Positions 1-64,000 of a stretch of 64,000 bases of DNA are shown here, piece after piece. Made by a program: the position numbers and the translations under genes. The first letter of the stretch is position 1. The number at the start of each line of letters is the position of its first letter. This DNA is from Candidatus Rokuibacteriota bacterium (GTDB taxonomy: Bacteria > Methylomirabilota > Methylomirabilia > Rokubacteriales > CSP1-6). The stretch lies in assembly GCA_003221515.1 (NCBI GenBank), contig QHSI01000106.1, positions 62,001 to 126,000 on the forward strand. The letters are read 5' to 3'. Below the pieces are notes generated by a model. It was given only the letters and a program-made list of their open reading frames with translations. It searched no databases and had not been told where the DNA came from.

Positions 1-575
1 TTGGCCAGCGTCAGCACGAAGAGAGGTGTCTGAAAGGTGAACCAGCTCTCGGCGAGGCGAACGTCTCGCGTGAAGGCGCGTTTGTCGAACGTCACCGTGT
101 ACTGGGCGCCGATCGGCCAGTCGTCCTTCGGCTGGAACCCGAGCGTGGTGTCCGACGTCCAGCGCCAGGTTCCTGCCAGCGCGGGGCTCATCGCGATCCC
201 GCTCGACACGTCCTTGCCGACGCCGGAGAGCGGAGCGACTGATCGATGAAACGTGACCACGAGGGGGTTGGGCTTCTTGTCGCTCTCGATCTCGGTGCGC
301 TCCGGCGCCTTCACCGTGTACGTGACAACGACCGGCCGCGGCCGAGCCTGCCACCAGAGATAGCCCCACGACCCGCCGACGGCGAGGACGAGGATCGCCC
401 CGGACAGCGCGCCGGTGAGCCGGGGCCGCGCCGCCAGGCGCCGCGCGGTGAGGCTGACCAGCTCGACGAGCCGGCGCAGCCAAACGGGCGCATCCCAGGT
501 CACGCGGCCGAACAGCGCCGCCGTCGACGCGCGTAGAACTCGCCAACCCAACCCGAGCGCAGGGCGGAGACGCAT
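1..575 (-). CDS. Alpha-2-macroglobulin-like protein, N-terminal part (runs off window)
   Basis: Reading leftwards from an ATG at 575 gives 191 open codons to the window edge, so only the N-terminus is seen. An Arg-rich leader of about 53 residues precedes a hydrophobic segment (about residues 55-75), then a beta-rich module begins ('PNPLVVTFHRSVAPL', later 'WRWTSDTTLGFQPKDDWP' and 'TVTFDKRAF'). This pattern is typical of the first Ig-like/MG domains of large bacterial alpha-2-macroglobulins, which are anchored periplasmic proteinase traps. The thioester region lies outside the window. The family call rests on this module alone; another large Ig-repeat surface protein is possible. Confidence 0.65.
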   Translation of the reverse strand, partial: MRLRPALGLGWRVLRASTAALFGRVTWDAPVWLRRLVELVSLTARRLAARPRLTGALSGAILVLAVGGSWGYLWWQARPRPVVVTYTVKAPERTEIESDKKPNPLVVTFHRSVAPLSGVGKDVSSGIAMSPALAGTWRWTSDTTLGFQPKDDWPIGAQYTVTFDKRAFTRDVRLAESWFTFQTPLFVLTLA

Positions 576-596
576 GATCGGCCCTCAGAAGGTGGC

Positions 597-711
597 AGTG
601 CGCGCCGCAAGCCGTCGCGGGGCTGGGGCCCCGCCGGCTGAGGCGCGGCTAGAAATTCTAGTGCGCGCCGCAAGCCGTCGCGGGGCTGGGGCCCCGCCGG
701 CCGAGGCGCGG
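597..711 (+). repeat. Two tandem copies of a dispersed GC hairpin repeat
   Basis: Copies at 597-648 and 660-711 are almost identical (63-bp period). Each contains the perfect hairpin CGGGGC-TGGG-GCCCCG. They are separated by the palindrome CTAGAAATTCTAG (649-661). The same repeat recurs at 20315-20360, 23759-23808 and 35016-35065. Here it lies just upstream of the alpha-2-macroglobulin start, in the orientation opposite to that gene. A further GC hairpin (about 768-796) follows before the OmpA stop. Confidence 0.85.
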
Positions 712-823
712 CGACAGATCCTGGACGACGCGGAGCCGCGGTGCGTGGCCGGACCGCTGAAGCTCTCCGCCCCGGCGGCGACGGCCGCCGAGGCGGAGAT
801 CAGAACGGCGCCCATGGAGCCGA

Positions 824-1462
824 CTACCGGTCGCCCGCGGGCGACGCGGCGTCGGCCTGCGCCTGGTCGCCGCCCTTCGTCGCCGCCACCGTGGTGGTGG
901 CGGGGATGGACGCGGCGAGCTTGCGGAACTCGAGGTGAACGCGACGGTTGAGCTGCTGGCACTCCGCGCTCAGGTCTTCGCACAGCGCGCCGTCCGCGCC
1001 GATCGTTACCAGCCTGATCGAGGCCTCGGGGACGCCAAGCTCGACGAGGAACTGCTTGACCGACTCCGCGCGCTTCTGGGCCAGGGCCTTGTTGTACTCG
1101 GCCGGCCCCTGGCGGTCGGTGTGGCCGTGGACGAGTACGACCCATGCGTTGGTCAGATCCATGAGCCCGGCCGTCTCCTGGAGCACCTTGACGGCGTCGG
1201 CGCGAAGGCGGGTGCTCTTGAAGTCGAAATAGACGTCGGTGTGGAACACGCCGGCGGGCGGCGCGGGCACCGCGACCCGCGAGGCCTTCGGCTCGGCGGC
1301 CGGCTTCACCGCGACGACGCTCGCCGCCTCGACCTCCACTCCTCTCGAGTGGATCCAGTACGTCCCGATGGCTCCGGCGACGACCGTCAGGAGGATCCCG
1401 ACGAGGATCGCCAGCTCCTTCGCGCCCCCGCTCTCGCCCGTCTGCTGCTGAGTGTTGGCCAT
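824..1462 (-). CDS. OmpA-family peptidoglycan-binding protein with N-terminal membrane anchor
   Basis: This 212-residue protein starts at the ATG at 1462, behind a GGAAGG ribosome site; longer in-frame starts lack one. A transmembrane segment at about residues 17-35 is followed by a Pro/Ala linker and an OmpA C-terminal domain (about 72-182) with 'FHTDVYFDFKSTRLR', 'VHGHTDRQGP' and 'NRRVHLEF'. That domain binds the diaminopimelate stem of peptidoglycan. With an inner-membrane anchor rather than a barrel, it probably links the cytoplasmic membrane to the wall, as MotB-like or TolR-neighbour proteins do. It sits between the sigma-54 sensor gene and the macroglobulin, all on the same strand. Confidence 0.85.
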   Translation of the reverse strand: MANTQQQTGESGGAKELAILVGILLTVVAGAIGTYWIHSRGVEVEAASVVAVKPAAEPKASRVAVPAPPAGVFHTDVYFDFKSTRLRADAVKVLQETAGLMDLTNAWVVLVHGHTDRQGPAEYNKALAQKRAESVKQFLVELGVPEASIRLVTIGADGALCEDLSAECQQLNRRVHLEFRKLAASIPATTTVAATKGGDQAQADAASPAGDR

Positions 1463-1713
1463 TGTCCTTCCCCTCTCTCTGTCTCGAGACGTCCTCGCGT
1501 CTCGGTGATCGGGCGTCCGGCGCCGCCCCGTGCGGACCGTGCCCGGCTGAGGCGAAGAGCAACGCACACGCCAGGCGCTACGGGCGATGCCGGGAGAGGA
1601 AGAGCGCTAATGGCGTCGCGAACTTGGCGCTGGAGCGAGTGAGCGAGAGGGATCAGCTGGGTGCGGGGCTTCCCCGCATCCCCGCATGAGCGGTGGCCCG
1701 TCCCCGCGAGGGA

Positions 1714-3801
1714 TCAGACCTTGGCGGGCGCGCGGCGGTCGAAGTGCTGTCGGACCAGCAGCTCCAGGGAGCGGAAATGGCGCTCCGGCAGGTTCTTGAA
1801 GCGCCGGCGGCAGGCGACGATCGCCTCATCCGCCGATTCGAATCGCTCGATCGCCCGGAGCAGGTGCTCGTGGTATTCGCGGAGCTTCAGCTCCACGGTG
1901 GGGCCGAGGACCGCGTCGCCGGCCAGGGCCAGCGCCGCCCTGGTCCGGTCGCCGCCCGAATCGACCAACGCCCGAAAGCCCAGCCCCTTGAGCCGCTGGG
2001 TAACCGTGCTCCGGTCCCATCCGAGCGCCCGCGCTGTCGCCTGCATGTCGAAGCCGTGCTGTCGGAGGGATGCCAGCACCGCGGTATCGCCGCCCGGGTC
2101 GTCCCGCGTCGGCTCGTCCGAGGGCAGGCGAAGGTCGTCGACGGCGATGGTTGTGCCGTCGGCGAGGGCGACGGCCTGGCGGAGGCAGTTCTGGAGCTCC
2201 CGGACGTTGCCGCGCCACTCCCCGCGCTCGAGCGCGGCAAGCGCTGCCTCGGTCAGCTCTCGATGAGGTCGCCCGAGCTCGGTCGCGGCGTCGCGCGCGA
2301 AACGCGCTGCCAGCAGAGGGACGTCCGGCCGTCGCTCGCGGAGGGGAGGCAGTCGCAGCACGAGCCCCTTCAGCCGGAAATAGAGATCCTCGCGGAACCA
2401 TCCCTCGGTGATTCCGGCTTCGAGGTCCCGGTTGCTCGCCGCGACCACTCGCACGTTCACCGTGGTCGGCCGCGTCGCCCCGACTCGGTAGAAGCTCTTG
2501 TCCTGGAGCACTCGCAGGAGCTTGCTCTGATGCTCCGGACGCAGCTCGCCCACTTCGTCGAGGAAGATCGTTCCCTGGCCCGCCTGCTCGAAGAGCCCCT
2601 TGCGGTCGGCAATCGCGCCGGTGAAGCTTCCCCTGACGTGGCCGAACAGCTCGCTCTCGAAGAGCTCCGGAGAGATCGCGGCCATGTTCACGGCGACGAA
2701 GGGCCCATCGGCTCGTGGGCTCAGGTGATGGGCGGCTCGCGCGAACAGCTCCTTGCCGGTCCCGGGCTCGCCCGCGATCAGGATCGGCAGCGTCGATCTC
2801 GCCGCCTTCTCGAGGTCCCGGAACACCGCCAGCACGACCCGGTCGCGGGTGACGATCCCCATCCGCTCGCACTCGCTTCGTAGCCGCTCGAGCTCGGCGT
2901 CGTCGAGCGGTGCGACTCGGCCATCGCCGAGAGTCCGCGACTCGCGCTCCAGCCGCTCGAGTCGGGCACGCGTCTGCTCTTCCTGCGCGCGGGCGGTCGC
3001 GAGCTGCGCCCGCAACGCTTCCTCGGCCCCGGTCGAGCGCGCGGCCGCGGCGCGCGCCGCGTCGAGATCCTCCTCGAGGCTCTCCACCGAGGATTCCTGG
3101 CTGACCAGCGCCTGCCGGATCGCGGCAATCTCGCCCTCGAGACGGCCGATGCGGCTCGAGGAGGTGAAGTGGTTCCACACCAGCGCGGCGGCCGAGGAGA
3201 CGAGGAGGGCCAGCAGCGGCGTCGCGAGCGGCAGCAGGAATCCCGCGAGCGAGGCCGAGAGCGTCAGGCCCGCCAGATACGCCAGCACGAGGGCGCCGAC
3301 GGCGATCGAGGCCTTCCACGACCGGAGCGACAGCCAGAGCCACGTCGTCAGCACGGCGAGGACCGCGGTGCCGAGCATGGTCGACGCGATCGACGTCTCT
3401 CTGAGCCACGAGCGGGTCAGCGCTGCGTTGAGCAGGTGCGCCTGGATCATGGTCTCCGACATCGGGCCGAGCGGCGTCCGCTCCAGGCGGGCCGCGGGCT
3501 CGACGAGGAGCAGCACGATCCGATCCTCGACCATGGTCTGGAGCGCCGTCTGGAGCGCCTCGGCGCGCCGCTCCTCGATCGCCGCCCATACCTCGCTGAG
3601 CGGGACGACCTTGAGTCCGGCCGTGGCGAAGCCGATCACCGCTCGTCCCCGCCGGTCGAGGGGAATCCTGTCGAGCCCGGTTTTCCTGAACGTCGCGGCC
3701 AGCGCCACGCCGAGCGCAGGTACGCCCCGATCGCCGACTCGGACCAGGAGCGGTGCCCTCCGCACGACGCCGTCCGGATCCGGGAGGGCCAGCGTGGGGG
3801 C
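1714..3801 (-). CDS. CHASE2/sigma-54 activator, C-terminal part (AAA+ and HTH), after a frameshift
   Basis: This is the main body of a membrane-bound bacterial enhancer-binding protein. From its N-side it carries the end of the CHASE2 domain, three close transmembrane segments, a long coiled coil, and a sigma-54 AAA+ domain with Walker A 'GEPGTGKE', the sigma-54 contact loop as GSFTGA and Walker B 'GTIFLDEVGEL'. A Fis-type helix-turn-helix ('ATARALGWDRSTVTQRL') and about 70 extra residues follow. The CHASE2 start is in another frame (ORF from 4220). Frames meet at the C5 run (GGGGG at 3796-3800), where one base change restores 'PTLALPDPDGVVRRAPLL'. This is either a real inactivation or an assembly homopolymer error. 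The protein would sense a periplasmic signal and activate sigma-54 promoters directly, without a separate kinase. Confidence 0.85.
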   Translation of the reverse strand, partial: APTLALPDPDGVVRRAPLLVRVGDRGVPALGVALAATFRKTGLDRIPLDRRGRAVIGFATAGLKVVPLSEVWAAIEERRAEALQTALQTMVEDRIVLLLVEPAARLERTPLGPMSETMIQAHLLNAALTRSWLRETSIASTMLGTAVLAVLTTWLWLSLRSWKASIAVGALVLAYLAGLTLSASLAGFLLPLATPLLALLVSSAAALVWNHFTSSSRIGRLEGEIAAIRQALVSQESSVESLEEDLDAARAAAARSTGAEEALRAQLATARAQEEQTRARLERLERESRTLGDGRVAPLDDAELERLRSECERMGIVTRDRVVLAVFRDLEKAARSTLPILIAGEPGTGKELFARAAHHLSPRADGPFVAVNMAAISPELFESELFGHVRGSFTGAIADRKGLFEQAGQGTIFLDEVGELRPEHQSKLLRVLQDKSFYRVGATRPTTVNVRVVAASNRDLEAGITEGWFREDLYFRLKGLVLRLPPLRERRPDVPLLAARFARDAATELGRPHRELTEAALAALERGEWRGNVRELQNCLRQAVALADGTTIAVDDLRLPSDEPTRDDPGGDTAVLASLRQHGFDMQATARALGWDRSTVTQRLKGLGFRALVDSGGDRTRAALALAGDAVLGPTVELKLREYHEHLLRAIERFESADEAIVACRRRFKNLPERHFRSLELLVRQHFDRRAPAKV

Positions 3802-4220
3802 GCCGTATTGTCGCGGCGAGCGCCATCGGTGATCTCGAGCGCCAGCGGGAACACGACGTTATCGGCCAGCGCGGTGGCCTGGCTCAACAGCGCGTCGCTC
3901 GACGCGCCGCCGCGGCCCGGCGTGCTTGGCCGTCCGATCTGGACGTCGACACCGACGACCGCCGCGCCGGCGCGCGACAGGCTCGTGATCAGGCGCGAGA
4001 GGACGGCGCGGTCCCACGGGCCGGAGCCGAACCTGGCCTCGCTCGCCGCGTCGCGAGCCACGACGACCAGCTCGGAGCTCACCGGCGCGGGCCGGCGAAG
4101 CCAGCGATCGTAGACGGACCATTCGAGCCCGGCGATCGCGGGACCGCTGCCGGCCCAGACGCCCATCGCCGCGAGAGCGGAGCCGAGTCCGATCACCGCG
4201 GCGGAGGCGAGCGTCCTCAT
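3636..4220 (-). CDS. CHASE2 sensor domain, N-terminal fragment of the sigma-54 activator
   Basis: The ORF starts at ATG 4220 with a signal-anchor helix (about residues 5-32), then 'SVYDRWLRRP', 'VVVARDAASEARFG' and 'AAVVGVDVQIGR', the characteristic start of an extracellular CHASE2 domain. After about residue 140 the translated sequence turns into shadow (Arg/Ser-rich) because the frame is lost near 3800; the continuation is the AAA+ ORF ending at 1714. CHASE2 is usually joined to kinases or cyclases, so the fusion to a sigma-54 activator is noteworthy. It lies 15 bp after the TPR lipoprotein, suggesting co-transcription. Confidence 0.75.
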   Translation of the reverse strand: MRTLASAAVIGLGSALAAMGVWAGSGPAIAGLEWSVYDRWLRRPAPVSSELVVVARDAASEARFGSGPWDRAVLSRLITSLSRAGAAVVGVDVQIGRPSTPGRGGASSDALLSQATALADNVVFPLALEITDGARRDNTAPPRWPSRIRTASCGGHRSWSESAIGAYLRSAWRWPRRSGKPGSTGFPSTGGDER

Positions 4221-4235
4221 CGCGGGTCCTCGCCC

Positions 4236-5540
4236 TTAGGGACGGGCTGGCGCCGGGCTGGAGGCCAGCAGCTCCTGGAGGAGGCGCTGGGCGTCGTCGT
4301 GAGGTGTTGCTTTCAGGAGGCTGATGGCCCGTGCGGTGTCTTGCGGCACCCCGAGGCCGCCCGCGTAGAAGCGCGCGAGGCTGATCCGGGGACGCACCTG
4401 GCCCTCGGCGGCGGCGCTCTGAAAATACGCGAGGACCTTTGGGTCGTGCGCCGGTAGCTGTCCTCGGACGCCATGGTAGTAGATGGTCTCGAGTAGGCCC
4501 TGAGCCGGCTCGCTGAGCAGGCTGGCCTCCCGGATCAGCATCCTCACTGCCTCACGCCCTCGTCCCTGGCGCAGGAGCGCCGCGCCGACCGTGTCATCGT
4601 CTCCGTCACGAGCGAGCTCCGGAAACCCGGCCCACAGTGTTGCCCGATGCTCCTGAAAGGCCTGAAGGGCAGCCTGGCGCTCTGCCGGTGGTCGCCGATT
4701 CCAGCCGAGCGCAATCCGCCGAAGCTGCAGGAGCTCGCCGGACGCCGCCGTCGATCCCTGATCGACGGCGCGCGACCACCATGCGATCGCGAGCGGTAGG
4801 CTGCGCTCGACCCCAAAGCCCTTGGCGTACGCCGTCCCCGCGAAATACTGGGCGTGCGGATGACCGGCTTCCGCCGCGGCGAGGAATTCCTTCGTCGCCC
4901 CGGCATCGCCTTGCGCGAGCTTCAGAACGACGGCCAGGCTGTAACGTGCATCGGGGAACTCGGGTCTGAGGACCAGGACTCGTCGGTACGTCTCGATCGC
5001 TCCGTTGAGGTCACCGAGGGCGTATTGCACGAAGCCTAGGCTGTAGAGCACTCCGACCAACCCCGGGTCTCGGCGGACGACATCCTCCAGCTCTGCGCGC
5101 GCGGCGGCCCAATCTTGCTTGGCCATGAGCGCTGTGCCCAGCAAGTGTCTGGTCGCGACGCGGTCGGGTCGCTGCTGCAGAACCGCCCGAAACTCTTCGA
5201 CCGCGCCATCGACGTCGCCCATGCCGTAGAGCGCTTGTCCGAGGCGCTCCCGGGCTTCGATCATTTCGGGTTGGAGGCGAAGTGCCTCGCGCAGGAATAT
5301 CGTGGCGGCCGCCATGTCGCCCCGGAGGATCGCCGTCCAGCCGAGCCCGAGCTGAGCTCGTGCCTGGGCTTCACGCGGGTCGGCCGACTCGGGGGCTGGC
5401 GCTGCGTCAGTCTGAGCTGTGCCGGGGCCTGCGCCGACTGTGCTCGCCGGAGCGGGGGCCGATGACGTCGCGCAGCCGGCCGCGACCAGGGCGAGCAGGA
5501 AGGAAGGAACGAGCACGCTTCTCAGGCCGGGCCTCCTCAC
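4236..5540 (-). CDS. TPR/Sel1-repeat lipoprotein
   Basis: This 434-residue protein has a lipoprotein signal ('LLALVAAGC', Cys at about 23) and an Ala/Pro-rich linker. TPR repeats (about 65-215, e.g. 'EARERLGQALYGMGDVDGAV') follow, and then Sel1-like repeats ('YFAGTAYAKGFGVERSLPLA' and 'SLARFYAGGLGVPQDTARA'). Such proteins are scaffolds on the membrane, often for secretion, envelope or signalling complexes. It is directly upstream of the CHASE2/sigma-54 regulator and may be its sensing partner; that is inference. No catalytic motif is visible. Confidence 0.85.
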   Translation of the reverse strand: MRRPGLRSVLVPSFLLALVAAGCATSSAPAPASTVGAGPGTAQTDAAPAPESADPREAQARAQLGLGWTAILRGDMAAATIFLREALRLQPEMIEARERLGQALYGMGDVDGAVEEFRAVLQQRPDRVATRHLLGTALMAKQDWAAARAELEDVVRRDPGLVGVLYSLGFVQYALGDLNGAIETYRRVLVLRPEFPDARYSLAVVLKLAQGDAGATKEFLAAAEAGHPHAQYFAGTAYAKGFGVERSLPLAIAWWSRAVDQGSTAASGELLQLRRIALGWNRRPPAERQAALQAFQEHRATLWAGFPELARDGDDDTVGAALLRQGRGREAVRMLIREASLLSEPAQGLLETIYYHGVRGQLPAHDPKVLAYFQSAAAEGQVRPRISLARFYAGGLGVPQDTARAISLLKATPHDDAQRLLQELLASSPAPARP

Positions 5541-5676
5541 GACGAGCGCCTTCGATCATAGCAGGGCGCGCCTCGTCAGCGTTCCTTCGGCCGGTCGTAC
5601 CGACTACGAGGAGACCGCCGCCGCGCCGTCTCGCGGGCATCGCCGGGACGGCGCAGCGGGCGTGGGATGAGGCGAG

Positions 5677-6864
5677 CTAATGGTACGCCTCGAAGAGACC
5701 CGCGGCGCCCTGACCGCCGCCGACGCACATCGTGACGATGCCGTAACGCGCCTTGCGCCGGAGCATCTCGTTGGCGAGGGTGCCGACCATGCGCGAGCCG
5801 GTCATGCCGAACGGGTGGCCGATGGAGATCGAGCCACCGTTGACGTTGAGCTTCTCGGGATCGATCCCGAGCCGATCGCGGCAGTAGACGACCTGCGAGG
5901 CGAACGCCTCGTTCAGCTCCCAGACGTCGATGTCGTCGATCTTCAGGCCGTGGCGCTTCAGGAGCTTCGGCACCGCGAAGACCGGGCCGATCCCCATCTC
6001 GTCAGGATCACAGCCGGCCACCGCGAAGCCGCGGAAGACGAGCTTGGGTCGGATGCCCAGCGCCTTGGCGCGATCCATCGACATCACGAGCGTCGCGCTG
6101 GCGCCGTCGGAGAGCTGCGACGAGTTGCCGGCGGTGACGCTGCCCTTGCCGGAGTCCTTGTCGAAGTGCGGCGGCAGCTTCATGAGGCCTTCGAGCGTCG
6201 TGTCGGCGCGGTTGCACTCGTCCTTCTCGCAGTAGTACGGCTCCTGGCCGACGACCGCGCCCGTCTGCTTGTCGAGGATGCCGCGCGTGACGTGCATCGG
6301 CGCCATCTCTTCCTTGAAGAACCCTTCCTGCTGGGCGCGCGCCGTCCGCTGCTGGCTGAGCAGCGCGTAGCGGTCCTGGGCCTCGCGGGTGACGTTGTAG
6401 CGCTTGGCGACGATCTCGGCCGTGTCGCCCATCACCATGTAGATGCCGGGCATCTGCTCCTTCAGCACCGGGTTCGGATCAGCGTCGCGCTTGGCCATCG
6501 TGATCGACTCGACGCCGCCGCCGATCATGACGTCGGCGCCGTCGCTGATGACGTGGTTCGCGGCGATCGCGATCGCTTGGAGCCCCGAGGAGCAGAAGCG
6601 GTTCAGCGTGAGCCCGGCGACCGAGGTCGGCAGGCCGGCACGCATCGCCGCCACGCGGGCGATGTTGTGGCCCTGCGAGCCGTGCGGCTGGCCGCAGCCC
6701 ATGATCACGTCCTCGACCTCTTTGGAGTCGAGCTGGGGGACCTTGCCCAGGACGTCCTTGATGCAGTGGGCGGTGAAGTCGTCGGGGCGGGTGAGGTTGA
6801 ACGAGCCGCGGAACGACTTGGCCAGCGGCGTCCGCGAGCTGGCGACGATGACGGCTTCTCTCAT
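5677..6864 (-). CDS. Acetyl-CoA C-acyltransferase (thiolase)
   Basis: This 395-residue thiolase starts at ATG 6864 behind AAAGGAG. The acylated cysteine is in 'LNRFCSSGLQAIA'; the second catalytic pair is in 'GHPFGMTGSR' and 'CVGGGQGAAG', and 'ELNEAFA' is present. It catalyses thiolytic cleavage of 3-ketoacyl-CoA or condensation of two acetyl-CoA. Sequence alone cannot separate the degradative FadA-like role from acetoacetyl-CoA synthesis. RidA lies upstream on the same strand, with a GC hairpin between them. Confidence 0.93.
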   Translation of the reverse strand: MREAVIVASSRTPLAKSFRGSFNLTRPDDFTAHCIKDVLGKVPQLDSKEVEDVIMGCGQPHGSQGHNIARVAAMRAGLPTSVAGLTLNRFCSSGLQAIAIAANHVISDGADVMIGGGVESITMAKRDADPNPVLKEQMPGIYMVMGDTAEIVAKRYNVTREAQDRYALLSQQRTARAQQEGFFKEEMAPMHVTRGILDKQTGAVVGQEPYYCEKDECNRADTTLEGLMKLPPHFDKDSGKGSVTAGNSSQLSDGASATLVMSMDRAKALGIRPKLVFRGFAVAGCDPDEMGIGPVFAVPKLLKRHGLKIDDIDVWELNEAFASQVVYCRDRLGIDPEKLNVNGGSISIGHPFGMTGSRMVGTLANEMLRRKARYGIVTMCVGGGQGAAGLFEAYH

Positions 6865-6901
6865 GACGGTCTCCTTTGTTGAGTCGGAAGCTCCGAGTAC
6901 C

Positions 6902-6932
6902 CGGGGGGCTTGGGGGCCCTTCAAGACCCCCC
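6902..6932. repeat. GC-rich hairpin between ridA-like gene and thiolase
   Basis: A run of six G and CTTG is matched by CAAGA and six C around a nine-base loop (31 nt, one bulged base). There is no U-tract. It may act as a processing or attenuating hairpin between the two genes, or be a remnant of the palindromic repeats common in this genome; a similar ATGGGGGGCC block occurs at 30372. Confidence 0.6.
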
Positions 6933-6935
6933 ATG

Positions 6936-7286
6936 TCATTGAATGGCCGCGACGGCCATGATCTCGACGAGGTACTTGGGCGAGGCCAGCCGCGCCTCGA
7001 CGGTCGCGCGCGCCGGTGTGTTGGCGGGATCGACCCAGGCGTCCCACGCGGCGTTCATGTCGGCGTAGATCCCCATGTTGGCGACGTACACCGTGGCGGA
7101 GAGGATCTTCGACTTGTGGCTGCCGACCGCCGCCAGCGTCTCGTCGATCTTCTTGAGGATCTGCTGGGTCTGACCCTTGCCGTCGGCCGAAGGGTCGGCC
7201 GCCACCATGCCGGCCAGGTACACCGTGTCGCCGTGGACGACCGCCTGACTCAACCGAGGTCCCACGCCGTGACGCTTGATGCTCAT
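6936..7286 (-). CDS. RidA/YjgF/Rid-family protein
   Basis: This 116-residue protein spans the whole Rid fold. The motif 'NTPARATVEARLASP' carries the Arg that, in RidA, binds the carboxylate of imine/enamine intermediates. The N-terminus ('RLSQAVVHGDTVYLAGMVA') is typical. Rid proteins deaminate reactive enamines or act as subgroup hydrolases in catabolic operons. The C-terminal 'YLVEIMAVAAI' is the usual trimer-interface strand. It precedes the thiolase. Confidence 0.9.
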   Translation of the reverse strand: MSIKRHGVGPRLSQAVVHGDTVYLAGMVAADPSADGKGQTQQILKKIDETLAAVGSHKSKILSATVYVANMGIYADMNAAWDAWVDPANTPARATVEARLASPKYLVEIMAVAAIQ

Positions 7287-7577
7287 CGCCTGATCCTTTC
7301 CGTTCCGAATATGGGCGCGTAGAGGTACCGCAGATAGTAGTCCGCGCGCCCAGGCCTCTTCAAGTCTCGGGCCCGGCGGATGTGGGCTCAGCCGACCGCG
7401 ACGGCGCGATCGCTCTCGACGAGGGGGCGGTGTCGGCGAGGGTGGCCAGAGACCGCGGGGTCGTCAACCGGCGAATGGGCACGCTCCGCGCGAGGCTCGC
7501 GCAACGGCGGAAGTCACAGAACCGTGGGTCTCCGGCCGAGTTGCGCGGATCCTGGCGCGTCAGTAGAGTGAGGCTCC
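7287..7577. other. Divergent intergenic region, no clear feature
   Basis: This 291-base gap lies between the RidA gene (minus) and the SnoaL gene (plus). No convincing promoter, RNA gene or repeat could be picked out by eye. Short ORFs in it are GC-driven shadows. Divergent promoters must lie here, but I cannot place them. Confidence 0.5.
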
Positions 7578-8006
7578 ATGACCATCGTCCAGGACTTCGC
7601 CAGGGCGTTCAATCGGCAGGACGTCGGGGCGCTGCTGGCCTGCTTCACGGAGGCCGCGACCTACCACGACACCTTCTACGGCGAGCACCGGGGCCACGCG
7701 GGGCTCCGCGCGATGTTCGAGCGCATGTTCCACGAGGGACGCGAGTACGCGTGGGCGATGGATCTCGTGGTCGACTCGCCGACGCGCGCCGCGGCCGAGT
7801 GGACGTTCGATTACGTCGTCACCGACGCGGTGCCCCGGAGCACCGGCCGGAAGATCCACTTCCGGGGGATGAGCATCTTCGAGCTCGAGAATGGCCGGAT
7901 CGCGGCGTACCGCGAGTACTTCGACTCGGGCCAGGCCCTGCTCCAGCTGGGCTTCGCCCCCGAGGGGCTCGCGAAGGTGCTGCGCCGCAAGCTGGAGGCC
8001 CTCTGA
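7578..8006 (+). CDS. SnoaL/NTF2-like domain protein
   Basis: This 142-residue protein starts at ATG 7578 behind GAGGCTCC. It has the SnoaL/NTF2-like pattern: 'FARAFNRQDVGALLACFTE' at the start, a central 'YHDTFYGEHRG', and 'GMSIFELENGRIAAYREYFD' near the end. The fold forms a cone-shaped pocket used by polyketide cyclases, steroid isomerases and limonene-epoxide hydrolases, so the substrate cannot be read from the sequence. The DinB gene follows one base after its stop, so the two are likely co-transcribed. Confidence 0.85.
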   Translation: MTIVQDFARAFNRQDVGALLACFTEAATYHDTFYGEHRGHAGLRAMFERMFHEGREYAWAMDLVVDSPTRAAAEWTFDYVVTDAVPRSTGRKIHFRGMSIFELENGRIAAYREYFDSGQALLQLGFAPEGLAKVLRRKLEAL

Positions 8007-8007
8007 C

Positions 8008-8502
8008 ATGGCTCTCGACCGCGCCAAGCGCGACGCGCTCGTTCAGCAGTACGCCGACGGCCCGGCCCGCCTGCGCGCGGCGCTGGCCACCGTGCCGCCC
8101 CGGGCGCTCAAGTGGCGCCCGGCGCCGAAGGAGTGGTCCGCGCACGAGATCGTCGTCCATTGCGCCGACTCCGAGACGAACTCCTATGCCCGTGTCCGGT
8201 TCGTCGTGGCCGAGAAGGATCCCCTGATCCAGGGCTACGATCAGGATCACTGGGCGACCTTCTTCGACTACCACACCCTGCCGATCGAGCCCGCGCTCGC
8301 GGTGGTCGAGGCCGTGCGCGCCAGCACGACGGCGCTCATCCGCCGCTTGCCCGAGGAGGCGTGGTCGCGCGTCGGCCGCCACACGGAGTCGGGACGCTAT
8401 ACCACCGAGGACTGGCTCCAGATCTACGCCGACCATCTCGAGGGTCACGCCCGGCAGATCGAGCAGAACGTGGAGCAGTGGAAGGCGACGCAGGCCCGCT
8501 AG
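8008..8502 (+). CDS. DinB-family putative metalloenzyme
   Basis: This 164-residue protein has the four-helix DinB layout with 'WSAHEIVVHCADSE' (first His) and 'IYADHLEGHARQIE' (later His pair), the usual three-His metal site. DinB-like proteins include thiol-dependent transferases (bacillithiol, mycothiol) and many of unknown activity. It begins one base after the SnoaL stop and ends three bases from the convergent TauE gene. Confidence 0.85.
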   Translation: MALDRAKRDALVQQYADGPARLRAALATVPPRALKWRPAPKEWSAHEIVVHCADSETNSYARVRFVVAEKDPLIQGYDQDHWATFFDYHTLPIEPALAVVEAVRASTTALIRRLPEEAWSRVGRHTESGRYTTEDWLQIYADHLEGHARQIEQNVEQWKATQAR

Positions 8503-8505
8503 CCG

Positions 8506-9228
8506 TCAGCCGCGCACGAGCAGCACCAGTCCCGAGATCAGGAGCAGCCCGAAGACCAGCTGTCTGAAGCGATGCTGGTCGATGCGCTCGAACAGGAGCG
8601 CGCCCGCCACCGCGCCAGCCACGGCTGGCACCGCGAAGGCCACGGCCAGCCCGCGCACCTCGCGCGTGAGCAGCCCGGCCCACCAGTACCCGACGAGGAT
8701 CGCCGCCTCGTTCACGACGAAGAAGGCCTGGAGGTTCGCCTTCGCGGCGCGCGCGCTCCAGCTCTGGGTCGCGGCGTAGAGCACCACCGGCGGACCCGGC
8801 GTGCCGACGGCGCCGCCGATCACGCCGGCCAGGATGCCGGCGCCGAGGCCCCAATGACGGCCGCGGAGCCGATGCGGATAGAGCTTTTGCGTCTCGAGGA
8901 CGAACGCGGCGACGAGCATCAGGCCGATGAGCCGGTTGAGCGCGCTCACCGGGAGCGCGGCGAGGCCCCACACGCCGAGCGGCGTGCCGGCGACGGTGCC
9001 GATCAGGAGGTCGACGACGGCGCGCGGCTCGACGTCGCGACGGAGCTGGACGAGCATCGCGAGCGAGAACACGGCCGCGTAGATCGTCAGGAGCACGATC
9101 GCGTCGGCCGGCGCCATCAGGTGGGGCAGGAACGCGAGCGCGACCAGCGCGATGCCGAAGCCGGCGAGCCCCATGACGAAGCTCGCGGCCCCGATGACGA
9201 GGGTGGTCGCGATCCACGCGAGCGTCAC
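8506..9228 (-). CDS. TauE/SafE-family membrane permease
   Basis: This 240-residue, strongly hydrophobic protein has about seven or eight membrane spans and starts at GTG 9228. The two halves carry the family's Gly/Pro motifs ('GLAGFGIALVALAFL' and 'GVIGGAVGTPGPPVVLYA'). Members export sulfite, sulfoacetate or related organic anions. The gene is ten bases downstream of the enoyl-CoA hydratase on the same strand. The substrate is not evident. Confidence 0.88.
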   Translation of the reverse strand: MTLAWIATTLVIGAASFVMGLAGFGIALVALAFLPHLMAPADAIVLLTIYAAVFSLAMLVQLRRDVEPRAVVDLLIGTVAGTPLGVWGLAALPVSALNRLIGLMLVAAFVLETQKLYPHRLRGRHWGLGAGILAGVIGGAVGTPGPPVVLYAATQSWSARAAKANLQAFFVVNEAAILVGYWWAGLLTREVRGLAVAFAVPAVAGAVAGALLFERIDQHRFRQLVFGLLLISGLVLLVRG

Positions 9229-9238
9229 GCGCGGACGG

Positions 9239-10111
9239 TCAGGCGCGCGGCGGCGTGAACGGGCGCGGCCGCCACCACGGATAGAACGGCGGCAGGTCCG
9301 CGCTCGGCCGCAGTGGGAACCGGGCCGGGCGCTTCTCGAGGAAGGCGGTGACGCCTTCGCGGGCGTCGGCGGAGCGGCCGGTCCAGAACATCGCCTGCGA
9401 GTCGAGGCGGTGCGCGTCCATCGGATGGTCGGCGCCGAGCAGCTTCCACATCATCTGGCGCGCCAGCGCCACCGAGACCGCGGAGGTGTTCTGCGCAATT
9501 TCGAGCGCCAACCCTCGCGCCGTCGCGAGCAGCTCGTCGGGCGCCACCACGCGGCTGACGAGCCCGCCGGCCAGCGCCTCGTCCGCGTCGAAGACGCGCC
9601 CCGTATACACCCATTCCGCCGCCTGGCTGATCCCGACGAGCCGCGGGAGGAACCACGTGCTGCACGCCTCCGGCACCACGCCGCGACGGGCGAAGACGAA
9701 CCCGATGCGCGCGGTGGTGGCGCAGATCCGGATGTCCATCGGCAGGGTCAGCGTGATGCCGAAGCCGACCGCGGGCCCGTTGATCGCTGCGATCACCGGC
9801 TTCTTCATGTCGAAGATCCGGAGCGTCACGGTGCCGCCGCCGTCGCGATGCTCCTCGGCCGAGGCGGCGCGGCCGCGCGCCACCGCGTCGAACGTGGCGC
9901 CGCCGGCGCCGAGGTCGGCGCCCGCGCAGAACGCGCGCCCCGCGCCCGTGACGATCACCGCCCGGACGCCGTCATCGTCGTCGGCGCGGTCCCACGCCTC
10001 GTTGAGCTCTCCCAGCATCGTGGACGTCACCGCGTTGAGCCGGTCCGGGCGGTTCAGCGTGACCGTGCAGACGCCGTCGGCGACCTCGTAGCGGATCTCG
10101 CGGAAGGCCAT
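9239..10111 (-). CDS. Enoyl-CoA hydratase/isomerase family protein
   Basis: This 290-residue crotonase-fold protein has oxyanion-hole motifs 'GAGRAFCAGADLG' and 'INGPAVGFGITLTLPMDIRI'. The region of the second catalytic Glu reads 'FARRGVVPEACSTWFLPR', with the acid at 'PEA'. The C-terminus 'REGVTAFLEKRPARF' is typical. It probably hydrates 2-enoyl-CoA in fatty- or aromatic-acid degradation. It is two bases downstream of the DUF748 gene. Confidence 0.92.
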   Translation of the reverse strand: MAFREIRYEVADGVCTVTLNRPDRLNAVTSTMLGELNEAWDRADDDDGVRAVIVTGAGRAFCAGADLGAGGATFDAVARGRAASAEEHRDGGGTVTLRIFDMKKPVIAAINGPAVGFGITLTLPMDIRICATTARIGFVFARRGVVPEACSTWFLPRLVGISQAAEWVYTGRVFDADEALAGGLVSRVVAPDELLATARGLALEIAQNTSAVSVALARQMMWKLLGADHPMDAHRLDSQAMFWTGRSADAREGVTAFLEKRPARFPLRPSADLPPFYPWWRPRPFTPPRA

Positions 10112-10113
10112 CG

Positions 10114-13029
10114 TCAGTGCGTGATCTCGAACTCGACCCGTCCGGCGGCGAGCGGCTCGGCCGGCGGTCTGGCTTCGCCGGGGACCAGCCGCGCGGCGGG
10201 GATTCCCTCCCGCGTCGTGAGCGCGTCCCGGACGGCCGCGAGTCGGCGTGTGAGCAGCTCGGTCACCCGCACCTGGGGGAGCGGCTCACGCTGGCGAAGC
10301 ACGGCGAGTTGCTCGTCCGCTGACTTGGGCGGCGCGACGCCCGGCACCTGCTCCTTGAACGTGGCGGCGACCGCGGCGTTGAAGTTGGGGAGCCCGCGTT
10401 CGAGCTGGGCGCGCTGGATCTTCAGCGTCAGCTCCTGGACCCTGAGACTCTCGCCGTCCTGTGGCGCCGCGACGGAGGTCAGCGCGAGCTTGATCATCGG
10501 CGCCCGTCGCAGGAAATCGGCAACCTGGGTGAGGTGCTGTTCCATCTCGCCGGCCACCTCCGCGCTCCCCGCCGCGAAGGTCACCGGGTCGACCTGGAGA
10601 TCATCGACGGTGTCGCCCTTGCCCTTGAAGAGCCGGCCGATCCCCTTGAAGGGCGCGCTGAGCACGTTGACGAGCGCGTTCCGCACGGCCACCCAGACGG
10701 CATCGCCGAGGCCCGCCTGCAGCTGGCTCAGCTCGCCCGAGAGCGGGACGTTGACCTTGATGGCGTTGTCCGAATCCGTGATGAGCGCGACGATCATGCC
10801 GAGCGGCAGCCCGATCTTCTTCTTCACCTCGTCGCCCTCGCGCGACGGTGCCACCGTCAGGTTCTTCACGTCGATCTCGTTCTCGGCGGTGAGCTGGTTC
10901 TTCTCGACCTTGACGTGGACCTTGACCGCGAGCCGGCCGGTCTTCATGAACCAGGCGATCGCGGCGTCGGCGTACGGGTTCACGCTGGTCAGCTCGAAGT
11001 CACGCAGCTCTCCGCTCAGGTCGGCGTAGACCTCGCCGAACGGCGCGATCTCTCCCTGCAGCACGAATGCGGAGGCGTCGCCCACGACCGCCTGGGTCGC
11101 GATCTTCGCCCGGCGTCCCGACGTGGCGCTGAGCTCCTCGACGATCACCTCGAGCCGCGCGAGCGTCTCCGAGAACGCGGGCGTGGTCGTACGGTCGAGG
11201 AAGCGGGCGTGGCCCTCGGTGATCGCGATCGTGCCGAACTCGAGCTCGAGCGGCAGCCCGCCGCGCTTCGGCGCCGCCGCCGGCGTGCTCGACGGCTTCT
11301 CCACCGGGCGGCGCGGCGACTCGCCAGCGGTGGAGGGGGCGCTCGAGGCCATGTCGGTGGCGTCGGCTCTCGAGTCGAAGAGCTTGCGAACCGAGATCCC
11401 GCCGTCCGCGTCGCGCTCGATCAGGATGTCGGGCTTGGCGAGGGTGATCTTCGCCGCGCGCGCGTGCTTCGGCCACGCGAAGTCGATCCCATCGAACTGG
11501 ATGCGCTCGACGCTCACCGTCGGCCGGGTCTCGCCGGGCGCCCGGATCGCGAACTTCTCGATCGAGCTCTTGCCGGTCGACGTCGCGGTGACCGTGCCGT
11601 CGTCGGCGATCGTCATGCGATTGCGACTCTCCGCGTGGAAGATGCCCGAGAGCCGCGCCGGGACCGGGATGTACGCCTGGAACGGCTCGATCGTTCCACC
11701 ACGGAGCGAGATCGCGATCTCCAGGTCGAAGGGAAGGGGCGTGACGGCGCCCCGCACGGCGAGCCGGCCGGCCGTCGGAAGTCGCAGCGAGGCCACGAAG
11801 GCCGTCGGGCCGGCGGTTGGCCACGCCACGTTCGTGACGTCGGCGGTGAGATCGCCGGCCTCGAGCGTGGTGAGCGGCGAGATGCCCTCGTCCCGGAAGG
11901 TGAACGCGCCCTTGCGGATGGCGATCTGCTCGATCTTCGCGGAGAAGCCCGCCTGGGCGGGCGTGGCCGGGCTCGCGGGCGGCGCCGCGGCGAGCCTCTC
12001 CTCCCGCGCCGCGCCGAGCGCGAGGAGGTCGATCTGTTGCCGCGCATCCCGGACCGCGCGCACGGCGAGCCCCTCGAGCTCGACGGCGGCGATCGTGACG
12101 GTGCGGGCGACGAGGTCGGCTCCCTTCACCTTGATACCGAGGCGCGGCAGCTTCAGGAAGGGCTCGGCGCGGCCCGCCTGAGCCACCTCGAGGCCGGACG
12201 CGCCCAGGTCGCCGGCCGCGACGGCACGCGTCAGCCCGGCCGGACCCGACTCGACGACCAGCTCGAGAGCGACACCCGCCCGACCGGCGCGTGGCGCGGC
12301 TGGGAGGCGCGGAGGCAGATACGGACGGACCGCGGCGAGGTCGAAGCCGTCGACGTCCACGCGCGCCACGGCTTTGAGCGGATCGAGGCCCAACGCCTCG
12401 CTCGTCACCGAGACCGTGGCGCCGTTGAGTCTGAGCTTCAGAGCGAGACGGCCCGGCTTGGCTTTTGGTCGCGTCGAGAGCTCGCTGGCGTCGACGGTGA
12501 GCCCCTCGATCCGCCACTCGCTCGGGGGCGCGGTCACCTGGTCGCGGAAAACGATCGTCGCCGAGCGCAGGGACCCTCGGGCGAGGGTGACCTTCCACGG
12601 CGACGGAGGCGCCGACGGATCAGCGGCGATGAGCGCCAGCAGATCGGAGAAATCGAACTCGGCCTCGCCGACGCGCTTGGCGTTGATCTTCAACGACGTC
12701 AGCTTGAGGTCGGTGACGCGCGCCTCGTGGAAGAGCAGCGGCACGTAGTCGAGCCGTGCTTCCAGCCGGTCGAGCTCGATCGCGCTCTCCGGCGAGCCTC
12801 GGTGGGCGAGCTTGAAGCCTTTCAGGCCGACGGAGCCGGTGAAGAGATTGAAATCCACGTCCCCGACGCTGACCGCGCGCCCCGTGAGCTTCGTCATCTG
12901 GCTCACCGCGACACGGCGGACGATCTCGGGGAGGATCGCCAGGCCGACCGTGGTGACCACGACCAGCACCGCAAGGACGACGAACAGTGGGCGCCGGAGG
13001 GCGCGGGGCATGACGGTACCGCCGCCCAT
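10114..13029 (-). CDS. DUF748/AsmA-like envelope protein
   Basis: This 971-residue protein has one N-terminal membrane helix (about residues 12-32) followed by a long, beta-rich periplasmic body. The start resembles AsmA/DUF748 proteins ('LTGRAVSVGDVDFNLFTGSV', 'LDRLEARLDYVPLL'). The middle holds 'GTIAITEGHARFLDRTTTP', the classical DUF748 segment. The C-terminal part is OmpA-like in layout ('ITH' end). AsmA-like proteins form lipid-transfer bridges between inner and outer membrane. An alternative ATG at 13011 removes six residues. It starts three bases after the small lipoprotein. Confidence 0.85.
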   Translation of the reverse strand: MGGGTVMPRALRRPLFVVLAVLVVVTTVGLAILPEIVRRVAVSQMTKLTGRAVSVGDVDFNLFTGSVGLKGFKLAHRGSPESAIELDRLEARLDYVPLLFHEARVTDLKLTSLKINAKRVGEAEFDFSDLLALIAADPSAPPSPWKVTLARGSLRSATIVFRDQVTAPPSEWRIEGLTVDASELSTRPKAKPGRLALKLRLNGATVSVTSEALGLDPLKAVARVDVDGFDLAAVRPYLPPRLPAAPRAGRAGVALELVVESGPAGLTRAVAAGDLGASGLEVAQAGRAEPFLKLPRLGIKVKGADLVARTVTIAAVELEGLAVRAVRDARQQIDLLALGAAREERLAAAPPASPATPAQAGFSAKIEQIAIRKGAFTFRDEGISPLTTLEAGDLTADVTNVAWPTAGPTAFVASLRLPTAGRLAVRGAVTPLPFDLEIAISLRGGTIEPFQAYIPVPARLSGIFHAESRNRMTIADDGTVTATSTGKSSIEKFAIRAPGETRPTVSVERIQFDGIDFAWPKHARAAKITLAKPDILIERDADGGISVRKLFDSRADATDMASSAPSTAGESPRRPVEKPSSTPAAAPKRGGLPLELEFGTIAITEGHARFLDRTTTPAFSETLARLEVIVEELSATSGRRAKIATQAVVGDASAFVLQGEIAPFGEVYADLSGELRDFELTSVNPYADAAIAWFMKTGRLAVKVHVKVEKNQLTAENEIDVKNLTVAPSREGDEVKKKIGLPLGMIVALITDSDNAIKVNVPLSGELSQLQAGLGDAVWVAVRNALVNVLSAPFKGIGRLFKGKGDTVDDLQVDPVTFAAGSAEVAGEMEQHLTQVADFLRRAPMIKLALTSVAAPQDGESLRVQELTLKIQRAQLERGLPNFNAAVAATFKEQVPGVAPPKSADEQLAVLRQREPLPQVRVTELLTRRLAAVRDALTTREGIPAARLVPGEARPPAEPLAAGRVEFEITH

Positions 13030-13032
13030 GAC

Positions 13033-13302
13033 TCAGCTCGTGCGTTGATACCCGGCGCTTGTCATGCAGCTGCTGAACACGGCCGCCTGACGCGATTCCT
13101 GGACCGCGAGACGACCGACATCGAGGAGCCCGCCCAGGATCAGGTCGGGGCCCGACCCGATCTCGAGGGCTTTTCGGGCGCACTCGACCTCGACGACCGT
13201 CACTTCCTGCACCATGGCGCCGGGCTTCTGCCACTCGGTGCCAGCCAGATCGAGGGTGCAACCAGCGAGCAGCAGGGTCAGCGGGACGATCGCGCGTCTC
13301 AT
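13033..13302 (-). CDS. Small lipoprotein of unknown function
   Basis: This 89-residue protein starts at ATG 13302 with an ideal TTGGAGGACC ribosome site. It has a short signal with lipobox 'LTLLLAGC' (Cys at 15). The mature part has two further Cys ('VEVECARK', 'VFSSCMTSAGY') that could form a disulfide, and a Gly-rich middle. It is followed three bases later by the DUF748 gene, suggesting a shared envelope role. No family is recognised. Confidence 0.75.
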   Translation of the reverse strand: MRRAIVPLTLLLAGCTLDLAGTEWQKPGAMVQEVTVVEVECARKALEIGSGPDLILGGLLDVGRLAVQESRQAAVFSSCMTSAGYQRTS

Positions 13303-13434
13303 GGGTCCTCCAATCGAAGCGGGTACGAGGATACTACAGCGCCCGATCGGGCAGCCCGGCACCGCCCATCGGGCGCTCTGCCCTGTGCCGTGAGTTCCAG
13401 GCTCACGAAACCGTGATTTTTGGCCGCGCGTTGA

Positions 13435-13449
13435 TGGCACGGATCCTGC
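13435..13449 (+). promoter_or_regulatory. Sigma-54 (-24/-12) promoter
   Basis: TGGCACG-GATC-CTGC fits the sigma-54 consensus TGGCACG-N4-TTGC with one mismatch. GG lies at 13436-13437 and GC at 13448-13449, the required 12-base step. The predicted start is near 13460, leaving a short leader with GAGGAGGA before ATG 13479. The window also encodes a sigma-54 activator. Confidence 0.7.
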
Positions 13450-13478
13450 CTTTAAACCGCCGTCGAGGAGGACGAACG

Positions 13479-13646
13479 ATGACACTGGATACCGTGATCG
13501 CGTACGCGGCCGTGCTCGGCCTGCCGCTCTGGCTGGTCGTCGAAGAGGTCCTCCAACGGTTCGCTCCCGGCGCCAAGGCGCCGGTCGTTGCGCCTGTGGC
13601 ATCGGAGGGCGAACGGCGCGCCCCCGCAGGCGCGCAGACGGCCTAG
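13479..13646 (+). CDS. Small single-span membrane protein
   Basis: This 55-residue protein starts at ATG 13479, seven bases after GAGGAGGA. An N-terminal hydrophobic helix ('VIAYAAVLGLPLWLVVEEVL') is followed by a short, basic Ala/Pro-rich tail. No family is recognised. Expression appears to depend on the sigma-54 promoter just upstream, which argues that this is a real, regulated gene. The tail has the look of a membrane-tethered adaptor, which is inference. Confidence 0.7.
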   Translation: MTLDTVIAYAAVLGLPLWLVVEEVLQRFAPGAKAPVVAPVASEGERRAPAGAQTA

Positions 13647-13772
13647 GCGGTCCCCGGCGGGACCGGACCTGCCTCTTCGCAATCCTCAGATTCCGCTGCA
13701 CACCCCGCTCGTTCGCGATCGTCCGCCGCCCGTTGTACAGTGTGCGCACTTTGATCCGAAGGGAGCCCCCCG

Positions 13773-14090
13773 ATGGGCGAAATGATCACGCTCACCGCTG
13801 AGGACGGACACAAGCTCGCCGGATATCGCGCCACACCGAGCGGAAAGCCGCGAGGCGATCACGCGCACGAGAACCCGCGGTGCCCTGTGCTGCTGCACTG
13901 GGGCGAGACCGACCAGTCGATCCCGCCCGACCACTGGAAGAAGCTGTCCACGGCGCACCCGGAGGTGCCGACACACGTCTATCCGGCCGGTCACGGTTTC
14001 AGCTGTGATGCGCGCGGGAGTCATCACGAGCCCAGCGCCAAGCTGGCGCGGACCCGCACGCTGGACTTCCTGAGGCAGCATCTGGGCTAG
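13773..14090 (+). pseudogene. Dienelactone hydrolase with internal deletion
   Basis: The first 27 residues ('MITLTAEDGHKLAGYRATPS') and the last 75 ('PRCPVLLHWGETDQSIPPDH', 'YPAGHGFSCDARGS') are clear dienelactone hydrolase ends. The protein is 105 residues instead of about 235, and the middle, including the nucleophile Cys (usually in a GYCWGG-like motif), is missing in frame. Asp (GETD) and His (GHGF) of the triad remain. The product cannot be a normal hydrolase. An assembly collapse is the alternative explanation. The ribosome site GAAGGGAG and the intact frame are preserved. Confidence 0.8.
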
Positions 14091-14100
14091 GAGGCGGTCC

Positions 14101-14541
14101 ATGCTCAACGAGTTCAAGACGTTCATCGCGCGCGGCAACGTGGTCGATCTCGCGGTCGGGGTGATCATGGGCGCGAGCTTCGGCGGCATCGTCACCTCGC
14201 TCGTCAACGACGTCGTGATGCCACCGATCGGCCGACTGCTCGGGGGCGTGGACTTCAAGGATTTCTTCCTGAGTCTGTCGAGCCAATCCTTTCCCACGCT
14301 CGCTGCCGCGAAGGCGGCCGGCGCGCCGACGCTCAACTACGGCGTGTTCTTCAACACGCTGATCAACTTCATCATCGTGGCGTTCGCGGTCTTCCTGCTC
14401 GTGCGCCAGGTGAACCATCTGCTCCCCAAACCGGCGGCCCCGGCCGCTCCGGTGACGAAGGAGTGCGTGTGGTGTGCGACCACGATTCCGGCCGCCGCGA
14501 AGCGTTGCCCGCACTGCACCTCGAATCTGGCGTCGGCCTGA
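14101..14541 (+). CDS. mscL: Large-conductance mechanosensitive channel with C-terminal zinc ribbon
   Basis: This 146-residue protein starts after GGAGG. The N-terminal amphipathic helix and first pore helix ('[20 protein letters not shown]') and second helix ('[19 protein letters not shown]') are classical MscL. MscL opens under membrane tension to release solutes in hypo-osmotic shock. The usual cytoplasmic helical bundle is replaced by a short Pro/Ala linker and a CxxC...CxxC zinc ribbon ('[18 protein letters not shown]'), which could make gating redox- or metal-responsive. Confidence 0.93.
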
Positions 14542-14580
14542 GCGAGGACGCCGAAGTTCCGTTCCCCGGAGAAGATTCTG

Positions 14581-15861
14581 GTGGCGGGCGGCACGGCGGG
14601 CCCGTTCCCTGGTGTTGAAGAAGATCCGGCCCCGGACCTAGACGCGGCGCCGATGGCGTTCCCTCACAGCCTGCGGGCGCTGAACCACCGGGACTATCGC
14701 CGCTTCTACTTCTCTCAGTTCGCGGCGCAGATCGGAAGCTGGATGCAGAACGTGGCGCAGGCCTGGCTCGTCCTGCAGCTCACGAACTCCCCGTTTAAGC
14801 TCGGGCTCCTGGCGACGCTTCAGTTCTCACCGGTCCTGCTCTTCTCGATCGTGAGCGGTGCCGTGGCGGATCGTCTGCCGAAGCGTCCCCTGCTCGTCGC
14901 GACCCAGACGACGCTCGCGCTCCAGGGACTGCTGCTCGCGCTACTGGTGGCTACCGGTCACGTGGAGTACTGGCACGTGGCCACGTTGGGTCTGGCGCTC
15001 GGCTTCGCCAACGTCGTGGACCAGCCGGCGCGCCAGTCGTTCGTGATGGAGCTGGTCGGCCGGGCCGACGTGTCGAGCGCGGTCGCGCTCAACTCCGCCG
15101 GCTTCAACCTGGCGCGCATCGTCGGGCCGGCGGTGGCCGGGCTCGTGATCGGACGCGTCGGCATCGCGTGGACGTTCTTCGTCAACGGCCTCGGGTTCCT
15201 GGGGGTCATCGTCACGCTCCTGCGGATGCAGGCGCGAGGTCTGCCGCCCGACACCCCGCGCGCGTCGATCGTCGAGGAGATCATGGAGGGCGTCCGGTAC
15301 GCCGCCAACACGCCGCGGCTCCGGCTCGCGATCGGCCTCGTCCTGGTCGTCAGCCTCTGCGTGTTCAACTTCAGCGTGTACGTGCCGCTCCTCGCCAAGA
15401 ACGTGCTGGGCCTGGGCGCCGAGGGCTTCGGCTTTCTCATGGCCTCGCTCGGCGTCGGCGCCGTCGCCGGCGCGCTCACGGTGGGCGCGCGCGCGTCGCG
15501 CTATCCGTCGCTCTCGTCCATGTTCACGTCGGCGATCCTGGCGCTGGGCATGCTGATCGGGCTGGGCTTCACCAGCCGGATCGCCATCGCGGTGCCCCTG
15601 CTGTTCTTCACCGGGTACTGGGGGATCATGATGATGGCCAGCTGCAACACGTCCATCCAGCTCCAGGCGCCGGACGTGCTGCGCGGGCGCGTGATGAGCC
15701 TCTACACGTGGGTCTCGGGCGGCGTCTTCCCGATCGGGGCCTTCATCGTCGGCACGATCTCGCAGTGGTGGGGCGTGTCGGTCGCCTTTATGTGGAACGG
15801 TGCGCTCGGCCTCGCCGCCGTGGGCGGACTGATCCTCTGGTGGCGGCTCCGGCGCGACTGA
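14581..15861 (+). CDS. MFS exporter (EntS-like family)
   Basis: This protein has up to 426 residues and 12 predicted spans. 'HRDYRRFYFSQFAAQIGSWM' and 'GAVADRLPKRPLLVATQT' identify the MFS_3/enterobactin-exporter type family. It exports small molecules by proton antiport; the substrate is unknown. The GTG at 14581 has GGAG about ten bases upstream, but the conserved part begins at ATG 14653 ('MAFPHSLRALNHRDY'), so the first 24 residues are doubtful. It is convergent with prpE, 12 bp away. Confidence 0.9.
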   Translation: MAGGTAGPFPGVEEDPAPDLDAAPMAFPHSLRALNHRDYRRFYFSQFAAQIGSWMQNVAQAWLVLQLTNSPFKLGLLATLQFSPVLLFSIVSGAVADRLPKRPLLVATQTTLALQGLLLALLVATGHVEYWHVATLGLALGFANVVDQPARQSFVMELVGRADVSSAVALNSAGFNLARIVGPAVAGLVIGRVGIAWTFFVNGLGFLGVIVTLLRMQARGLPPDTPRASIVEEIMEGVRYAANTPRLRLAIGLVLVVSLCVFNFSVYVPLLAKNVLGLGAEGFGFLMASLGVGAVAGALTVGARASRYPSLSSMFTSAILALGMLIGLGFTSRIAIAVPLLFFTGYWGIMMMASCNTSIQLQAPDVLRGRVMSLYTWVSGGVFPIGAFIVGTISQWWGVSVAFMWNGALGLAAVGGLILWWRLRRD

Positions 15862-15873
15862 CCGCCGCCGTCG

Positions 15874-17778
15874 TCAGAAGCGCTTCGGGTACCCTTTGGC
15901 GCCGAGCGCCTCGGTGATCTCGGCGAGAATCGCCGGGTCGTCGATCGTGGCCGGCGCGGTGTACTCTTGGCCGTCGGCGATCCGCTTCATCGTCCCACGT
16001 AGAATCTTGCCCGAGCGCGTCTTGGGCAGGCGCTTGACCACCAGGGCGGTCTTGAAGGCGGCGACGGGGCCGATCTGCTCGCGCACCTTCTCGACCAGCT
16101 CGCGAACGATCTCGGCCTCGCCGCGCGCGACGCCCGCCTTGGTGACGACGAAGCCGAGGGGCACCTCGCCCTTGATCTCGTCGGCGACGCCGACGACCGC
16201 GCACTCGGCCACGTCGGGGTGGGCGGACAGCACCTCCTCCATCGCGCCGGTGGAGAGCCGGTGTCCGGCGACGTTGATGATGTCGTCCACGCGGCTCATG
16301 ATGTAGAGGTAGCCGTCCTCGTCGCGATAGCCCGCGTCGCCCGTGAGGTAGTGCCCAGGATGTTTCGCGAGGTAGGACTTCTCGTACCCGGCGTCGTTGT
16401 TCCAGAGCGTAGGCAAGCATCCAGGGGCCAGCGGCAGCGTGAGGGCGATCGAGCCGATCTGGCCCGGGGCCAGCTCACGGTTGTCGTCGCCGAGGACGCG
16501 AACCTCGTAGCCTGGCACCGCTTTCGTCGGCGAGCCCGCCTTCACCGGTAGCATCCCGAGCCCGACGCAGTTGGCGGCGATCGGCCAGCCCGTCTCGGTT
16601 TGCCACCAGTGATCGACGACCGGAACCTTCAGCCGCTCCTCGGCCCAGTGGAGCGTGTCGGGATCGCAGCGCTCGCCCGCCAGGAACAGCGTGCGGAACC
16701 TCGCGAGGTCGTACTTCGACATGTACGTGCCATGCGGATCTTCCTTCTTGATCGCGCGGAACGCCGTCGGCGCCGTGAACAGCGCGTTCACGCCGTGCTC
16801 GGCGATCAGGCGCCAGAACGCGCCAGGGTCGGGTGTGCCGACCGGCTTGCCCTCGTAGAGGATCGAGGTGCAGCCCTTGAGGAGCGGCGCATAGACGATG
16901 TACGAGTGACCGACCACCCAGCCGATGTCCGAGGCGGCCCAGTAGACCTCGCCGGCGCCCATGCCGTAGACCGCGCCCATCGACCACTTGAGCGCGACGG
17001 CGTGGCCGCCGTTGTCACGGACGACGCCCTTGGGGATCCCGGTCGTACCCGACGTGTAGAGGATGTAGAGCGGATCGGTGGCGGCGACCGGCACGCACTC
17101 GGCGGGGGTCGCCGCGGCGATCTCCTCGTGCCAGTCGCGATCGCGGCCGCGCACCATCGCCGCCGCCTCTTGCGGCCGTTGCAAGATCACGCAGCGGGGC
17201 ACCTTGTGCCGCGCCAGGTCGATCGCGCCGTCGAGCAGCGGCTTGTACGGGATGACACGGTTGACCTCGATGCCGCAGGAGCCCGACAGGACCAGCTTGG
17301 GCTGCGAGTCATCGATGCGCTTGGCCAGCTCGTTGGAGGCGAAGCCGCCGAAGACCACCGAGTGGATCGCGCCGATGCGCGCGCACGCGAGCATCGCGAT
17401 CACGGCCTCGGGCACCATCGGCATGTAGACGATCACGCGGTCGCCCTTCTCGATCCCCTGGCGCCGCAGCATGCCGGCGCAGAGCGCCACCGCGTCGCGG
17501 AGCTCTCGATAGGTGTACGCCTTGACGGTGCCGGTGACGGGGCTGTCGTAGACGAGCGCCTTCTGCTTGCCGCGGCCGCGATCCACGTGCACGTCGAGCG
17601 CGTTGTAGCAGGTGTTGAGCACGCCTCCAGTGAACCAACGGGCGAACGGCTTCCGCGAGTCGTCGAAGACGCGGTCCCAGCGCTTGTCCCAGTAGATGTC
17701 CTCGGCCGCCGCGGCCCAGAAGGCCGCCGGTTCCTTCATCGAACGCTGGTACGTCTCGTCGTAGACGCTCTTCGCCAT
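15874..17778 (-). CDS. prpE: Propionyl-CoA synthetase
   Basis: This 634-residue adenylate-forming enzyme activates propionate (or acetate) with ATP and CoA. The AMP-binding motif is 'YILYTSGTTGIPKGVVRD', the A5 motif 'WWQTETGWPIA', and the C-terminal hinge and acyl-transfer Lys 'KTRSGKILRGTMKRI', which is also the usual acetylation site. 'YDSPVTGTVKAYTYRELRD' favours PrpE over Acs. The gene is divergent from the sulfite/nitrite reductase operon. Confidence 0.92.
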   Translation of the reverse strand: MAKSVYDETYQRSMKEPAAFWAAAAEDIYWDKRWDRVFDDSRKPFARWFTGGVLNTCYNALDVHVDRGRGKQKALVYDSPVTGTVKAYTYRELRDAVALCAGMLRRQGIEKGDRVIVYMPMVPEAVIAMLACARIGAIHSVVFGGFASNELAKRIDDSQPKLVLSGSCGIEVNRVIPYKPLLDGAIDLARHKVPRCVILQRPQEAAAMVRGRDRDWHEEIAAATPAECVPVAATDPLYILYTSGTTGIPKGVVRDNGGHAVALKWSMGAVYGMGAGEVYWAASDIGWVVGHSYIVYAPLLKGCTSILYEGKPVGTPDPGAFWRLIAEHGVNALFTAPTAFRAIKKEDPHGTYMSKYDLARFRTLFLAGERCDPDTLHWAEERLKVPVVDHWWQTETGWPIAANCVGLGMLPVKAGSPTKAVPGYEVRVLGDDNRELAPGQIGSIALTLPLAPGCLPTLWNNDAGYEKSYLAKHPGHYLTGDAGYRDEDGYLYIMSRVDDIINVAGHRLSTGAMEEVLSAHPDVAECAVVGVADEIKGEVPLGFVVTKAGVARGEAEIVRELVEKVREQIGPVAAFKTALVVKRLPKTRSGKILRGTMKRIADGQEYTAPATIDDPAILAEITEALGAKGYPKRF

Positions 17779-17851
17779 GAATGGTCCTCCGCCGTTGCAG
17801 TCTTCCGCGGCGAGGGGAAAGGTACCACGCCGGCCGGCAGGCGACGAGTTC

Positions 17852-17881
17852 TTGACAATCTCGATCGAGAATGGGTATTTT
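17852..17881 (+). promoter_or_regulatory. Housekeeping promoter with palindromic operator in the spacer
   Basis: TTGACA (17852-17857) and TATTTT (17876-17881) are 18 bases apart. The spacer contains the perfect 12-base palindrome TCTCGATCGAGA (17859-17870). A repressor bound there would block RNA polymerase. It drives the siroheme reductase operon starting at GTG 17979. The operator type is unknown; Rrf2- or TetR-sized proteins bind such sites. Confidence 0.65.
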
Positions 17882-17978
17882 GGCAGCCCATGAGTGAACC
17901 CGGCGAGGACGATGGCTCCCGGTGCGAGTCGTGGGTGGAAGTGCCGCGCCGGTACCTCGGATAGACGCGGAGGCGACA

Positions 17979-19676
17979 GTGACCGAAGCCGTGAAAGAGA
18001 CCAAGGCGCAGCGAGTGGAGCGGCTCAAGCGTGAACAGAATCCGTGGGAAGCCTACGAGGACATCCTCCGCTTCGCGCGCGAAGGCTGGGACTCGGTGCC
18101 GCCCGAGTGGTTCGGCACGTACTTCCGCTGGTGGGGGATCTACACGCAGGGCGACGGCGTCGGCGCGATCGGGGGCAAGAACGGCGAGGGCAAGGCCGTC
18201 CGCAACTTCATGGTGCGGATCCGGATCCCCAACGGCGCCCTCGAGTCCCATCAGCTCCGGACCATCGCCGATCTGGCCGAGTGGCACGGCGGCGGCGTCG
18301 GCGACATCACCGTTCGCCAGAACATTCAGCTCCACTGGGTCAAGCTCGAGAGCCTGCCCGAAGTCTTCAGGGCGCTCTGGCTCCAGGGTGTGACCACGCT
18401 CGGCTCGTGCGGCGACGTCACTCGCAACATCACCGGCTGTCCGCTCGCCGGCGTCGACGCCGACGAGCTGGCGGACACCTCGCCGCTGGTCCACGCCGGC
18501 ACGCAGATGCTCAACGGCAACCCGGCGTTCTACAACCTGCCGCGGAAATTCAAGGTCTCGATCGCGGGCTGCCGCACGTGGTGCTCGTATCCCGAGATCA
18601 ACGACGTCGGTCTGACGGCGGTGCGCCATCCCGCGACGGGCGAGATCGGCTTCAGCCTGCGCGTCGGCGGCGGGCTCTCGACCGACCCGCACCTCGGCGT
18701 GCGCCTCGACGCGTTCGTGCGCTGGGAGGAGGCGCTGCCGGTGCTCAAGGCCGTCGCCGAGATCTTCCGCGATTCCGACGTGCTCCGTCAGAACCGGGAG
18801 AAGGCGCGGCTCAAGTTCCTCTTCCTCCAGCACGGCTGGACGGCCGAGCGCTTCCTGAAGGCGATCGAGGAGCGCCTGGGCCGCGTGCTCGCGCCTGGTG
18901 TGCCCGACGATCCGCCGGACGACGTCTACCGCGACCACGTGGGCATCCACCCGCAGAAGCAGCGGGACTTTTGCTACGTCGGTACCGCGGTGCTCCGCGG
19001 GCGGCTCACCGCCGAGCAGATGCGCGCTGCCGCCGAGCTCTCCGAGCGCTACGGCTCCGGCGTGATCCGGACGACCAGCATGCAGAATCTCGTGATCCCG
19101 AACGTGCCGCGGGACCACGCATCTTCGCTGGCGCGCGAGCTCGAGCTGGTCGGCCTGCCGCTGGACGCCTCGCCGTTCCGCCGCGGGACCGTGGCGTGTA
19201 CGGGCTCCGAGTTCTGCAAGCTGGCGCTCACCGAGACGAAGGGCTTCGCGCGCGACCTCGTGGAGACGCTCGAGCGGCAGCTGCCGGGCTTCGATCAACA
19301 CATAAAAATTCACGTGACCGGGTGCCCGAACAGCTGCGGCCAGCACTGGATCGCCGACCTCGGCATCGAGGGCAAGAAGGTGAAGGTGGGCGGCCAGCTG
19401 GTCGACGCGTACTACTTCTGCGTCGGCGGCGCGGTCGGACGCCATCAGGCAGTGGCGCGGCCGATCGGTCTGCGGTTGCCCGCGACCGACGTGGCGCCCG
19501 CGATCGAGCGCCTGCTCCGCGCGTTCTTGAGCGGCCGCCGGGTCGCCGAGAACTTCCGCCAGTTCGCCGCGCGTCACACCGACGACGAGCTCCGCGTGCT
19601 CCTGGCCGGCGAGCTGGTGGAGGCGGTCGCGCGCGACGCCGCCCCGGCGGGCCCGCCCCACGGGGTGGACGGCTGA
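17979..19676 (+). CDS. Siroheme [4Fe-4S] sulfite/nitrite reductase
   Basis: This 565-residue protein starts at GTG 17979 behind GGAGGCGACA. It carries two ferredoxin-type half domains and the cluster/siroheme motifs 'ACTGSEFCKLA' and 'GCPNSCGQHWIADLG' (C-x5-C ... C-x3-C). 'VRQNIQLHW' and 'GDVTRNITGCP' are typical of ferredoxin-dependent assimilatory enzymes. It performs the six-electron reduction of sulfite to sulfide or nitrite to ammonia. The linkage to siroheme genes fits both, and I cannot decide the substrate. The operon continues with Met8-like, CobA, ATP-grasp and peroxiredoxin genes. Confidence 0.92.
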   Translation: MTEAVKETKAQRVERLKREQNPWEAYEDILRFAREGWDSVPPEWFGTYFRWWGIYTQGDGVGAIGGKNGEGKAVRNFMVRIRIPNGALESHQLRTIADLAEWHGGGVGDITVRQNIQLHWVKLESLPEVFRALWLQGVTTLGSCGDVTRNITGCPLAGVDADELADTSPLVHAGTQMLNGNPAFYNLPRKFKVSIAGCRTWCSYPEINDVGLTAVRHPATGEIGFSLRVGGGLSTDPHLGVRLDAFVRWEEALPVLKAVAEIFRDSDVLRQNREKARLKFLFLQHGWTAERFLKAIEERLGRVLAPGVPDDPPDDVYRDHVGIHPQKQRDFCYVGTAVLRGRLTAEQMRAAAELSERYGSGVIRTTSMQNLVIPNVPRDHASSLARELELVGLPLDASPFRRGTVACTGSEFCKLALTETKGFARDLVETLERQLPGFDQHIKIHVTGCPNSCGQHWIADLGIEGKKVKVGGQLVDAYYFCVGGAVGRHQAVARPIGLRLPATDVAPAIERLLRAFLSGRRVAENFRQFAARHTDDELRVLLAGELVEAVARDAAPAGPPHGVDG

Positions 19677-19677
19677 G

Positions 19678-20313
19678 ATGGGCTACTATCCCGTCCTCCT
19701 CGATCTCGCGAGCCGGCGCTGCCTCGTCGTCGGCGGGGGCGTGATCGCCGAGCGCAGGATCGAGGGCCTGCTGGCCGCCGCCGCCGACGTGACGGTGATC
19801 AGCCCGCAGGTGACGCTGGCTCTCGCCAAGCTCGCGACCGAGGGGCGGATCGACGTGGAGCGGCGCGCCTATCGCGAGGGTGATCTGGCCCGCTTCGACC
19901 TCGTTCTCGTGGCGACCGATCGAGGCGAGGTCAACGCCGCCGTGGCGCGCGAGGCGCACGAGCGCGGCGTCTGGATCAACGCCGCCGACGATCCAGCCAA
20001 CTGCACCTTCATCCTCCCGGCCCTCGTGCGCCGGGGCGACCTCACGGTCGCCGTCTCGACGGGCGGGACCAGTCCCGCCCTCGCCCGGAAGGTCCGCGAG
20101 GAGCTCGAGGACCATCTGACGGCTGAGTACGCGACGCTGGCCGCGATCGCGGGCGAGGTCCGGCGTGAGCTGCGCGCCCTCGGCCTGCCCGTCACGGCTG
20201 ACGCCTGGCGGCGCGCGCTCGGTCCGGACGTCCGCCAGCTCATCGTCGAGCGCGGCCGCGCCGACGCCAAGCGACGCGTGCTGGAGCACCTCGGAGTTGC
20301 GGCATGCGTGTAG
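19678..20313 (+). CDS. Precorrin-2 dehydrogenase/sirohydrochlorin ferrochelatase (Met8/CysG-N type)
   Basis: This 211-residue protein has the NAD-binding start 'RRCLVVGGGVIAERRIEGL', then 'LVLVATDRGEVNAAVA' and 'WINAADDPANCTFILPALVR', followed by the dimerisation helices. It oxidises precorrin-2 and inserts iron to give siroheme for the upstream reductase. It starts one base after the reductase stop and overlaps CobA by ten bases. Final residues after 'HLGVAA' come from sequence next to the inserted repeat. Confidence 0.92.
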   Translation: MGYYPVLLDLASRRCLVVGGGVIAERRIEGLLAAAADVTVISPQVTLALAKLATEGRIDVERRAYREGDLARFDLVLVATDRGEVNAAVAREAHERGVWINAADDPANCTFILPALVRRGDLTVAVSTGGTSPALARKVREELEDHLTAEYATLAAIAGEVRRELRALGLPVTADAWRRALGPDVRQLIVERGRADAKRRVLEHLGVAACV

Positions 20314-21140
20314 TCGTGCGCGCCGCGGGCCGCCGTGGGGCTGGGGCCCCGCCGTCCGGGACCACGCGCCAATCAGGGTCGGTCGCGCTGGTCGGCGCCG
20401 GGCCCGGCGATCCCGGCCTAATGACCGTGCGCGGCCTCGAGCTGCTGCGGCACGCCGACGTCGTCGTGTACGACCGGCTGGTGCACCCGCGACTACTGGA
20501 CGAGGCGCCGCGCGCGCGGCGCATCTTCGCGGGCAAGGCCACCGACCACCACACGCTCTCCCAGGAGCGGATCAACGCGCTGCTGATTGTGCACGCGCGG
20601 CGCGGACGCCGCGTCGTCCGGCTCAAAGGCGGCGATCCGTTCGTCTTCGGCAGGGGCGGTGAGGAAGCGCTGGCACTAGCGCAGGCGGGGATTCCGTTCG
20701 AGGTCGTGCCGGGCGTCAGCTCGGCCGTCGCGGTCCCGGCGTACGCGGGGATCCCGCTCACGCATCGGGGCATCGCCTCGTCGTTCGCCGTGGTCACCGG
20801 CCACGAGGACACCGACAAGCTGCGGTCGAGCGTCGACTGGGCGCGCCTGGCGCGGGCCGCCGACACGCTCGTGGTCCTGATGGGGCTGAAGAGCCTGTCG
20901 CGCATCGCCCGCACGCTGGTCGCCAACGGGCGCCCGGTGTCGACGCCGGTCGCGCTCGTGCGCTGGGGGACCACCGACCTCCAGGAAACCGTCACCGGCA
21001 CCCTCGGCGACATCGTGGCCCAGGCGCAGCGCGCCCGGCTCGAGCCGCCGGTCGTCGCCGTGATCGGCGACGTGGTGGCGTTGCGCGAGCGCCTGGCGTG
21101 GTTCGCGGAGCAGCGCTTCATGACGGAGATGGCCCAGTGA
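20304..21140 (+). CDS. cobA: Uroporphyrinogen-III C-methyltransferase
   Basis: This 278-residue SUMT makes precorrin-2 from uroporphyrinogen III with two SAM. Core motifs are 'VALVGAGPGDPGLMTVRG', 'VYDRLVHP', 'LKGGDPFVFGRGGEEA' and 'PGVSSAVAVPAYAGIP'. The family core begins at about residue 27. Residues 5-19 ('VRAAGRRGAGAPPSG') are encoded by the dispersed GC repeat at 20315-20360, and no ATG/GTG/TTG lies between repeat and core, so the repeat supplies the N-terminus. ATG 20304 overlaps the upstream gene and the stop overlaps the next GTG. Confidence 0.93.
   Translation: MRVVVRAAGRRGAGAPPSGTTRQSGSVALVGAGPGDPGLMTVRGLELLRHADVVVYDRLVHPRLLDEAPRARRIFAGKATDHHTLSQERINALLIVHARRGRRVVRLKGGDPFVFGRGGEEALALAQAGIPFEVVPGVSSAVAVPAYAGIPLTHRGIASSFAVVTGHEDTDKLRSSVDWARLARAADTLVVLMGLKSLSRIARTLVANGRPVSTPVALVRWGTTDLQETVTGTLGDIVAQAQRARLEPPVVAVIGDVVALRERLAWFAEQRFMTEMAQ
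20315..20360 (+). repeat. Dispersed GC hairpin repeat inside the cobA start
   Basis: This copy resembles those at 597-711, with the hairpin part GGGGCTGGGGCCCC intact. It lies in the same orientation as cobA and is translated as its N-terminal extension in the frame that reads RAA-RRGAGAPP. Confidence 0.85.
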
Positions 21141-22105
21141 CCGAGCGACTCGCCGCGCCCATCGGCATCCTCGACGAGCACCCGGAATGGTCGGCGCGGC
21201 TGATCGCCGAGCTCCAGCATCGCCGGCTGCCGTTCGAGAAGATCGACCATTCGAGCCACGCGTTCGACCCGCGCGACCGCGCGCACCGCTACTCGGTCAT
21301 CGTGAACCGCACGAGCCCCTCGTCGCATCGCCGCGGCCACGGGAGCGTCCTGTTCTACACCGAAGCGCTGCTCGCCTACTGGGAGGCGCGCGGCGTCCCG
21401 GTGATCAATCCGGTGGCGGCGTTCCGATTCGAGAAGTCCAAGGCGCTCCAGGCCGGACTCTTCGAGCGCGTGGGCGTCCGCTACCCGCGGACGACCGTCG
21501 TGAACCATCGCGATCAGGTGCTGAAGGCGAGCGGCGAGCTGCGCTTCCCGATCCTGGTCAAGCCGAACGTCGGCGGCTCCGGCGCGCTGATCGAGCGCTT
21601 CGACTCGCGCGCCGACCTCGAGGCGCGCGTCACCGAGCTCGACTTCGGCCCCGACGGCACGGCGCTCGTGCAGGAGTACGTCGAGTCCGCGGACGGCGCC
21701 ATCGTTCGGGTCGAGGTCATGGACGACCGCTATCTCTACGCGATCCGCATCGTCCGCGCTGCGACCGACTTCAACCTGTGTCCGGCCGACATCTGCCAGC
21801 TGCCGGCGGCGCCGGCAAGCGCCGAGCTCGGGGCCTGTCCGGCCGAGGTCAAGCCGGGGCTCAGCGTCACGCGCTACGATCCGCCGGCCGAGGTGATCGA
21901 GCAGGTGCGGGCGCTGGCCCGCGGGGCGGCCATCGACATCGGCGGGATCGAGTACCTGGTGGGTAGCGCCGACGGCCGCGTATACTTTTACGACGTCAAC
22001 GCGACGTCGAACTTCGTCGCCAACGCCCCGGCGGTGCTAGGCTTCGACCCCGTCCCCGTGTTCGCGGACTACATCGTGCGGCGGGCGTCAGGAGAATCGC
22101 GATGA
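21137..22105 (+). CDS. ATP-grasp ligase of unknown substrate
   Basis: This 322-residue protein starts at GTG 21137, overlapping the CobA stop. It has an ATP-grasp layout: an N-terminal pre-ATP domain, nucleotide-binding 'FPILVKPNVGGSGALIERF', 'ALVQEYVESADGAIVRVEV', and metal-binding 'VYFYDVNATSNFVANAP' near the end. ATP-grasp enzymes join a carboxylate to an amine or thiol through an acyl phosphate (RimK, LysX, glutathione synthetase). Its place between CobA and the peroxiredoxin, with overlaps at both ends, suggests work on a tetrapyrrole, sulfur metabolite or protein of this pathway. That role is inference. Confidence 0.85.
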   Translation: MTERLAAPIGILDEHPEWSARLIAELQHRRLPFEKIDHSSHAFDPRDRAHRYSVIVNRTSPSSHRRGHGSVLFYTEALLAYWEARGVPVINPVAAFRFEKSKALQAGLFERVGVRYPRTTVVNHRDQVLKASGELRFPILVKPNVGGSGALIERFDSRADLEARVTELDFGPDGTALVQEYVESADGAIVRVEVMDDRYLYAIRIVRAATDFNLCPADICQLPAAPASAELGACPAEVKPGLSVTRYDPPAEVIEQVRALARGAAIDIGGIEYLVGSADGRVYFYDVNATSNFVANAPAVLGFDPVPVFADYIVRRASGESR

Positions 22106-22734
22106 GTCTGAGACTCGGAGACACCGCGCCCGACTTTGCCGCGGTGACCACGGAAGGGCCGATCAAGTTCCACGACTGGGTCGCCGACGGCTGGGCCATC
22201 CTCTTCTCGCACCCGCACGACTTCACGCCGGTGTGCACGACCGAGCTCGGCTACGTGGCGCGGCTCAAGCCCGAGTTCGACCGACGGCGCGTGAAGGCCA
22301 TCGGGCTCTCGATCGATCCGCTCGACTCGCACCTGGGCTGGGCGGCGGACATCAAGGAGACGCAGGGCCACGCGCTGAACTTCCCGATCATCGCCGACCC
22401 GGAGCGGAAGGTCGCGAACCTCTACGGGATGATCCACCCCTCGCACGACGAGGTCTACACGGTGCGGACGGTCTTCGTGATCGACCCGAAGAAGAAGGTC
22501 CGGCTCATGATCACGTATCCGCAGACCACGGGCCGGAACTTCGACGAGATCCTGCGCGTCATCGACTCGCTCCAGCTCACCGACGCCCATCGCGTGGCGA
22601 CCCCCGTCAACTGGAAGCAGGGCGAGGACGTCATCATCGTCCCCGCGGTCAGCGACGACGAGGCGCGCGCGAAGTTCCCGCGGGGCTGGCGCGCGCTCAA
22701 GCCCTACCTGCGCTTGACGCCCCAGCCGCGCTGA
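22102..22734 (+). CDS. 1-Cys peroxiredoxin (Prx6 type)
   Basis: This 210-residue protein has the peroxidatic motif 'HPHDFTPVCTTELG' and the long C-terminal domain of the Prx6 subfamily ('QTTGRNFDEILRVIDSLQL', 'VNWKQGEDVIIVPAVSDDEA'). It reduces hydrogen peroxide and organic peroxides. ATG overlaps the ATP-grasp stop. As the last gene of the siroheme reductase operon it may protect the oxygen-sensitive Fe-S/siroheme centre. Confidence 0.94.
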   Translation: MSLRLGDTAPDFAAVTTEGPIKFHDWVADGWAILFSHPHDFTPVCTTELGYVARLKPEFDRRRVKAIGLSIDPLDSHLGWAADIKETQGHALNFPIIADPERKVANLYGMIHPSHDEVYTVRTVFVIDPKKKVRLMITYPQTTGRNFDEILRVIDSLQLTDAHRVATPVNWKQGEDVIIVPAVSDDEARAKFPRGWRALKPYLRLTPQPR

Positions 22735-22810
22735 CGCGCGCTCCGGGCGTCAGCCCGGCTGACGCGCGCTCGGGCGTCAGCCCGGCTGACGCTCGCTCAG
22801 GGCGTGAGCG
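22730..22810. repeat. Three tandem palindromic units between convergent genes
   Basis: Units at 22730-22757, 22758-22784 and a diverged third at 22785-22810 (27-28 bp period). Each has GCTGACGC and GCGTCAGC as arms, giving overlapping 8-bp hairpins. They overlap the 3' ends of the peroxiredoxin and cyclase genes and probably stop transcription or protect RNA ends from both sides. Confidence 0.75.
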
Positions 22811-23738
22811 CGATCGCCCGGAGCGGTGAGCCGCTGGCGCCCTGGATCCGGAGCGGCGTGAGGATCAACAGCGCGACGTACGCCTTGGCGTCGCCGAGCG
22901 GCTCGAGGTTGGCGTTCTCGACGATGTAGATGCCGTTGTCGGCCAGCAGCATCATGTGGACGCTGAAGAGCTCCTTGCCGTAGGCCGCCGGACGCTTCTC
23001 GAACGTCGCGGTGTCGTCGCCTGCGAGGCGGACGCCCTTGTCGATGATCCAGCGCGCCGCGTCCTGACCTGGCCCGGGCGACTGCTCGCCGAGGTACTTC
23101 GCGTTGTCCTTGGCGAAGTACTGGCCCCAACCGGTGCGGATCAGCAGCGAGTCCCCGCGGCGCACCTCGACCCCTTGGGCCTTCGCCGTCTGATCGAGAT
23201 GCGTGGCGGTGACCTCGAAGCTCGGCGCGAGCGGGTCGGGCCGGCCGCTCGCGATCTGCCGCGCGACGTCCAGAAACACGACGCGGTTGACCATCAGATC
23301 GGCCGGGAAGTTGTCGATGCCGAGATTGTTGCCGATGCCGCCCGGCGTCGACGTCGCGGCGACCGCGTCGACACCGCCGTGGAGCTTCAGGTCCCGTCCG
23401 ATGTGGCCGATCGCGTCGATGGTGGGCGCGCCGTGCTGGCCGCTGAAGTACATGATCTCCGACGCCCAGGACACGCGGCTTCCCGGCACCTGGCCGAAGA
23501 TCTCGTGGGTCATGCGATGGGTCCGGTTGAGCGCGAACGAGTACGGCGGGTTGAGGCTGAGGACGGGCGACTGCTCGTTCCAGGTGAACGAGAGGTCGAA
23601 CAGGCGCGCGCCCTTGACCGTTCGCACGAGCTCGTCGGCCGAGGGGCGACTCTGCGCAGTGGCCGTCCCGGCCGCCGCCGCTGCGACGCCGAGGGTTCCA
23701 GCCGTCCTGAGCCACTGTCGTCGAGACACGTCGTTCAT
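22797..23738 (-). CDS. Tat-exported cyclase-family metal-dependent hydrolase
   Basis: This 313-residue protein starts at ATG 23738 behind GAGGAGA. A twin-arginine signal 'SRRQWLRTAGTLGVAAAAAG' exports it folded. The body matches the cyclase/kynurenine-formamidase family: 'LFDLSFTWNEQSPVLS', 'GAPTIDAIGHIG' (metal-binding Asp/His) and 'VFLDVAR'. Family members hydrolyse arylformamides or isatin. The substrate is not evident. A copy of the dispersed hairpin repeat sits just upstream of the ribosome site. Confidence 0.85.
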   Translation of the reverse strand: MNDVSRRQWLRTAGTLGVAAAAAGTATAQSRPSADELVRTVKGARLFDLSFTWNEQSPVLSLNPPYSFALNRTHRMTHEIFGQVPGSRVSWASEIMYFSGQHGAPTIDAIGHIGRDLKLHGGVDAVAATSTPGGIGNNLGIDNFPADLMVNRVVFLDVARQIASGRPDPLAPSFEVTATHLDQTAKAQGVEVRRGDSLLIRTGWGQYFAKDNAKYLGEQSPGPGQDAARWIIDKGVRLAGDDTATFEKRPAAYGKELFSVHMMLLADNGIYIVENANLEPLGDAKAYVALLILTPLRIQGASGSPLRAIALTP

Positions 23739-23758
23739 GGTCTCTTCTCCTCGTGCAG

Positions 23759-23808
23759 CGCGCCTCGGTCGGCGGGGCCCCAGCCCCGCGACGACCTGCG
23801 GCGCGCAC
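23759..23808 (-). repeat. Dispersed GC hairpin repeat upstream of cyclase gene
   Basis: Minus-strand copy of the repeat at 597-711, with hairpin CGGGGC-TGGG-GCCCCG intact. It ends about 20 bases before the cyclase ATG, in the same orientation as that gene. Confidence 0.85.
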
Positions 23809-23899
23809 AACCGGACGAGTTCGCCGCGAGCGTAATCGGAGTCGGCGCCCGGCGCAAGAATCATGCGGTAAACTTGCCCAAACCCGTCGGAGGGCCTCG

Positions 23900-25483
23900 A
23901 TGAACGAGTTTCGCCACGTCTACCGTACCGAGCTATCGCCGGTGAGCTTCCTCACCCGCAGCGCGTACGTATTCCCCGACAAGGTCGCGGTCGTCCACGG
24001 TGCCCGGCGCTACACCTACCGGGAGCTCGGTGAGCGCGTGAACCGGCTCGCGTCGGCGCTGCGCGCGGCGGGCCTCGCCACGCACGACCGGGTGGCGTTC
24101 CTCTGCCCGAACATCCCGGCCATGCTCGAGGCGCATTACGGCGTCCCGGCCGCCGGCGGCGTGCTGGTCGCCATCAACACGCGGCTCAGCTCGGACGAGA
24201 TCGGCTATATCCTCGACCACTCCGGCGCCCGCTTCCTCTTCGTCGACGCCGAGCTCGAGCCGCTCGTGAAGCCGCTGGATCTCTCGGCGCTCCGCGTCGT
24301 GCGGGTGGACGACACCGGGAGCGCTGGCGATCCGTACGAGGACTTCCTCGCGCGCGGCTCGGCGAAGCCCGTCGAGAGCTGGCTCGCCGACGAGGAGGAG
24401 ATGCTCGCGATCAACTACACCTCCGGCACGACGGGCCGGCCCAAGGGCGTCATGTACTCTCACCGGGGCGCCTGGATCAACGCGCTCGGCGAGATGGTCG
24501 AGTCGCAGATGAGCTTCGACACGCGGTACCTGTGGACCCTGCCGATGTTCCATTGCAACGGGTGGTGCTTCACGTGGGGCGTGACGGCCGTCGGCGGCAC
24601 CCACATCTGCCTGCGCCGCGTCGAGCCCGCGCGCGTGTGGGAGATGATCGACAAGGAAGGCGTCACCCACTACAACGGCGCCCCGACCGTTCACATCGGC
24701 GTCGTCAACGATCCGAAGGCGCACAAGCTGGACCGTCCGGTCACCGTCTGCGTGGCGGGCGCGCCGCCCTCGCCGACGCTGCTCGGCCGGCTCAAGGAGC
24801 TGGGCTTCCGGCCGGTCCACGTCTACGGCCTCACCGAGACGTACGGCCCGCACACGGTGTGCGCGTGGCACGAGGAGTGGGACGCGCTGCCGCTCGAGGA
24901 GCAGTCGCGTCTGGCGGCCCGCCAGGGCCAGGGCTATGCGCTCTTCGACCTCGTGCGCGTGGTCGACGGCGACATGAACGACGTGCCGCGCGACGCCGCG
25001 ACCCTCGGCGAGGTCATCATGCGCGGCAACAACGCGGCCATGGGGTACTTCCGGCAGCCCGAGGCCACCGCCGAGTCGTTCCGCGGCGGATGGTTCCACT
25101 CCGGCGACATCGCGGTGTGGCACCCCGACGGGTACGTCGAGCTGCGCGACCGCAAGAAAGACATCATCATCTCCGGCGGCGAGAACATCTCGACGATCGA
25201 GGTCGAGCAAGCGGTGGCGCGGCACCCCGCCGTGCTCGAGTGCGCGGTCGTCGCGGTGCCCGACGAGAAGTGGGGCGAGCGCCCCAAGGCGTTCGTGACG
25301 CTCAAGGCCGGCCAGAGCGCGACCGCGGCCGACATCATCGAGTTCTGCCGTCAGCACATCGCGCACTTCAAGTGTCCGGCGGCGGTCGAGTTCGGCGACC
25401 TGCCCAAGACGTCGACCGGCAAGGTGCAGAAGTTCGTCCTGCGCGAAAAGGAGTGGAAGGGCCGGGAGAAGCGGATCAACTAG
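23900..25483 (+). CDS. Acyl-CoA synthetase (AMP-dependent)
   Basis: This 527-residue protein starts at ATG 23900 behind GGAGGG. It has the ATP loop 'INYTSGTTGRPKGVMYSHRG', 'VYGLTETYGP', 'GWFHSGDIAVWHPDGYVELR' and the C-terminal Lys motif 'PKTSTGKVQKFVLREKEW'. The sequence style is that of medium-chain/DMSP-CoA-ligase-like enzymes. It activates a carboxylic acid to its CoA thioester. It is followed without a gap by a luciferase-like monooxygenase, so both may serve one degradation route. Confidence 0.92.
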   Translation: MNEFRHVYRTELSPVSFLTRSAYVFPDKVAVVHGARRYTYRELGERVNRLASALRAAGLATHDRVAFLCPNIPAMLEAHYGVPAAGGVLVAINTRLSSDEIGYILDHSGARFLFVDAELEPLVKPLDLSALRVVRVDDTGSAGDPYEDFLARGSAKPVESWLADEEEMLAINYTSGTTGRPKGVMYSHRGAWINALGEMVESQMSFDTRYLWTLPMFHCNGWCFTWGVTAVGGTHICLRRVEPARVWEMIDKEGVTHYNGAPTVHIGVVNDPKAHKLDRPVTVCVAGAPPSPTLLGRLKELGFRPVHVYGLTETYGPHTVCAWHEEWDALPLEEQSRLAARQGQGYALFDLVRVVDGDMNDVPRDAATLGEVIMRGNNAAMGYFRQPEATAESFRGGWFHSGDIAVWHPDGYVELRDRKKDIIISGGENISTIEVEQAVARHPAVLECAVVAVPDEKWGERPKAFVTLKAGQSATAADIIEFCRQHIAHFKCPAAVEFGDLPKTSTGKVQKFVLREKEWKGREKRIN

Positions 25484-26491
25484 ATGCTCTCGCTGGGGGT
25501 GCTCGACCAGTCGCCGGTGCGGAGCGGCGGCAACGTGGCGGACGCGCTGCACGAGACGCTCGACCTCGCGGAGCTGTGCGACCGGCTCGGCTATCGCCGC
25601 TACTGGCTCGCCGAGCATCACTCGACGAAGGGGCTCGCCGGCTCGAGCCCCGAGGTGCTGATCGGCCAGGTCGCCGCGCGGACCTCGCGGATACGGGTGG
25701 GGTCGGGCGGCGTCATGCTCCAGCACTACAGCTCGCTGAAAGTGGCCGAGAGTTTCCGCGTGCTCGAGACGCTCTTCCCCGGGCGCATCGACCTCGGCGT
25801 CGGCCGCGCGCCCGGGAGCGACGGGCTCACCGCGCAGGCGCTCCGGGACGACGGAACCCCCGAGCGCTTCCCCCAGCAGGTCGCCGACCTGCTGGGCTTC
25901 CTCCACGGCGCGCTGCCCGAGGGTCATCCGTTCGCGAAGGTGGTCGCGATGCCGACCGGGCCGACCGCGCCCGAGGTGTGGCTGCTGGGGTCCAGCGACC
26001 AGAGCGCTGCGATGGCCGCGCACTTCGGCGCCTACTTCTCGTTCGCGCATTTCATCAACGCGGCCGGCGGCGCCGAGGTCACGCGCGCGTATCGGCGGCA
26101 GTTCCGCGCCTCCCCGTGGTGCGCGGCCCCCCGGTCGAGCGCGGCGGTCTTCGTGGTGTGCGCCGACACCGAGGCGGAGGCGCAACGCCTGGCGAAGAGC
26201 CGTGAGCTCTTCATCGTCCGTCTCTACACCGGCCGGCCCGACCGCTATCCCTCGATCGCCGAGGCCGAGGCCTATCCGTACACCGACCGCGAGCTGGCGA
26301 TCCTGCACCACGCGCGCGGGCGCACCGTGGCCGGCGCGCCCGAGCAGGTGCGCGCACGGCTCGAAGCGCTCGCCGCCGACTACGAGGCCGACGAGCTGGT
26401 CATCGTCACGATCACCCACGACCCGAAGGCCCGGCGCCGGTCGTACGAGCTCCTGGCCCAGGTGTTCGAGCTCGAGGAAGCCGGCCCATGA
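25484..26491 (+). CDS. Luciferase-like (LLM) flavin-dependent monooxygenase
   Basis: This 335-residue protein starts directly after the upstream stop. It shows the LLM subgroup start 'LGVLDQSPVRSGG', 'YRRYWLAEHHS', 'RIRVGSGGVMLQHYSSLKVA' and 'GRIDLGVGRAPGSD', as in the alkanal-monooxygenase-like family of unknown substrates. It uses reduced FMN (or F420 in some relatives). The stop overlaps the next ATG by four bases. Confidence 0.92.
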   Translation: MLSLGVLDQSPVRSGGNVADALHETLDLAELCDRLGYRRYWLAEHHSTKGLAGSSPEVLIGQVAARTSRIRVGSGGVMLQHYSSLKVAESFRVLETLFPGRIDLGVGRAPGSDGLTAQALRDDGTPERFPQQVADLLGFLHGALPEGHPFAKVVAMPTGPTAPEVWLLGSSDQSAAMAAHFGAYFSFAHFINAAGGAEVTRAYRRQFRASPWCAAPRSSAAVFVVCADTEAEAQRLAKSRELFIVRLYTGRPDRYPSIAEAEAYPYTDRELAILHHARGRTVAGAPEQVRARLEALAADYEADELVIVTITHDPKARRRSYELLAQVFELEEAGP

Positions 26492-27606
26492 CGCGTCGCC
26501 GTGTCGGGCTCGCGGGCGCTGCACTGGCGCTCGCGATCGTCGTCGCCGTCACCCTCGCCTTCAGCGGATCCGTGACGGCGCAGCGGCCGGCCGATGGCGT
26601 GGCGCCGCAGTTCCAGGTGGATCCGTGGTGGCCGAAGCCGCTGCCCAACAACTGGATCATCGGCCAGGCCTCCGGGGTGGCGGTGGACCGTCACGACCAC
26701 GTGTGGGTCATCCATCGCCCACGCTCGCTCACCGAGGACGAGCGCGGCGCGGTCCTGAGCCCACCGCGCTCGCTCTGCTGCGTGCCGGCGCCGCCGGTGC
26801 TCGAGCTCGACGCCGACGGCAAATTATTGAAGTCGTGGGGCGGGCCCGGCGCAGGCTACGAGTGGCCGTTGAACGAGCACGGGATCTTCGTGGACCATCA
26901 AGACAACGTGTGGATCGGCGGCAACGACCAGAAGGACCATCAAGTCATAAAATTCACGCGCGAGGGCAAGTTCCTGCTGCAGATCGGCAAGGCCGAGGTG
27001 ACCGGCGGCGACAACGACCACGCGCACCTCGGGCGGCCGGCGAACATGAACGTCGACCCGGCGACGAACGAGCTCTTCGTGGCCGATGGCTACAAGAACC
27101 ATCGCGTGATCGTCTTCGACGCGCAGACCGGCGCCTACAAGCGCCACTGGGGCGCCAACGGTCGGCCGCCGGGCGAGGCGGGGGTGAAGCCGTTCGGCAA
27201 CCCGGTGCACTGCGCGCGGCTCGCCAGGGACGGGCTCCTCTACGTGTGCGACCGGATGAACAACCGCATCCAGGTTTTCCGCAAGGACGGCACGTTCGTG
27301 AAGGAGTTCGTCGTGGCGCCGGCGACCCGCGGCGGCGGCTCGGTGTGGGATCTCGACGTCTCGCACGACGCGCCGCAGGCATGGCTCTACAACGCCGACG
27401 GCGAGAACAACCACGTGTGGACGCTGCTCCGCGAGAGCGGCAAGATCGTGGGGAAGTTCGGCCGCAACGGTCGCCAGGCCGGCAGCTTCCACTGGATCCA
27501 CAACCTAGCCGTGGACTCGAAGGGCAACGTCTACACCGCCGAGGTCGACAGCGGCAAGCGCGTCCAGAAGTTCGTGTTCAAGGGCGTCGGGCCCGCGGAG
27601 CCGTGA
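26488..27606 (+). CDS. Exported NHL-type beta-propeller protein
   Basis: This 372-residue protein has a signal helix (about residues 7-30) followed by repeated NHL blades ('GVAVDRHDHVWVIHRP', 'NMNVDPATNELFVADGYKNH', 'YVCDRMNNRIQVFRKDG', 'AVDSKGNVYTAEVDSGKRVQ'). The closest style is the peptidyl-alpha-hydroxyglycine lyase-like propellers, but metal ligands cannot be assigned by eye. It is a likely periplasmic binding protein or lyase, joined to the LLM gene and VOC gene by start/stop overlaps. Confidence 0.85.
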   Translation: MTRRRVGLAGAALALAIVVAVTLAFSGSVTAQRPADGVAPQFQVDPWWPKPLPNNWIIGQASGVAVDRHDHVWVIHRPRSLTEDERGAVLSPPRSLCCVPAPPVLELDADGKLLKSWGGPGAGYEWPLNEHGIFVDHQDNVWIGGNDQKDHQVIKFTREGKFLLQIGKAEVTGGDNDHAHLGRPANMNVDPATNELFVADGYKNHRVIVFDAQTGAYKRHWGANGRPPGEAGVKPFGNPVHCARLARDGLLYVCDRMNNRIQVFRKDGTFVKEFVVAPATRGGGSVWDLDVSHDAPQAWLYNADGENNHVWTLLRESGKIVGKFGRNGRQAGSFHWIHNLAVDSKGNVYTAEVDSGKRVQKFVFKGVGPAEP

Positions 27607-27956
27607 CGGTGAGCCACGGGCTTCGTCACTTGGCCCTCAAGACCCGCGACCTCGCCGCCACCGAGCGCTTCTACCGGGAGGTCCTCGGCCTCCGGATCGC
27701 GTTTCCTCACGAGGGCATGCTCTTCCTCGAGACGCCGGGCGGCCGCGATTTATTGAACTTCGTCGAGACGCGGGCCCGCTTCGATCCGGCGGCTGGAGGG
27801 TTCGACCACTTCGGTCTGCATTTCCCGCGGCCCCGGTGGAGGAAGGTCTGCGCGCGCGTCAAGGCCGAGGGCATTCGCGTCCACGGCCGACGCGGCAATA
27901 CCGCGATTTACATCGAGGACCCGAACGGCTACACGGTCGAGCTCTACTGCGACTGA
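27603..27956 (+). CDS. VOC-family (glyoxalase/bleomycin-resistance fold) protein
   Basis: This 117-residue protein starts at GTG 27603, overlapping the previous stop. Two beta-alpha-beta-beta-beta units begin with 'LRHLALKTRDLAATERFYRE' and 'FDHFGLHFPRP'. The end 'TAIYIEDPNGYTVELYCD' holds the usual metal-binding Glu. VOC proteins include isomerases, dioxygenases and binding proteins; this one is not assignable. It is the last gene of a four-gene run. Confidence 0.88.
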   Translation: MTVSHGLRHLALKTRDLAATERFYREVLGLRIAFPHEGMLFLETPGGRDLLNFVETRARFDPAAGGFDHFGLHFPRPRWRKVCARVKAEGIRVHGRRGNTAIYIEDPNGYTVELYCD

Positions 27957-28188
27957 CCGGGCGAACGCCGAGCTCGCAGCGACTGGCAGTTAGGTGTGTC
28001 GTGATGTCGAGGAGCGCCACGACTCCGTTGGGGTGGTACGTCGGATGGCCGATGTAGGTGAAATTTCCGGCCAGGTCTCCCCAACGAGGAAATGTTAAGC
28101 GCGTTGCCGCGTCCTACTAGGTAGCCTCCAGGAGCTCGCGGCCGGTGTCTCGGACGGGAGCGACCCAGGGGGCGGACAGGAGCCAGCC

Positions 28189-30312
28189 ATGAACCCACGA
28201 CAGATTGTCGCGGGACTTCTGATGTTCAGCATGGTCGTGAGCGGCCCAGCCTCTGCGTTGAGGGCCGACGCCCAATCACCCCCTCCAGCGCCCGTGGCGC
28301 CCCCGGCGCCCGACGACGCTCAGGCGCCGGCGCAGGCGACCGAGGTCACGCCGCCTCGCGTGAGCTACATCTACGGAGACGTGTCCTTCTGGCGGCCTGG
28401 CGCCGAGGACTGGGCGCCGGCCATGGTAAACACGCCGCTCGCTCCGGGAGACGTCCTGTACACGGGGTCCGGTGGCAACGTAGAGCTCCAGGTCGGCCCG
28501 AGGGCGTTCGTGCGCGCCGCCGAGAACACGCAGCTCGGTCTGGACAATCATGAACCCGACTTCCTCCAGCTCCGCGTGACCAACGGACACGCGGCGCTCG
28601 ACCTGCGCGAGGCGCGCCCGGGCTTCGCCGTCGAGCTCGACACGCCCAACGCGGCGTTCACGGTGGAGCGAGCAGGCTACTACCGTCTCGATGTGGCCCA
28701 GGACTCGACTACGTTTCACACTCATCGGGGCGGCGTCGCGACGATGACGCCGGCGAGCGGAGCTGCAACGCCGATCCCCACCAACCAACAGCTCGTCGTC
28801 ACCGGGACCGATTCGCCGAGCGTGCAGACGACCGCGGCGCCGCCGCTCACGGCGTGGGACCGCTGGAACTATCAGCGCACGGCCTACCTGCTCCAGCCCG
28901 CCAGCCACGTGCCGGCAGGCGTGTACGGGACCGAGACGCTCGAACAACACGGGAGCTGGCGCACCGTCGAAACGTATGGCTCGGTGTGGGCGCCATCGGG
29001 TGTGCCGGCGGGGTGGGTGCCGTACAGCACGGGTCGGTGGATCTGGGACGCTCGATTCGGCTGGACGTGGCTCGACGACGCGCCGTGGGGCTGGGCGCCC
29101 TATCACTACGGCCGCTGGGTCTTCGTCGGCAGCTACTGGGCGTGGGCGCCCGGCCCTGTCTTCGTCCGGCCCGTGTACGCGCCTGCCCTCGTCGTCTTCC
29201 TCGGCGGCGGCGTGGGAGTTGGTTTCGGCGTCCGGCCGCTCTGCTGGGCGCCGCTCGCCTGGGGCGAACCGCTGATTCCGTGGTGGGGTCGTCCTGGCTT
29301 CATCGGGGTCGCTTCGTGGCGCGGCTGGGGTGGGCCACGCGTCGTCAACAACGTCGTCGTGAATCGCACCACGAACGTCAACGTGACCAACATCAACGTG
29401 TACCGGAACGTCACCGTGACAAACGCGGTGGTCGGGGTCTCGGCTGATCGCTTCGGTCGCCATCACGAACGGCCACAGCGGATCGCCGACGCCGACGTCC
29501 GACAGCTCATGCCGGTGCGCGGCGCGCTCGACGTGAAGCCCGTCCCAGCGAGCGTGACGGTTTCGGGGGCCACCGCGGCCAGACCGCCGGCCGCGTTCGA
29601 GGCGCGTGGCGCGGTCGCGACGCGACGTCCGCATGACACCGTCGAGACGCTGCGCACCCAAGGCATCGCGACGACGCACACTGCTGAGCCGCCGACCACG
29701 CCGCGCATCGTCCCCTCGCCCAGATCTGAGCGAGGGACCGAGCGCGCGACGGTTCCGCAAAACGGTGGCCGCGGCGGCGGACCATCCGTCCCCAGGCCTG
29801 GGCGAGGGCCGGATCAACGGAGAGACGTCGTGACTCCGGCGCCCCAATCGCCGACTCCCGCGCCTCAGTCCCAGCCAACTCCATCTCAGCCCTCGGCGGC
29901 GCCGACACCTCCGGGCCGTAGCGAACGGCAGGAGCGCGGTGAGCGTCCGAACCGTGGCGAGCGCCAGGACCGTAGTACGCGCGGCGAGCGCGTTCAGCCC
30001 GCCGCGCCCGCGCCACCGCAACAACAATCGGCGCCATCGCCACAACAACCCGCGCCGGGGCCACCGCAAGCAACGCCGCCACAACGGCAAGCCGTCCCGC
30101 CGTCGCCACCGCGCGTGGAACGCCAGGAGCGCGGCCCGCAGCCGACTGCGCCGGGCCCGCAACGCCAGCCAGCGCCCCCGGGACCTCAGCCGCAGGGACC
30201 GGGTCGCACTGAGCCGCCGGCGAACCGTAGCGAGCGGCAGGAGCGTGGTGATCGGCAGGACCGCGGCGAGCGGCCGGATCGCGGCCCGCGCCCGGAGCGC
30301 ATGGAACGGTAA
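28189..30312 (+). CDS. DUF6600 exported protein with FecR-like start and low-complexity tail
   Basis: This 707-residue protein has a signal peptide (about 1-28) followed by a FecR-like beta domain ('VSYIYGDVSFWRPGAEDWAP', 'ELDTPNAAFTVERAGYYRLD'). The Trp/Tyr-rich DUF6600 block ('YGSVWAPSGVPAGWVPYSTG', 'WLDDAPWGWAPYHYGRW') lies in the middle. From about residue 500 the tail is Pro/Gln-rich with repeated RSERQERG/RGERQDR units. In-frame 'DRSERQ' units continue beyond the stop at 30312, so the tail seems shortened by a stop mutation or repeat slippage. The function is unknown; the architecture suggests a periplasmic or surface protein. Confidence 0.85.
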   Translation: MNPRQIVAGLLMFSMVVSGPASALRADAQSPPPAPVAPPAPDDAQAPAQATEVTPPRVSYIYGDVSFWRPGAEDWAPAMVNTPLAPGDVLYTGSGGNVELQVGPRAFVRAAENTQLGLDNHEPDFLQLRVTNGHAALDLREARPGFAVELDTPNAAFTVERAGYYRLDVAQDSTTFHTHRGGVATMTPASGAATPIPTNQQLVVTGTDSPSVQTTAAPPLTAWDRWNYQRTAYLLQPASHVPAGVYGTETLEQHGSWRTVETYGSVWAPSGVPAGWVPYSTGRWIWDARFGWTWLDDAPWGWAPYHYGRWVFVGSYWAWAPGPVFVRPVYAPALVVFLGGGVGVGFGVRPLCWAPLAWGEPLIPWWGRPGFIGVASWRGWGGPRVVNNVVVNRTTNVNVTNINVYRNVTVTNAVVGVSADRFGRHHERPQRIADADVRQLMPVRGALDVKPVPASVTVSGATAARPPAAFEARGAVATRRPHDTVETLRTQGIATTHTAEPPTTPRIVPSPRSERGTERATVPQNGGRGGGPSVPRPGRGPDQRRDVVTPAPQSPTPAPQSQPTPSQPSAAPTPPGRSERQERGERPNRGERQDRSTRGERVQPAAPAPPQQQSAPSPQQPAPGPPQATPPQRQAVPPSPPRVERQERGPQPTAPGPQRQPAPPGPQPQGPGRTEPPANRSERQERGDRQDRGERPDRGPRPERMER

Positions 30313-30371
30313 GACCGTAGCGAACGTCAGGGCCCGGAGCGCGGGCCGGGGCGCGTCCGAGCGGTGGGGGT

Positions 30372-30472
30372 ATGGGGGGCCCTTCGTGGGCCCGCGGGGA
30401 CGCCCAGCGATCTCGAGGCGCGCCACGGCTGGGCCGGGACGCGTCCGAGTCGCGGCCTCTCTAGGCCCCCCA
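30372..30472. repeat. About 100-bp imperfect palindrome between convergent genes
   Basis: The ends ATGGGGGGCC (30372-30381) and GGCCCCCCAT (30463-30472) are perfectly inverted and the interior is imperfectly complementary towards a centre near 30421. A 20-base direct repeat (GGCCGGG-CGCGTCCGAG type) occurs at about 30341 and 30431. It is a likely two-way terminator between the DUF6600 and oxidoreductase genes. Confidence 0.65.
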
Positions 30473-30473
30473 T

Positions 30474-30893
30474 CTAAGCAGGCGCGTGCACGAACGGTAG
30501 GGCGGCGAAGCGCGCCCGTGCGACCTCGATCACCAGGACGACCCGCTGAGTGGGGTTGTCGCGGAACGGGAACGACTTGCCCGTGTACTTCCGCGAGATG
30601 CGATCCATCGTCTTGAAGTCGGGGTCGGGCCTGCGCTCGACGATCCGCCCACGGAGCTGCGCCTCACGGTACGGGTTGTCCATCGCGATGATCGACAGGC
30701 CGACCCGCGCGTCGCGCCGCGTGTTCTTGGCCTTGAGCGAGCCCTCACCGGTGGAGACGAGGATCGAATCGCCCTCGAGATCCACCCACACCGGGGCCAC
30801 CTGCGGCGAGCCGTCGCTCATGAGCGTCGCTAAATGGGCGAAGTTCGCGCCGCGGACGAGCCTCTTGATCTCTTCGGAAAGCTGGAGCGGCAT
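30474..30893 (-). CDS. PPOX-class (probably F420-dependent) oxidoreductase
   Basis: This 139-residue split-barrel protein has 'ANFAHLATLMSDGSPQVAPV' at the start, 'ILVSTGEGSLKAKNTRRDAR' and 'LSIIAMDNPYREAQLRGR', typical of the FDOR-B/PPOX class. These enzymes bind F420 or flavin and reduce small unsaturated molecules. It is 22 bases downstream of the P450 on the same strand and may share its messenger. Confidence 0.88.
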   Translation of the reverse strand: MPLQLSEEIKRLVRGANFAHLATLMSDGSPQVAPVWVDLEGDSILVSTGEGSLKAKNTRRDARVGLSIIAMDNPYREAQLRGRIVERRPDPDFKTMDRISRKYTGKSFPFRDNPTQRVVLVIEVARARFAALPFVHAPA

Positions 30894-30915
30894 AGGGACC
30901 TCCGTCGTGCTGCGG

Positions 30916-32106
30916 CTAGAAGGTGACCGGTAGCGTCTTCAAGCCGCGGAGCGCCGAGGCCTCGCGCCAGTCGGGCGTGGGCGTGGCCAGGGCGAGCGCG
31001 GGCATTCGGCGCGCGATCGTCCCGATCGCCGCCTGCGCCTCCGCGCGCGCCAGTGGAGCGCCTAGACAAAAGTGGATGCCCCATCCGAAGGCGAGGTGAC
31101 GGTTGTCGGCGCGCGCCAGATCGAGGCGGTCGGGCTCGGCGAAGTGAGCGGGGTCGCGGTTCGCGGCGCCGATCAGGCTCAGCACAAGATCGCCCTTCGC
31201 GATCCTCTTGCCGCCGAGCTCGACGTCGGTGTTGGGCATCCGTCCGGTGCGCTGGACCGGCGCGTCGTACCGCAGGAGCTCCTCGATCGCGCCGCCGATC
31301 AGCGCCGGGCTCCGGCGAAGCGCCTCGAGCTGGTTGGGGTTACGCAGCAGCGCCAGGGTGCCGTTGCCGATCAGGTTCACGGTCGTCTCGTGCCCAGCGA
31401 CGAAGAGCAGCAGGATCGTGGCCATCAGCTCTTCCTCACTGAGCTTGTCACCCTGCTCCTCGGCGGCGATCAGGTCGGAGAGGAGATCGCGCTGCGGACG
31501 CCGACGCCGCTCGGCGATGAGCGCGCGGAAGTAGCTCGAGAGCGCGTGGCGCGCAGCGTTGCCGCGCTCGACCACCTCGGGCTCCGTCGGCAGCACGATC
31601 GCGTCGAGGCTTCGGGCGATGTCGGCTGACCAGCCGCGAAAAAGGTCCCGGTCCTCGGCCGGCACCCCGAGCATCTCGGAGATGACGGAGACCGGAAGCG
31701 GGTAGGCGAGGTCGGCGATGACGTCCATGGCGCGCGCATCGCGGACGCCGTCGAGCAGCCGGTCCACCGTCTTCTGGATCTTCGCGCGCATCTCCTCGAT
31801 CACCCGAGGCGTGAACGCCTTGTTCACCAGCGCCCGCAGCCGCGTGTGGTCGGGCGGGTCGCGGAACAGCATCGCCTGGTCGAAGGTGTTCTCGCCGAAG
31901 CGGTCGCGGATCAGCTCGTCGAAGCCCTTGCGGCCGAAGCGCGCGTCGCGCAGCACGGTCGCGACGTCGTCGTAGCGCGTGAGGATCCAGAAGCCCATCG
32001 GGGTCCGGTGGACGGGGTCTTCGGCGCGCAGCCGATGGTAGGTCGGGTACGGGTCCGCGTTGAACGCGGGATCGTACGGGTTGAACTCGAGCTCGGGGGT
32101 GGCCAT
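30916..32106 (-). CDS. Cytochrome P450
   Basis: This 396-residue soluble bacterial P450 has I-helix 'LLFVAGHETTVNLIG' (proton-relay Glu-Thr), K-helix 'EELLRYDAPVQ' (ExxR) and heme loop 'FGWGIHFCLGAPLARAEA' with the thiolate Cys. It needs external ferredoxin and reductase, and none is adjacent. The substrate is unknown. It lies between the sulfurtransferase and the PPOX oxidoreductase, all on the minus strand. Confidence 0.95.
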   Translation of the reverse strand: MATPELEFNPYDPAFNADPYPTYHRLRAEDPVHRTPMGFWILTRYDDVATVLRDARFGRKGFDELIRDRFGENTFDQAMLFRDPPDHTRLRALVNKAFTPRVIEEMRAKIQKTVDRLLDGVRDARAMDVIADLAYPLPVSVISEMLGVPAEDRDLFRGWSADIARSLDAIVLPTEPEVVERGNAARHALSSYFRALIAERRRRPQRDLLSDLIAAEEQGDKLSEEELMATILLLFVAGHETTVNLIGNGTLALLRNPNQLEALRRSPALIGGAIEELLRYDAPVQRTGRMPNTDVELGGKRIAKGDLVLSLIGAANRDPAHFAEPDRLDLARADNRHLAFGWGIHFCLGAPLARAEAQAAIGTIARRMPALALATPTPDWREASALRGLKTLPVTF

Positions 32107-32116
32107 CGCGGATCTC

Positions 32117-32962
32117 TTAGCGCTCGATCGGAGTATCCGCGCGCCCGCCCCACTCTGTCCAGGACCCGTCGTAGACCGCGACGTCGGGCCGGCCGAGCTC
32201 GAAGAGCCCGAGGGCCAGCACCGAGGCGGTGACGCCCGATCCGCACGACGTGGTCACCGGCTTCTCGAGGTCGAGCCCGGACGCCTCGAACTGCCGGCGA
32301 AGGGCGTCGCCCTGCAAGAACGAGCCGTCCTTGTCGTAGAGCCGGTCGTACGGGAGATTCAGGCTGCCCGGGATGTGGCCGGCGCGCAGGCCGGCGCGCG
32401 GCTCGGGCTCGGTGCCGGCGAAGCGGCCGGCCGAGCGGGCGTCGAGCACCTGTTGCTTTCGTTCCTTCACGTTGCGTTGCATGTCCGCGAGGTCGCGCAC
32501 CAGGCTGCGACGCAGGCGGGCCTTGAAGTGGCGCGCCTTCGGCGCCGGTGTTCCGGCCTCGGTCGGGCGCCCTTCGGCGCGCCATCGCGCGAAGCCGCCG
32601 TCGACCACGGTAACCTCGTCGTGGCCGAAGGCGCGGAAGGTCCACCACACGCGCGCGGCGCTCACGACCCCGCGCGAGTCGTACACGATCACGCGGTCAC
32701 GGTCGCCGATGCCAAGCCCGCTCATGTGCCGCGCGAACGCCGCGGCGCCGGGGAGCATGTGCGGGAGCGTGGTGCGGGTGTCGGCGACCGCGTCGATGTC
32801 GAAGAAGACCGCGCCCGGGATGTGCGCCTCGGCGAACTCGGCCCGCGCGTTGCGGCCGAGCTGCGGCATGTGCCACGAGCCGTCGACCACGCGGACGTTC
32901 CGCCGACCCAGGTGGGCGGCGAGCCACTCGGTGGTGACGAGCGCCGAGGGCGGGCCGCTCAT
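32117..32962 (-). CDS. sseA: 3-mercaptopyruvate/thiosulfate sulfurtransferase
   Basis: This 281-residue protein has two rhodanese domains. The active-site loop in the second is 'CGSGVTASVLALGLFELG'; CGSGVTA is the mercaptopyruvate-type signature. 'VRVVDGSWHMPQLGRNARAE' and 'HIPGAVFFDID' mark the first domain. It moves sulfane sulfur to cyanide or thiol acceptors. Its ATG overlaps the stop of the SCO gene, so it is co-translated with the methanethiol-oxidase cluster, fitting a sulfur-handling role. Confidence 0.92.
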   Translation of the reverse strand: MSGPPSALVTTEWLAAHLGRRNVRVVDGSWHMPQLGRNARAEFAEAHIPGAVFFDIDAVADTRTTLPHMLPGAAAFARHMSGLGIGDRDRVIVYDSRGVVSAARVWWTFRAFGHDEVTVVDGGFARWRAEGRPTEAGTPAPKARHFKARLRRSLVRDLADMQRNVKERKQQVLDARSAGRFAGTEPEPRAGLRAGHIPGSLNLPYDRLYDKDGSFLQGDALRRQFEASGLDLEKPVTTSCGSGVTASVLALGLFELGRPDVAVYDGSWTEWGGRADTPIER

Positions 32963-33696
32963 CGCATGGTCCTCTGGGTCGCGCTCTGGAGATGCAGGGT
33001 CTGGATATCGTTCAGGATCACCTCGGGATAGAGGTACGACGTCGTGTAGATCTCGCGGACCGTGCCGCGCGCGTCGATCAAGAACACCTTGAGGACGTGC
33101 GCGAGGGGACCCAGCGGCCGGCCGCCGCCGTCGGCCTCGACACGCACGTCCTGGCCGAAGCCGTCGAGCAGGGGCACGAGCCTGCGCGGCGACTCGGTGG
33201 TGAGAAACGCCCACTCCACCGCGGCGGGCGCCACGCCGGCCATGTAGCTCCTCATCGCGCGCGGGGTGTCGCGCGCCGGGTCGAAGCTGAGCGACACCAG
33301 ACGCACGCGATCGCGCAGCTCGGGCCGGGTGGCCACGCGATGGCGCACGGTGTGGAACACCTGGTAGGCCAGCGGACAACCATGTGGGTCGCTGCACGAG
33401 GCGTACATGAACCCGAGGAGCGTGATCTTGCCCGACGTGAAGTGACGCAGCGGCTGGCGGCGCCCGTCGAGATCCAGCACGGCGCCGTCCGGCGCCCGCA
33501 TGATCGCGTGGAGGGGATAGCTGCCGGCTGGCGGTGGCACGAAGTCCATCAGGGGCGCCGCCGCGGCGTCGGGCTCGTGGGCGTCGACGGAAAAGACCGC
33601 GACGGCGCCCGCGAGGGCCGCCACGGCCCCCGCGAGCGCCGCGGCGGCGGCGAGGACGCGCCCGCGCTCAGCGGCGCGACGTACGCTCGAGGTCAT
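32959..33696 (-). CDS. SCO1/SenC-family copper chaperone
   Basis: This 245-residue protein has an N-terminal membrane anchor (about 15-37) and a thioredoxin-fold SCO domain. The copper-site Cys pair is 'YASCSDPHGCPLAYQ' (C-x5-C, wider than the usual C-x3-C) and the distal His is in 'LAHVLKVFLID'. It overlaps the upstream methanethiol oxidase by 29 bases, a pairing known from mtoX loci, where SCO is thought to supply copper. It therefore probably metallates the neighbouring enzyme rather than cytochrome oxidase. Confidence 0.88.
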   Translation of the reverse strand: MTSSVRRAAERGRVLAAAAALAGAVAALAGAVAVFSVDAHEPDAAAAPLMDFVPPPAGSYPLHAIMRAPDGAVLDLDGRRQPLRHFTSGKITLLGFMYASCSDPHGCPLAYQVFHTVRHRVATRPELRDRVRLVSLSFDPARDTPRAMRSYMAGVAPAAVEWAFLTTESPRRLVPLLDGFGQDVRVEADGGGRPLGPLAHVLKVFLIDARGTVREIYTTSYLYPEVILNDIQTLHLQSATQRTMR

Positions 33697-34993
33697 ACGC
33701 GGCCTTCATCGTCTTCGAGCCGAACTTCATGTGATGCGCCCGGCCAAGCTTCTCCTTGTTGAAGTCGACCTCGAATGTCGGGCTGAGCTCCTTGCCGTCC
33801 CAGCGGAAGCCGCGGATGAACTGCTCGTCGTCGGCGCCGCCCTTGTCCCAGTTGGCCAGCAGCGACGAGGCGATGTACACGCGCGTGCCGTCCCAGCTCT
33901 GCGAGATCATGTTCACCTGCTTGCCGGTCGCGCGCTCGTAGATCTGCTTGGGCTGCTCGGGATTCGAGAGGTCGAAGTACCGGGTCTTGCCGTCCATGAA
34001 CGTGTTGACCCAGAGCCCGGTGCCGTCCTTGTTGATGCTGATGTCGACCGGCAGCGGGATCTTGGCGGGGTCGCCGATGACGGCGACCTCCTTGGCCTGC
34101 CACTCGCCGGCGGCGTCCGGCTTGACCAGCCAGAGCTTCGAGGTGAGCGCCGTGGCGGTGATCGCCCAGGTGTCGCCGTCCTTCAGCGACCACCGGATCT
34201 CGAGCGGCGCCCCCGGGACGCTCAGAACCTTCTTCGGCTTCATCGCCTTCAGGTCCCAGATGGCCATCGTGTTACCGAAGCGCTTCATGGCCTCCGCGTC
34301 CTTCACCAGGTCGCCGAGCGCGCGCATGTAGTTCTTCTTGCCGGTGAAGCTCGACGTCAGCATCACGTTCTTCTGAGGGTGGATGGCGATGTCGTAGCCG
34401 TAGCCGTCGCCGCCGTCCGTGGTCGGCATGGGATAGGTGGCGACCAGTTCCCCCTTGTTGCTGTAGAGCGCCATGCCGGTCACGCCGCCGCCGTCCTTCG
34501 CGTTGGAGAGCCCCTGCACGAGCATGCGCCCGGGCATTGCGTAGAACGTGTGCGGGCCGACGTAGCCGGTCTTGGCGGCCATGTCGGTGATCGACTTCAC
34601 GAGCTTGGGACGCGCCGGGTCGCCGCCGACGTCGAAGATCGAGATGCGGCTGTTGTCGAGGCCGCCGGCCCAGAGGAACCGGCGATCGTCCGTGAAGCCC
34701 ATGTGGTGCGCCTCGCCGCGGCCGCCGCCGACCGAGAGCTTGTGGATCACCTTGCCGTAGCTCTTCGACGCCGGGTTCACGTCGATCGTGACGAGCTTGT
34801 CGGCGCCGTCGCCGACGCCCTTGACCCCCAGCGCCCAGACGTACAGGTAGTCCTCCTGCCCCTTGATCAAGTTGGCCATGTAGGGCGAGTTGCACGTCTC
34901 GTCGGCGCCGGCCGGCGACGGCACGAGGGCGGCGAGCGCCAGAGCAGCGATGACCGCGCCAACGAATATCCGGCCAAGGGAATGAGTACGCAT
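33668..34993 (-). CDS. mtoX: Methanethiol oxidase / selenium-binding protein 56 family
   Basis: This 441-residue protein has a signal peptide (about 1-30), as in periplasmic MtoX. Hallmarks are 'CNSPYMANLIKGQEDYLYVW', 'GGRGEAHHMGFTDDRRFLWA', 'YGYDIAIHPQKNVMLTSSF' and 'LGRAHHMKFGS'. Its His residues are candidates for copper binding. MtoX oxidises methanethiol to formaldehyde, hydrogen sulfide and peroxide. The SCO and sulfurtransferase partners directly downstream support this over an undefined selenium-binding role. A dispersed hairpin repeat precedes its ribosome site (AGGAGG). Confidence 0.9.
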   Translation of the reverse strand: MRTHSLGRIFVGAVIAALALAALVPSPAGADETCNSPYMANLIKGQEDYLYVWALGVKGVGDGADKLVTIDVNPASKSYGKVIHKLSVGGGRGEAHHMGFTDDRRFLWAGGLDNSRISIFDVGGDPARPKLVKSITDMAAKTGYVGPHTFYAMPGRMLVQGLSNAKDGGGVTGMALYSNKGELVATYPMPTTDGGDGYGYDIAIHPQKNVMLTSSFTGKKNYMRALGDLVKDAEAMKRFGNTMAIWDLKAMKPKKVLSVPGAPLEIRWSLKDGDTWAITATALTSKLWLVKPDAAGEWQAKEVAVIGDPAKIPLPVDISINKDGTGLWVNTFMDGKTRYFDLSNPEQPKQIYERATGKQVNMISQSWDGTRVYIASSLLANWDKGGADDEQFIRGFRWDGKELSPTFEVDFNKEKLGRAHHMKFGSKTMKAAYDLERTSRR

Positions 34994-35015
34994 GGACAGG
35001 CCTCCTTGTTCGTAG

Positions 35016-35065
35016 CCGCGCCTCGGCCGACGGGGCCCCAGCCCCTCGACGGCCTGCGACGCGCA
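35016..35065 (-). repeat. Dispersed GC hairpin repeat upstream of mtoX
   Basis: Minus-strand copy of the repeat at 597-711, with GGGGCTGGGGCCCC intact. It ends about 22 bases before the mtoX ATG, in the same orientation as the gene and directly before the AGGAGG site. Confidence 0.85.
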
Positions 35066-35111
35066 CTGCGTTGTCGTTGGATGGTACGTCAGGCGAACGA
35101 GCCGCGCACGA

Positions 35112-36419
35112 CTACTCGCGCGTGAGCCGGGCGCCGAGGCTCCGCAGACGCTCGTCGATGCGCTCGTATCCGCGGTCCACCTGCTCCACGTTGCGGATGA
35201 TGGAGCGGCCAGGGGCGGCGAGCGCCGCGGCGATGAGGGCCATGCCGGCCCGGATGTCCGGAGAGACGATGGTCGCGCCGTGGAGCCGGCTCGGTCCGAT
35301 CACCAGCGCACGGTGCGGATCGCAGAGCACGATCCGGGCGCCCATCGCGATCAGGCTGTCCACGAAGAACAGGCGGCTCTCGAAGAGCTTCTCGTGGATC
35401 AACACCGTCCCGTCGCACTGCGTGGCCAGCACGAGCGCCAGCGGCGTGAGGTCCGCCGGGAAGCCCGGCCACGGCGCGTCGTCGACCTTCGGGATCGCGC
35501 CGTCCATATCCGCGACGATGGAGCGCTTCTGCCCCGCGGGCACGCGGAGCGTGGTGCCCTCGATCAGGGTCTCCACCCCGAGCCGGGCGAAGACCATGCG
35601 GATCATCCGCAGATGGTCGGGCGCGATGTGCTGGACGCGCAACTCGCCGCCCGTCATGGCGGCGACGGCGACGAACGACCCGACCTCGATGTGATCGGGC
35701 CCGACGCGGTGCCGCGCGGGACGAAGGTGGGAGGCGCCCTGGATCTCGAGGACGTTGCTGCCGATCCCGGTGATCCGCGCCCCCATCTCGTTCAAGGCGT
35801 GACAGAGCCCCTGAACGTGTGGCTCGGAGGCCGCGTTCAGGAGCCGCGTGGTGCCGTTGGCCATCGCGGCGGCCATCACCGCGGTCTCCGTTCCGGTGAC
35901 GCTCGCCTCGTCCAGGAACACCTCGGCGCCCCGAAAGGGCCCCGAGAGCTCCAAGCGATAGTACGCGTCGTCGAGCGTGATCCGGGCGCCGAGCTGCTGG
36001 AGCGCAAGCAGATGCGTGTCGAGCCGCCGCCGGCCGATCTTGTCACCGCCCGGCCGCGGCAACACGGCGAGACCGGTGCGGGCGAGGAGCGGCGCGGCGA
36101 GCAGGAACGACGCCCGGATCTCCGCGGCCAGCGCCGCGTCGGGCCGGGAGCCGTGGAGCCGCGAGGGGTCGATGGCGAGGGTGTGGTCGCCGGACCAGTC
36201 GACCTGGACGCTGAGGCCGCGGAGGATCTCGATCAGCGTCGAGACGTCGCGGATCTTGGGGACGTTCTCGATCACGACGGTGCCCGACGAGAGGACCGCC
36301 GCCGCGAGGAGCGGGAGCGCCTCGTTCTTGTTTCCGCTCGGCGTCACGGTTCCGCCGACCGGATGACCACCTTCGATGACGAAACGATCTGTCGCTGTCG
36401 AAACCACGGATCTGGTCAC
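35112..36419 (-). CDS. murA: UDP-N-acetylglucosamine 1-carboxyvinyltransferase, Asp-type active site
   Basis: This 435-residue EPSP-like fold starts at GTG 36419 with no nearby alternative. Family motifs include '[16 protein letters not shown]', '[18 protein letters not shown]' and '[19 protein letters not shown]'. It transfers enolpyruvate from PEP to UDP-GlcNAc, the first committed step of peptidoglycan synthesis. The loop that normally reads PGGC carries '[13 protein letters not shown]', so the active-site Cys is replaced by Asp. This is a known natural exchange (e.g. mycobacteria) that makes the enzyme insensitive to fosfomycin. It is followed by no cell-wall gene here. Confidence 0.92.
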
Positions 36420-36610
36420 TCTATGACAAGCCGTCCAGGGCCTGCCGACATTTTCGGCAACCTGAGGTGCCTCAGAGCAAGAATTACCGCCATCGGGGAG
36501 TGATCCAGCGCCGCCAGGGCCGGTCCAAAATGGGCCACCGGGCGCATCAGATTGAAATTCCTAGCCTCGCATCTCCGTGAGATCCCGGACATGGCATTGC
36601 GGTTTAAATT

Positions 36611-36638
36611 TTGCATATGGGGTGTGCGCCTTTATATT
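36611..36638 (+). promoter_or_regulatory. Possible promoter in an AT-rich patch
   Basis: TTGCAT (36611-36616) and TATATT (36633-36638) are separated by 16 bases in the most AT-rich stretch of the region, just before a ribosome site and a short ORF. It would express the small Cys-rich protein at 36676. Confidence 0.5.
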
Positions 36639-36652
36639 GAGAAAGGAAGGCG

Positions 36653-36679
36653 ATGAGGATTTTCGCCATCAGGCGGTGA
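36653..36679 (+). CDS. Eight-codon leader ORF coupled to the small Cys-rich protein
   Basis: ATG 36653 follows AAAGGAAGG and reads MRIFAIRR, then TGA at 36677-36679. That stop overlaps the GTG start (36676) of the next ORF as GTGA, the classic arrangement for translational coupling. The next ORF lacks its own good ribosome site. The peptide may simply deliver ribosomes, or it may sense something through stalling. Confidence 0.5.
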   Translation: MRIFAIRR

Positions 36680-36912
36680 CGGATTACCTTCCCGACACCC
36701 CGTGTGTCGCCCGCGCCTATTGTCCTGGTTGTGAGCCCGACGCTGACCCGAGCCTGGAAATCCTCGATGTGCGCTGGTGCGAATCCCACTCTCCGACGCG
36801 CGAAGGCGCCGACGACGAAGTGGTGACCGCGTCCGCGTACCTCTCGGGGAGTGCCGAGGCCGGCGGCGAAGACAACCGGCGCTGGTGCGACATTTTGCAC
36901 GGCCGCCACTAA
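36676..36912 (+). CDS. Small Cys-rich protein, possible zinc binder
   Basis: This 78-residue ORF starts at GTG 36676 (coupled to the leader ORF). It contains 'YCPGCEPDADPSLEILDVRW' with a CxxC pair, another Cys-His ('CESHSP') and a late 'RRWCDILHG', enough ligands for a zinc knuckle. It is acidic in its middle. I do not recognise the family. The plus strand is preferred over the overlapping minus ORF because of the motif structure, ribosome site and promoter. An earlier in-frame start is possible. Confidence 0.55.
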   Translation: MTDYLPDTPCVARAYCPGCEPDADPSLEILDVRWCESHSPTREGADDEVVTASAYLSGSAEAGGEDNRRWCDILHGRH

Positions 36913-36921
36913 GCGGCGGGC

Positions 36922-37647
36922 TCACCGCTCGAGCGGGATCAGCTCGTCGAGCGAGCGGATGATCCGCTGAGGGCGCACGGTGCTGCCCGACGGCAGCCCG
37001 TGCCCCTCGCGGTCCATCCACACGCCTCGTACTCCGAGCCGCTGCGGCGCGCTCACGTCCCACTCGAGGTGATCGCCGACCATCCACGCCGTCGTCGCTG
37101 AGGCGCCGAGCGCCTGCAACGCGTGGCGGTACACGATCTCCTCGGGCTTCCCCGTCCCGAATTCCCCCTCGATCAGGATCGTATCGAAGAAGCGCGCGAG
37201 CCCGTGGCGCTCGATCTTGTCACGCTGCTGGCCGGCGTCGCCGTTGGTGATCAGGCCCAGCGGCACGCCTTGCTTCCGGAAGTGCTCCAGCGTGTCGAGC
37301 GCGTCGGGGAACAGCCGCATCACCTCGCGCCGGCGCGCGGCGAAGTCACGGGCGACGGCCGCCGCGAAGCCGTCCGGTGCCGCGCAGCCCAGACGCTCCA
37401 GCGCGAACTCCACGATGTGCTGCCAGGCGCCGAGCATGTTGACGCGCTCCCGGCGATGGCGCTCGGCATCGTCCCAGAACCACCGCCGGGTTTCGGCGAG
37501 CGCGCCCAGGAGTACCGAGGGATCGACGCCGGCGCGAGGGCAGCACGCGTGGCACGCTCCGGCCCAGCTTCCGTCGACGCCGCCGGAGTAGTCGAGCAGC
37601 GTGTCGTCGAGGTCGAACAGCAGCGCGGCGATCGGCGGGGCGTTCAC
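36922..37647 (-). CDS. HAD-family hydrolase
   Basis: This 241-residue protein starts at GTG 37647, overlapping the peptidase stop. Motif I is 'LLFDLDDTLLDYSGG', motif II 'LGLITNGDAG' and motif IV 'TAWMVGDHLEWDVSAPQRLG', the YjjG/haloacid-dehalogenase phosphatase type. It probably dephosphorylates a small metabolite or nucleotide. It is the last gene of the pyruvate-dehydrogenase run. Confidence 0.9.
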   Translation of the reverse strand: MNAPPIAALLFDLDDTLLDYSGGVDGSWAGACHACCPRAGVDPSVLLGALAETRRWFWDDAERHRRERVNMLGAWQHIVEFALERLGCAAPDGFAAAVARDFAARRREVMRLFPDALDTLEHFRKQGVPLGLITNGDAGQQRDKIERHGLARFFDTILIEGEFGTGKPEEIVYRHALQALGASATTAWMVGDHLEWDVSAPQRLGVRGVWMDREGHGLPSGSTVRPQRIIRSLDELIPLER

Positions 37648-38261
37648 GAGTCGGCGGCGATCACGCCCAGGATCGTCTCGACCGCGCGGAGCATGAGCGG
37701 GAAGTCCATGCTCGGCAGCTCCAGTCCTGAGGTCGCGACCATCGCGGGGAGCAGCGGGACGTGGACGAAGCCGACAGCGGGCCGCCGCGGCCAGCCGCTC
37801 ACCGTGTGGAGTGTCCAGTAGAGCGTCTGGTTGCAGAGGTACGTCCCCGCGGTGCTCGAGACGTACGACGGGATACCCTCGGCCACGAGTGCCTTCAGCA
37901 TCGTGGGGAGCGGAAGCGTCGCGAAGTAGGCTGCCGGTCCGCGCGGCACGCACGGCTCGCCGCTCGCCCGATAGCCCGCGTTGTCCGGCAGTGGGTAGTC
38001 CATGACGTTCACGGCGACACGCTCGAGCGCGACGCGGGCGCGTCCCTCCGCGAGACCGAGGTGTAGCACCGCCGCCGGGCTCGTCTCGTCGAGGATGGGC
38101 GCCAGGCGCTCGGCGGCGTCGGCGTGATGGACGGGCAGCACGACCCCGCGAACGGTGTGATCGCCGATGCGCCGCCCGTCGACGGCTTTGGCGAGCCCCT
38201 CCGACGGGTTGGCGCCGTGCGCGCCGAAAGGCTCGAATCCGGTCACGAGGATCGTGCTCAC
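37644..38261 (-). CDS. pcp: Pyroglutamyl-peptidase I
   Basis: This 205-residue protein starts at GTG 38261 behind GAGG. It begins 'STILVTGFEPFGAHGANPSE', the standard start of C15 peptidases. The catalytic Cys lies in 'STAGTYLCNQTLYWTL', the His in 'VGFVHVPLLP' and the Glu in 'RVALERVAVNVMDYP'. It removes N-terminal pyroglutamate from peptides. It is four bases downstream of the MFS gene and overlaps the HAD gene. Confidence 0.9.
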   Translation of the reverse strand: MSTILVTGFEPFGAHGANPSEGLAKAVDGRRIGDHTVRGVVLPVHHADAAERLAPILDETSPAAVLHLGLAEGRARVALERVAVNVMDYPLPDNAGYRASGEPCVPRGPAAYFATLPLPTMLKALVAEGIPSYVSSTAGTYLCNQTLYWTLHTVSGWPRRPAVGFVHVPLLPAMVATSGLELPSMDFPLMLRAVETILGVIAADS

Positions 38262-38265
38262 CGCC

Positions 38266-39477
38266 TCAGTCTGCCACAACCGCGTGTCGGCCACGCTGCA
38301 CCAGCGGCGCCAGCCGCGGCAGCGTGAGGGCGACCGCCGCCGCGATGACGCTCAGCACGAGCCACGGGATGACATAGCTAGAGGTGGCGCCGAGGAGCGC
38401 GGCGAAGAGCAGGGGGCCCACGATGGTCCCGCTCCACGAGCAGGCGGTGGCGGCGCCGGTGAGCGTCCCGGCGTGGCGAGCGCCGCCGATCTCGGCCACC
38501 AGCGCGAAGTAGAGCCCGACCCAGCCGAGCGCGCCGGCCCCCGCGACGAACGCGACGACCGCCACGAGCCACAGCGGTAGCGAGCTGCCGAGGGCCAGCG
38601 CCACGTACGCGACGGCCACGATCACCGCGCTGGCCACGACGCCGGGCCGGCGGCGGCCGCCGAACGAGCGGTCGGAGACCAGCCCCCAGAGCACGCGACC
38701 GGTCGTTCCGCCGAGCTGGGCCAGGGCGAGGAACCGCGCCGCGGTCACGGCGGAGACGGCGTAGGTCTCTTTCGTGTAGAGCACCAGGTACGCGAGCAGC
38801 GACGACTGGGCGATCGAGAGCGCCAGCCCGCAGCCGAAGACGATGAGGATCGGCGGACGGCGGAGAAACACCCCTAGCTCGGCGAGCTGCGGCGCCTCCA
38901 CCACGCGCGGGGTCGCCTCGCTCGGGCTCGGCCGGTAGAAGATCGAGACGAGCGCGGCGGAGGCGACCGAGAGCACGCCGGCCAGGGCCAGGGCGTGACG
39001 CCAGCTCCACAGGACGGCGATGGGCGGGAGCGCCAGCGCCGCCGCCAGGCCGCCGAGCGTGAGGCCGGTCTGCTTGAGGCCCATCGCGAGCCCGCGCTCG
39101 CGCGGCGGAAACCAGTCCACCACGGCCTTGCCCGTCGCCGGATTCAGCGCGCTGAAGCCGAAGCCGCCGAGGACCAGCAGCGCCAGGAGCGCGGGGAGCC
39201 CGTGAGTGGTCGCGGCGAGGCCGACCATGGCGCCGATGAGGAGCTGACCAACCCCGAGCGTCAGGCTCACCCCGAGACGGTCGGTCACCCAACCGGCGGG
39301 CAGCGCCATCAGCACGCCGCCCAGGTAGACCGCGGGCAGAAAGAGCCCGGCCTGCGCGCGGGAGAGCGCCATCTCCTCGAGGAGAAACGGCACGAGCGGG
39401 ACGGCGGCCAGCGCGGTCAGGGCGCCCAGGCCGTGGGCGAGCGTGACGAGCGCGAGGATCCCCCAGCGCGGCGTCAC
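38266..39477 (-). CDS. MFS transporter
   Basis: This 403-residue protein starts at GTG 39477, overlapping the E3 stop. It has twelve predicted spans and the MFS loop motif 'GWVTDRLGVSLTLGVGQLLI'. 'NPATGKAVVDWFPPRERGLA' and 'GLVSDRSFGGRRRPGVV' are typical of NarK/oxalate-formate-like carriers for small anions. Placement behind E3 suggests transport of an organic acid feeding the complex. That is inference. Confidence 0.88.
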   Translation of the reverse strand: MTPRWGILALVTLAHGLGALTALAAVPLVPFLLEEMALSRAQAGLFLPAVYLGGVLMALPAGWVTDRLGVSLTLGVGQLLIGAMVGLAATTHGLPALLALLVLGGFGFSALNPATGKAVVDWFPPRERGLAMGLKQTGLTLGGLAAALALPPIAVLWSWRHALALAGVLSVASAALVSIFYRPSPSEATPRVVEAPQLAELGVFLRRPPILIVFGCGLALSIAQSSLLAYLVLYTKETYAVSAVTAARFLALAQLGGTTGRVLWGLVSDRSFGGRRRPGVVASAVIVAVAYVALALGSSLPLWLVAVVAFVAGAGALGWVGLYFALVAEIGGARHAGTLTGAATACSWSGTIVGPLLFAALLGATSSYVIPWLVLSVIAAAVALTLPRLAPLVQRGRHAVVAD

Positions 39478-40865
39478 GAGCGCTGCAGGAGCGCTTCGGC
39501 GGCCTCCATCAACGTCTCGGACAGGGTGGGGTGCGTGTGGATCGTCGCCGCGAGGTCTTCGACGGTGAGCGCGGTCTCGACCGCGAGGGCGGCTTCGGCG
39601 ATCAGCTCTCCCGCGCCCGGCCCCACGATCCCGGCGCCGAGGAGGCGTCCCGTGTCCGGATCCGCGATGAGCTTCGTCACGCCGTCGCTGCGACCGAGGG
39701 TCGCCGCGCGGCCCGAGGCCGCCCACGCGAAGCGCGCGACCTGGACCCGGCGCCCGTCGCGCTGCGCTTGCGATTCGGTGAGCCCGCACCAGGCGACCTC
39801 GGGATCGGTGAAGACGACCGCGGGGACGACGACGTTGTCGAACGCCGCCGGGCGGCCCGCGATCACCTCGCCCGCCACCTTGCCCTGGCGCATCGCGCGG
39901 TGGGCGAGCATCGGCTCGCCGGTGACGTCGCCGACCGCGTAGATCGCCGGATCCGCGGTGCGACAGCGCTCATCGACCGCGACGACGCCGCGCGCGTCGA
40001 CGCTGGCGCGGGTCGTCTCGAGCCCCAGGCCGGCGCTGACCGGCGCGCGTCCGACCGCGACCAGCACGCGGTCGAACGCCTCGACCGCGTCGCCGCCGAA
40101 GCGGGCCTCGACCGCCGAGCCCCGCTCCGTGAGCGACGTCACCGTGGTGCCGAGCCGGATCTTCGCGAAGAGCTTCTCGCACCGCCGCGCGAGCGGCTGG
40201 ACCAGGTCGCGGTCCGGGCCCGGCAGCAGGCCGTCGGTCATCTCGGCGACGGTGACCACGCTGCCGAGCGAGGCGTAGACCTGACCGAGCTCGAGACCGA
40301 TATAGCCGCCGCCGATCACGAGCAACCGCTCCGGAATATCCGGCAGCTCGAGCGCCGCGGTGGAATCCATGATGCGATCGGACTCGAGCGGGAGGCCGGG
40401 CACGCGCGACGGGAGCGAGCCGGTCGCCACGATCGCGTGCTTGAAGCGGATCTTCTGGGGCTCGTCGCCCTCGACGCGCAGCTCGCGCGAGCTCTCGAAC
40501 ACGGCGCGGCCGCCGATCACCTCGACGCCCTTGGTCTTCGCGACCGACGCGAGGCCGCGCGCCAGCCGGCCCACGACTCGCTCGGCCTTCCACTTGCGCA
40601 GCGGGTCGAGCGAGACGTGCGGCTCGCCGAACTCGACGCCGATCTCGCGGGCGCGCGTGGCGTCCTCGATCAGCGCGGCGACGTGCAGCAGCGCCTTGGA
40701 CGGGATGCAGCCCTCCCAGAGGCAGGCGCCGCCGAGCCGCTTGCCGGCGTCCACGACTACCGTCTCGAGCCCCAGCTCGGCGCAGCGGAACGCCGCCGAA
40801 TAGCCGCCGGGGCCGCCGCCGATCACGGCCACGTCCACCTCGATCACGAGGTCGCCCATCACCAT
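39474..40865 (-). CDS. lpdA: Dihydrolipoyl dehydrogenase (E3)
   Basis: This 463-residue flavoprotein has FAD motif 'VAVIGGGPGGYSAAFRCAEL', redox disulfide 'GGACLWEGCIPSKALLH', NAD motif 'LLVIGGGYIGLELGQVYASL' and the C-terminal His-Glu dyad in 'TIHTHPTLSETLMEAAE'. It reoxidises dihydrolipoamide on E2. A second ATG at 40859 would shorten it by two residues. It starts eight bases after E2. Confidence 0.95.
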   Translation of the reverse strand: MVMGDLVIEVDVAVIGGGPGGYSAAFRCAELGLETVVVDAGKRLGGACLWEGCIPSKALLHVAALIEDATRAREIGVEFGEPHVSLDPLRKWKAERVVGRLARGLASVAKTKGVEVIGGRAVFESSRELRVEGDEPQKIRFKHAIVATGSLPSRVPGLPLESDRIMDSTAALELPDIPERLLVIGGGYIGLELGQVYASLGSVVTVAEMTDGLLPGPDRDLVQPLARRCEKLFAKIRLGTTVTSLTERGSAVEARFGGDAVEAFDRVLVAVGRAPVSAGLGLETTRASVDARGVVAVDERCRTADPAIYAVGDVTGEPMLAHRAMRQGKVAGEVIAGRPAAFDNVVVPAVVFTDPEVAWCGLTESQAQRDGRRVQVARFAWAASGRAATLGRSDGVTKLIADPDTGRLLGAGIVGPGAGELIAEAALAVETALTVEDLAATIHTHPTLSETLMEAAEALLQRS

Positions 40866-40872
40866 CGCCGGA

Positions 40873-41705
40873 TCACCAGTCGAGGAGCAACTGCTCCGGA
40901 CGCTCGAGCCGGCGCACGATGGCCGCGGCGAAGCGCGCGCCGTCGGCGCCGTCGGCGACGCGGTGGTCGAACGTGAGCGAGATCGGCAGGAGCGTGCGCG
41001 GCACGATCCGGCCCTCGAGCACCACGGGCTCTTCGCGGGCGCGCGCCACGCCGAGAATGGCCGCTTCGGGGTAGTTGATGATCGGGATCGCGCCGGTTCC
41101 ACCCAGCGCGCCGATGTTGGTGATGGTGAAGGTCCCGCCCCGTAGATCGTCGAGCGTGGCCTTGCCCTCGCGGACACGCTGGGCGAGCGTCGCGAGCTCG
41201 CGCTGGAGCTGCACGAGCGGCTTCCGGTCCACGTCGCGGATCACCGGGACGATCAATCCTCGCTCGGTCGCCACCGCGACGCCCAGATGGTAGTAGCGCT
41301 TGAGGATCAGCTCGCCGGCCGCGCCGTCCAGGCTCGCGTTGAACTGCGGGTGCTCCTTGAGCGCCAGCGCGGCTGCCTTCAGCAGAAAACTCGTCAGCGT
41401 GAGCACGAGGCCGCGCTCTCGCGCGGGCTCCACCGAGCGGCGGATGATCGCGTCGAGCTCGGTGACGTCGGCGCGATCGAAATGCGTCACGTGCGGGATC
41501 AGCGTCGCCGAGAGCGCCATGCGCTCCGCGATCGTGCGCCGCAGATGCGACAGCGGCTGCCGCTGCACCGGCCCCCACTGCTCGAACCGCGGCAACGGCG
41601 GCGCCTCAGCGCCAATCGGCGCCAGCGGCTTCGCGACCTGCGCTCGCTCCGCGGCTGCGCCGCCGCGCGTCGGGGCGGCGGCGCCCGGCTCAGCGACAGC
41701 CTGGC
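40873..41705 (-). CDS. 2-oxoacid dehydrogenase E2, catalytic part (after frameshift)
   Basis: This frame carries the acyltransferase domain: 'RFEQWGPVQRQPLSHLRRTI', 'GTFTITNIGALGGTGAIPII' and the catalytic 'LTFDHRVADGADGARFAAAI' (HRxxDG). It is out of frame with the lipoyl/PSBD part at 41690-42259. The two meet near 41702-41706, where removing one C from GGGGCCAGG restores 'GPAGQAVAEPG'. The rest of the operon looks intact, so an assembly error is at least as likely as a true mutation. Confidence 0.88.
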
Positions 41706-42259
41706 CCCGCTGGGCCGGAGCGACCTGTCGCCCGAACCGCACGCAACTCAACCCCAAGCTCGCGCGCAAGCCGTCGAGTCGCCGGCGTCGCCGGCACCGG
41801 CCCCACGCCAACGCCAGTACCCGTCGCCATCGCCGGCGCGGATGCGGCGGCACGCTCCGAACCGCCAGCCGCATGCGCGAGCGGCTGCTCGCTCACATTC
41901 GCGACCGTCGCGGGCTGCCGGCGGGGCAGGGGCGAGGGGGCGGGGGGAGGGGTCCGGGGCGAGTGGGGTTCCGAAGCCCCGCGACCCCTCCCCCCACCTC
42001 CGTGCCCCGCCCCCACCGCCGACGAGTCGTCGAAAGTGACGAGCACCTCCCCGACTTTGACGGTCTGGCCGGGCTGGATGTGAACGCGAGCGACGCGACC
42101 AGCGAACGGGGAAGGAATCTCGACGGTGGCTTTGTCGGTCTCGACCTCGAGCAAAGGCGCGTCCTCGGCGACGACGTCGCCCTCGCCGACCAGCACCTTG
42201 ACGATCTCGGCCTCGGTCAGTCCCTCGCCGAGATCGGGCAGCGCGAACGGGCGGGGCAT
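41690..42259 (-). CDS. 2-oxoacid dehydrogenase E2, lipoyl and subunit-binding part (frameshifted)
   Basis: The ORF starts 'PRPFALPDLGEGLTEAEIVK'. The lipoylated Lys is in 'ETDKATVEIPSPF' (about residue 43), and a peripheral-subunit-binding domain starts at 'PATRRLARELGVELRAV'. Between them, 'GAGHGGGGRGRG...' is encoded by a large G/C-rich imperfect palindrome at about 41920-42020. After the PSBD the frame ends at 41690; the catalytic domain continues in another frame. Confidence 0.88.
   Translation of the reverse strand: MPRPFALPDLGEGLTEAEIVKVLVGEGDVVAEDAPLLEVETDKATVEIPSPFAGRVARVHIQPGQTVKVGEVLVTFDDSSAVGAGHGGGGRGRGASEPHSPRTPPPAPSPLPRRQPATVANVSEQPLAHAAGGSERAAASAPAMATGTGVGVGPVPATPATRRLARELGVELRAVRATGRSGPAGPGCR
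41920..42020. repeat. Imperfect G/C-rich palindrome in the E2 interdomain linker
   Basis: GGGGGGAGGGGTCCGGGGC is matched across a short loop by GCCCCGCGACCCCTCCCCCC, with looser pairing outside. It does not contain the 88-nt core of the elements at 48386 and 59519, but shares the G-rich/C-rich arm style and the linker location. Confidence 0.6.
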
Positions 42260-42272
42260 GGGCGGGCGCGCC

Positions 42273-43253
42273 TCAGAACGCGAGGGTTTCGCGGACGGCG
42301 GCGACGACGCGCGGGACGTCGGGCACGTTCGCCTTCTCGCGGGCGAAGCCGACGAACGGGACGTCGTGGGCGGTCACGCGGCGGATCGGCGCTTCGAGCG
42401 AGAGGAACGCGCCGTCCATGATCGAGGCCGCGATCTCGGCGCCGGGCCCGAAGCTCCGCGGCGCCTCGTGTACGACGACCGCGCGTCCAGTCTTCTTGAC
42501 CGACGTCACGAGCGCGTCGCGGTCGAGTGGCGAGATCGTGAGCAGGTCGATCACCTCGACGCGCGCGCCGTCCTCGATCCGTAGGATATCGGCGGCCTCG
42601 AGCGCCACCCGGAGCATGGCGCCGTAGGCGACCAGCGTGAGGGCGTCGCCCTCGCGCGCGATCTGCGCACGGCCGATCGGCAGCGCCTCGCTCTCGTCCG
42701 GCACGTCTTCCTTGGCGGCGTGATAGAGCGCCTTGGCCTCGAAGAAGATCACCGGGTCGGGGTCGCGGATCGCGGCGGCGAGGAGGCCGCGCGCGGTGCG
42801 CGGTCCTGAGGGGATGACCATCTTCAGCCCGGGGATGTGGGCGTAAAACTGCTCCTCCGACTCCGAGTGGTGCTCGAGGGCCCGCACGCCGCCCCCGTAC
42901 GGCATGCGAATCACCATCGGGATGTGGAACCGTCCCTGGGAGCGCATGCGGTAGCGGGCGCAGTGGTTCTCGATCTGGTGGAAGCACTGGAACGCGAAGC
43001 CGGAGAACTGGATCTCGCAAACCGGCTTGAGACCGTAGAGCGCCATCCCGACGGCGGTCCCGATGATGGCCGCCTCCGCGAGCGGGCTGTCGATCACGCG
43101 CTGCGAGCCGAACTTCCGCTGCAGGTCGTCGGTCACGCGGAAGACCCCGCCGTCGACGCCCACGTCCTCGCCGAGGACGAGCACGTCGTTGTCGCGCTCC
43201 ATCTCCTCCAGGAGCGCCAGGTTGAGGGCCTTGACCATGTTCAGCTTGGCCAT
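42273..43253 (-). CDS. pdhB: Pyruvate/2-oxoacid dehydrogenase E1 beta subunit
   Basis: This 326-residue transketolase-like beta chain includes 'VLVLGEDVGVDGGVFRVTDD', 'DSPLAEAAIIGTAVGMAL' and 'RMPYGGGVRALEHHSESEEQ'. It pairs with E1 alpha to form the TPP-dependent heterotetramer. Its start is three bases after the E1-alpha stop. Pyruvate and branched-chain complexes look alike at this level; the single-copy operon layout favours pyruvate. Confidence 0.92.
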   Translation of the reverse strand: MAKLNMVKALNLALLEEMERDNDVLVLGEDVGVDGGVFRVTDDLQRKFGSQRVIDSPLAEAAIIGTAVGMALYGLKPVCEIQFSGFAFQCFHQIENHCARYRMRSQGRFHIPMVIRMPYGGGVRALEHHSESEEQFYAHIPGLKMVIPSGPRTARGLLAAAIRDPDPVIFFEAKALYHAAKEDVPDESEALPIGRAQIAREGDALTLVAYGAMLRVALEAADILRIEDGARVEVIDLLTISPLDRDALVTSVKKTGRAVVVHEAPRSFGPGAEIAASIMDGAFLSLEAPIRRVTAHDVPFVGFAREKANVPDVPRVVAAVRETLAF

Positions 43254-43255
43254 GG

Positions 43256-44398
43256 TCAGCGCCGTGTCCGCCGCTGGCCCCGCATCGGCGTTGCGTCCAC
43301 CGGCGCCGGCGGCTGCTGGCCGTCGAGCGCCGGGGCGGCGTGCTCGCGCGCGGCCATCTCGTCACGCTGCGCCAGCAGCCCGGGCGGCGGCGTCGCGTAG
43401 GCGTGCTCGAACATCGTGAGCGGATCGGCCGGCGGCGCGGCCTCGAAGCGGCGCACCGCCTGTGCGATCTCGTCGTCGACGCGCTGCTCGAGCCCCGTCT
43501 CGAGGAGATCGCGCTTCTCGAGGTGGATCCGGAAGCGCGTCAGCGGGTCCTTCTGCTCCCACATCCGCACTTCTTCCTCGGCGCGGTACTTGGTCGGGTC
43601 GTCGGCGGTCGTGTGGACGCCCAGCCGATAGGTGACGCACTCGATCAGCGTCGGGCCGTCGCCGGCGCGCGCCCGGTCCACCGCCTCCCGCGCGGCCGCG
43701 TAGACGGCGAGCACGTCGTTGCCGTCCACCTGGAGGCCCGGCAGGCCGTAGGCGAGGGCTTTCTGGGCGATCGTGCGCGAGTGCGTCTGCTTCTTGAGGG
43801 GCACCGAGATCGCCCACTGGTTGTTCTGGCACACGAACACCACCGGGACGTGCCACACGCCGGCGAAGTTCATCGCCTCGTGGAAGTCGCCCTCGGAGGT
43901 CGCGCCGTCGCCGAAGTACGCCATGACCACCGCGTCGTCGCCGCGGTACTGGACCGCGTAGGCGAGGCCCACCGCGTGGGGCAGCTGGGTCGCGACGGGG
44001 ATCGTGATCGGCAGGTCGTGCTGGTCGGGCGCCGGCTGGCCGCCTTCGAGCCGGCCCGCGAAGAAGTGCAGGAGCTTGTCGATCGGCCACCCGCGCCAGA
44101 CCATCGCGGCGGTCTCCCGGAACGACGGCACCATCCAGTCGCTCGGCCGCAGGGTGAAGGCACTGCCGATCTGGGAGGCTTCCTGGCCCTTGATGGGCGC
44201 GAACGTGCCGACCCGTCCCTGCCGCTGCAGACGCACCATCCGCTCGTCGAGCCGCCGGCCGAGCAGCATGGCGCGGTAGAGCGCCTTCAGGTCATTTTCG
44301 GAAAGCTTGGGTTCGAGCGCGGTGTCGAGGTTGCCGTCGCTGTCGAGCACCGACAGGTACTCGACCTGAAACCTCGGCTCGAGTGTGATCCTGGGCAT
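43256..44398 (-). CDS. pdhA: Pyruvate/2-oxoacid dehydrogenase E1 alpha subunit
   Basis: This 380-residue TPP enzyme subunit has the diphosphate/Mg motif 'YFGDGATSEGDFHEAMNFAG' ending in 'QNNQWAIS'. The phosphorylation-loop region 'TYRLGVHTTADDPTKYR' is present. It decarboxylates the 2-oxoacid and passes the acyl group to lipoyl-E2. It is the first gene of the operon E1alpha-E1beta-E2-E3-MFS-pcp-HAD. The C-terminal 40 residues are low-complexity and Arg/Pro-rich. Confidence 0.92.
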   Translation of the reverse strand: MPRITLEPRFQVEYLSVLDSDGNLDTALEPKLSENDLKALYRAMLLGRRLDERMVRLQRQGRVGTFAPIKGQEASQIGSAFTLRPSDWMVPSFRETAAMVWRGWPIDKLLHFFAGRLEGGQPAPDQHDLPITIPVATQLPHAVGLAYAVQYRGDDAVVMAYFGDGATSEGDFHEAMNFAGVWHVPVVFVCQNNQWAISVPLKKQTHSRTIAQKALAYGLPGLQVDGNDVLAVYAAAREAVDRARAGDGPTLIECVTYRLGVHTTADDPTKYRAEEEVRMWEQKDPLTRFRIHLEKRDLLETGLEQRVDDEIAQAVRRFEAAPPADPLTMFEHAYATPPPGLLAQRDEMAAREHAAPALDGQQPPAPVDATPMRGQRRTRR

Positions 44399-44450
44399 GC
44401 CAGCAGACTCGAATTCATTCTAACTCGCGCGGGGAGAAAAGGAGGGCGAG

Positions 44451-45317
44451 CTACTTCTTCGCGGCCTGGGCGCGCTTCGGGGCCGCCGGGGCCGGGGCGG
44501 CGTCGCGCTTGGCCTTCGCCAACGGCCGCTTCTCGCCGGAGGCGACGCGCTTGGCGAGACTCTCTTTCAGCGCGTCCATCAGGTCGATGACCTGGGCGCG
44601 TTGAACTTGAGGGCCGACGGTGGTGACTTCCTTGCCCTCGACCTTCTGGTCGATCACGCCGAGCACACGCTGGCGGTACTCGTCCTGGTACTGCTCGGGC
44701 TTGAACTCGTCGTTCGAGAGCCCGTCGATGAGCTGGAGCGCCAGCTCGAGCTCGCCGGGCTTGATCTTCGCCGACTGCCCGCGGTCGATCTCGCCGAAGT
44801 CGCGGACTTCGTCGGCGAAGTACATGGTGTGGAGCATGAGGCCGCTCTTGGCCGGCCGGATGAGGACGAGGCTCTCCTTGCCGCGCATGACGAACTTGGC
44901 GAGCGCCACGCGAGAGTTCTTCTCCATCGCGTCGGCCAGCAGCCGGTACGCCTTGTCGCCGCCCTTGTCGGGCCCGAGATAGTACGTCTTCTCGAAGTAG
45001 ATCGGGTCCACCGACGCGAGCGGCACGAACTCGGCGATGTCGAGGACCTTGGAGGTCTCGCCCTCGAGCGACTTCAGCTCGTCGTCGCTGACGCGCACGT
45101 ACTGGTCCTTGGCGAACTCGTAGCCGCGCACGAGGCTCGCGCGGTCGACCACCTCGTTGCACGTCGGGCAGAACGTCTGCTGGCGGATGCGCGAGCCGCA
45201 CTTGGCGTGCAGCAGGTTGAACGACACGTTCCCCGACGACGCGGCGGTGTACAGCCTGATCGGGATCGAGACCAGGCCGAAGGAGATCGTGCCCGTGCCG
45301 ATCGAGTGCGGCGCCAT
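44451..45317 (-). CDS. ku: Ku DNA end-binding protein
   Basis: This 288-residue bacterial Ku starts at 'MAPHSIGTGTISFGLVSIPI'. A CxxC knuckle 'RQQTFCPTCNEVVDR', 'VLDIAEFVPLASVDPIYFEK' and 'QYQDEYRQRVLGVID' are family marks. The tail is Lys/Ala-rich and helps recruit LigD. Ku threads onto double-strand ends in nonhomologous end joining. It is divergent from the CPBP-ligD pair, only about 15 bases from the nearest ATG. Confidence 0.95.
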   Translation of the reverse strand: MAPHSIGTGTISFGLVSIPIRLYTAASSGNVSFNLLHAKCGSRIRQQTFCPTCNEVVDRASLVRGYEFAKDQYVRVSDDELKSLEGETSKVLDIAEFVPLASVDPIYFEKTYYLGPDKGGDKAYRLLADAMEKNSRVALAKFVMRGKESLVLIRPAKSGLMLHTMYFADEVRDFGEIDRGQSAKIKPGELELALQLIDGLSNDEFKPEQYQDEYRQRVLGVIDQKVEGKEVTTVGPQVQRAQVIDLMDALKESLAKRVASGEKRPLAKAKRDAAPAPAAPKRAQAAKK

Positions 45318-45332
45318 GGTTTGCACGATAGC

Positions 45333-46814
45333 ATGTTGCTCTCTATGATGCCCGCAGGCATGGACCCTCCCATGGATAGCGTCCCGACGCCGGTCGAGAG
45401 GCAACATGTCGGGGTTCTCACCATCCTGTCCGCCGTCGTGCTCGTCCTGTTCCTCGCGTTCATGGCGTGGCTCCAGTACGGCGGATCGCGCGTCGAGGAG
45501 ATGGTGGAGCCCGAGCGCGCGCTCGCGCTGATCGTGGGACGGACCATGGACCTCGACGAGGGCATCGAGCGCGGGCCGGCGTGGGAGCGCGCCGTCTATC
45601 GGTTGCTGCTGAGCGACCGCGCGAGCGACGTCGCCGAGGCGCTCGGCTGGTACGAAGAACTGGCGGCCGCATCGTTCGATCCGGCCGTCGACCTGCACCT
45701 GGCGATCCTCGAAGGCGAATCCGGCCGGCCGGCGAGCGTGCGGCGCCGTGTCGACGAGTGGGCGCGCCGCCCCGATCCCATGCCGGCGCTCGCACGGCTC
45801 GTCGCCGCCGCCTATCTTCCGGAATCGCTCGACACCGGGGACGCCGCGACCCTCGACGACGAGACGCTCGCGGAGGTGCTCGAGCCAGGCTGGTTCAGGG
45901 ACCGCATCGCCGTGCGCCTTGCGGTGCGGCCCGGCGACGCCGAACTGCTGGATCGCGCGAACGCGTCGCAGGCCGCCCGCTCGAGGCCGCTGCTGAACCG
46001 CTCGCGCGCGATGATCGTGGTGGAGCTGGTCCTGCTCGTGGCGGGGGGCCTGGTCCTGGTCCGGCTCGTGCTGCGGGGCGACAGGCTCGCGCGCATCGGC
46101 GCGGTCGTGCTCCCGCCGCCCTGGCGGGGACGGGTGGGCGCCGGGGTCCTGATTCGCGGCGGCGCGCTCGGCGCCATCACGCTCGTCGCGCTCTACTTCT
46201 TCACGTTCACCGGATCCGATCGACCGTTCGCGCGGGTGGCGCTCGGCGTGGCGACGAACGCCGCGTTCTTGCCGGTGCTGCTGCTCGCCCGCCGGCGGCT
46301 GCTCGAACCGTCCGGGGTGCCCTTCGCCGAGGGGCTCGGGCTGATGCCCGCGGCGGGCGGCATGCGCCGCCTCCTGTTCGTGTTCCTCGCCGTGCTGTCG
46401 CTCGGGCAGCTCGGCGGCGTCGCGATCGACCTGGCGGGGCGGCGGGTCGGGCTCACCGCGCACTGGACGGAGTGGTTCGATCGCGATCTGGCGTGGGGCC
46501 CGCCGCTCGTGGTCGGCCTGACGGTCCTCGACACGGTCGTCCTCACGCCGGTGTTCGAGGAGATCGTGTTTCGCGGGCTCGTGTTCGCGACCCTTCGCCG
46601 GCGCTTCGGCGTGCCCGGCGCGGCGCTGCTGAGCGCCGGGATCTTCGCGATCGCCCACGGCTACGGCGTGCTCGGCTTCGCCGCCGTCTTCTGGAGCGGT
46701 CTCCTGTGGGCGTGGGCATACGAGCGGACCGGCAGCCTCCTGCCGTCGATCGCGTCGCACGCGGCGGACAACCTGATGGCCTCGCTCTCCGTGGTGCTGG
46801 CGCTCCGTGTCTAG
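45333..46814 (+). CDS. CPBP-family intramembrane metalloprotease with large N-terminal domain
   Basis: It has a membrane helix near residue 35, a soluble helical domain of about 150 residues, then several spans. The protease signature is 'VFEEIVFRGLVFATLRRRFG' (EExxxR), then 'IFAIAHGYGVLGF' and 'SHAADNLMAS' (HxxxN), as in CAAX-prenyl/Abi proteases. Five in-frame ATGs (45333, 45345, 45348, 45360, 45372) make the start uncertain. The stop overlaps the LigD start, an unusual link between an intramembrane protease and end joining. Confidence 0.85.
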   Translation: MLLSMMPAGMDPPMDSVPTPVERQHVGVLTILSAVVLVLFLAFMAWLQYGGSRVEEMVEPERALALIVGRTMDLDEGIERGPAWERAVYRLLLSDRASDVAEALGWYEELAAASFDPAVDLHLAILEGESGRPASVRRRVDEWARRPDPMPALARLVAAAYLPESLDTGDAATLDDETLAEVLEPGWFRDRIAVRLAVRPGDAELLDRANASQAARSRPLLNRSRAMIVVELVLLVAGGLVLVRLVLRGDRLARIGAVVLPPPWRGRVGAGVLIRGGALGAITLVALYFFTFTGSDRPFARVALGVATNAAFLPVLLLARRRLLEPSGVPFAEGLGLMPAAGGMRRLLFVFLAVLSLGQLGGVAIDLAGRRVGLTAHWTEWFDRDLAWGPPLVVGLTVLDTVVLTPVFEEIVFRGLVFATLRRRFGVPGAALLSAGIFAIAHGYGVLGFAAVFWSGLLWAWAYERTGSLLPSIASHAADNLMASLSVVLALRV

Positions 46815-49587
46815 AGGCCGCGGCCTCGACGAGTACCGGCGCAAGCGCGATCCCGCGCAGACGCCGGAACCGTTCGGCGGCCCCAGCGCCGGCGCGGGCA
46901 ACCGGTTCGTCGTCCACAAGCACTCGGCGCGCCGGCTCCACTACGACCTGCGTCTGGAGCTCGACGGCGTGCTGAAGAGCTGGGCGGTGCCGAAGGGACC
47001 GTCCATGCGCTCCCACGAAAAGCGCCTGGCGGTGCACGTCGAGGATCATCCGCTCGAGTACGCGGACTTCGAGGGTGTGATCCCCGAGGGTAACTACGGC
47101 GCGGGGCCATCGATGGTGTGGGATGCCGGCCGCTTCCAGCTCACCAAACCCGAGCCCGCGCGCGAGCAGATCGAGCGGGGGAAGCTCGAGTTCGAGCTGT
47201 TCGGGTTCAAGCTGCGCGGGCGGTGGACACTGGCGCGCATGAGCGGCAAGGACAAGGACTGGCTGCTGCTCAAGAAATCGGACGAGTTCGCGAGCGAGAT
47301 CGAGCCGGTCGAGCGCTTCCCGGAGTCGGTGCTCTCGGGGCTCACGATCGAGGAGCTGCGCGACGGCGCGGGGCGCCTGGACACGCTGCGCAAGCGGCTG
47401 GTCGAGCTCGGGGCGCCGCGCGCGGAGGTGACGCCGCGCGGCGAGCTCTTCATGCTGGCGACGCTCGGCGAGGAGCCGTTCTCGAATCCCGGCTGGCTTT
47501 TCGAGATCAAGTACGACGGCGTCCGCGTGCTGGCCTGGCGCGAGAACGACCGCGTCGAGCTGCGTGGGCGGAGTGGTCAGGACTTCGCGGGACGCTATCC
47601 CGAGGTGACGGCGGCTCTCCGCGCGTTGCCGCTCGACCGATTCTGCCTCGACGCCGAGGTCGTGGCGCTCGACGAGACGGGCCGCGCGAGCTTCCAGCTC
47701 CTGCAGGCGCGCATGGGCCTGACGCGCCCCGCCGACGTCGAGCACGCGCGCGGCGCCGTGCCGGTCAGCGCCGTCGTGTTCGACGTGCTCGCGCTCGATG
47801 GGCGCGACGTGCGCCGGCTGCCGCTCGAGGCGCGCAAGGAGTGTCTGAAGCTCCTGCTGCCCCCACGGGGGTTCGTCCACTACGGCGATCACGTGGTCGG
47901 CCACGGCATCGAATTCCTCGACGCGGCGTGCGAGCAGCGTCTCGAGGGCATCGTCGCCAAGAAGCTCGGCAGCGCGTACGTCGCGAAGCGCTCGCGGGAC
48001 TGGCTCAAGATCAAGTGCCAGCTCCGGCAAGAGTTCGTCATCGGCGGCTACACCGAGCCCCAGGGCTCGCGCGCTCGCTTCGGCGCTCTGCACCTCGGTC
48101 TCTACGATCAGGGCGGGCTCGTCTACGTGTCGAAGGTCGGCACGGGCTTCGACGACGCGACGCTCGACCGCGTGTGGGAAAAGCTGGGTCCGCTGGATCG
48201 CGCGACGCCGCCGTTCGCCTCCGGAACGCCCGCCGGGCGCGGTCATCACTGGGTCGAGCCTCGGCTCGTCTGCGAAGTTCGCTTCACCGAGTGGACGCGC
48301 GATGGCGGGATCCGGCACCCTGCTTTTCTCGGGTTGCGCGAGGACAAGCGTCCCGAGGAGTGCGTGCGTGAGGTTCCGGTGGAGGCGCGAGGGGGCGAGA
48401 CGGAGGAGGCGGGGGCGGAGGGGATCGCGGGACCACGCGGCGCGCGTGCGCTGCCCGGTCGCGGCTGGGCTCCATCTGGGCGCGGGGGGTCCGACGACGG
48501 TTCACGGGAACGGGTCCCGTCGACCCCCTCCGCCCCCGCCTCCTCCGTCTCGCCCCCTCGCGGTCACCCGCGAGCTGACGATACGCCGTCCTCTGGCGAT
48601 GCCGTCGCGCCGCGGCGGCGCGGGCGGGCCGGGAGTGGCGCGCGAGCATCGCGCAACTCGTCTTCGTCCTCGTCGGCGGTTCCGGTGGAAGAGAAGAAGG
48701 TGGTGATCACGAATCCGAGGAAGGTGTTTTGGCCGGACGAGGGGTATAGCAAGACGGATTTGATCGAGTATTACGATGCGGTGGCGCCGTGGTTGCTGCC
48801 GTATTTGCGGGATCGGCCGCTGGTGCTCACGCGGTTTCCCGATGGGATCAAGGGGAAGTCGTTCTTCCAGAAGGACGCGCCCGAGTGGGTGCCGTCGTGG
48901 ATCCGGACCGAGCGGATCCATGCCGACGACGCGGACCGCGACATCGACTACTTCATCGTGAACGATCGCGAGAGCCTGCGCTACGTCGTGAACATGGGGA
49001 CGATCCCGCTCCACCTCTGGAGCTCGCATCTGCCCACGCTCGATCGGCCCGACTGGCTCGTGCTCGACCTCGATCCCAAGGGCGCGCCGTTCACCGATGT
49101 GGTCAAGGTGGCGCGCACGCTCCACGGCGTGCTCGACGAGCTGGAGCTGCCGAGCTACGTCAAGACCTCCGGCGCGACCGGGCTCCACATCGTCCTCCCG
49201 CTCGGTGCCCGCTACGACTACGAGGTGACGCGCACCTTCGCGCGGCTGCTCGCCACGATCGGCGTCGAGGAGGAGCCCGCGATCTCGACGGTCGCCCGCC
49301 CGCTGCGCGCGCGGGGCGGCAAGGTCTACATCGACTGGGGCCAGAACGGCCACGGCCAGACGATCGTCGCGCCGTTCTCGGTGCGCCCGCTGCCCGGCGC
49401 GCCGGTGGCGTGCCCGCTGCGCTGGGAGGAAGTCACCGCGCGCCTCGATCCCGCGCGGTTCACGATCAAGACCGCCCCCGCGCGCTTCGAAAGGGTCGGC
49501 GATCCGCTGGCGCCGGTCCTGTCGGGCGCGATCGACGTCACGGCCACACTCAAGCGCCTGGAGCACCGCGCAGCGAAGACTCGCTGA
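46807..49587 (+). CDS. ligD: Multifunctional DNA ligase LigD (phosphoesterase-ligase-polymerase)
   Basis: This 926-residue protein starts at GTG 46807. Domain order: 3'-phosphoesterase (about 30-170; 'HKHSARRLHYDLRLELDG'), ATP-dependent ligase (about 210-525; nucleotidyl Lys in 'FEIKYDGVRVLAW'), a long linker, and primase-polymerase (about 635-915; 'WLVLDLDPKGAPFTDVVKVA'). It processes, fills and seals Ku-bound ends. Residues about 527-585 are encoded by a perfect-arm palindromic element (48386-48562, 177 bp = 59 codons), inserted in frame in the linker. Just after it a Ser run and lower-GC codons start the polymerase domain. Confidence 0.95.
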   Translation: MSRGRGLDEYRRKRDPAQTPEPFGGPSAGAGNRFVVHKHSARRLHYDLRLELDGVLKSWAVPKGPSMRSHEKRLAVHVEDHPLEYADFEGVIPEGNYGAGPSMVWDAGRFQLTKPEPAREQIERGKLEFELFGFKLRGRWTLARMSGKDKDWLLLKKSDEFASEIEPVERFPESVLSGLTIEELRDGAGRLDTLRKRLVELGAPRAEVTPRGELFMLATLGEEPFSNPGWLFEIKYDGVRVLAWRENDRVELRGRSGQDFAGRYPEVTAALRALPLDRFCLDAEVVALDETGRASFQLLQARMGLTRPADVEHARGAVPVSAVVFDVLALDGRDVRRLPLEARKECLKLLLPPRGFVHYGDHVVGHGIEFLDAACEQRLEGIVAKKLGSAYVAKRSRDWLKIKCQLRQEFVIGGYTEPQGSRARFGALHLGLYDQGGLVYVSKVGTGFDDATLDRVWEKLGPLDRATPPFASGTPAGRGHHWVEPRLVCEVRFTEWTRDGGIRHPAFLGLREDKRPEECVREVPVEARGGETEEAGAEGIAGPRGARALPGRGWAPSGRGGSDDGSRERVPSTPSAPASSVSPPRGHPRADDTPSSGDAVAPRRRGRAGSGARASRNSSSSSSAVPVEEKKVVITNPRKVFWPDEGYSKTDLIEYYDAVAPWLLPYLRDRPLVLTRFPDGIKGKSFFQKDAPEWVPSWIRTERIHADDADRDIDYFIVNDRESLRYVVNMGTIPLHLWSSHLPTLDRPDWLVLDLDPKGAPFTDVVKVARTLHGVLDELELPSYVKTSGATGLHIVLPLGARYDYEVTRTFARLLATIGVEEEPAISTVARPLRARGGKVYIDWGQNGHGQTIVAPFSVRPLPGAPVACPLRWEEVTARLDPARFTIKTAPARFERVGDPLAPVLSGAIDVTATLKRLEHRAAKTR
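48386..48562 (+). repeat. Palindromic element with perfect 38-bp arms, inside ligD (copy B)
   Basis: Arms 48386-48423 and 48525-48562 are perfectly inverted over 38 bp (G-rich left, C-rich right). The 101-nt loop contains an 88-nt core (48432-48519) that aligns without gaps to 59559-59646; by my hand count 65 of 88 positions agree. Core blocks: ACCACGCGGC, CGGCTGGGCTCCATC and ACGGGAACGGGTCCCG. The total length is a multiple of three and the frame stays open. Confidence 0.85.
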
Positions 49588-49592
49588 ACGCT

Positions 49593-50144
49593 TCAGGCGC
49601 GGCCGACGAGCGCTCGGTGGAGCTGGGCGAGGTGGTTGGCGTCGTGGGCGGCCAGCGCCACCGCGTACTCCGCGATCGTGATCCGGCCTCGCGTCGGGTG
49701 GAGACCTCCGCGCTGCCACTCGGCAGGGCCGAGGCGCTCCAGCAACGCCAGCGTCTCGCCGCGACGCCTGGCGAACGCCGCGAGCGCCTCGCGCGGGTCG
49801 TTGCGACCGTACTGGCGCTCCTCGGCCCACCGGTCGGGATCGAGCGGGTGCCCGATCCCGCCGCCGATCCCCCACGCCTCCAGGTCGGCCGGTGCCGCGC
49901 TGAACGCGAGGATCTTCGGCTCGTCCATGGCGAGCATCGTCATGAACCGCATGAGAAAGAGCTCCTCCACGTCACGGAGGTGGCAAACGATCTCCGTCGC
50001 GGACCAGTTGCGGGCGTCGGGCCGGCGCCCCAGCGCGCCGTCGTCGTGCTCGCACACGGTCGCCGCGAGCTCGTCGAGCGTCAGAGACAGACGCCGCAGG
50101 CGCTCGTCGGCTGGCGGCGGTGCGGCGTCTTCGCGGATCGCCAC
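49593..50144 (-). CDS. DinB-family protein
   Basis: This 183-residue protein starts at GTG 50144, five bases after the aminotransferase stop. 'RNWSATEIVCHLRDVEELFL' (first His) and 'VALAAHDANHLAQLHRAL' (His pair) give the DinB metal site. It is unrelated in detail to the DinB protein at 8008. The enzymatic role is unknown. It is convergent with ligD, five bases away. Confidence 0.85.
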   Translation of the reverse strand: MAIREDAAPPPADERLRRLSLTLDELAATVCEHDDGALGRRPDARNWSATEIVCHLRDVEELFLMRFMTMLAMDEPKILAFSAAPADLEAWGIGGGIGHPLDPDRWAEERQYGRNDPREALAAFARRRGETLALLERLGPAEWQRGGLHPTRGRITIAEYAVALAAHDANHLAQLHRALVGRA

Positions 50145-50149
50145 GACCG

Positions 50150-51208
50150 TCAGCGCCAGGCAAGGCTCGCGCGGAGCAGCGCCATCATCTGATCGATCTC
50201 GTCGAGCGACACGTTCAGGGCCGGCATGAAGCGTAGCGAGTCGGGGCGCGGCGCGTTGATGAGCAGCCCGTGGTCGAGCGCAGTCGACGCGACCCTCTTT
50301 GCGTCCAGGCCGCGCAGCTCGAGCGCCAGCAACAGGCCACGGCCACGCACCTCGCCGTGACCGAGGTTCGCCGAGAGCGCCCGCAGCCGCTCGGCCAGAT
50401 ACGAGCCGTTCGCGGCCACGGTCTCGAGGAACTCCTTGCGATCGACCGCCTCCATGACCGCGCAGCCGACGGCCGCCATGAGCGGGTTGCCGTTGAAGGT
50501 GCCGCCCTGGTCGCCGTGCTCGAAGCAGCTCGCGCCGGCGGAGGCCAGGAGCGCGGCGAGCGGGACGCCCGCGCCCAGCCCTTTGCCGAGCGTCATGATG
50601 TCGGGATCGATCCCCGCGTGCTGGTAGCCGAAGAGCCGCCCGGTGCGGCCGATGCCGGTCTGGATCTCGTCGAGGATCAGCAGCATGTCGTGGCTGCGCG
50701 TGAGCGCACGTAACTCGCGCAGGAAGTCGTCGCCGGCCTCGAAGACACCGGCCTCGCCCTGGATCGGCTCGAGCATCACCGCGACCGTCCGCTCGTCGAT
50801 GGCGCGCGCGACCGCGGCGAGATCGCCGAGCGGGACCCTGCGGAACCCCGGGACTTTCGGCTCGAACAGCGTGCCCCAGCCTGGCTTGGCGCCCTCGTTC
50901 GCCTCCGCGCCGCTGTTGCAGAGAAACACCTGGTCGAGCCCGGAGGCCTCCGCCAGGCGCGTCGCGAGTTTTGCCATGGGCTCGTTGTAGTAGGCGGGGC
51001 TGCAGTTCATCAGCTGTGCGCCCTGCGCGGCCAGCGCGTCGAGCACGACGCGCGGCGAGTGGCCGAGACAGTTCACCGCCCAGCCCTGGACGAAATCCAG
51101 ATAGCGCGTGCCGGCGCGGTCCCAGAGCCACGACCCCGCGCCCTTCACCATCACGATCGGCGGCCGCTCCGCGATTTTCATGATCCGATCCAGAGTCTCA
51201 GTCGGCAT
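50150..51208 (-). CDS. Class-III aminotransferase (ArgD-like) with an internal deletion
   Basis: This 352-residue protein starts at ATG 51208 behind GGGAGG. PLP Lys lies in '[20 protein letters not shown]' and the cofactor Asp in '[15 protein letters not shown]'. Compared with acetylornithine-type enzymes (about 390 residues), '[10 protein letters not shown]' runs straight into '[15 protein letters not shown]'. About 34 residues, including the conserved FHGRT segment that stacks on PLP, are missing in frame. The enzyme is probably impaired. The gene overlaps the GNAT gene by 11 bases. Confidence 0.85.
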
Positions 51209-51953
51209 TGGCGGTCCTCCCGCGAGCGTCGAGGCGACGCTGCATGATGGTCACGTCGTGCCAGCGGCCGAGCTTGAATGCGGTCTGGCGCTCGACACCG
51301 ACCGTGCGGAACCCGTGCCGCTGGTGCAGCCGGAGCGACGCGGTGTTTCGCGATGTGATGCGCGCCATGATCGAGTGGTGGCCGGCCACGACGGCGCGCC
51401 GCACAAGCTCGGCGAGGATCAGGCGGCCGAGGCCCGCGCCGCGGTGGCCGCCCTCGACGTAGACGGAGTCCTCCACCGTGTGCGCGAACGCGGGCCTCGG
51501 CCGGTAGGGCGACAGCGAGCCGTACGCGACGACGTCCGGGCCGGCGACCGCGACGACGACGGGGTAAGGCTCCGGATGACGCGCGAGCCACTCACGCTGC
51601 GCGGCCGCGTCCCGGGGCTCGGTGTCAGTCGTCGCGTCGGTCCAGAGAACTTCGTGATTCCAGATCGCGGCAATCTGGTCGAGGTCGGACGCGGACGCGT
51701 CGCGAAGAGTGACGTCTAGTGGTCGTGACGGATGCCGGCGCCGACCGGAGCCACGTGGGCCGCTCCGACCCGGGTGTTCGGGCGTGTCGGAGCCACGCGC
51801 GTCGCTCCGACCCCGGTGTTCGGGCGTGTCGGAGCCACGTGGGCCGCTCCGACCCCGGTGTTCGGGCGTGTCGGAGCCGCGCGCATCGCTCCGACCCGGG
51901 TGTTCGGGCGTGTCGGAGCCACGAGCATCTGTCTCAGGCCACCCTCGGTCCAA
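51198..51953 (-). CDS. GNAT acetyltransferase with repeat-encoded N-terminal extension
   Basis: The GNAT core starts at about 51716 ('[20 protein letters not shown]') and includes the acetyl-CoA loop '[18 protein letters not shown]' and '[18 protein letters not shown]', as in phosphinothricin/amino-acid N-acetyltransferases. No ATG, GTG or TTG lies at the core's beginning; the only in-frame start is TTG 51953. The first about 70 residues are then four 14-residue units of the type [14 protein letters not shown] encoded by the tandem array. Either the repeat is translated or the true start has been lost. Confidence 0.75.
51747..51930. repeat. Tandem 42-bp palindromic array (4.3 units)
   Basis: Full units start at 51747, 51789, 51831 and 51873, with a fragment at 51915. 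Each contains a 32-nt near-constant block bounded by GCTCCGAC and GTCGGAGC (8-bp stem) and a 10-nt variable stretch: CACGTGGGCC, CACGCGCGTC, CACGTGGGCC, CGCGCGCATC. The unit length keeps reading frame. The spacers are too short for CRISPR. Confidence 0.85.
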
Positions 51954-52080
51954 GCCGGCCGGCGACGCACCCGCTACAACGAAGCCAGCTCCGCAGCAGC
52001 CGGTGGCGGGCCGCGTCGGCGCGGGCCTGGGCGATTGGATCCCGCGCCATGGTCTCGAGCGCGTAGGGGTTGATGTCCAT
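51934..52080 (-). CDS. Possible small helical protein
   Basis: 'MDINPYALETMARDPIAQAR' opens a 48-residue ORF (52 residues from ATG 52092) with an amphipathic helix and a basic, Cys-containing end that runs into the edge of the tandem array. It is divergent from the LysR gene and overlaps the GNAT TTG. The first 30 residues look like coding sequence; the C-terminus may have been altered by the array. Family unknown. Confidence 0.4.
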   Translation of the reverse strand: MDINPYALETMARDPIAQARADAARHRLLRSWLRCSGCVAGRLGPRVA

Positions 52081-52121
52081 GGCGCGCATCATGCCCCGGG
52101 TCGGATCATCAGAGAAATCAA

Positions 52122-52150
52122 TTGTTATGATCGTTACGATCAGATATTTT
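52122..52150 (+). promoter_or_regulatory. LysR gene promoter with palindromic operator
   Basis: TTGTTA (52122-52127) and TATTTT (52145-52150) are 17 bases apart. Between them lies TGATCGT-T-ACGATCA (52128-52142), a perfect 7-bp inverted repeat of LysR type. Transcription would start about five bases before ATG 52162. The position inside the spacer suggests autorepression and perhaps control of the divergent GNAT side. Confidence 0.6.
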
Positions 52151-52161
52151 TTGGCGTCACC

Positions 52162-53058
52162 ATGACCCTCCAGCTCGCCCACCTCGTCGCCCTCCAGGCG
52201 GTCGCGCGCCACGGCAGCTTCTCGCGTGCGGCGCGCGAGCTGCGGCTCACGCAGCCGGCCGTGAGCATGCAGGTACGCCAGCTCGAGCGGGTGCTCGGGC
52301 TGCCGCTGCTCGAGCGCGTGGGCAAGCGCGCCTACACGACGAAGGCGGGCGAGGTCTTGCTGACCCACGCCGGGCGCGCGCTGCGGGAGCTGGAGAACGG
52401 CGTCCAGCTCGTCCAGCAGCTCCGGGGGATCGTCGCCGGGCGGATCCGCCTGGGCACCAGCGCCTCGATCAGCATTTACTTGCTCCCGTCGGCGCTTCAC
52501 CGGTTCCGCGCGCGCTACCCGCAGACCGAGCTCGTCGTCGTCACCGGCAACGCGCCGGAGATCGCGCGGGCGGTCGTGGCGAACGAGCTCGACGTGGGAA
52601 TCATCAGCCTGCCGGTCCGCGAGCGCGAGCTGGCGGTGACCTCGCTCTACCGCGACGAGCTGGTGGCGATCGGCCCGCCCGACCGCCGCTGGCCGCGCGG
52701 ACGGCGCGTGAAGGCCGCCGAGCTGGCGCGCGAGACGTTGATCTTGTTCGAGGACGGCGCCACGCTCAGGGGCTTGATCGACGGCTGGTTCCAGCGCGGC
52801 GGCGCCTCACCGGCGCTGCCGATGGAGCTCGGCAACACCGAAGCGATCAAGAAGCTGGTGGAAGCGGGGCTCGGGCTGTCGGTGACCTCGTGGTTCGCGG
52901 CGAAGGCCGAGGTGCGCGCCCGCAAGCTCGCCGCGGTGCGCCTCGATCCGCCGCTGTTCCGCCAGATCGGGATCGTGCTCCGTCGCGACAAGCCACGGAC
53001 GCCAGTGCTCGACGCGTTCCTGGCGACGCTAGACGACCTGCGCCGCTCGCTCGAGTAG
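52162..53058 (+). CDS. LysR-family transcriptional regulator
   Basis: This 298-residue protein has an N-terminal winged HTH ('HGSFSRAARELRLTQPAVSM', 'VRQLERVLGLPLLERV') and a periplasmic-binding-like effector domain ('GRIRLGTSASISIYLLPSAL', 'LDVGIISLPV'). The effector is unknown. It sits divergently from the small ORF/GNAT/aminotransferase/DinB genes, its likely targets. It ends five bases from the convergent YgiQ gene. Confidence 0.93.
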   Translation: MTLQLAHLVALQAVARHGSFSRAARELRLTQPAVSMQVRQLERVLGLPLLERVGKRAYTTKAGEVLLTHAGRALRELENGVQLVQQLRGIVAGRIRLGTSASISIYLLPSALHRFRARYPQTELVVVTGNAPEIARAVVANELDVGIISLPVRERELAVTSLYRDELVAIGPPDRRWPRGRRVKAAELARETLILFEDGATLRGLIDGWFQRGGASPALPMELGNTEAIKKLVEAGLGLSVTSWFAAKAEVRARKLAAVRLDPPLFRQIGIVLRRDKPRTPVLDAFLATLDDLRRSLE

Positions 53059-53063
53059 CGCCC

Positions 53064-54992
53064 TCAACGCCGCCTCGCGCCCTTCCGGCCGGGCCGGTAG
53101 CCGATCGTCGGCTGCGTCCCCGCGTCTTCGGCGTGGACGTGGGTCGCCTCCGTGGCTTCCCGGCGCTTCGCCGCGATCGCCTCGGGCGGGGGCGTGGCGG
53201 CAATGAGGCAGTGCTTCGCGCTGCCGATGAGGTCGCGCCGGCCGGCGTCCACGAGCGCCTTGTGGACGACGAACCAATTCCGGGGCTCGAAGAACTGCAT
53301 CAGGGCGCGCTGCGTCTGCCGGTCACGCAGCTTCTTGACGGTGTCGACGGGCGCCATGGTCAGCGGATCGATCCCGGTGTGGTAGATGCACGTCGCGATG
53401 TCCATCGGCGCCGGGATGAAGTCCTGCACCTGCCGCGGGCGGTAGCCGTGCTTCTTCAGAAAGACGGCCAGCTCGATCATGTCCTGCACGCCACAGCCGG
53501 GATGGCTCGCGATGAAGTAGGGAACGAGGTATTGCTCCTTGCCCGCCCGTTCGCTCGCGCGGCGGAACTTCCCCGCGAACGTCTCGAACTCGCGGTGGCT
53601 CGGCTTCTTCATCAGCGCGAGGACACGGTCGGACTGGTGCTCGGGCGCGACCTTCAGATGGCCGCCGACGTGATGGGTCGCCAGCTCGTCGACGTACGCG
53701 TCGTCGAGGTTGGCGAGGTCCATGCGGATGCCCGAGGCGATGTGGACGCGCTTGACCCCGGGGATGGCCCGGGCCCCGCGCATCAGCTCGATCGTCGGCG
53801 CGTGGCTCGTCCCGAGCAGCTTGCAGATCGTCGGGTGGATGCAGGAGAGTCGCTTGCACACCGCCTCGACCTCGGGTCGGGTACAGCGCATCTGGTACAT
53901 GTTCGCGGTGGGACCGCCGAGGTCGCTGATCGTGCCCTTGAAGGCGGGCTCGGCGGCGATCGTCTTCACCTCGGCGAGGATCGAGCGGGGGCTCCGGCTC
54001 TGGATGACGCGGCCCTCGTGCATCGTGATGGAGCAGAAGGTGCAGCCTCCGAAGCAGCCTCGCATGATCTGCACGGAGTCCTTGATCATCGTGTGGGCGG
54101 GAATCGGCTCCGCGTAGCGCGGGTGCGGCCGGCGCGTGTACGGCAGGTCGTAGATCGCGTCCATCGCCGCCTCGCCGATCGGCAGGCACGGCGGGTTGAG
54201 CACGAGCGTGCGGTCGCCGTGGGCCTGCGTCAGCCGCTTCGCGTTGAACGGGTTCGTCTCGTGGTGGAACGTGCGGGTCATCCGCGCGAAGGCCATCGGG
54301 TCACGCGTCACGTCGTCCAGGGACGGCAGCGCCAGCGTCTGGCCGGACCAGGCCGGCAGCGCCTCCTGGGCGCCGAGCAGGTACGCCACGCCGCGCAGGT
54401 CGCGCAGCGCCGTCACCGGCTGTCCGGCGGCGAGGCGGCGCGCGATGTCGACGATCGTCGCCTCGCCCTTGCCGAACGCGAGCAGGTCCGCCTTGCTCGC
54501 CGCCAGCATCGACGGCCGCACGCGCTCCGACCAGTAGTCGAAGTGCGCAATGCGCCGGAGCGAGGCCTCGATGCCGCCGATCACCACGGGCACGCCCGGG
54601 AACGCCTCGCGGCACCGTTGCGCGTACGCGGGCGTCGGACGATCCGGACGCAGCCCGATCCTCCCGCCCGGCGAGTACGCGTCGTCGTTGCGGCGCTTCT
54701 TGTTCGCCGTGTAGTGGTTGATCATCGAGTCCATGTTGCCGGCCGAGACGGCATAGCAGAGCCGGGGCCGCCCGAGCGCGCGCCACGCCGCGGCGCTCCG
54801 CCAGTCGGGTTGCGGCAGGATGGCGACGCGGAATCCGTGCGACTCGAGGACGCGCGAGAGGACGGCCATCGCAAAGGAGGGATGGTCCACGTAGGCGTCG
54901 CCCGTCACGAATACCACATCGGGCGCGTCCCAGCCACGCGCGCGGATTTCGTCCGCCGTCGTGGGCAACCAGAGTGCGGGGTTGAGGCTCAC
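53064..54992 (-). CDS. YgiQ-family radical SAM protein
   Basis: This 642-residue protein starts at GTG 54992, overlapping the DUF72 stop. An N-terminal cobalamin-binding-like domain is followed by the radical SAM cluster motif '[17 protein letters not shown]' (C-x3-C-x2-C). '[19 protein letters not shown]' is specific to UPF0313/YgiQ. The biochemical role is not established. The C-terminus is basic ('[10 protein letters not shown]'). Confidence 0.9.
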
Positions 54993-55687
54993 GCGATCTC
55001 CAGGAACCGGCGAGCCAGCGCGGGGCCGGTGCCCGAATCCTCGTGCTTGAAGAACACGAACGCGTCGCGCCAGCCCGCGCCGATATCCCGGATCGTCTGG
55101 AGCCAGCGCTGCAGATCCTCGTCGCTGTACTCGACCTCGCGTAGCCGGAGGTAGCCGAAGTCGGCGGTGGCGACCGCCGGCGTGACGCCTTCCTCGGCGG
55201 CGGCGATGCAGAGCGCGGCGTTGCGCTTGCGCAGCAGCGCGTAGACCTCGTCGTCGAACCAGCTCTCGTGGCGGAACTCGAAGGCGACGCGCAGCGCGGG
55301 CGGCAGCTTCGCCAGCACGTCGGCGAGCCGGTCGGTGGCCTTCTTGAAATTGGGCGGGAGCTGGAAGAACAGCGGGCCGAGCTTGTCGCCGAGCGTCTGC
55401 GCCGTCTCGCAGAAGAAGCCGAGGGGCTGATCGACGTCCCGCAGCCGGGAGAAGTGGGTGATCTTCTGCGGCGCCTTCAGGACGAAGGTGAACCCGGCGG
55501 GCGCCGCGGCGCCCCACCCGGTGACGGTCTTGGCGTTCGGCATCCGATAGAACGTGTTGTTGATCTCGACGGTGGTGAAGCGCTCGACGTAGTACGGGAG
55601 CATCTTCGACGCCGGCAGGTCCTTGGGATAGAACGTCCCCTTCCACTCCGGGTAGTTGTAGCCCGACGTTCCGACGGGGACCTTCAC
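54989..55687 (-). CDS. DUF72 domain protein
   Basis: This 232-residue TIM-barrel-like protein has '[19 protein letters not shown]' at the start, '[12 protein letters not shown]', '[20 protein letters not shown]' and '[16 protein letters not shown]'. The function of DUF72 is unknown; conserved acidic and His residues suggest nuclease-like or hydrolase activity. Its ATG overlaps the alanine-dehydrogenase stop and its stop overlaps the YgiQ start. Confidence 0.92.
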
Positions 55688-56796
55688 TGCAGGAGCGCCT
55701 CGAGTGGCGTGGCCCTCTCGCCGATCGCCGCGGCGACCGCCGGGTGCACGACCTTCCCGCTCCAGACGTTGACGCCCCGGGCCAGCGCCGGGTTGCCGCG
55801 CACGGCGGCCTTCAGCCCGCGATTCGCCAGCTCGAGCGCGTAGGGCAGGGTGGCGTTCGTGAGCGCGAACGTCGAGGTGCGCGGGACGAGGGCCGGCATG
55901 TTGGCGACGCCGTAGTGGACGACGCCGCTCACGACGTAGACGGGATCGAGCAGCGTGGTCGGATGGATCGTCGCGATACAGCCGCCCTGGTCGACGGCGA
56001 TGTCCACGATCACGGAGCCGTCTTTCATCTGCGCGACCATCTCCTTGCTCACCACCACCGGCGCCCGCGCGCCCGCGACGAGCACGGCGCCGACGAGCAG
56101 GTCGGCCCGTCGCACGACCTGATCGATGTTGAAGCTGTTCGACATGAGCGTGACGACCTGGCCCCGGAACAGATCGTCGACGAGCCGCAGCCGGTCGAGG
56201 TTCACGTCGAGCACCGAGACGTCGGCGCCGAGGCCGACCGCGGTCTTCGTGGCGCTGAGCCCGGCGATGCCGGCGCCGAGGATCACGACGTTCCCGGGCG
56301 GGACGCCGGGCACGCCGGACAATAGTATTCCGCGGCCGCCGTGGGCGCGGCCGAGATAGAACGCGCCCTCCTGGACCGACAGCCGGCCGGCCACCTCGCT
56401 CATCGGCGTGAGCAGCGGCAGGCTTCCGTCAGGGCGCTGGACGGTCTCGTACGCGATCGCGATCGCCCCGGTGCCGCGCAGCGCGCGTGTCAGCTCGGGC
56501 GCCGGCGCCAGATGGAGATACGTGAAGAGGACCTGGCCCGGCCGCAGGCGCGCGCACTCGGGATCGAGCGGCTCCTTCACCTTCAGGACGAGGTCGGCGC
56601 GCCGCCAGACGTCGTCCACCGTGATCAGCTCGGCGCCGACGGCCGAGTACTCGTCGTCGCGGATGCCGCTGCCGGCGCCGGCGTCGTGCTCGACCAGCAC
56701 GTTGTGGCCGGCCTCGGCGATGGCGCGCGCCCCGGCCGGCGTCAGCGCGACACGCTGCTCGCCCGGCTTGATCTCGCGTGGAACGCCGATGATCAT
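55684..56796 (-). CDS. ald: Alanine dehydrogenase
   Basis: This 370-residue protein has the N-terminal '[20 protein letters not shown]' and substrate Lys/His region '[13 protein letters not shown]' and 'LFTYLHLAP'. NAD binding is at '[20 protein letters not shown]', followed by '[17 protein letters not shown]'. It interconverts alanine and pyruvate with NADH. Start and stop overlap the genes on either side, in a run of five minus-strand genes. Confidence 0.94.
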
Positions 56797-57674
56797 CGCG
56801 CCGCCGTGCCGGCCAGAAACTCGCGGATGTAGCCGTTGACCAGCTCGGGCGCCTCGTGGATGACCCAGTGCGAGCCCTCGGGCACGCGCCGAATCGTGAG
56901 ATCGGGGACGAACGTCTCGAGCCCGTCGAGATTTCCCGTGAGCAAGGCGCGGTCGCGCTCGCCCCAGATCACGAGGGTCGGCACCCCGACGATCAGGCGC
57001 GACGGGTCGGCGCCGAAGCTCTTCGCGGGAGCGCCTTCACCCGAGGGCGGGCCGACGCCGGCGGCTCGATAGTAGTTGAGCCCGCCGGTCAGCGCGCCCG
57101 GCTGCGACCACGCCTCACGGTACGCGGCGCGGTCGGCGCCGGTGAAACGCGGGCCGAGCTCGCGCTCGAACATCTCGACGAGCCGCGCGTGGTCGTTCGC
57201 GGCCAGGATCGCCTCGGCCTCCGGGCTCCGGAAGACCAGCATGTAGCGGCTGGCGCTCTGCTGCGCGGGATTCTGGCGAATCTCGCGCTCGAAGATCGCC
57301 GGGTGGGGCGCGTTGACGATGACGAGCTTCATCAGGCGCTGGGGATGCGCGATCGCGAAGGCCCACGCGACGACGCCGCCCCAGTCGTGGCCGACGAGCA
57401 CGAAGCGCTCGCGCCCGAGATGGTCGGCGAGCCCGCGCAGGTCCTCGACCATGTGTGCGACGCGGTACTGGCCGACGTCGGCCGGCTTGGCGGAGAGATT
57501 GTAGCCGCGCATGTCGGGCGCCACGGCCTGATGGTCGCGCCCGAACTCGTGCAGCTGGTTGCGCCACGCGTACCAGAACTCGGGGAAGCCGTGGACGAAC
57601 ACGATGAGCGGTCCCCGGCCTTGGGTCACGTAGTGCAGACGCACACCGTTGATTTCGGCGTAGGCGTGGTCCAT
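56793..57674 (-). CDS. Alpha/beta hydrolase, epoxide-hydrolase-like
   Basis: This 293-residue protein has the oxyanion motif 'VFVHGFPEFWYAWRNQL' (HGxP) and nucleophile 'LVGHDWGGVVAWAFAIAHP' (Asp, as in epoxide hydrolases and dehalogenases). The acid lies near 'LVIWGERDRALL' and the final His in 'EGSHWVIHEAPE'. The Asp nucleophile and HGFP pattern favour an epoxide hydrolase. Its stop overlaps the ald start. Confidence 0.9.
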   Translation of the reverse strand: MDHAYAEINGVRLHYVTQGRGPLIVFVHGFPEFWYAWRNQLHEFGRDHQAVAPDMRGYNLSAKPADVGQYRVAHMVEDLRGLADHLGRERFVLVGHDWGGVVAWAFAIAHPQRLMKLVIVNAPHPAIFEREIRQNPAQQSASRYMLVFRSPEAEAILAANDHARLVEMFERELGPRFTGADRAAYREAWSQPGALTGGLNYYRAAGVGPPSGEGAPAKSFGADPSRLIVGVPTLVIWGERDRALLTGNLDGLETFVPDLTIRRVPEGSHWVIHEAPELVNGYIREFLAGTAAR

Positions 57675-57675
57675 G

Positions 57676-58518
57676 TCACCTCAGGTATAGCAGGAAAAAC
57701 TCCGCGAGGCGTGCCGCCAACCCGTCGGGCATCTCGCCGTGGCGGCCGCGGTCCGTGAACACCACCTCGGTCCGCGTGTTGCGGAGTGCCTGCTGCAGCC
57801 GCTCGGCGTGGGAAAACGGGATCTGCTCGTCCTGACGGCTCGCGATCAGGAGCACGGGGATCGTCAGCGCAGCGGCGGCGCGCTCGGGCGAGAGCGTCGT
57901 GACGTCATGGCCGAGGAACAGGCGCGACCAGGCGCGCAGCAGCAGGACGAACGGATACTTCAGTGGACCGAGCCATCCATAGAGCTCGTAGGCGAGCGAT
58001 GTCAGATCCGCGAACGGCGCGTAGGCGGCCACTGCGCGGATCCGCGGATCCTCGGTGGCGGTCAGGAGCGCCACCGCGCCCCCGAACGAGAAGCCGAAGA
58101 CGCCGACCGGTCCGAATCCGCGCGCCGCGAGGAAGTCGATCGCCCTCGCCAAGTCAGCGCGCTCCCGGAAGCCGAGCGTGGTCGCGCGCCCGCCGCTCGC
58201 GCCGAAATACCGCTGGTCGAGCAGGAGCACCGTGAAGCGTGGAGCCAGCGCCGCGGCCATGGGCAGCAAGTCGGCCTTCTCGGCCGGATAGCCGTGGAGC
58301 AGCACGACCGCCGGAGCGCCGGCGCGAGGCAGGAGCCACGCGGCCAGCTTCACGCCGTCGTCGGACGCGATCGTGACGTTTTCGACGGTCAGCCGGAACT
58401 CGTCGGGATGGAGCGGGATCGCGATGCGAGGCGGGCGCACCGCGAGCCAGAAGCTCACGAGGCTCAGCAGCACGAATCCGCCGGCGCCGAGGGCCGCGGC
58501 GTAGACCAGAAGCTTCAC
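57676..58518 (-). CDS. Membrane-anchored alpha/beta hydrolase
   Basis: This 280-residue protein has an N-terminal membrane helix (about 2-27), then a BEM46/YqkD-like fold: 'VVLLHGYPAEKADLLPMAAA', nucleophile 'VGVFGFSFGGAVALL' (Ser), acid 'LLIASRQDEQIPF' and His 'DRGRHGEMPDG'. A serine esterase or thioesterase is likely. It starts one base from the divergent DMT gene's outermost start. Confidence 0.88.
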   Translation of the reverse strand: MKLLVYAAALGAGGFVLLSLVSFWLAVRPPRIAIPLHPDEFRLTVENVTIASDDGVKLAAWLLPRAGAPAVVLLHGYPAEKADLLPMAAALAPRFTVLLLDQRYFGASGGRATTLGFRERADLARAIDFLAARGFGPVGVFGFSFGGAVALLTATEDPRIRAVAAYAPFADLTSLAYELYGWLGPLKYPFVLLLRAWSRLFLGHDVTTLSPERAAAALTIPVLLIASRQDEQIPFSHAERLQQALRNTRTEVVFTDRGRHGEMPDGLAARLAEFFLLYLR

Positions 58519-58519
58519 G

Positions 58520-59500
58520 GTGTATGATCATCGCCGTGTCACCCGTGAGTTGTCGAGACGAGACGCTGGCCGTGAGATTCACGGCCGGCGTTCATCCAGC
58601 TCACGAGCCAGTGAGGCGCTGATCGCCGACACCACCCTGGGCGCGCTCGCGTCGCTCGGTTCGGCGCTGATGTGGGCGGTCACGAGTATCCTGGCGCGCT
58701 CGCTCATGCCCGGCATGGGTTCGGTGGCGGTCAACGCGATCCGCTCCACGATCGGCGGGACGATCCTCGTCGTCTGGGTGCTCGCGACCGCGGGCGCCGG
58801 CGCGTTCACGGGGGCGTCCGTCGGCGCCTGGGTCCTGCTCTCGCTCTCGATCGTGGTCGCCATCGCGATCGGCGACACGGTGTTCTTCGAGAGCACCCGC
58901 GCGCTCGGGCTCGGCCGGGCGATGACGATCTCGACGACCTATCCGATCGGCGCGGCCGCCATCGCCGCCGTGTTCCTCGACGAGCCGCTCACCCTGCCGA
59001 TCGTCGGCGGCACGATCCTGACGCTGACCGGGGTCACGCTGATCCTGGCGCCGTGGGCCGGGCACGCGCCCGAAGAGCGCTTCTGGTTCGGCGTCGGCAC
59101 CGCGACGCTCGCCTCGGTGGCGTGGGCGGTCTCGACGGTGCTCGTCAAACCGCCGCTCGCCGAGATGACCCCGGTGACCGCCCAGGCGATCCGCTTACCG
59201 CTCGCCGCTGCGCTGCTCTGGGTCACACCGTGGGCGCGCTCGGCGCCGCGCGATCTCGCGCGGAGCTCGCGAGGCGCCCGCGTGCGCGTGGCGGTGCTGG
59301 GCGCGCTGACCGCCGTGAGCTCGGTCACGTTCGTGGCGGGCGTGAAGTATGCCGGTGTCACCGTGGCGTCGGTGCTGTCGGCGACCGCGCCGATGTTCGG
59401 GATCCCGCTCGCGTTCATCTTCCTGAACGAGCGGCTGACTTACCCCGCGCTCCTCGGCGCCGCCACCACGATCGTCGGCATCATCGTTCTCCACCTCTGA
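58520..59500 (+). CDS. DMT/EamA-family transporter
   Basis: It has ten predicted spans in two EamA halves ('ASLGSALMWAVTSILARSLM', 'TISTTYPIGAAAIAAVFLDE'; second half 'GVTVASVLSATAPMFGIPLA', 'IFLNERLTYPALLGAATTI'). It is a probable exporter of amino acids or metabolites. The start is unclear: GTG 58520 and TTG 58550 give an Arg-rich leader, while the family-like part starts near 58620, where only a CTG is available. The 3' end is followed by a very strong palindrome. Confidence 0.85.
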   Translation: MYDHRRVTRELSRRDAGREIHGRRSSSSRASEALIADTTLGALASLGSALMWAVTSILARSLMPGMGSVAVNAIRSTIGGTILVVWVLATAGAGAFTGASVGAWVLLSLSIVVAIAIGDTVFFESTRALGLGRAMTISTTYPIGAAAIAAVFLDEPLTLPIVGGTILTLTGVTLILAPWAGHAPEERFWFGVGTATLASVAWAVSTVLVKPPLAEMTPVTAQAIRLPLAAALLWVTPWARSAPRDLARSSRGARVRVAVLGALTAVSSVTFVAGVKYAGVTVASVLSATAPMFGIPLAFIFLNERLTYPALLGAATTIVGIIVLHL

Positions 59501-59518
59501 CCCCACCATGCGGTTTGC

Positions 59519-59681
59519 CGTCGGCCGGGTGGGCGGGGTGTGGGAGGGGGCGCCGGCTACCACGCGGCACGCGTCCGCTGCCCCCGGGCGGCTGGGCTCC
59601 ATCCCGGCGCTCCACTCCCGCTATCACGTGACGGGAACGGGTCCCGGCGCCCCCTCCCACACCCCGCCCACCCGGCCGACG
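59519..59681 (+). repeat. Palindromic element with perfect 38-bp arms between convergent genes (copy A)
   Basis: Arms 59519-59556 and 59644-59681 are perfect inverted repeats of 38 bp around an 87-nt loop. The 88-nt core (59559-59646) aligns without gaps to copy B in ligD, but the arm sequence is different. It occupies almost the whole gap between the DMT stop (59500) and the amidohydrolase stop (59683), so it must act as a two-way barrier or terminator as RNA. Confidence 0.85.
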
Positions 59682-59682
59682 A

Positions 59683-61269
59683 CTACGCTGGCGAGCTACG
59701 GAAGACGATCTCGCCGCCGACGAGCGTCAAGACGGGTGTGATGTACGGGATGCGGGCTTCTGGGCAGGTGAACACGTCATCGGAAATCGCGACGAGGTCG
59801 GCGAGCTTGCCGATGGCGAGGGAGCCGAGATCGTGCTCCTGGCGTGAGGCGTAGGCGTTCCAGGTCGTGAACGAGCGTACGGCCTCGGCACGCGTCATCC
59901 GCTGCTCGGGTTGCCACTCGCGATGCTCGCCGCTCAGCGGTCGCCGGGCGACCGCGGCGTAGATGCCGTGGAACGGGCTCGGGCTCTCGACGGGAAAGTC
60001 GGAGCCACCGGCGATGACGACCCCCGTGTCCAGCAGTGAGCGCCACGCGTAGGCGCCGCGGAGCCGGTCCGGACCCAGGCGCTCGGCGGCCCATTCCATG
60101 TCGGAGGTGCAGTGGGTCGCCTGCATGCTCGGCAGGGCGCCGAGCTGCCGGAAGCGCGGGATATCGCGCTCGGTCAGGATCTGCGCATGCTCGACGCGAA
60201 AGCGATGGTCGCGTCGGGGCGCGCGGGCCAGCGTCTGCTCGAGCGCGTCGAGCGTGAGCGTGTTCGCGCGGTCGCCGATGGCGTGGACGCAGATTTGGAA
60301 TCCGCGTTCTGCGCCCTCGAGGGTGAGCCGCGCGATCTCCTCGGGTGGGATCAGGACGAGCCCGGTGTTGCCGGGATCGTCGCAGTAGGGCTCGTGCAGC
60401 GCGGCGCCGCGCGAGCCGAGCGCGCCGTCGATCATCAGCTTGAGCGCGCCGATCACCACGCGGCCGTCGCCGAGCGTCTCGGGGCCCCGCTCGCGGTAGT
60501 GCGCCCAGGTCGACGCCGAGCGCGCGGCCACCGCGGCGTAGTTCCGGAACGGGAACTGGCCGCGCTCGACGAGCCGGCGATACGCAGTGAGCGCGTAGAG
60601 CTCGGCGCCCATCTCATGGATGCCCGTGAGCCCCGCGGCAAGGCACTCGGCGATCGCCTCTCGCACGGCCTGATCGAAGCGCTCGTCTGAAGGCCGGGGC
60701 TCGGCGCGCTGGAGCAGGTGCTGGGCCGTGTCGATCAGCACGCCCGTCGGCTCGCCCCGCGCGTCCTTCATGATCAGCCCACCGCTCGGATCCTTGGTCG
60801 CAGCGTCGATGCCAACGGCGGCGAGCGCGGCCGAGTTCGCCCACGTCGCGTGGCCGTCGATGCGGTTGAGCGACACGGGATGGTGGGGCGCGGCACGATC
60901 GAGCGAGGCCTTCGTGGGCCATTCGCGTCCGGGCCATCGGTTGTGGTCCCAGCCGCGCCCGCCCACCCACTCGCCGCGCGGCAGGGTGGCCGCTCGCGCT
61001 GCGACACGCTCGGCGACCTCGGTCTCCGAGCCGGCGCCGCCTGCGTCGAGGCTGAGCCGCGCGCGGGCCAGGTGCATCAGGTGACCGTGGGCGTCGACGA
61101 GCCCGGGGACCACCGCGCGCCCGCCGAGGTCGATGGTTTCTTCCGCGTCGGACACGTTCGCGTCGGCGCGGCGCCCGGCGAAGACCACGCGCCCGTCACG
61201 GATGACCAGCGTGTCGACGACCGCGTCCGACGCATCCAGCGTGTAGATGCGGCCGTTGGTCAGCAGCAC
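59683..61269 (-). CDS. YtcJ-like amidohydrolase
   Basis: The best start is GTG 61269 ('LLTNGRIYTLDASDAVVDTL'), giving 528 residues. Metal site motifs are 'VPGLVDAHGHLMHLARARLS', 'ICVHAIGDRANTLTLDALE', 'HRFRVEHAQIL' and 'GSDFPVESPSPFHGIYAAV'. Members deacylate N-acyl or formamide compounds. The frame is open upstream into TrpEG only because TrpG is damaged; the original TrpG stop (61272-61274) lies two bases before this start. Confidence 0.88.
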   Translation of the reverse strand: MLLTNGRIYTLDASDAVVDTLVIRDGRVVFAGRRADANVSDAEETIDLGGRAVVPGLVDAHGHLMHLARARLSLDAGGAGSETEVAERVAARAATLPRGEWVGGRGWDHNRWPGREWPTKASLDRAAPHHPVSLNRIDGHATWANSAALAAVGIDAATKDPSGGLIMKDARGEPTGVLIDTAQHLLQRAEPRPSDERFDQAVREAIAECLAAGLTGIHEMGAELYALTAYRRLVERGQFPFRNYAAVAARSASTWAHYRERGPETLGDGRVVIGALKLMIDGALGSRGAALHEPYCDDPGNTGLVLIPPEEIARLTLEGAERGFQICVHAIGDRANTLTLDALEQTLARAPRRDHRFRVEHAQILTERDIPRFRQLGALPSMQATHCTSDMEWAAERLGPDRLRGAYAWRSLLDTGVVIAGGSDFPVESPSPFHGIYAAVARRPLSGEHREWQPEQRMTRAEAVRSFTTWNAYASRQEHDLGSLAIGKLADLVAISDDVFTCPEARIPYITPVLTLVGGEIVFRSSPA

Positions 61270-61271
61270 GC

Positions 61272-63279
61272 TCAGCCCGCGGCGCGACAGCTCGCCACGA
61301 CGTTGCGGATCAGGCGCAGCCCGACCTCGTCGCCGAAGCTCAGGGCCGGCCGTGAACTCCTTCGGCAACCCCTCGAAGATCTTGCCGCCGATCACCTGGA
61401 TGCGCGACGCCTTGCCGTGCATCGGGTAGTCGAGCACGCCCAGCTCGCCGCCGAAGTGCTCGACGATGCCCTGCAGGCCGAGACACACGCCGAATACGGG
61501 CAGGCGCCGCCCGATCGCGGCGGCCAGCGTGCCGGCGACGTCGAAGTCGCTCGGCCGCCCGGGGCCGGGGGACAGCACGACCAGCTCAGGGCGCAGATCG
61601 TCGAGTGCCGCGTGAGGAAAGCCCGCGCGCAGGGTGACGACGTCGGCGCCGGTCTGGCGGAAGTAGTTCGCCAGCGTGTGAACGAACGAATCTTGATGGT
61701 CGACCAGCAAGACCCGCATGCCCTCGCCCAGGCGCTCGGCGTCCGCGCGCGCGGCGCGCGGCACACCGCGCGGCCGCCGGATGGCGTCCAGGAACGCCGC
61801 CGCCTTCAAGTGCGTCTCGCGCTCCTCCCCGTCGGGATCCGAGTCGTAGAGCAGGGTGGCGCCGGCACGGATCTCGGCGATGCCGTCCTTGACGCGCACG
61901 GTGCGGAGCGTGAGGCCGGTGTTCATGTTGCCGTCGAAGCCCAGCAGGCCGACCGCGCCCCCGTACCAGGCGCGCGGCGAGCGCTCGTGGTCCTCGATGA
62001 ACTGCATCGCCCACGTCTTGGGCGCGCCGGTGACGGTGACCGCCCACGCGTGGGCCAGAAAGGCGTCGAGCGCGTCGAAGCCCTCACGCAGCCGGCCCTC
62101 GACGTGGTCGACGGTGTGGATGAGCCGCGAGTACATCTCGATCTGGCGCCGCCCGATCACGCGCACGCTGCCCGGCCGGCAGATGCGCGACTTGTCGTTG
62201 CGGTCGACGTCGGTGCACATCGTCAGCTCCGACTCGTCCTTCTCGGAGTTGAGCAGCCGCTGGATCTGCGCGGCGTCGCCCAGCGGATCGTCGCCCCGCG
62301 CGATCGTCCCCGAGATCGGGCACGTCTCCACACGATCGCCGTCGACCCGCACGTACATCTCGGGCGAGGCGCCGACCAGATACTCGCCGGCGCCCAGGTT
62401 GAAGAGGAACCCGTACGGCGCGGGGTTGCGCTCTCGAAGCCGGCGAAACAGCTCGGACGGCGGGATCGCGCACTGCTCGAAGAACGTTTGCCCGGGGACC
62501 ACCTCGAACAGGTCCCCGCAGCGAAACGCCTCGCGCGCGCGCTTGACGCCGGCGGCGTATTCGCCCGGCGCGTGATCGCCGGCGCGCGGCGCCGTCGATG
62601 CGCCCGCGTAGCCGCTGACGCTGCCGTCGCGCGGCCGCCCCACCGTCGAAACACCAGCGTGCTCGAAGTCGTAGCGCCGGCGCTCGGCCCGCTCGCGCCG
62701 GTGGTCGACGATCACGAGCTCGTCGGGCAGGTAGAGCACGAGATCGCGCTGGTCGGCCGGCCGCGCGAGCCGGAGGCGAATCGGCTCGAACTGGAAGGCC
62801 AGGTCGTAGCCGAACGCGCCGTAGAGTCCGAGGTGCGCGTCTTCAGAGCTCGCGAAGAGATCGATCACTGCCCGAAGGATCGTGAAGACGGAGGTCTGCT
62901 TGCTCCGGTCCTCCTCGGCGAACCGCTGGGTCGGCGGCGCGATCTCGCCGGCCAGCGTGGTGTCGGTGCGCTCCGTCCACGTCACCGCGGGCAGGGCGGC
63001 CAGCGCGCCGGCGACGGCAGGCAGGAGCACGCGACCGCGGTCGTTCAGGGCCGACACGCGGACCGCCGCGCCGCGCGACGTCAGCTCGAGCGGCGGATCG
63101 ACGAACCCCATGTCCCAGCGCGTGTAGCGGCCGGGGTACTCGTAGCTCGAGGCCAGCAACACGCCTCGATGCGCATCGAGCCCGTCGATGACGGGCTCGA
63201 TGGCCGCCTCGACCGGCAGGTCCTCGACCGTGCGGTGGACGGTGATGCCGCCGCGGGTGACGTACTGCTCGGTGCGCAT
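61272..63279 (-). CDS. trpEG: Fused anthranilate synthase TrpE-TrpG with deleted, frameshifted TrpG end
   Basis: The TrpE part (residues about 1-510) is complete ('DLFEVVPGQTFFEQCAIPPS', 'TCPISGTIARGDDPLGD', 'DRNDKSRICRPGSVRV'). The TrpG part starts 'MRVLLVDHQDSFVHTLANYF' and keeps its Cys ('VFGVCLGLQGIVEHFGGELG'). After 'GLPKEFTAG' near 61345 about 49 residues are missing, including the HPE motif with the catalytic His and Glu. The true C-terminus ('GDEVGLRLIRNVVASCRAAG', stop 61272) survives in another frame. Glutamine use should be lost; ammonia-dependent activity could remain. A trp attenuator precedes it. Confidence 0.88.
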
Positions 63280-63313
63280 GACTTGTGTCTTCTCCCTGGG
63301 AGCGGCGGTCCTG

Positions 63314-63353
63314 AAAAGCGAAGGACCGCGGCCTCGCTTCGAGGCGGCGGTCC
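63314..63353 (-). terminator. trp attenuator terminator
   Basis: On the minus strand GGACCGCCGCCTCG pairs with CGAGGCCGCGGTCC (13 of 14 bp) around AAG and is followed by TTCGCTTTT. It ends 35 bases before the TrpEG ATG. Its 5' arm can instead pair with the preceding hairpin. Confidence 0.75.
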
Positions 63354-63438
63354 CTGAAACGACGAAGCCGCCTCGTGCCTCGAGGCGGCTCCCTGTTCGG
63401 TGACGAACGATGCCCGGGGGCCGCCTATTGGGGCGGCC
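63340..63438 (-). promoter_or_regulatory. trp attenuator switch hairpins
   Basis: Segment 1 GGCCGCC (63432-63438) and 2 GGCGGCC (63419-63425) pair across the leader stop codon. Segments 3 and 4, AGCCGCCTCG (63381-63390) and CGAGGCGGCT (63366-63375), form a perfect 10-bp hairpin. Alternatives: 2 with 3 (AGGCGGC/GCCGCCT) and 4 with 5 (CGAGGCGGC/GCCGCCTCG at 63340-63348), the latter blocking the terminator. Confidence 0.7.
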
Positions 63439-63472
63439 ACCACCAGCGTTGAGCCGGACTCGGGCGAATCAT
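63425..63472 (-). CDS. trpL: trp leader peptide
   Basis: The ORF ATG 63472 to TAG 63425 encodes MIRPSPAQRWWWPPQ, with three consecutive Trp codons (63437-63445) just before the stop. Ribosome stalling there under tryptophan shortage would shift the downstream hairpins. There is no ribosome site; the predicted transcript start falls on the ATG, so it is probably leaderless, as trpL of Sinorhizobium meliloti is. Confidence 0.85.
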   Translation of the reverse strand: MIRPSPAQRWWWPPQ

Positions 63473-63478
63473 GGCCGC

Positions 63479-63507
63479 ATCTTGCCAGCCTTGGCCGTGC
63501 CCGTCAA
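63479..63507 (-). promoter_or_regulatory. trp promoter
   Basis: TTGACG (63502-63507) and CAAGAT (63479-63484) are separated by 17 bases on the minus strand. The predicted start, about seven bases on, coincides with the trpL ATG at 63472. Confidence 0.6.
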
Positions 63508-63607
63508 CCCGGACTTGCGATGCGGCCGAGCGGCGTCGCCAAGTCGGGCGAATGTACGGTTGGACGCATCGGCGCCGGCATCATAGCCGATCACGGGCCG
63601 GGTCGGA

Positions 63608-63641
63608 CTAGAACCTGCGGCGAGCTAGAACGTGCAGCGAG

Positions 63642-63658
<17 letters not shown>
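63608..63658. repeat. Three 17-bp copies of the bipA gene end
   Basis: CTAGAAC-TGC-GCGAG-type units start at 63608, 63625 and 63642. The last holds the bipA stop (TAG 63642-63644). The other two are downstream copies of the final codons and stop, probably from slippage. Confidence 0.75.

Positions 63659-64000
<342 letters not shown>

Follow-up and report, generated by a model that had tools for sequence, protein, structure and literature searches.

A conserved sigma-54 promoter with paired putative activator sites upstream of a tiny, predicted single-span membrane protein in Candidatus Rokuibacteriota

In the 64,000-nucleotide stretch of DNA analyzed here (the window), a sigma-54 promoter precedes the gene for a 55-residue protein, termed class A, and comparison with related genomes supports the view that this promoter drives a tiny single-span membrane protein in an rpoN-bearing genome. 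Promoter and protein alike are, on this comparative evidence, genuine and conserved: the promoter and the paired sites upstream of it are kept among relatives, the open reading frame (ORF) is coding, and the same array of activator sites and -24/-12 element stands in front of a second tiny family (class B) and other genes. We consider it fairly probable that the promoter is enhancer-dependent and controls class A, with a pair of NtrC-type kinase and activator, encoded outside the window (G000:C10), as its likely activator.

The source genome (G000), that of an uncultured soil bacterium, comprises 5.1 Mb in 191 contigs, and among named assemblies it is closest to those of Candidatus Rokuibacteriota. 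The comparison set consisted of 57 family genomes, 9 of them from the same genus, and the single-sequence search for class A covered 99 relatives, 42 of them outside the family. The class A profile A1 gave matches at E 0.01 in 26 of the 57 family genomes. A total of 22 were counted, namely 20 at E 5.4e-16 or better together with G033 and G015, which both carry the promoter; G010, G013, G021, and G040 were left out of the count.

The -24/-12 element and the class A protein

The -24/-12 element, TGGCACGGATCCTGC, lies on the forward strand at 13435–13449 and reads TGGCACG-N4-CTGC. The GG-N10-GC spacing is kept, with GG and GC 10 bp apart in a TGGCAC-N5-TTGC context, and the single mismatch is a departure from TTGC (CTGC; C for T). 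The ribosome site GAGGAGG was located at 13465–13471 (forward strand), and the sequence predicts a transcription start near 13461. These findings bore out a sequence-only reading, which had placed a sigma-54 promoter of exact -24/-12 spacing and a ribosome site just before a 55-residue single-span protein. That reading had also tied the promoter to the presence of rpoN, and one sigma-54 gene was indeed found in the genome (PF04552, E 7.9e-61). Its product carries an ARRTVAKYR box. In addition, the sigma-54 activator domain gave 31 matches in the source genome.

The class A gene spans 13479–13646 on the forward strand and encodes 55 residues with one predicted membrane helix (residues 2–28) and a variable tail, as judged from homologues, the coding test, and an AlphaFold model. 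The profile search detected class A in all 9 genus genomes and in 22 of the 57 family genomes, and the single-sequence search gave no match at E 0.01 in the 42 genomes outside the family (best 0.016). Across 27 codons in the 9 genus genomes, the mean pN was 0.17 and the mean pS was 0.35, with pN below pS in 33 of 36 genome pairs; the signal of purifying selection was absent in the other two frames of the ORF in the same genomes. The AlphaFold model consists of one helix, residues 2–28, and a low-confidence tail (mean pLDDT 72). A hydrophobic stretch was found in 20/20 homologues, with a mean Kyte–Doolittle value of 1.5–2.4 across 19 residues, and we infer that class A inserts into the membrane. 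In the profile, P16 and L19 are invariant, and W18 and E22 are nearly so. No Pfam family was found for class A, and among the NCBIfam models one homologue had a weak, non-significant match to a Thivi_2564-type model. Kinship with PspB, an idea that arose from the LP[IL]WL stretch in class A, gained no support from profiles: when 20 class A proteins were searched against Pfam at E 10, PspB was not among the matches. A hairpin right after the class A stop codon in the window was not conserved in the genus.

Two readings would deprive the element of its role at class A. The window contains a single copy of the exact pattern TGGCACG-N4-CTGC where 0.05 would be expected, which by itself is modest evidence, and the genome scan proposed in the sequence-only reading was uninformative when taken alone: the looser TGGCAYN5YTGC gave 55 matches genome-wide, fewer than the 99 of the reversed control. 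A lone consensus match therefore says little in this genome, and the count would suit a coincidental match in G+C-rich DNA. Conservation contradicts coincidence, which we regard as scarcely credible. Among the 20 strong class A homologues, which had been found by protein similarity, TGG[CT]A[CT]N7GC lay within 110 nt of the start in 19 (G029 being the sole exception), whereas windows drawn at random from these loci had it in 0.4% of cases and Markov-shuffled upstreams in 0.6%; the two added homologues, in G033 and G015, carry it as well. Moreover, the columns TGGCA..GC were 100% identical in a 10-sequence upstream alignment amid variable flanks, the preceding 30 nt averaging 58% and the following 13 nt 45%. 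We therefore accepted TGGCACGGATCCTGC as real and beyond chance, this conservation having been decisive. The other reading concerns a divergent small lipoprotein-like gene (13033–13302, reverse strand; from locus reading, without a Pfam match), which has a common intergenic region with class A. The conserved sites might mainly serve this gene or a repressor, the small ORF being a bystander, and in the genus they do sit between two divergent genes. However, the -24/-12 element points at class A and in most loci keeps an almost constant spacing from the class A start; in genomes whose lipoprotein gene is not adjacent, the element is still found with class A. Given also that the class A ORF is under purifying selection, we judge the bystander reading very improbable.

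Putative activator sites and other genes behind the array

Comparison of class A upstreams revealed two putative activator sites. The distal one is the palindrome GCCCGATCGGGC at 13341–13352, with its TCGGGC half at 13347–13352, and the proximal one is TCGGGC-N5-GCCC at 13369–13385, 66 bp 5′ of the -24 box. Of 20 class A upstreams, 12 contain paired TCGGGC halves 20–23 bp apart (about two helical turns). Likewise, TCGGGC lay 66–70 bp from the TGG of the -24 box in 12/20 and was missing there in 8/20, and the seven columns ATCGGGC showed 98.6% identity over 10 upstreams. G002 keeps the pair, with about three helical turns deleted. Repeated conserved sites at a helically consistent upstream distance, as expected of an enhancer, are thus found, although 8 of the 20 upstreams are without sites there.

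Between the activator sites and the promoter, an IHF-like site, CGAAACCGTGATT, is located at 13406–13418 (forward strand), with 2 mismatches to YAANNNNTTGATW, which we take to be the IHF consensus. As a group feature, YAANNNNTTGATW with at most 2 mismatches was present in 27 of 47 kept array promoters (28 of 58 when none was dropped) versus approximately 9% of shuffles, and in the kept promoters it lay mostly 28–31 nt 5′ of the -24 box. The best IHF alpha score was 98.5 bits against an NCBIfam cut-off of 120.25, and HU/IHF-like proteins are present.

The array pattern TCGGGCRN4RCC-N42-66-TGGYAYN7GC gave 58 matches in the 57 genomes versus 27 for the reversed control, and about half of the 58 may be chance; 11 matches, in coding frames or with no plausible start, were dropped by eye to leave 47. 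Total match lengths fell into two peaks one helical turn apart (35 at 82–86, 15 at 91–95, and 1 at 87–90), a bunching that would follow from a need for activator and polymerase to face each other across a DNA loop. Furthermore, a promoter profile built from 31 array promoters, using sequence only, was run on the 57 genomes. In the source genome, the window promoter was the one strong match (E 2.8e-8), but it was a training member; all other matches there were weaker than E 0.0018. The profile also matched the promoters of non-training class A genes in G015, G019, G026, G043, G051, and G056. As predicted from these motifs, the TCGGGC sites, the IHF-like site, and the -24/-12 element correspond to the enhancer, the bend, and the promoter of the textbook sigma-54 arrangement, an architecture that is known.

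Class B, the second tiny family behind the same array, is the most frequent other target in the relatives. Its members are about 50 residues long, acidic, and soluble, with no membrane stretch and the consensus MxMDLWYDLAxREL, and no Pfam family was found for the members scanned. Class B profile matches were obtained in 27 of 57 genomes, the source genome included; 25 genomes were used for co-occurrence (G010 and G045 were left out) and 24 loci for the promoter check. In the source genome, the class B gene lies at G000:C102:36487-36618 (L261), with CGGCACG-N4-GTGC and TCGGGC-like sites upstream. The core GG[CT]A[CT]N7GC was found 5′ of 23 of the 24 loci versus 4.6% of random windows; the start positions in G032 and G004 were misplaced, and core presence alone was used there. 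Because the class B profile had been built from promoter matches, the fair test is provided by those loci that were identified solely from the protein (G000, G002, G003, G004, G007, G040, and G043), and the core was present in 6 of these 7.

Other genes downstream of the array encode a degenerate receiver protein and proteins that are exported. The leaders of class B genes (e.g., L230, L231, and L232), roughly 60 nt long, look unusually conserved between genomes and may be structured. In L133 (G003:C531), an ORF of 26 residues, with a single hydrophobic stretch, lies from about 2110 on behind an enhancer/sigma-54 array and is possibly an even smaller membrane protein. At 1501–1530 of L056 (G000:C75), TGGCACCCCGGCTGC lies just 5′ of a presumably FIST-like gene and immediately 3′ of a further gene for a sigma-54 activator; the upstream site at this locus differs from the TCGGGC array.

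Candidate activators of the array

The NtrC-type activator is encoded outside the window at G000:C10:91175-92533, and the gene pair spans about 88.6–92.5 kb. The activator consists of receiver, sigma-54 AAA, and Fis domains, and its partner is an 848-residue soluble histidine kinase of GAF/GAF/PAS organization. AtoC is the best NCBIfam model for this activator, with which it has the receiver, sigma-54 AAA, and Fis domains in common (AtoC/NtrC-type); identity with the AtoC equivalog was rejected at 428.9 bits against a cut-off of 714. The orthologous group was found in 41 of 57 genomes, at 669 bits and up versus 438 and down for paralogues. Of the 26 loci read, 8 have TCGGGC-N5-GCC and a -24/-12 element no more than 260 nt downstream of the activator gene, where about 0.001 would be expected by chance in 41 downstream stretches of 200 bp; 6 of these 8 loci had been chosen for pattern matches, and of 20 chosen as activator loci, 2 were positive. 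None of the 8 genus loci read has an array after the operon, and two of them show a -24/-12-like match without the site. Of the 8 loci with an array after the operon, 7 gave a match to the degenerate receiver gene. A degenerate receiver protein starting ...VIDQDR was noticed behind the operon-following array in L139, L148, L118, L127, L189, and L192.

The sequence-only reading had named as candidate regulator the window's own membrane-bound activator, a sigma-54 activator (1714–4220, reverse strand; from domain matches and locus comparison) that we take to be CHASE2-like and that carries a GSFTGA loop. The N-terminal part, which starts near 4220, lies in a different frame from the remainder, whereas genus relatives have one open frame of about 880–1010 codons; the break is either an assembly error or real. 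That this protein regulates the same promoter is a reading we consider unlikely. In its favor, it is encoded 6–10 kb from class A in 7 of the 9 genus genomes and tracks both class A (15/22 vs. 12/35, p 0.016, kinship ignored) and the strong promoters, i.e., matches at E 1e-6 or better (21/30 vs. 6/27, p 0.0005, kinship ignored). The NtrC-type activator likewise accompanies the strong promoters (27/30 vs. 14/27 of the other genomes, p 0.0025) but does not track class A (18/22 with and 23/35 without class A, p 0.24), in tests that also ignore kinship; G004 (820 contigs) has class A and a perfect site, yet neither activator was found in it. Co-occurrence, which is confounded by kinship for the CHASE2-like protein, thus lends support to both activators and does not settle the choice between them. 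Against the CHASE2-like protein, its gene is missing from 9 of 30 strong-promoter genomes, including G010, G015, G018, G024, and G031, which are 92–100% complete. In addition, the enhancer–promoter pattern was not found within 2 kb of any of 27 CHASE2-like copies, and in all 8 non-genus class A genomes that have the gene it is on other contigs, some of them short. Its reading frame is, moreover, interrupted in the window. Although co-occurrence fits it about equally well, the proposal that the window's activator is the regulator was thus not supported. The NtrC-type pair at G000:C10 is favored because strong promoters occur in near-complete genomes without the CHASE2 gene and because the array adjoins 8 of 26 of its loci and 0 of 27 CHASE2-like copies, and it is likely the best candidate, as far as genome comparison indicates.

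Neighboring genes, known systems and implications

A gene at 14101–14541 (forward strand; from locus reading), whose product we take from its sequence to be MscL, has counterparts near class A in 12 of the 22 class A genomes: all 9 genus genomes and G011, G032, and G033, with a gene order that differs between genera. In G029 and G039, only the neighboring hydrolase-like fragment lies close to class A, and in the other 8 genomes neither this fragment nor mscL does. The proximity could mean that class A and the channel are functionally linked, or that both belong to an ancient common locus. It is the only functional hint for class A, in which the sequence-only reading had seen a possible stress effector. 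Our tentative guess is that class A acts in the membrane as an adaptor for, or a modulator of, an envelope protein, MscL being a possible partner.

In the mechanism that we propose, the phosphorylated NtrC-type activator would bind the two TCGGGC sites at 13341–13385, and an IHF or HU-like protein would bend the DNA at 13406–13418, so that the activator could meet the sigma-54 polymerase at 13435–13449. Transcription would begin near 13461, and the 55-residue class A protein would be made and would insert as one helix.

Two known systems resemble this arrangement. The PspF-controlled psp genes have a sigma-54 promoter, activator sites, IHF, and small single-span membrane products, among them PspB with LP[IL]WL, and class A resembles them in its promoter, with putative activator sites and an IHF-like site, and in the type of product; in contrast, the favored activator here is a receiver-type protein, and class A has no PspB profile match. 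In E. coli, IHF takes part in the control of glmY. The gene is described as controlled by GlrKR/QseEF with sigma-54 and upstream activator sites (PMC6075780). Common to both systems are an NtrC-type two-component activator, upstream sites, a sigma-54 promoter, and a small product, whereas the product here is a tiny protein and the site is TCGGGC-N5-GCCCGA.

The literature search found nothing joining Rokubacteria or Methylomirabilota with sigma-54, nothing on sigma-54 with a small membrane protein and an enhancer binding protein, and, for mscL, rpoN, and small proteins, one unrelated report. By term search, PMC12316311 makes no mention of Rokubacteria, Methylomirabilota, or IHF, and PMC5712423 has one passage on two-component kinases and none on sigma or RpoN. 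We found no earlier account of the protein families, their activator site, or the candidate regulator in the literature searched, and regard all of these as new leads.

It is possible, though we propose it only tentatively, that one NtrC-type system and sigma-54 are largely devoted to tiny proteins, namely class A, class B, and the degenerate receiver protein. If this is true, the three may together feed back on signaling or act on the envelope. A promoter guess made from raw sequence was largely settled by comparison, and the common promoter architecture can be used to find further targets. For an uncultured phylum, there is now a sigma-54 switch that is defined and can be tested, along with its predicted activator site and two tiny-protein families.

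Follow-up and report, generated by a model that had tools for sequence, protein, structure and literature searches.

Candidatus Rokubacteria, an uncultured lineage of soil bacteria, carry a dispersed family of non-coding palindromic elements, each a conserved core set between two long complementary arms whose sequence differs from locus to locus. The element is real, general within one bacterial family, and undescribed in the open-access literature we searched, which held no paper on such elements in Rokubacteria. The best overall explanation is probably a dispersed element family whose arms are homogenised at the DNA level, and the process responsible is likely template switching, or an equivalent gene conversion, at the hairpin during replication.

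Two copies, A and B, lie in the window, by which we mean the whole 64,000-nucleotide stretch of contig QHSI01000106.1 that was analysed. L-numbers below are locus labels and G-numbers genome labels; genome-wide copy counts rest on sequence searches of the genomes.

Anatomy of the two window copies

The features of the two copies and their neighbours are as follows.

59519..59556 (+): copy A left arm, G-rich, 38-bp perfect inverted repeat
59557..59643 (+): copy A conserved core, the 87 nt that separate the perfect arms
59559..59568 (+): copy A block ACCACGCGGC, which forms the 5' side of the core hairpin GCGGC..GCTGC
59589..59603 (+): copy A block CGGCTGGGCTCCATC, with almost no variation among 27 copies
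59631..59646 (+): copy A block ACGGGAACGGGTCCCG, whose GGTC pairs with GACC opposite in most copies
59644..59681 (+): copy A right arm, C-rich, matching the reverse complement of the left arm throughout
48386..48423 (+): copy B left arm, perfect over 38 bp (over 42 bp, to 48427, there is one mismatch)
48424..48524 (+): copy B conserved core and inner stem, with blocks at 48432-48441, 48462-48476 and 48504-48519
48525..48562 (+): copy B right arm
46807..49587 (+): LigD-like gene holding copy B in frame, as residues ~527-585
58520..59500 (+): EamA transporter gene, ending 18 bp before copy A
59683..61461 (-): Amidohydro_3 gene (start provisional), its stop adjoining the copy A right arm (convergent)

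The arms of copy A (59519-59556 and 59644-59681) are 38 nt long and 100% complementary, and those of copy B (48386-48427 and 48521-48562) extend to 42 nt and contain one mismatch, which leaves the outer 38 nt perfect; arm comparison thereby confirms the perfect 38-bp arms that a preliminary description of this DNA had reported for both copies. The longest perfect inverted repeat in the window (spacer <=130) is 38, against 11-15 in 20 first-order Markov shuffles. The two cores align ungapped from ACCACG to GGGTCCCG with 65 of 88 columns identical and the three blocks in register, in agreement with the gapless 88-nt core, 65 identities and equal block spacing described earlier. Copy B has 101 nt between its two 38-bp perfect arms because the arm-adjacent inner stem belongs to the family's conserved region. 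RNA folding gave z-scores of -11.1 and -9.9 for the two window copies.

Copy B occupies the linker between the ligase C-terminal and Prim-Pol domains of LigD, where the frame is open in three species. The gene itself (46807-49587) has the domain order phosphoesterase, ligase, Prim-Pol, and in at least three species copy B is inserted in frame into its linker. Beside copy A, a 1198-aa open frame (59683-63279, minus strand) comprises Anth_synt_I_N, Chorismate_bind and GATase domains, anthranilate synthase-like, together with Amidohydro_3, and represents either a fusion or two genes within one open frame. The window also holds a core-less hairpin at 41919-42018, with imperfect 41-nt G-rich and C-rich arms around an 18-nt loop, which looks like the arms of an element minus its centre.

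A dispersed family within one bacterial family

The 5.1-Mb genome to which the window belongs contains the block CGGCTGGGCTCCATC 26 times without a mismatch, always with arms except for one copy cut by a contig end and one that has decayed. Aligned copies share a core of the form CGACCACGCGGCACGCGTNCGCTGCCCC...CGGCTGGGCTCCATCCGGGCGC...GCCGCTTGGAGGGAACGGGTC, with 31 columns invariant in 27 copies. Most elements are ~150-200 bp long (106-200 measured), with a conserved core of ~80-94 nt and arms of ~20-50 bp; the 5' arm is G-rich and, except for an inner GGGGTCG, different in each copy. Some pairs of the inner stem are compensatory among copies.

A covariance model, the search that the preliminary description had proposed, recovered further copies in this genome and its relatives: ~32 in the window's MAG and 10-49 in each of the other eight genomes of the genus. 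The element is present in 9 of 9 genus genomes, 25 of 57 family genomes and 10 of 24 family genera, and the same model found no copy in 38 genomes outside the family. Named public contigs that carry it are nearly all Candidatus Rokubacteria MAGs. Within the family its distribution is patchy; in one genus, one of four genomes has none and the other three have 23-33. Dozens of copies per genome thus bear out the suggestion of a new family with a conserved core and locus-specific arms. The element was not found in plasmids or phages; the core pattern did turn up in two IMG/VR contigs, but without arms, and was set aside there as a chance match. Inverted pairs, a forward copy followed by a reverse one 230-320 bp away, are common (L003/L004, L012/L013, L021/L022, L081, L121, L128 and L132), a trait shared with REP elements.

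Position relative to genes

We classified 121 copies by their neighbours: 33 forward and 22 reverse copies lie between tandem genes, 30 between convergent genes, 12 between divergent genes and 7 inside genes, the rest having a gene neighbour on only one side of the retrieved stretch. Three of the ~7 in-gene copies are one orthologous LigD site. Among forward copies with a gene end on the left, 54 of 69 start within 60 bp past the stop codon. Site choice or retention appears to favour convergent gene ends and the first few tens of bases downstream of stop codons. Genes recurring beside the copies belong only to common families (ABC transporter, acyl-CoA and similar) and were discarded as candidate partners.

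This placement, both the 54 of 69 starts close behind stop codons and the 30 to 12 ratio of convergent to divergent sites, suits an alternative in which the element is a structured RNA or an mRNA 3'-end element, a terminator or stabiliser whose stem is kept by selection on the transcript and may have any sequence. The very stable RNA fold and the compensatory inner-stem pairs point the same way. Against it, some shared sites hold the core in one orientation or the other depending on the genome, and between tandem genes the core lies 33 forward to 22 reverse. Searched against Rfam 15, the whole window gave no match above a gathering threshold, its sub-threshold matches being only long miRNA hairpins, and in copies A and B, the two checked, no T-run, and so no U-tract in a transcript, directly follows the right arm. 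We consider this explanation unlikely, also in view of the mismatches and indels described below.

Arms vary independently of the core

Over all pairs of 122 copies, identity of the core and identity of the arms are scarcely correlated (r = 0.07). Two cores that are 96% identical have arms only 59% identical, where shuffled arms give ~60%; over copies in general, arm identity is ~0.63 against 0.595 for shuffled arms. Within a copy, by contrast with this divergence between copies, the helix is nearly intact: of 123 copies with a helix, 29 are free of mismatches and a further 60 contain one or two. Gapped alignment of the arms gives a mean of 3.9 mismatches and 1.7 indels per element, partly at the core edge.

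G-T type pairs make up ~1% of arm pairs and A-C pairs ~2.3%. So few wobble pairs count against selection on an RNA stem alone, because such selection would leave more of them. Together with the two core orientations found at the same sites, their rarity weakens the earlier proposal of a structured RNA with interchangeable stems. The mismatches are also asymmetric: on the core strand A-C exceed G-T mismatches 59 to 21 (40 versus 13 elements, p = 3e-4), whichever direction the neighbouring genes run. The asymmetry would reflect either more tolerance of wobble on the other strand or strand-specific damage or repair. It can be read in favour of the RNA alternative, as wobble more frequent when the opposite strand is read, and it counts against template switching in that simple symmetric correction does not predict it.

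The arms are not plain host sequence, because their base bias is constant (left arm ~54% G and 29% C; flanks ~34-38% G and 31-35% C) and the inner GGGGTCG is conserved. Nor did the core enter hairpins that were already there: we rejected insertion into pre-existing terminator hairpins since core-less long hairpins are nearly absent, with four in 692 kb and none of them a plain pre-existing hairpin. Three long perfect hairpins may be described individually. That at L138:6086-6223 retains nothing of the core except its ACCACGC and ACGGGT ends, that at L076:4031-4183 is a member of a second family (see below), and that at L074:1-143 has another centre.

Paired change of the arms at sites shared between species

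Many sites are common to several species, with flanks 80-97% identical; the arms there have diverged and remain complementary. Between orthologs, 356 arm columns have changed: 222 on both sides with complementarity kept, 24 on both sides without it and 110 on one side, counts to be read with the provisos that helices were picked for complementarity without gaps, a choice that makes compensated changes and mirrored indels easier to find, and that ortholog pairs overlap and are not independent. Of 72 left-arm indels, 46 have a mirror-image counterpart in the right arm, including 3 of 3 for L014 (window copy B)/L134 and 2 of 2 for L024/L078. Mirrored multi-base indels are hard to reach by single compensatory steps, a further point against the RNA alternative. 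In L023 versus L182 both arms have been rewritten jointly while the upstream flank is 97% identical. Most sites compared with the close relative G002 carry the copy in both genomes, and the turnover of the family therefore looks slow.

Shared sites also bear on whether the palindromes are artefacts in which short-read assembly folded one arm into two. Every genome used is a short-read metagenome assembly, which leaves room for such an error; the same sites recur, with diverged but mutually consistent arms, in MAGs that were deposited separately and come from different species and sampling sites, and in three species LigD reads through copy B in one open frame. An artefact is exceedingly improbable, the least probable of the explanations considered here.

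Empty orthologous sites have 3-30 nt between the aligned flanks and contain no arm (for instance L188/L189/L191 at the L027 site and L183-L185 at the L023 site). The idea that one arm was present before insertion finds no support at these sites in sister genomes; the comparison L072/L055 is ambiguous as to an arm beforehand.

Inversion of the core

At ~26 shared sites the orientation of the core could be compared: it is the same at ~20 and inverted at 6. Inverted cores occur at L025/L204, L015 (window A)/L193, L194, L195, L136/L150, L074/L130, L086/L104 and L028/L208. Homology between the arms is plain in L028/L208 and L025/L203/L204 despite the turned core. The core of window copy A runs forward in its own genome, and G002, G007 and G006 have it reversed; G003 has no element at this site. 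Some of the apparent inversions, especially that of window copy A, where the arms are less similar, could be independent insertions at a favoured site.

A second core, and apparent copying from the flank

A second, unrelated family in G007 and G008 has a 58-59-nt core, ACTGCTGCGATCCGG...CGCTGACTACA, with inner GGGATCCG/CGGATCCC. Its arms are again near-perfect and locus-specific, mostly 46-51 bp (one of 26 bp), one pair being perfect over 49 of 49. Members are L223, L226, L228, L229, L233 and L235 (G007, G008) and L213-L215 (G007, G008, G001). In three species, G001 among them, the L007 site holds this family; G000 and G002 carry the first family there. The behaviour of the arms is therefore not tied to one core.

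At the L007 site, the left arm of the second-family copies L214 and L215 includes the upstream gene's stop codon, which is conserved in all species. The left arm of L214/L226 bears CTCTAGTCGGCTCGCCG and the right arm its reverse complement, exact in L214. Since a host stop codon is mirrored in the right arm of L214, the direction of copying was apparently from host flank to opposite arm, as far as the sequence of this locus indicates.

These observations lend something to an alternative in which only the core is mobile and the arms are made at each landing site from local sequence by fold-back copying, and so are locus-specific from the start. The arms do not travel with the core (r = 0.07, above), a second family with another core has the same anatomy, and the arm that covers a host stop codon and is mirrored opposite suggests copying from the flank. 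Empty sites, however, hold no arm sequence; the constant base bias and inner GGGGTCG of the arms are unlike plain host sequence; no target-site duplication exceeds chance; and arms at shared sites are inherited and drifting. This alternative seems to us quite unlikely, slightly more so than the RNA one. A broader version is less remote, though still doubtful: a class of mobile hairpins, represented in this one genus by no fewer than two unrelated cores, whose only heritable, propagated part would be the core, while the arms would be rewritten and extended from local DNA by fold-back copying, each element building its own locus-specific stem and having its core flipped via an undescribed mobilising system.

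Probable template switching at the hairpin

We return to homogenisation of the arms at the DNA level by template switching. In the proposed sequence of events, one arm would be copied from the other, so that mismatches are fixed; arm sequence could then drift freely, as a pair; the copying would at times turn the core round; and it could run beyond the arm into flanking host sequence. DNA-level correction accounts for near-perfect arms, paired drift, mirrored multi-base indels and core inversion, all four. The core is presumably conserved since propagation or a host function depends on it, whereas for the arms it may be enough that they are complementary and G-rich on the 5' side.

Where a polymerase switches templates between the arms of an inverted repeat, the arms become homogenised and the spacer inverted (PMC8604942); such switching can also create perfect stems and keep them perfect (PMC8794818). 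Both hallmarks are present here, in homogenised arms with coupled multi-base change and in an inverted spacer at 6 of ~26 shared sites. The preliminary description had left the arms as either made anew at each site or kept identical by correction. Correction is the better half of that pair, because homogenisation and inversion are the published signature of template switching, and it gains from the paired arm change and core flips; making anew from a pre-existing arm finds no support at the empty sites compared. Against template switching, the spacer inversions reported from yeast (PMC8604942) change only 2-5 bp, far below the 90 nt here. RecA-type recombination between the arms is an alternative route to arm change and core flips. 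The behaviour of the arms is explained most simply by a known mutational process on an unusual scale.

Dispersal of the elements

The dispersal of the elements is real. The hairpin-templated mobile element suggested in the preliminary description may apply, and the searches for Y1 transposase and reverse transcriptase gave no candidate enzyme for it. If the elements were miniature transposons of the REP/REPIN kind, mobilised in trans by a RAYT or another HUH transposase, this would account for their dispersal, their palindromic form and extragenic position, their frequent arrangement as inverted pairs at distances of 230-320 bp, and their patchiness among genera. A search for Y1_Tnp (PF01797) was empty in all 9 genus genomes (0 of 9) and positive in controls such as E. 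coli, and the arms are not conserved between copies; we regard this origin as highly improbable. RVT_1 reverse transcriptase is absent in 7 of 9 genus genomes, the window's own included, which speaks against a retron or another RT-linked element. Direct repeats at arm ends are about as frequent as in shuffled pairs and give no sign of target-site duplication. An assignment to MITEs was rejected, as arm ends differ between copies and the flanks have no recurrent transposase-like gene cluster.

Loss of the palindrome nuclease SbcCD is a possible permissive cause, linked to tolerance of long palindromes. No SbcD was found over the model cut-off in 57 family genomes, but genera without the element lack it too. 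An Mre11-like metallophosphoesterase lies at a contig end in the window's own genus (L238:2481-3437, minus strand).

Comparison with known systems and significance

The closest parallels are template-switched inverted repeats in yeast (PMC8604942), in RNA stems (PMC8794818) and in classic quasipalindrome correction, which share with the Rokubacteria element identical arms, coupled multi-base change and spacer inversion. Those cases are isolated, with short arms and inverted spacers of a few bp, whereas the Rokubacteria elements form a dispersed family whose arms measure 30-50 bp and whose conserved spacer spans ~90 nt. Perfect coding palindromes in the mitochondria of Nematomorpha likewise have long, perfect arms; these come and go and are actively held identical, for which conversion or template switching has been proposed (PMC6649704); unlike the Rokubacteria element, they have no conserved core, form no repeat family and lie in mitochondrial coding sequence.

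REP, BIME and REPIN elements with their RAYTs are also dispersed, mostly extragenic, often paired and near gene ends (PMC3733652, PMC3116915). REPs are 20-40 bp long, with stems mostly of 6-9 bp that define the family and tags GTAG/CGTC (PMC3733652, PMC3116915), in contrast to the long, locus-specific arms found here in a genus without RAYT. Rickettsia palindromic elements (RPEs) resemble copy B in their in-frame position inside a protein gene, and they lose repeat identity with age (PMC6649704). In Rokubacteria arm identity is maintained, and the in-gene habitat is rare (~7/121). The contrast drawn earlier, that the element is the opposite of REP and RPE in having a constant core and variable arms, holds.

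In integron attC sites structure is kept while arm sequence varies, and the outer boxes are conserved around a variable centre. The Rokubacteria element shares the kept structure and variable arms and differs in having its conserved part at the centre and its variable part outside; we know of no attC R-box motif in its core.

These elements record, in nature and in many replicates, how the arms of long palindromes are homogenised and their spacers inverted, with hundreds of copies, many shared sites and graded divergence. Whether lasting perfect stems are caused by selection or by template-directed copying becomes testable by counting. The usual rule for bacterial repeats, that the arms identify the family, is broken by the Rokubacteria element, and repeat finders that cluster by arm sequence would therefore miss such elements.

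Follow-up and report, generated by a model that had tools for sequence, protein, structure and literature searches.

The window analysed here is a 64,000-nt stretch of DNA from an uncultured soil bacterium. A putative attenuator region lies on its minus strand between bipA/typA, whose C-terminal part (63642-63998) neighbours the leader region, and trpE(G), the presumed regulated gene (59683-63279, minus strand; assigned by Pfam and tblastn), which starts at 63279, downstream of the leader. Direct reading of the minus strand and comparison with other leaders identified a short leader ORF, trpL (63425-63472, minus strand), which encodes MIRPSPAQRWWWPPQ followed by a stop codon and is probably leaderless. 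Its ATG is at 63472, the Trp codons are at 63445-63437 and the stop codon is at 63427-63425, 145 nt before the trpE(G) start. A short ORF with tandem Trp codons is thus present ahead of a trp gene, and the WWW leader peptide of a trp attenuator that had been proposed from the sequence-only reading corresponds to this ORF. A tiny ORF (ATG CGG CCA TGA, 63480-63469, minus strand) overlaps the trpL start codon.

The fused trpE(G) was the sole Chorismate_bind match in the window's genome; a relative of the same genus, G007, has two Chorismate_bind genes, one stand-alone and one fused trpE(G). The TrpG part of the window's gene is damaged at 61287-61773 (minus strand, tblastn): residues 1-143 of the relatives' TrpG matched one frame and residues 191-209 matched another immediately after, with about 47 TrpG residues missing and a frameshift, and the ORF then enters an amidohydrolase. 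This damage represents either real decay or an assembly error. In the sister genome G002, the TrpG frame differs from the TrpE frame.

A putative promoter was recognised upstream of trpL (63479-63507, minus strand) from the sequence and a comparison of 22 leaders. It consists of a -35 element TTGACG (63507-63502), a 17-nt spacer and a -10 element CAAGAT (63484-63479) located 6 nt before the ATG; a generic promoter scan of the window called no promoter. This TTGACG-17-CAAGAT-6-ATG arrangement is identical in G002 and similar in most relatives. The distance from the -10 element to the start codon is 6 nt in the window and G002; of 21 scored leaders, 20 fall within 6-10 nt, the exception being G405 with 14 nt (G010 was left out of the scoring since too little upstream sequence was available). 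The spacing suggests that the leader mRNA is probably leaderless, in agreement with the earlier proposal. In Sinorhizobium meliloti, rnTrpL is reported to start at the trpL ATG (PMC7298713), and RcsR1 and rnTrpL are described as sharing their start position (PMC7143759); the -10/ATG arrangement of the window's family would fit such a start.

Six pairing segments were located in and behind trpL, all on the minus strand. Segment 1 (GGCCGCC, 63432-63438) overlaps the last Trp codon, and segment 2 (AGGCGGCCCCC, 63416-63426) can pair with 1 or 3. Segment 3 (GGGAGCCGCCUCG, 63381-63393) has 2 or 4 as its partner, and segment 4 (CGAGGCGGCUUC, 63364-63375) has 3 or 5; hairpin 3:4, the candidate terminator 1, has the tail UUCGUCGUUUCA from 63366. 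Segment 5 (GGGACCGCCGCCUCG, 63340-63354) can pair with 4 or 6, and hairpin 5:6, the candidate terminator 2, is completed by segment 6 (CGAGGCCGCGGUCC, 63323-63336) with a U-rich tail directly behind it. The hairpins 1:2, 3:4 and 5:6 read on the minus strand are those that had been described before. The exact pairings 2:3 (7 bp) and 4:5 (9 bp) were also reproduced, and 2:3 proved better than claimed, reaching 10 bp (seven plus three) when one bulged A was allowed. Since 2:3 and 3:4, as well as 4:5 and 5:6, are mutually exclusive, 1:2, 3:4 and 5:6 alternate with 2:3 and 4:5 in the manner of a his-type six-segment relay. Segments 3 and 5 resemble each other, each containing GCCGCCUCG and each being preceded by CAGGGA.

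The 196-nt leader folded at -100.7 compared with -80.2 ± 4.5 for 200 dinucleotide shuffles (z -4.54), and none of the 200 shuffles was as stable. Together with the recurrence in relatives described below, this result demonstrates that the arrangement of the leader is not due to chance. The energies of the isolated helices were -14.7 (1:2), -21.7 (2:3), -23.0 (3:4), -21.9 (4:5), -24.7 (5:6) and -12.8 kcal/mol (6:7, see below), and are balanced, as a switch requires. In the whole leader, 1:2, 3:4 and 5:6 formed (-91.2 at nt 160). When segment 1 was masked, 2:3 was the MFE fold as segment 3 emerged (-22.2), 3:4 was better by 2.6 kcal/mol as segment 4 emerged, the combination of 2:3 and 4:5 trailed the best fold by 2.1 kcal/mol as segment 5 emerged (-44.6 versus -46.7), and 5:6 was better by 7.5 kcal/mol as segment 6 emerged. 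The computed direct barrier was 3.9 kcal/mol for the replacement of 2:3 by 3:4 (the method gives 5.8 for E. coli trp) and 13.4 kcal/mol for the replacement of 4:5 by 5:6; these folding and barrier values are crude, being computed without ribosome or polymerase. Because the terminated fold of the full-length window leader was still lower with segment 1 masked (-77.7 versus -66.6), a relay in the window would have to be kinetic. In some relatives it would also be thermodynamic; 2:3 and 4:5 stayed the best folds of the tested stretches in the Binatia leader G101.

TrpE(G) was detected in 10 of the 99 genomes of the window's lineage. All six segments are kept in the sister genome G002, whose TrpE is 92% identical. 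Six further Rokubacteria (G010, G015, G007, G009, G004 and G008) have a WWW leader and the 3:4 hairpin without 5:6; G048, which belongs to the same family as the window's genome, has the hairpin and no recognised WWW leader, and G001 was reached via a C-terminal TrpE fragment that does not extend to the leader. Within the class holding Candidatus Binatia, TrpE was found in 15 of 148 genomes (E ≤ 1e-200), 14 of which have a six-segment leader (in G099, 5:6 is shortened); the remaining genome, G106, lacks a WWW leader. Four of the 29 genomes in the class of G100 have TrpE: six segments are present in G554, G100 itself keeps 3:4 and segment 5 but lacks a clean 5:6 with a U tail, and the leaders of G539 and G540 are not of the six-segment type. 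The six-segment layout is shared by distantly related bacteria, and the idea that 5:6 is an insertion private to the window was rejected since 5:6 recurs in relatives.

A covariance model of 3:4 plus 5:6 was built from the aligned leaders and run on three genome sets. Matches of at least 46 bits were obtained in 15 of 148 genomes of the Binatia class (next best, 34.7), and strong matches were obtained in 2 of 95 genomes of the window's class (next best, 31.2) and 2 of 400 genomes of the phylum of G554 (next best, 38.2); all strong matches except two had served to build the model. In both held-out matches, G407 (67.1 bits) and G574 (55.0 bits), the hairpins follow a WWW leader directly and stand directly upstream of trpE, and 2:3, 4:5 and 5:6 are kept, with a weak 4:5 in G574 (p 0.13). 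Two tandem hairpins in L044 (Pseudochrobactrum, 5157-5229), ca. 2 kb downstream of the trpE start, matched the model at 44.3 bits. A tree of 40 TrpE rows placed the window and G002 outside a five-row Rokubacteria clade (100/98); they grouped instead with the rows of Binatia, G554, G009 and Sorangium in a larger clade of weak support (93/88). It is likely, not proven, that trpE(G) and its leader were transferred horizontally.

Conservation was evaluated in an alignment of 17 six-segment leaders chosen by eye (2 Rokubacteria-like, 14 from the Binatia class and 1 from a third lineage). The terminated state (1:2, 3:4 and 5:6) had standard pairs in 94.6% of cells, and this proportion dropped to 33-65% for slid versions of the structure. 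Double changes were seen in 24 cells as compared to 9.7 in shuffles, and none of the 500 shuffles reached 24; the number of further pair types in this alignment was not raised relative to shuffles. Hairpin 5:6 covaries: five of its 13 pairs carry double changes, some of which are common to eight related sequences. The alternative pairings were formed in 90.3% (2:3) and 92.4% (4:5) of cells. No covariation measure of 2:3 or 4:5 in the 17 leaders exceeded shuffles, and their changes were nearly all of the G-U type; little variation is expected in segments 3 to 5 since each takes part in two helices. Hence, the case for 2:3 and 4:5 comes from conservation and position, not from double compensation. 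The alternating pairings first noticed in the window alone are thus kept among its relatives; their absence there, which would have spoken against the sequence-only reading, was not observed.

The choice of partner by segment 4 was analysed with 3:4 fixed. The best target of segment 4 was segment 5 in all 17 leaders, at a nearly constant distance (nominal p 0.004-0.12, median 0.008). A first scan serves as an outgroup control only, since its automatic terminator finder often took 5:6 for 3:4 in six-segment leaders and took upstream sequence in a few other leaders (e.g. G009); in this control, the leaders of other bacteria, mostly alphaproteobacteria, scattered around z 0. Among the Rokubacteria with one terminator, p was 0.012 for G015, 0.063 for G008 and 0.11-0.71 for four others, with G048 left out.

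Many leader peptides of the family have Arg-Pro near the start (in the window within 63472-63446, minus strand). The two codons, CGUCCG, are complementary to a CGGACG that lies behind segment 2. The outer helix that they would form with the tail of segment 2 was considered as a candidate and was not retained; it occurs in several members and mostly does not exceed shuffles. The constraint on Arg-Pro in the leader perhaps concerns the RNA rather than the peptide.

The tails of the two hairpins bear on which of them terminates. Behind 3:4, 7-10 U per 12 bases are present in 14 of the 17 leaders, with 6 U in the window and G002 and 5 in G554; behind 5:6, 16 leaders have 5-7 U per 10 bases and G099 has 3. 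A terminator scan of the window found none, and the window's U-tracts are weak. U-rich tails behind both hairpins favour a reading of 3:4 as the ancestral terminator, with 5:6 as a second; 3:4 itself is probably the ordinary trp terminator. The claim of the sequence-only reading that 5:6 is the terminator would hold for a second terminator and not for the sole one, since 3:4 occupies the place where the single terminator of relatives sits. Hairpin 5:6 may plausibly have arisen when the terminator was duplicated in tandem.

It could be argued that the leader works as the E. coli his attenuator does, with 3:4 as an intermediate hairpin (a pause or spacer) and 5:6 alone terminating. The geometry equals the AB/CD/EF versus BC/DE scheme of E. 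coli his, in whose description EF is the hairpin with uridines behind it (PMC10989985), and the tail of 3:4 in the window is no better than that of 5:6. However, a U-tract behind the last hairpin only is not what the family displays: the tails of 3:4 are as U-rich or richer, and in most relatives the richer U-tract is behind 3:4. In G411, G409 and G414 the poorer tail is that of 5:6, and in the six Rokubacteria relatives that have 3:4 as their only such hairpin, 3:4 must be the terminator. We therefore regard this explanation as unlikely.

Based on these results, the leader is probably a ribosome-mediated trp attenuator in which two tandem intrinsic terminators are tied by an RNA relay, and its operation may be described as follows. 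When tryptophan is sufficient, the ribosome would complete trpL and cover segment 2, or 1:2 would form. With segment 2 unavailable, 3:4 (terminator 1) would form and the polymerase would stop, and polymerases that passed terminator 1 would run into 5:6 (terminator 2). Under tryptophan shortage, the ribosome would stall on the UGG codons and mask segment 1; free segment 2 would then capture 3, disarming terminator 1. Since the freed segment 4 would capture 5, terminator 2 would also be disarmed by the same stall, and trpE(G) would be transcribed. Pairing 4:5 would make two terminators usable, as without it the second terminator would stop transcription at any tryptophan level.

This last point also bears on a simpler explanation, in which a four-segment trp attenuator (1:2 and 3:4 versus 2:3) is followed by an extra hairpin that has no relay function and serves RNA stabilisation or is a leftover of duplication, 4:5 being a by-product of the resemblance of 5 to 3. 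Segments 3 and 5 do share GCCGCCUCG, so that a duplication would yield the 4:5 complementarity free, and 4:5 covariation does not exceed shuffles. On the other hand, segment 4 prefers 5 in all 17 leaders, 5:6 is both kept and covarying, and a downstream terminator without 4:5 would be expected to block expression always; we thus consider the simpler explanation improbable. That the leader is non-functional or decaying is very improbable, since, despite the damaged TrpG domain and the weak U-tracts of the window, the sister G002 (92% TrpE identity) retains six segments and the window's genome has no Chorismate_bind match other than trpE(G).

Downstream of the two candidate terminators, the near-copy of segment 5 that had been noted before the ribosome site was found again as GGACCGCCGC (63311-63302). 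It is part of segment 7 (63298-63311, minus strand), which can pair with 6 and contains CUCC (63302-63299), complementary to GGAG (63295-63292) of the trpE Shine-Dalgarno (SD) sequence. The tandem-terminator relay might thus continue, with the freed segment 6 taking 7, whose CUCC would otherwise sequester the SD sequence; we hold this extension to be doubtful. If true, a single stall would act on both terminators and on translation initiation through one chain (1:2, 3:4, 5:6 and 7:SD versus 2:3, 4:5, 6:7 and free SD). The 6:7 geometry recurs in relatives with p 0.013-0.49 against shuffles; as a conserved helix, 6:7 was left as weak, with pairs in 53.8% of cells in the alignment. The mean z of SD complementarity was -0.82 in 28 sequences of this clade, -1.07 in 25 other leaders, mostly alphaproteobacterial, and +0.05 in 33 other trpE upstream regions (L036 among them has a WWW leader), in a test that underrates the window since the loop of its 4-bp CUCC/GGAG hairpin spans 3 nt and the arm was partly cut off. 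A sequence complementary to the SD between terminator and SD is therefore more frequent than in shuffles in attenuator leaders at large, in those of this clade as in those of alphaproteobacteria, and in Bartonella L051 nine exact pairs with the SD region are possible (ACUCCGUCC with GGACGGAGU).

A search of the literature, with most subscription journals outside its reach, found no published six-segment or tandem-terminator trp attenuator and no published trp attenuation in these lineages. The proposed attenuator would be an instance of trp attenuation, with a leader that is probably leaderless, in uncultured Rokubacteria and Binatia, and would show relays of the his type to be a more general design, with a single stalled ribosome acting on two terminators in series. 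It also suggests how relays could originate, as a duplicated terminator hairpin is by its construction able to pair with the original. The two-step relay proposed from the sequence-only reading holds in that a stall would free segment 2 and the alternating pairings are kept; it is not unprecedented, since the six-segment relay is already known in kind from E. coli his, and the system described here is probably a tandem-terminator relay rather than a his relay with a silent middle hairpin. The E. coli his attenuator is described as forming AB, CD and EF or BC and DE (PMC10989985). As here, six segments are present and a stalled ribosome blocks the last hairpin by a two-step relay (PMC10989985), whereas his has seven His codons in place of the Trp codons; the present leader lies upstream of trpE(G), its middle hairpin is a probable terminator and its translation is probably leaderless. 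The trp attenuators of Corynebacterium and Streptomyces are likewise found outside proteobacteria and have a GC-rich terminator with poly-U, but are classical attenuators as described (PMC1262725). E. coli trp shares the Trp-codon leader peptide and the antiterminator 2:3 versus terminator 3:4, but has four segments and one terminator. The trpL-trpE(G) system of S. meliloti, with rnTrpL/RcsR1 (Rfam RF02552), resembles the present one in its trpE(G) gene and tandem Trp codons, and also in a leaderless start, reported there (PMC7298713) and predicted here. Membership of the Rfam RcsR1 family was rejected (best score 20.9 bits, E 0.51, versus a gathering score of 60). The RcsR1 alignment shares the 3:4 terminator core GAGCCGCC/GGCGGCU, but the match ends at 3:4, and the model contains nothing that corresponds to 5:6.
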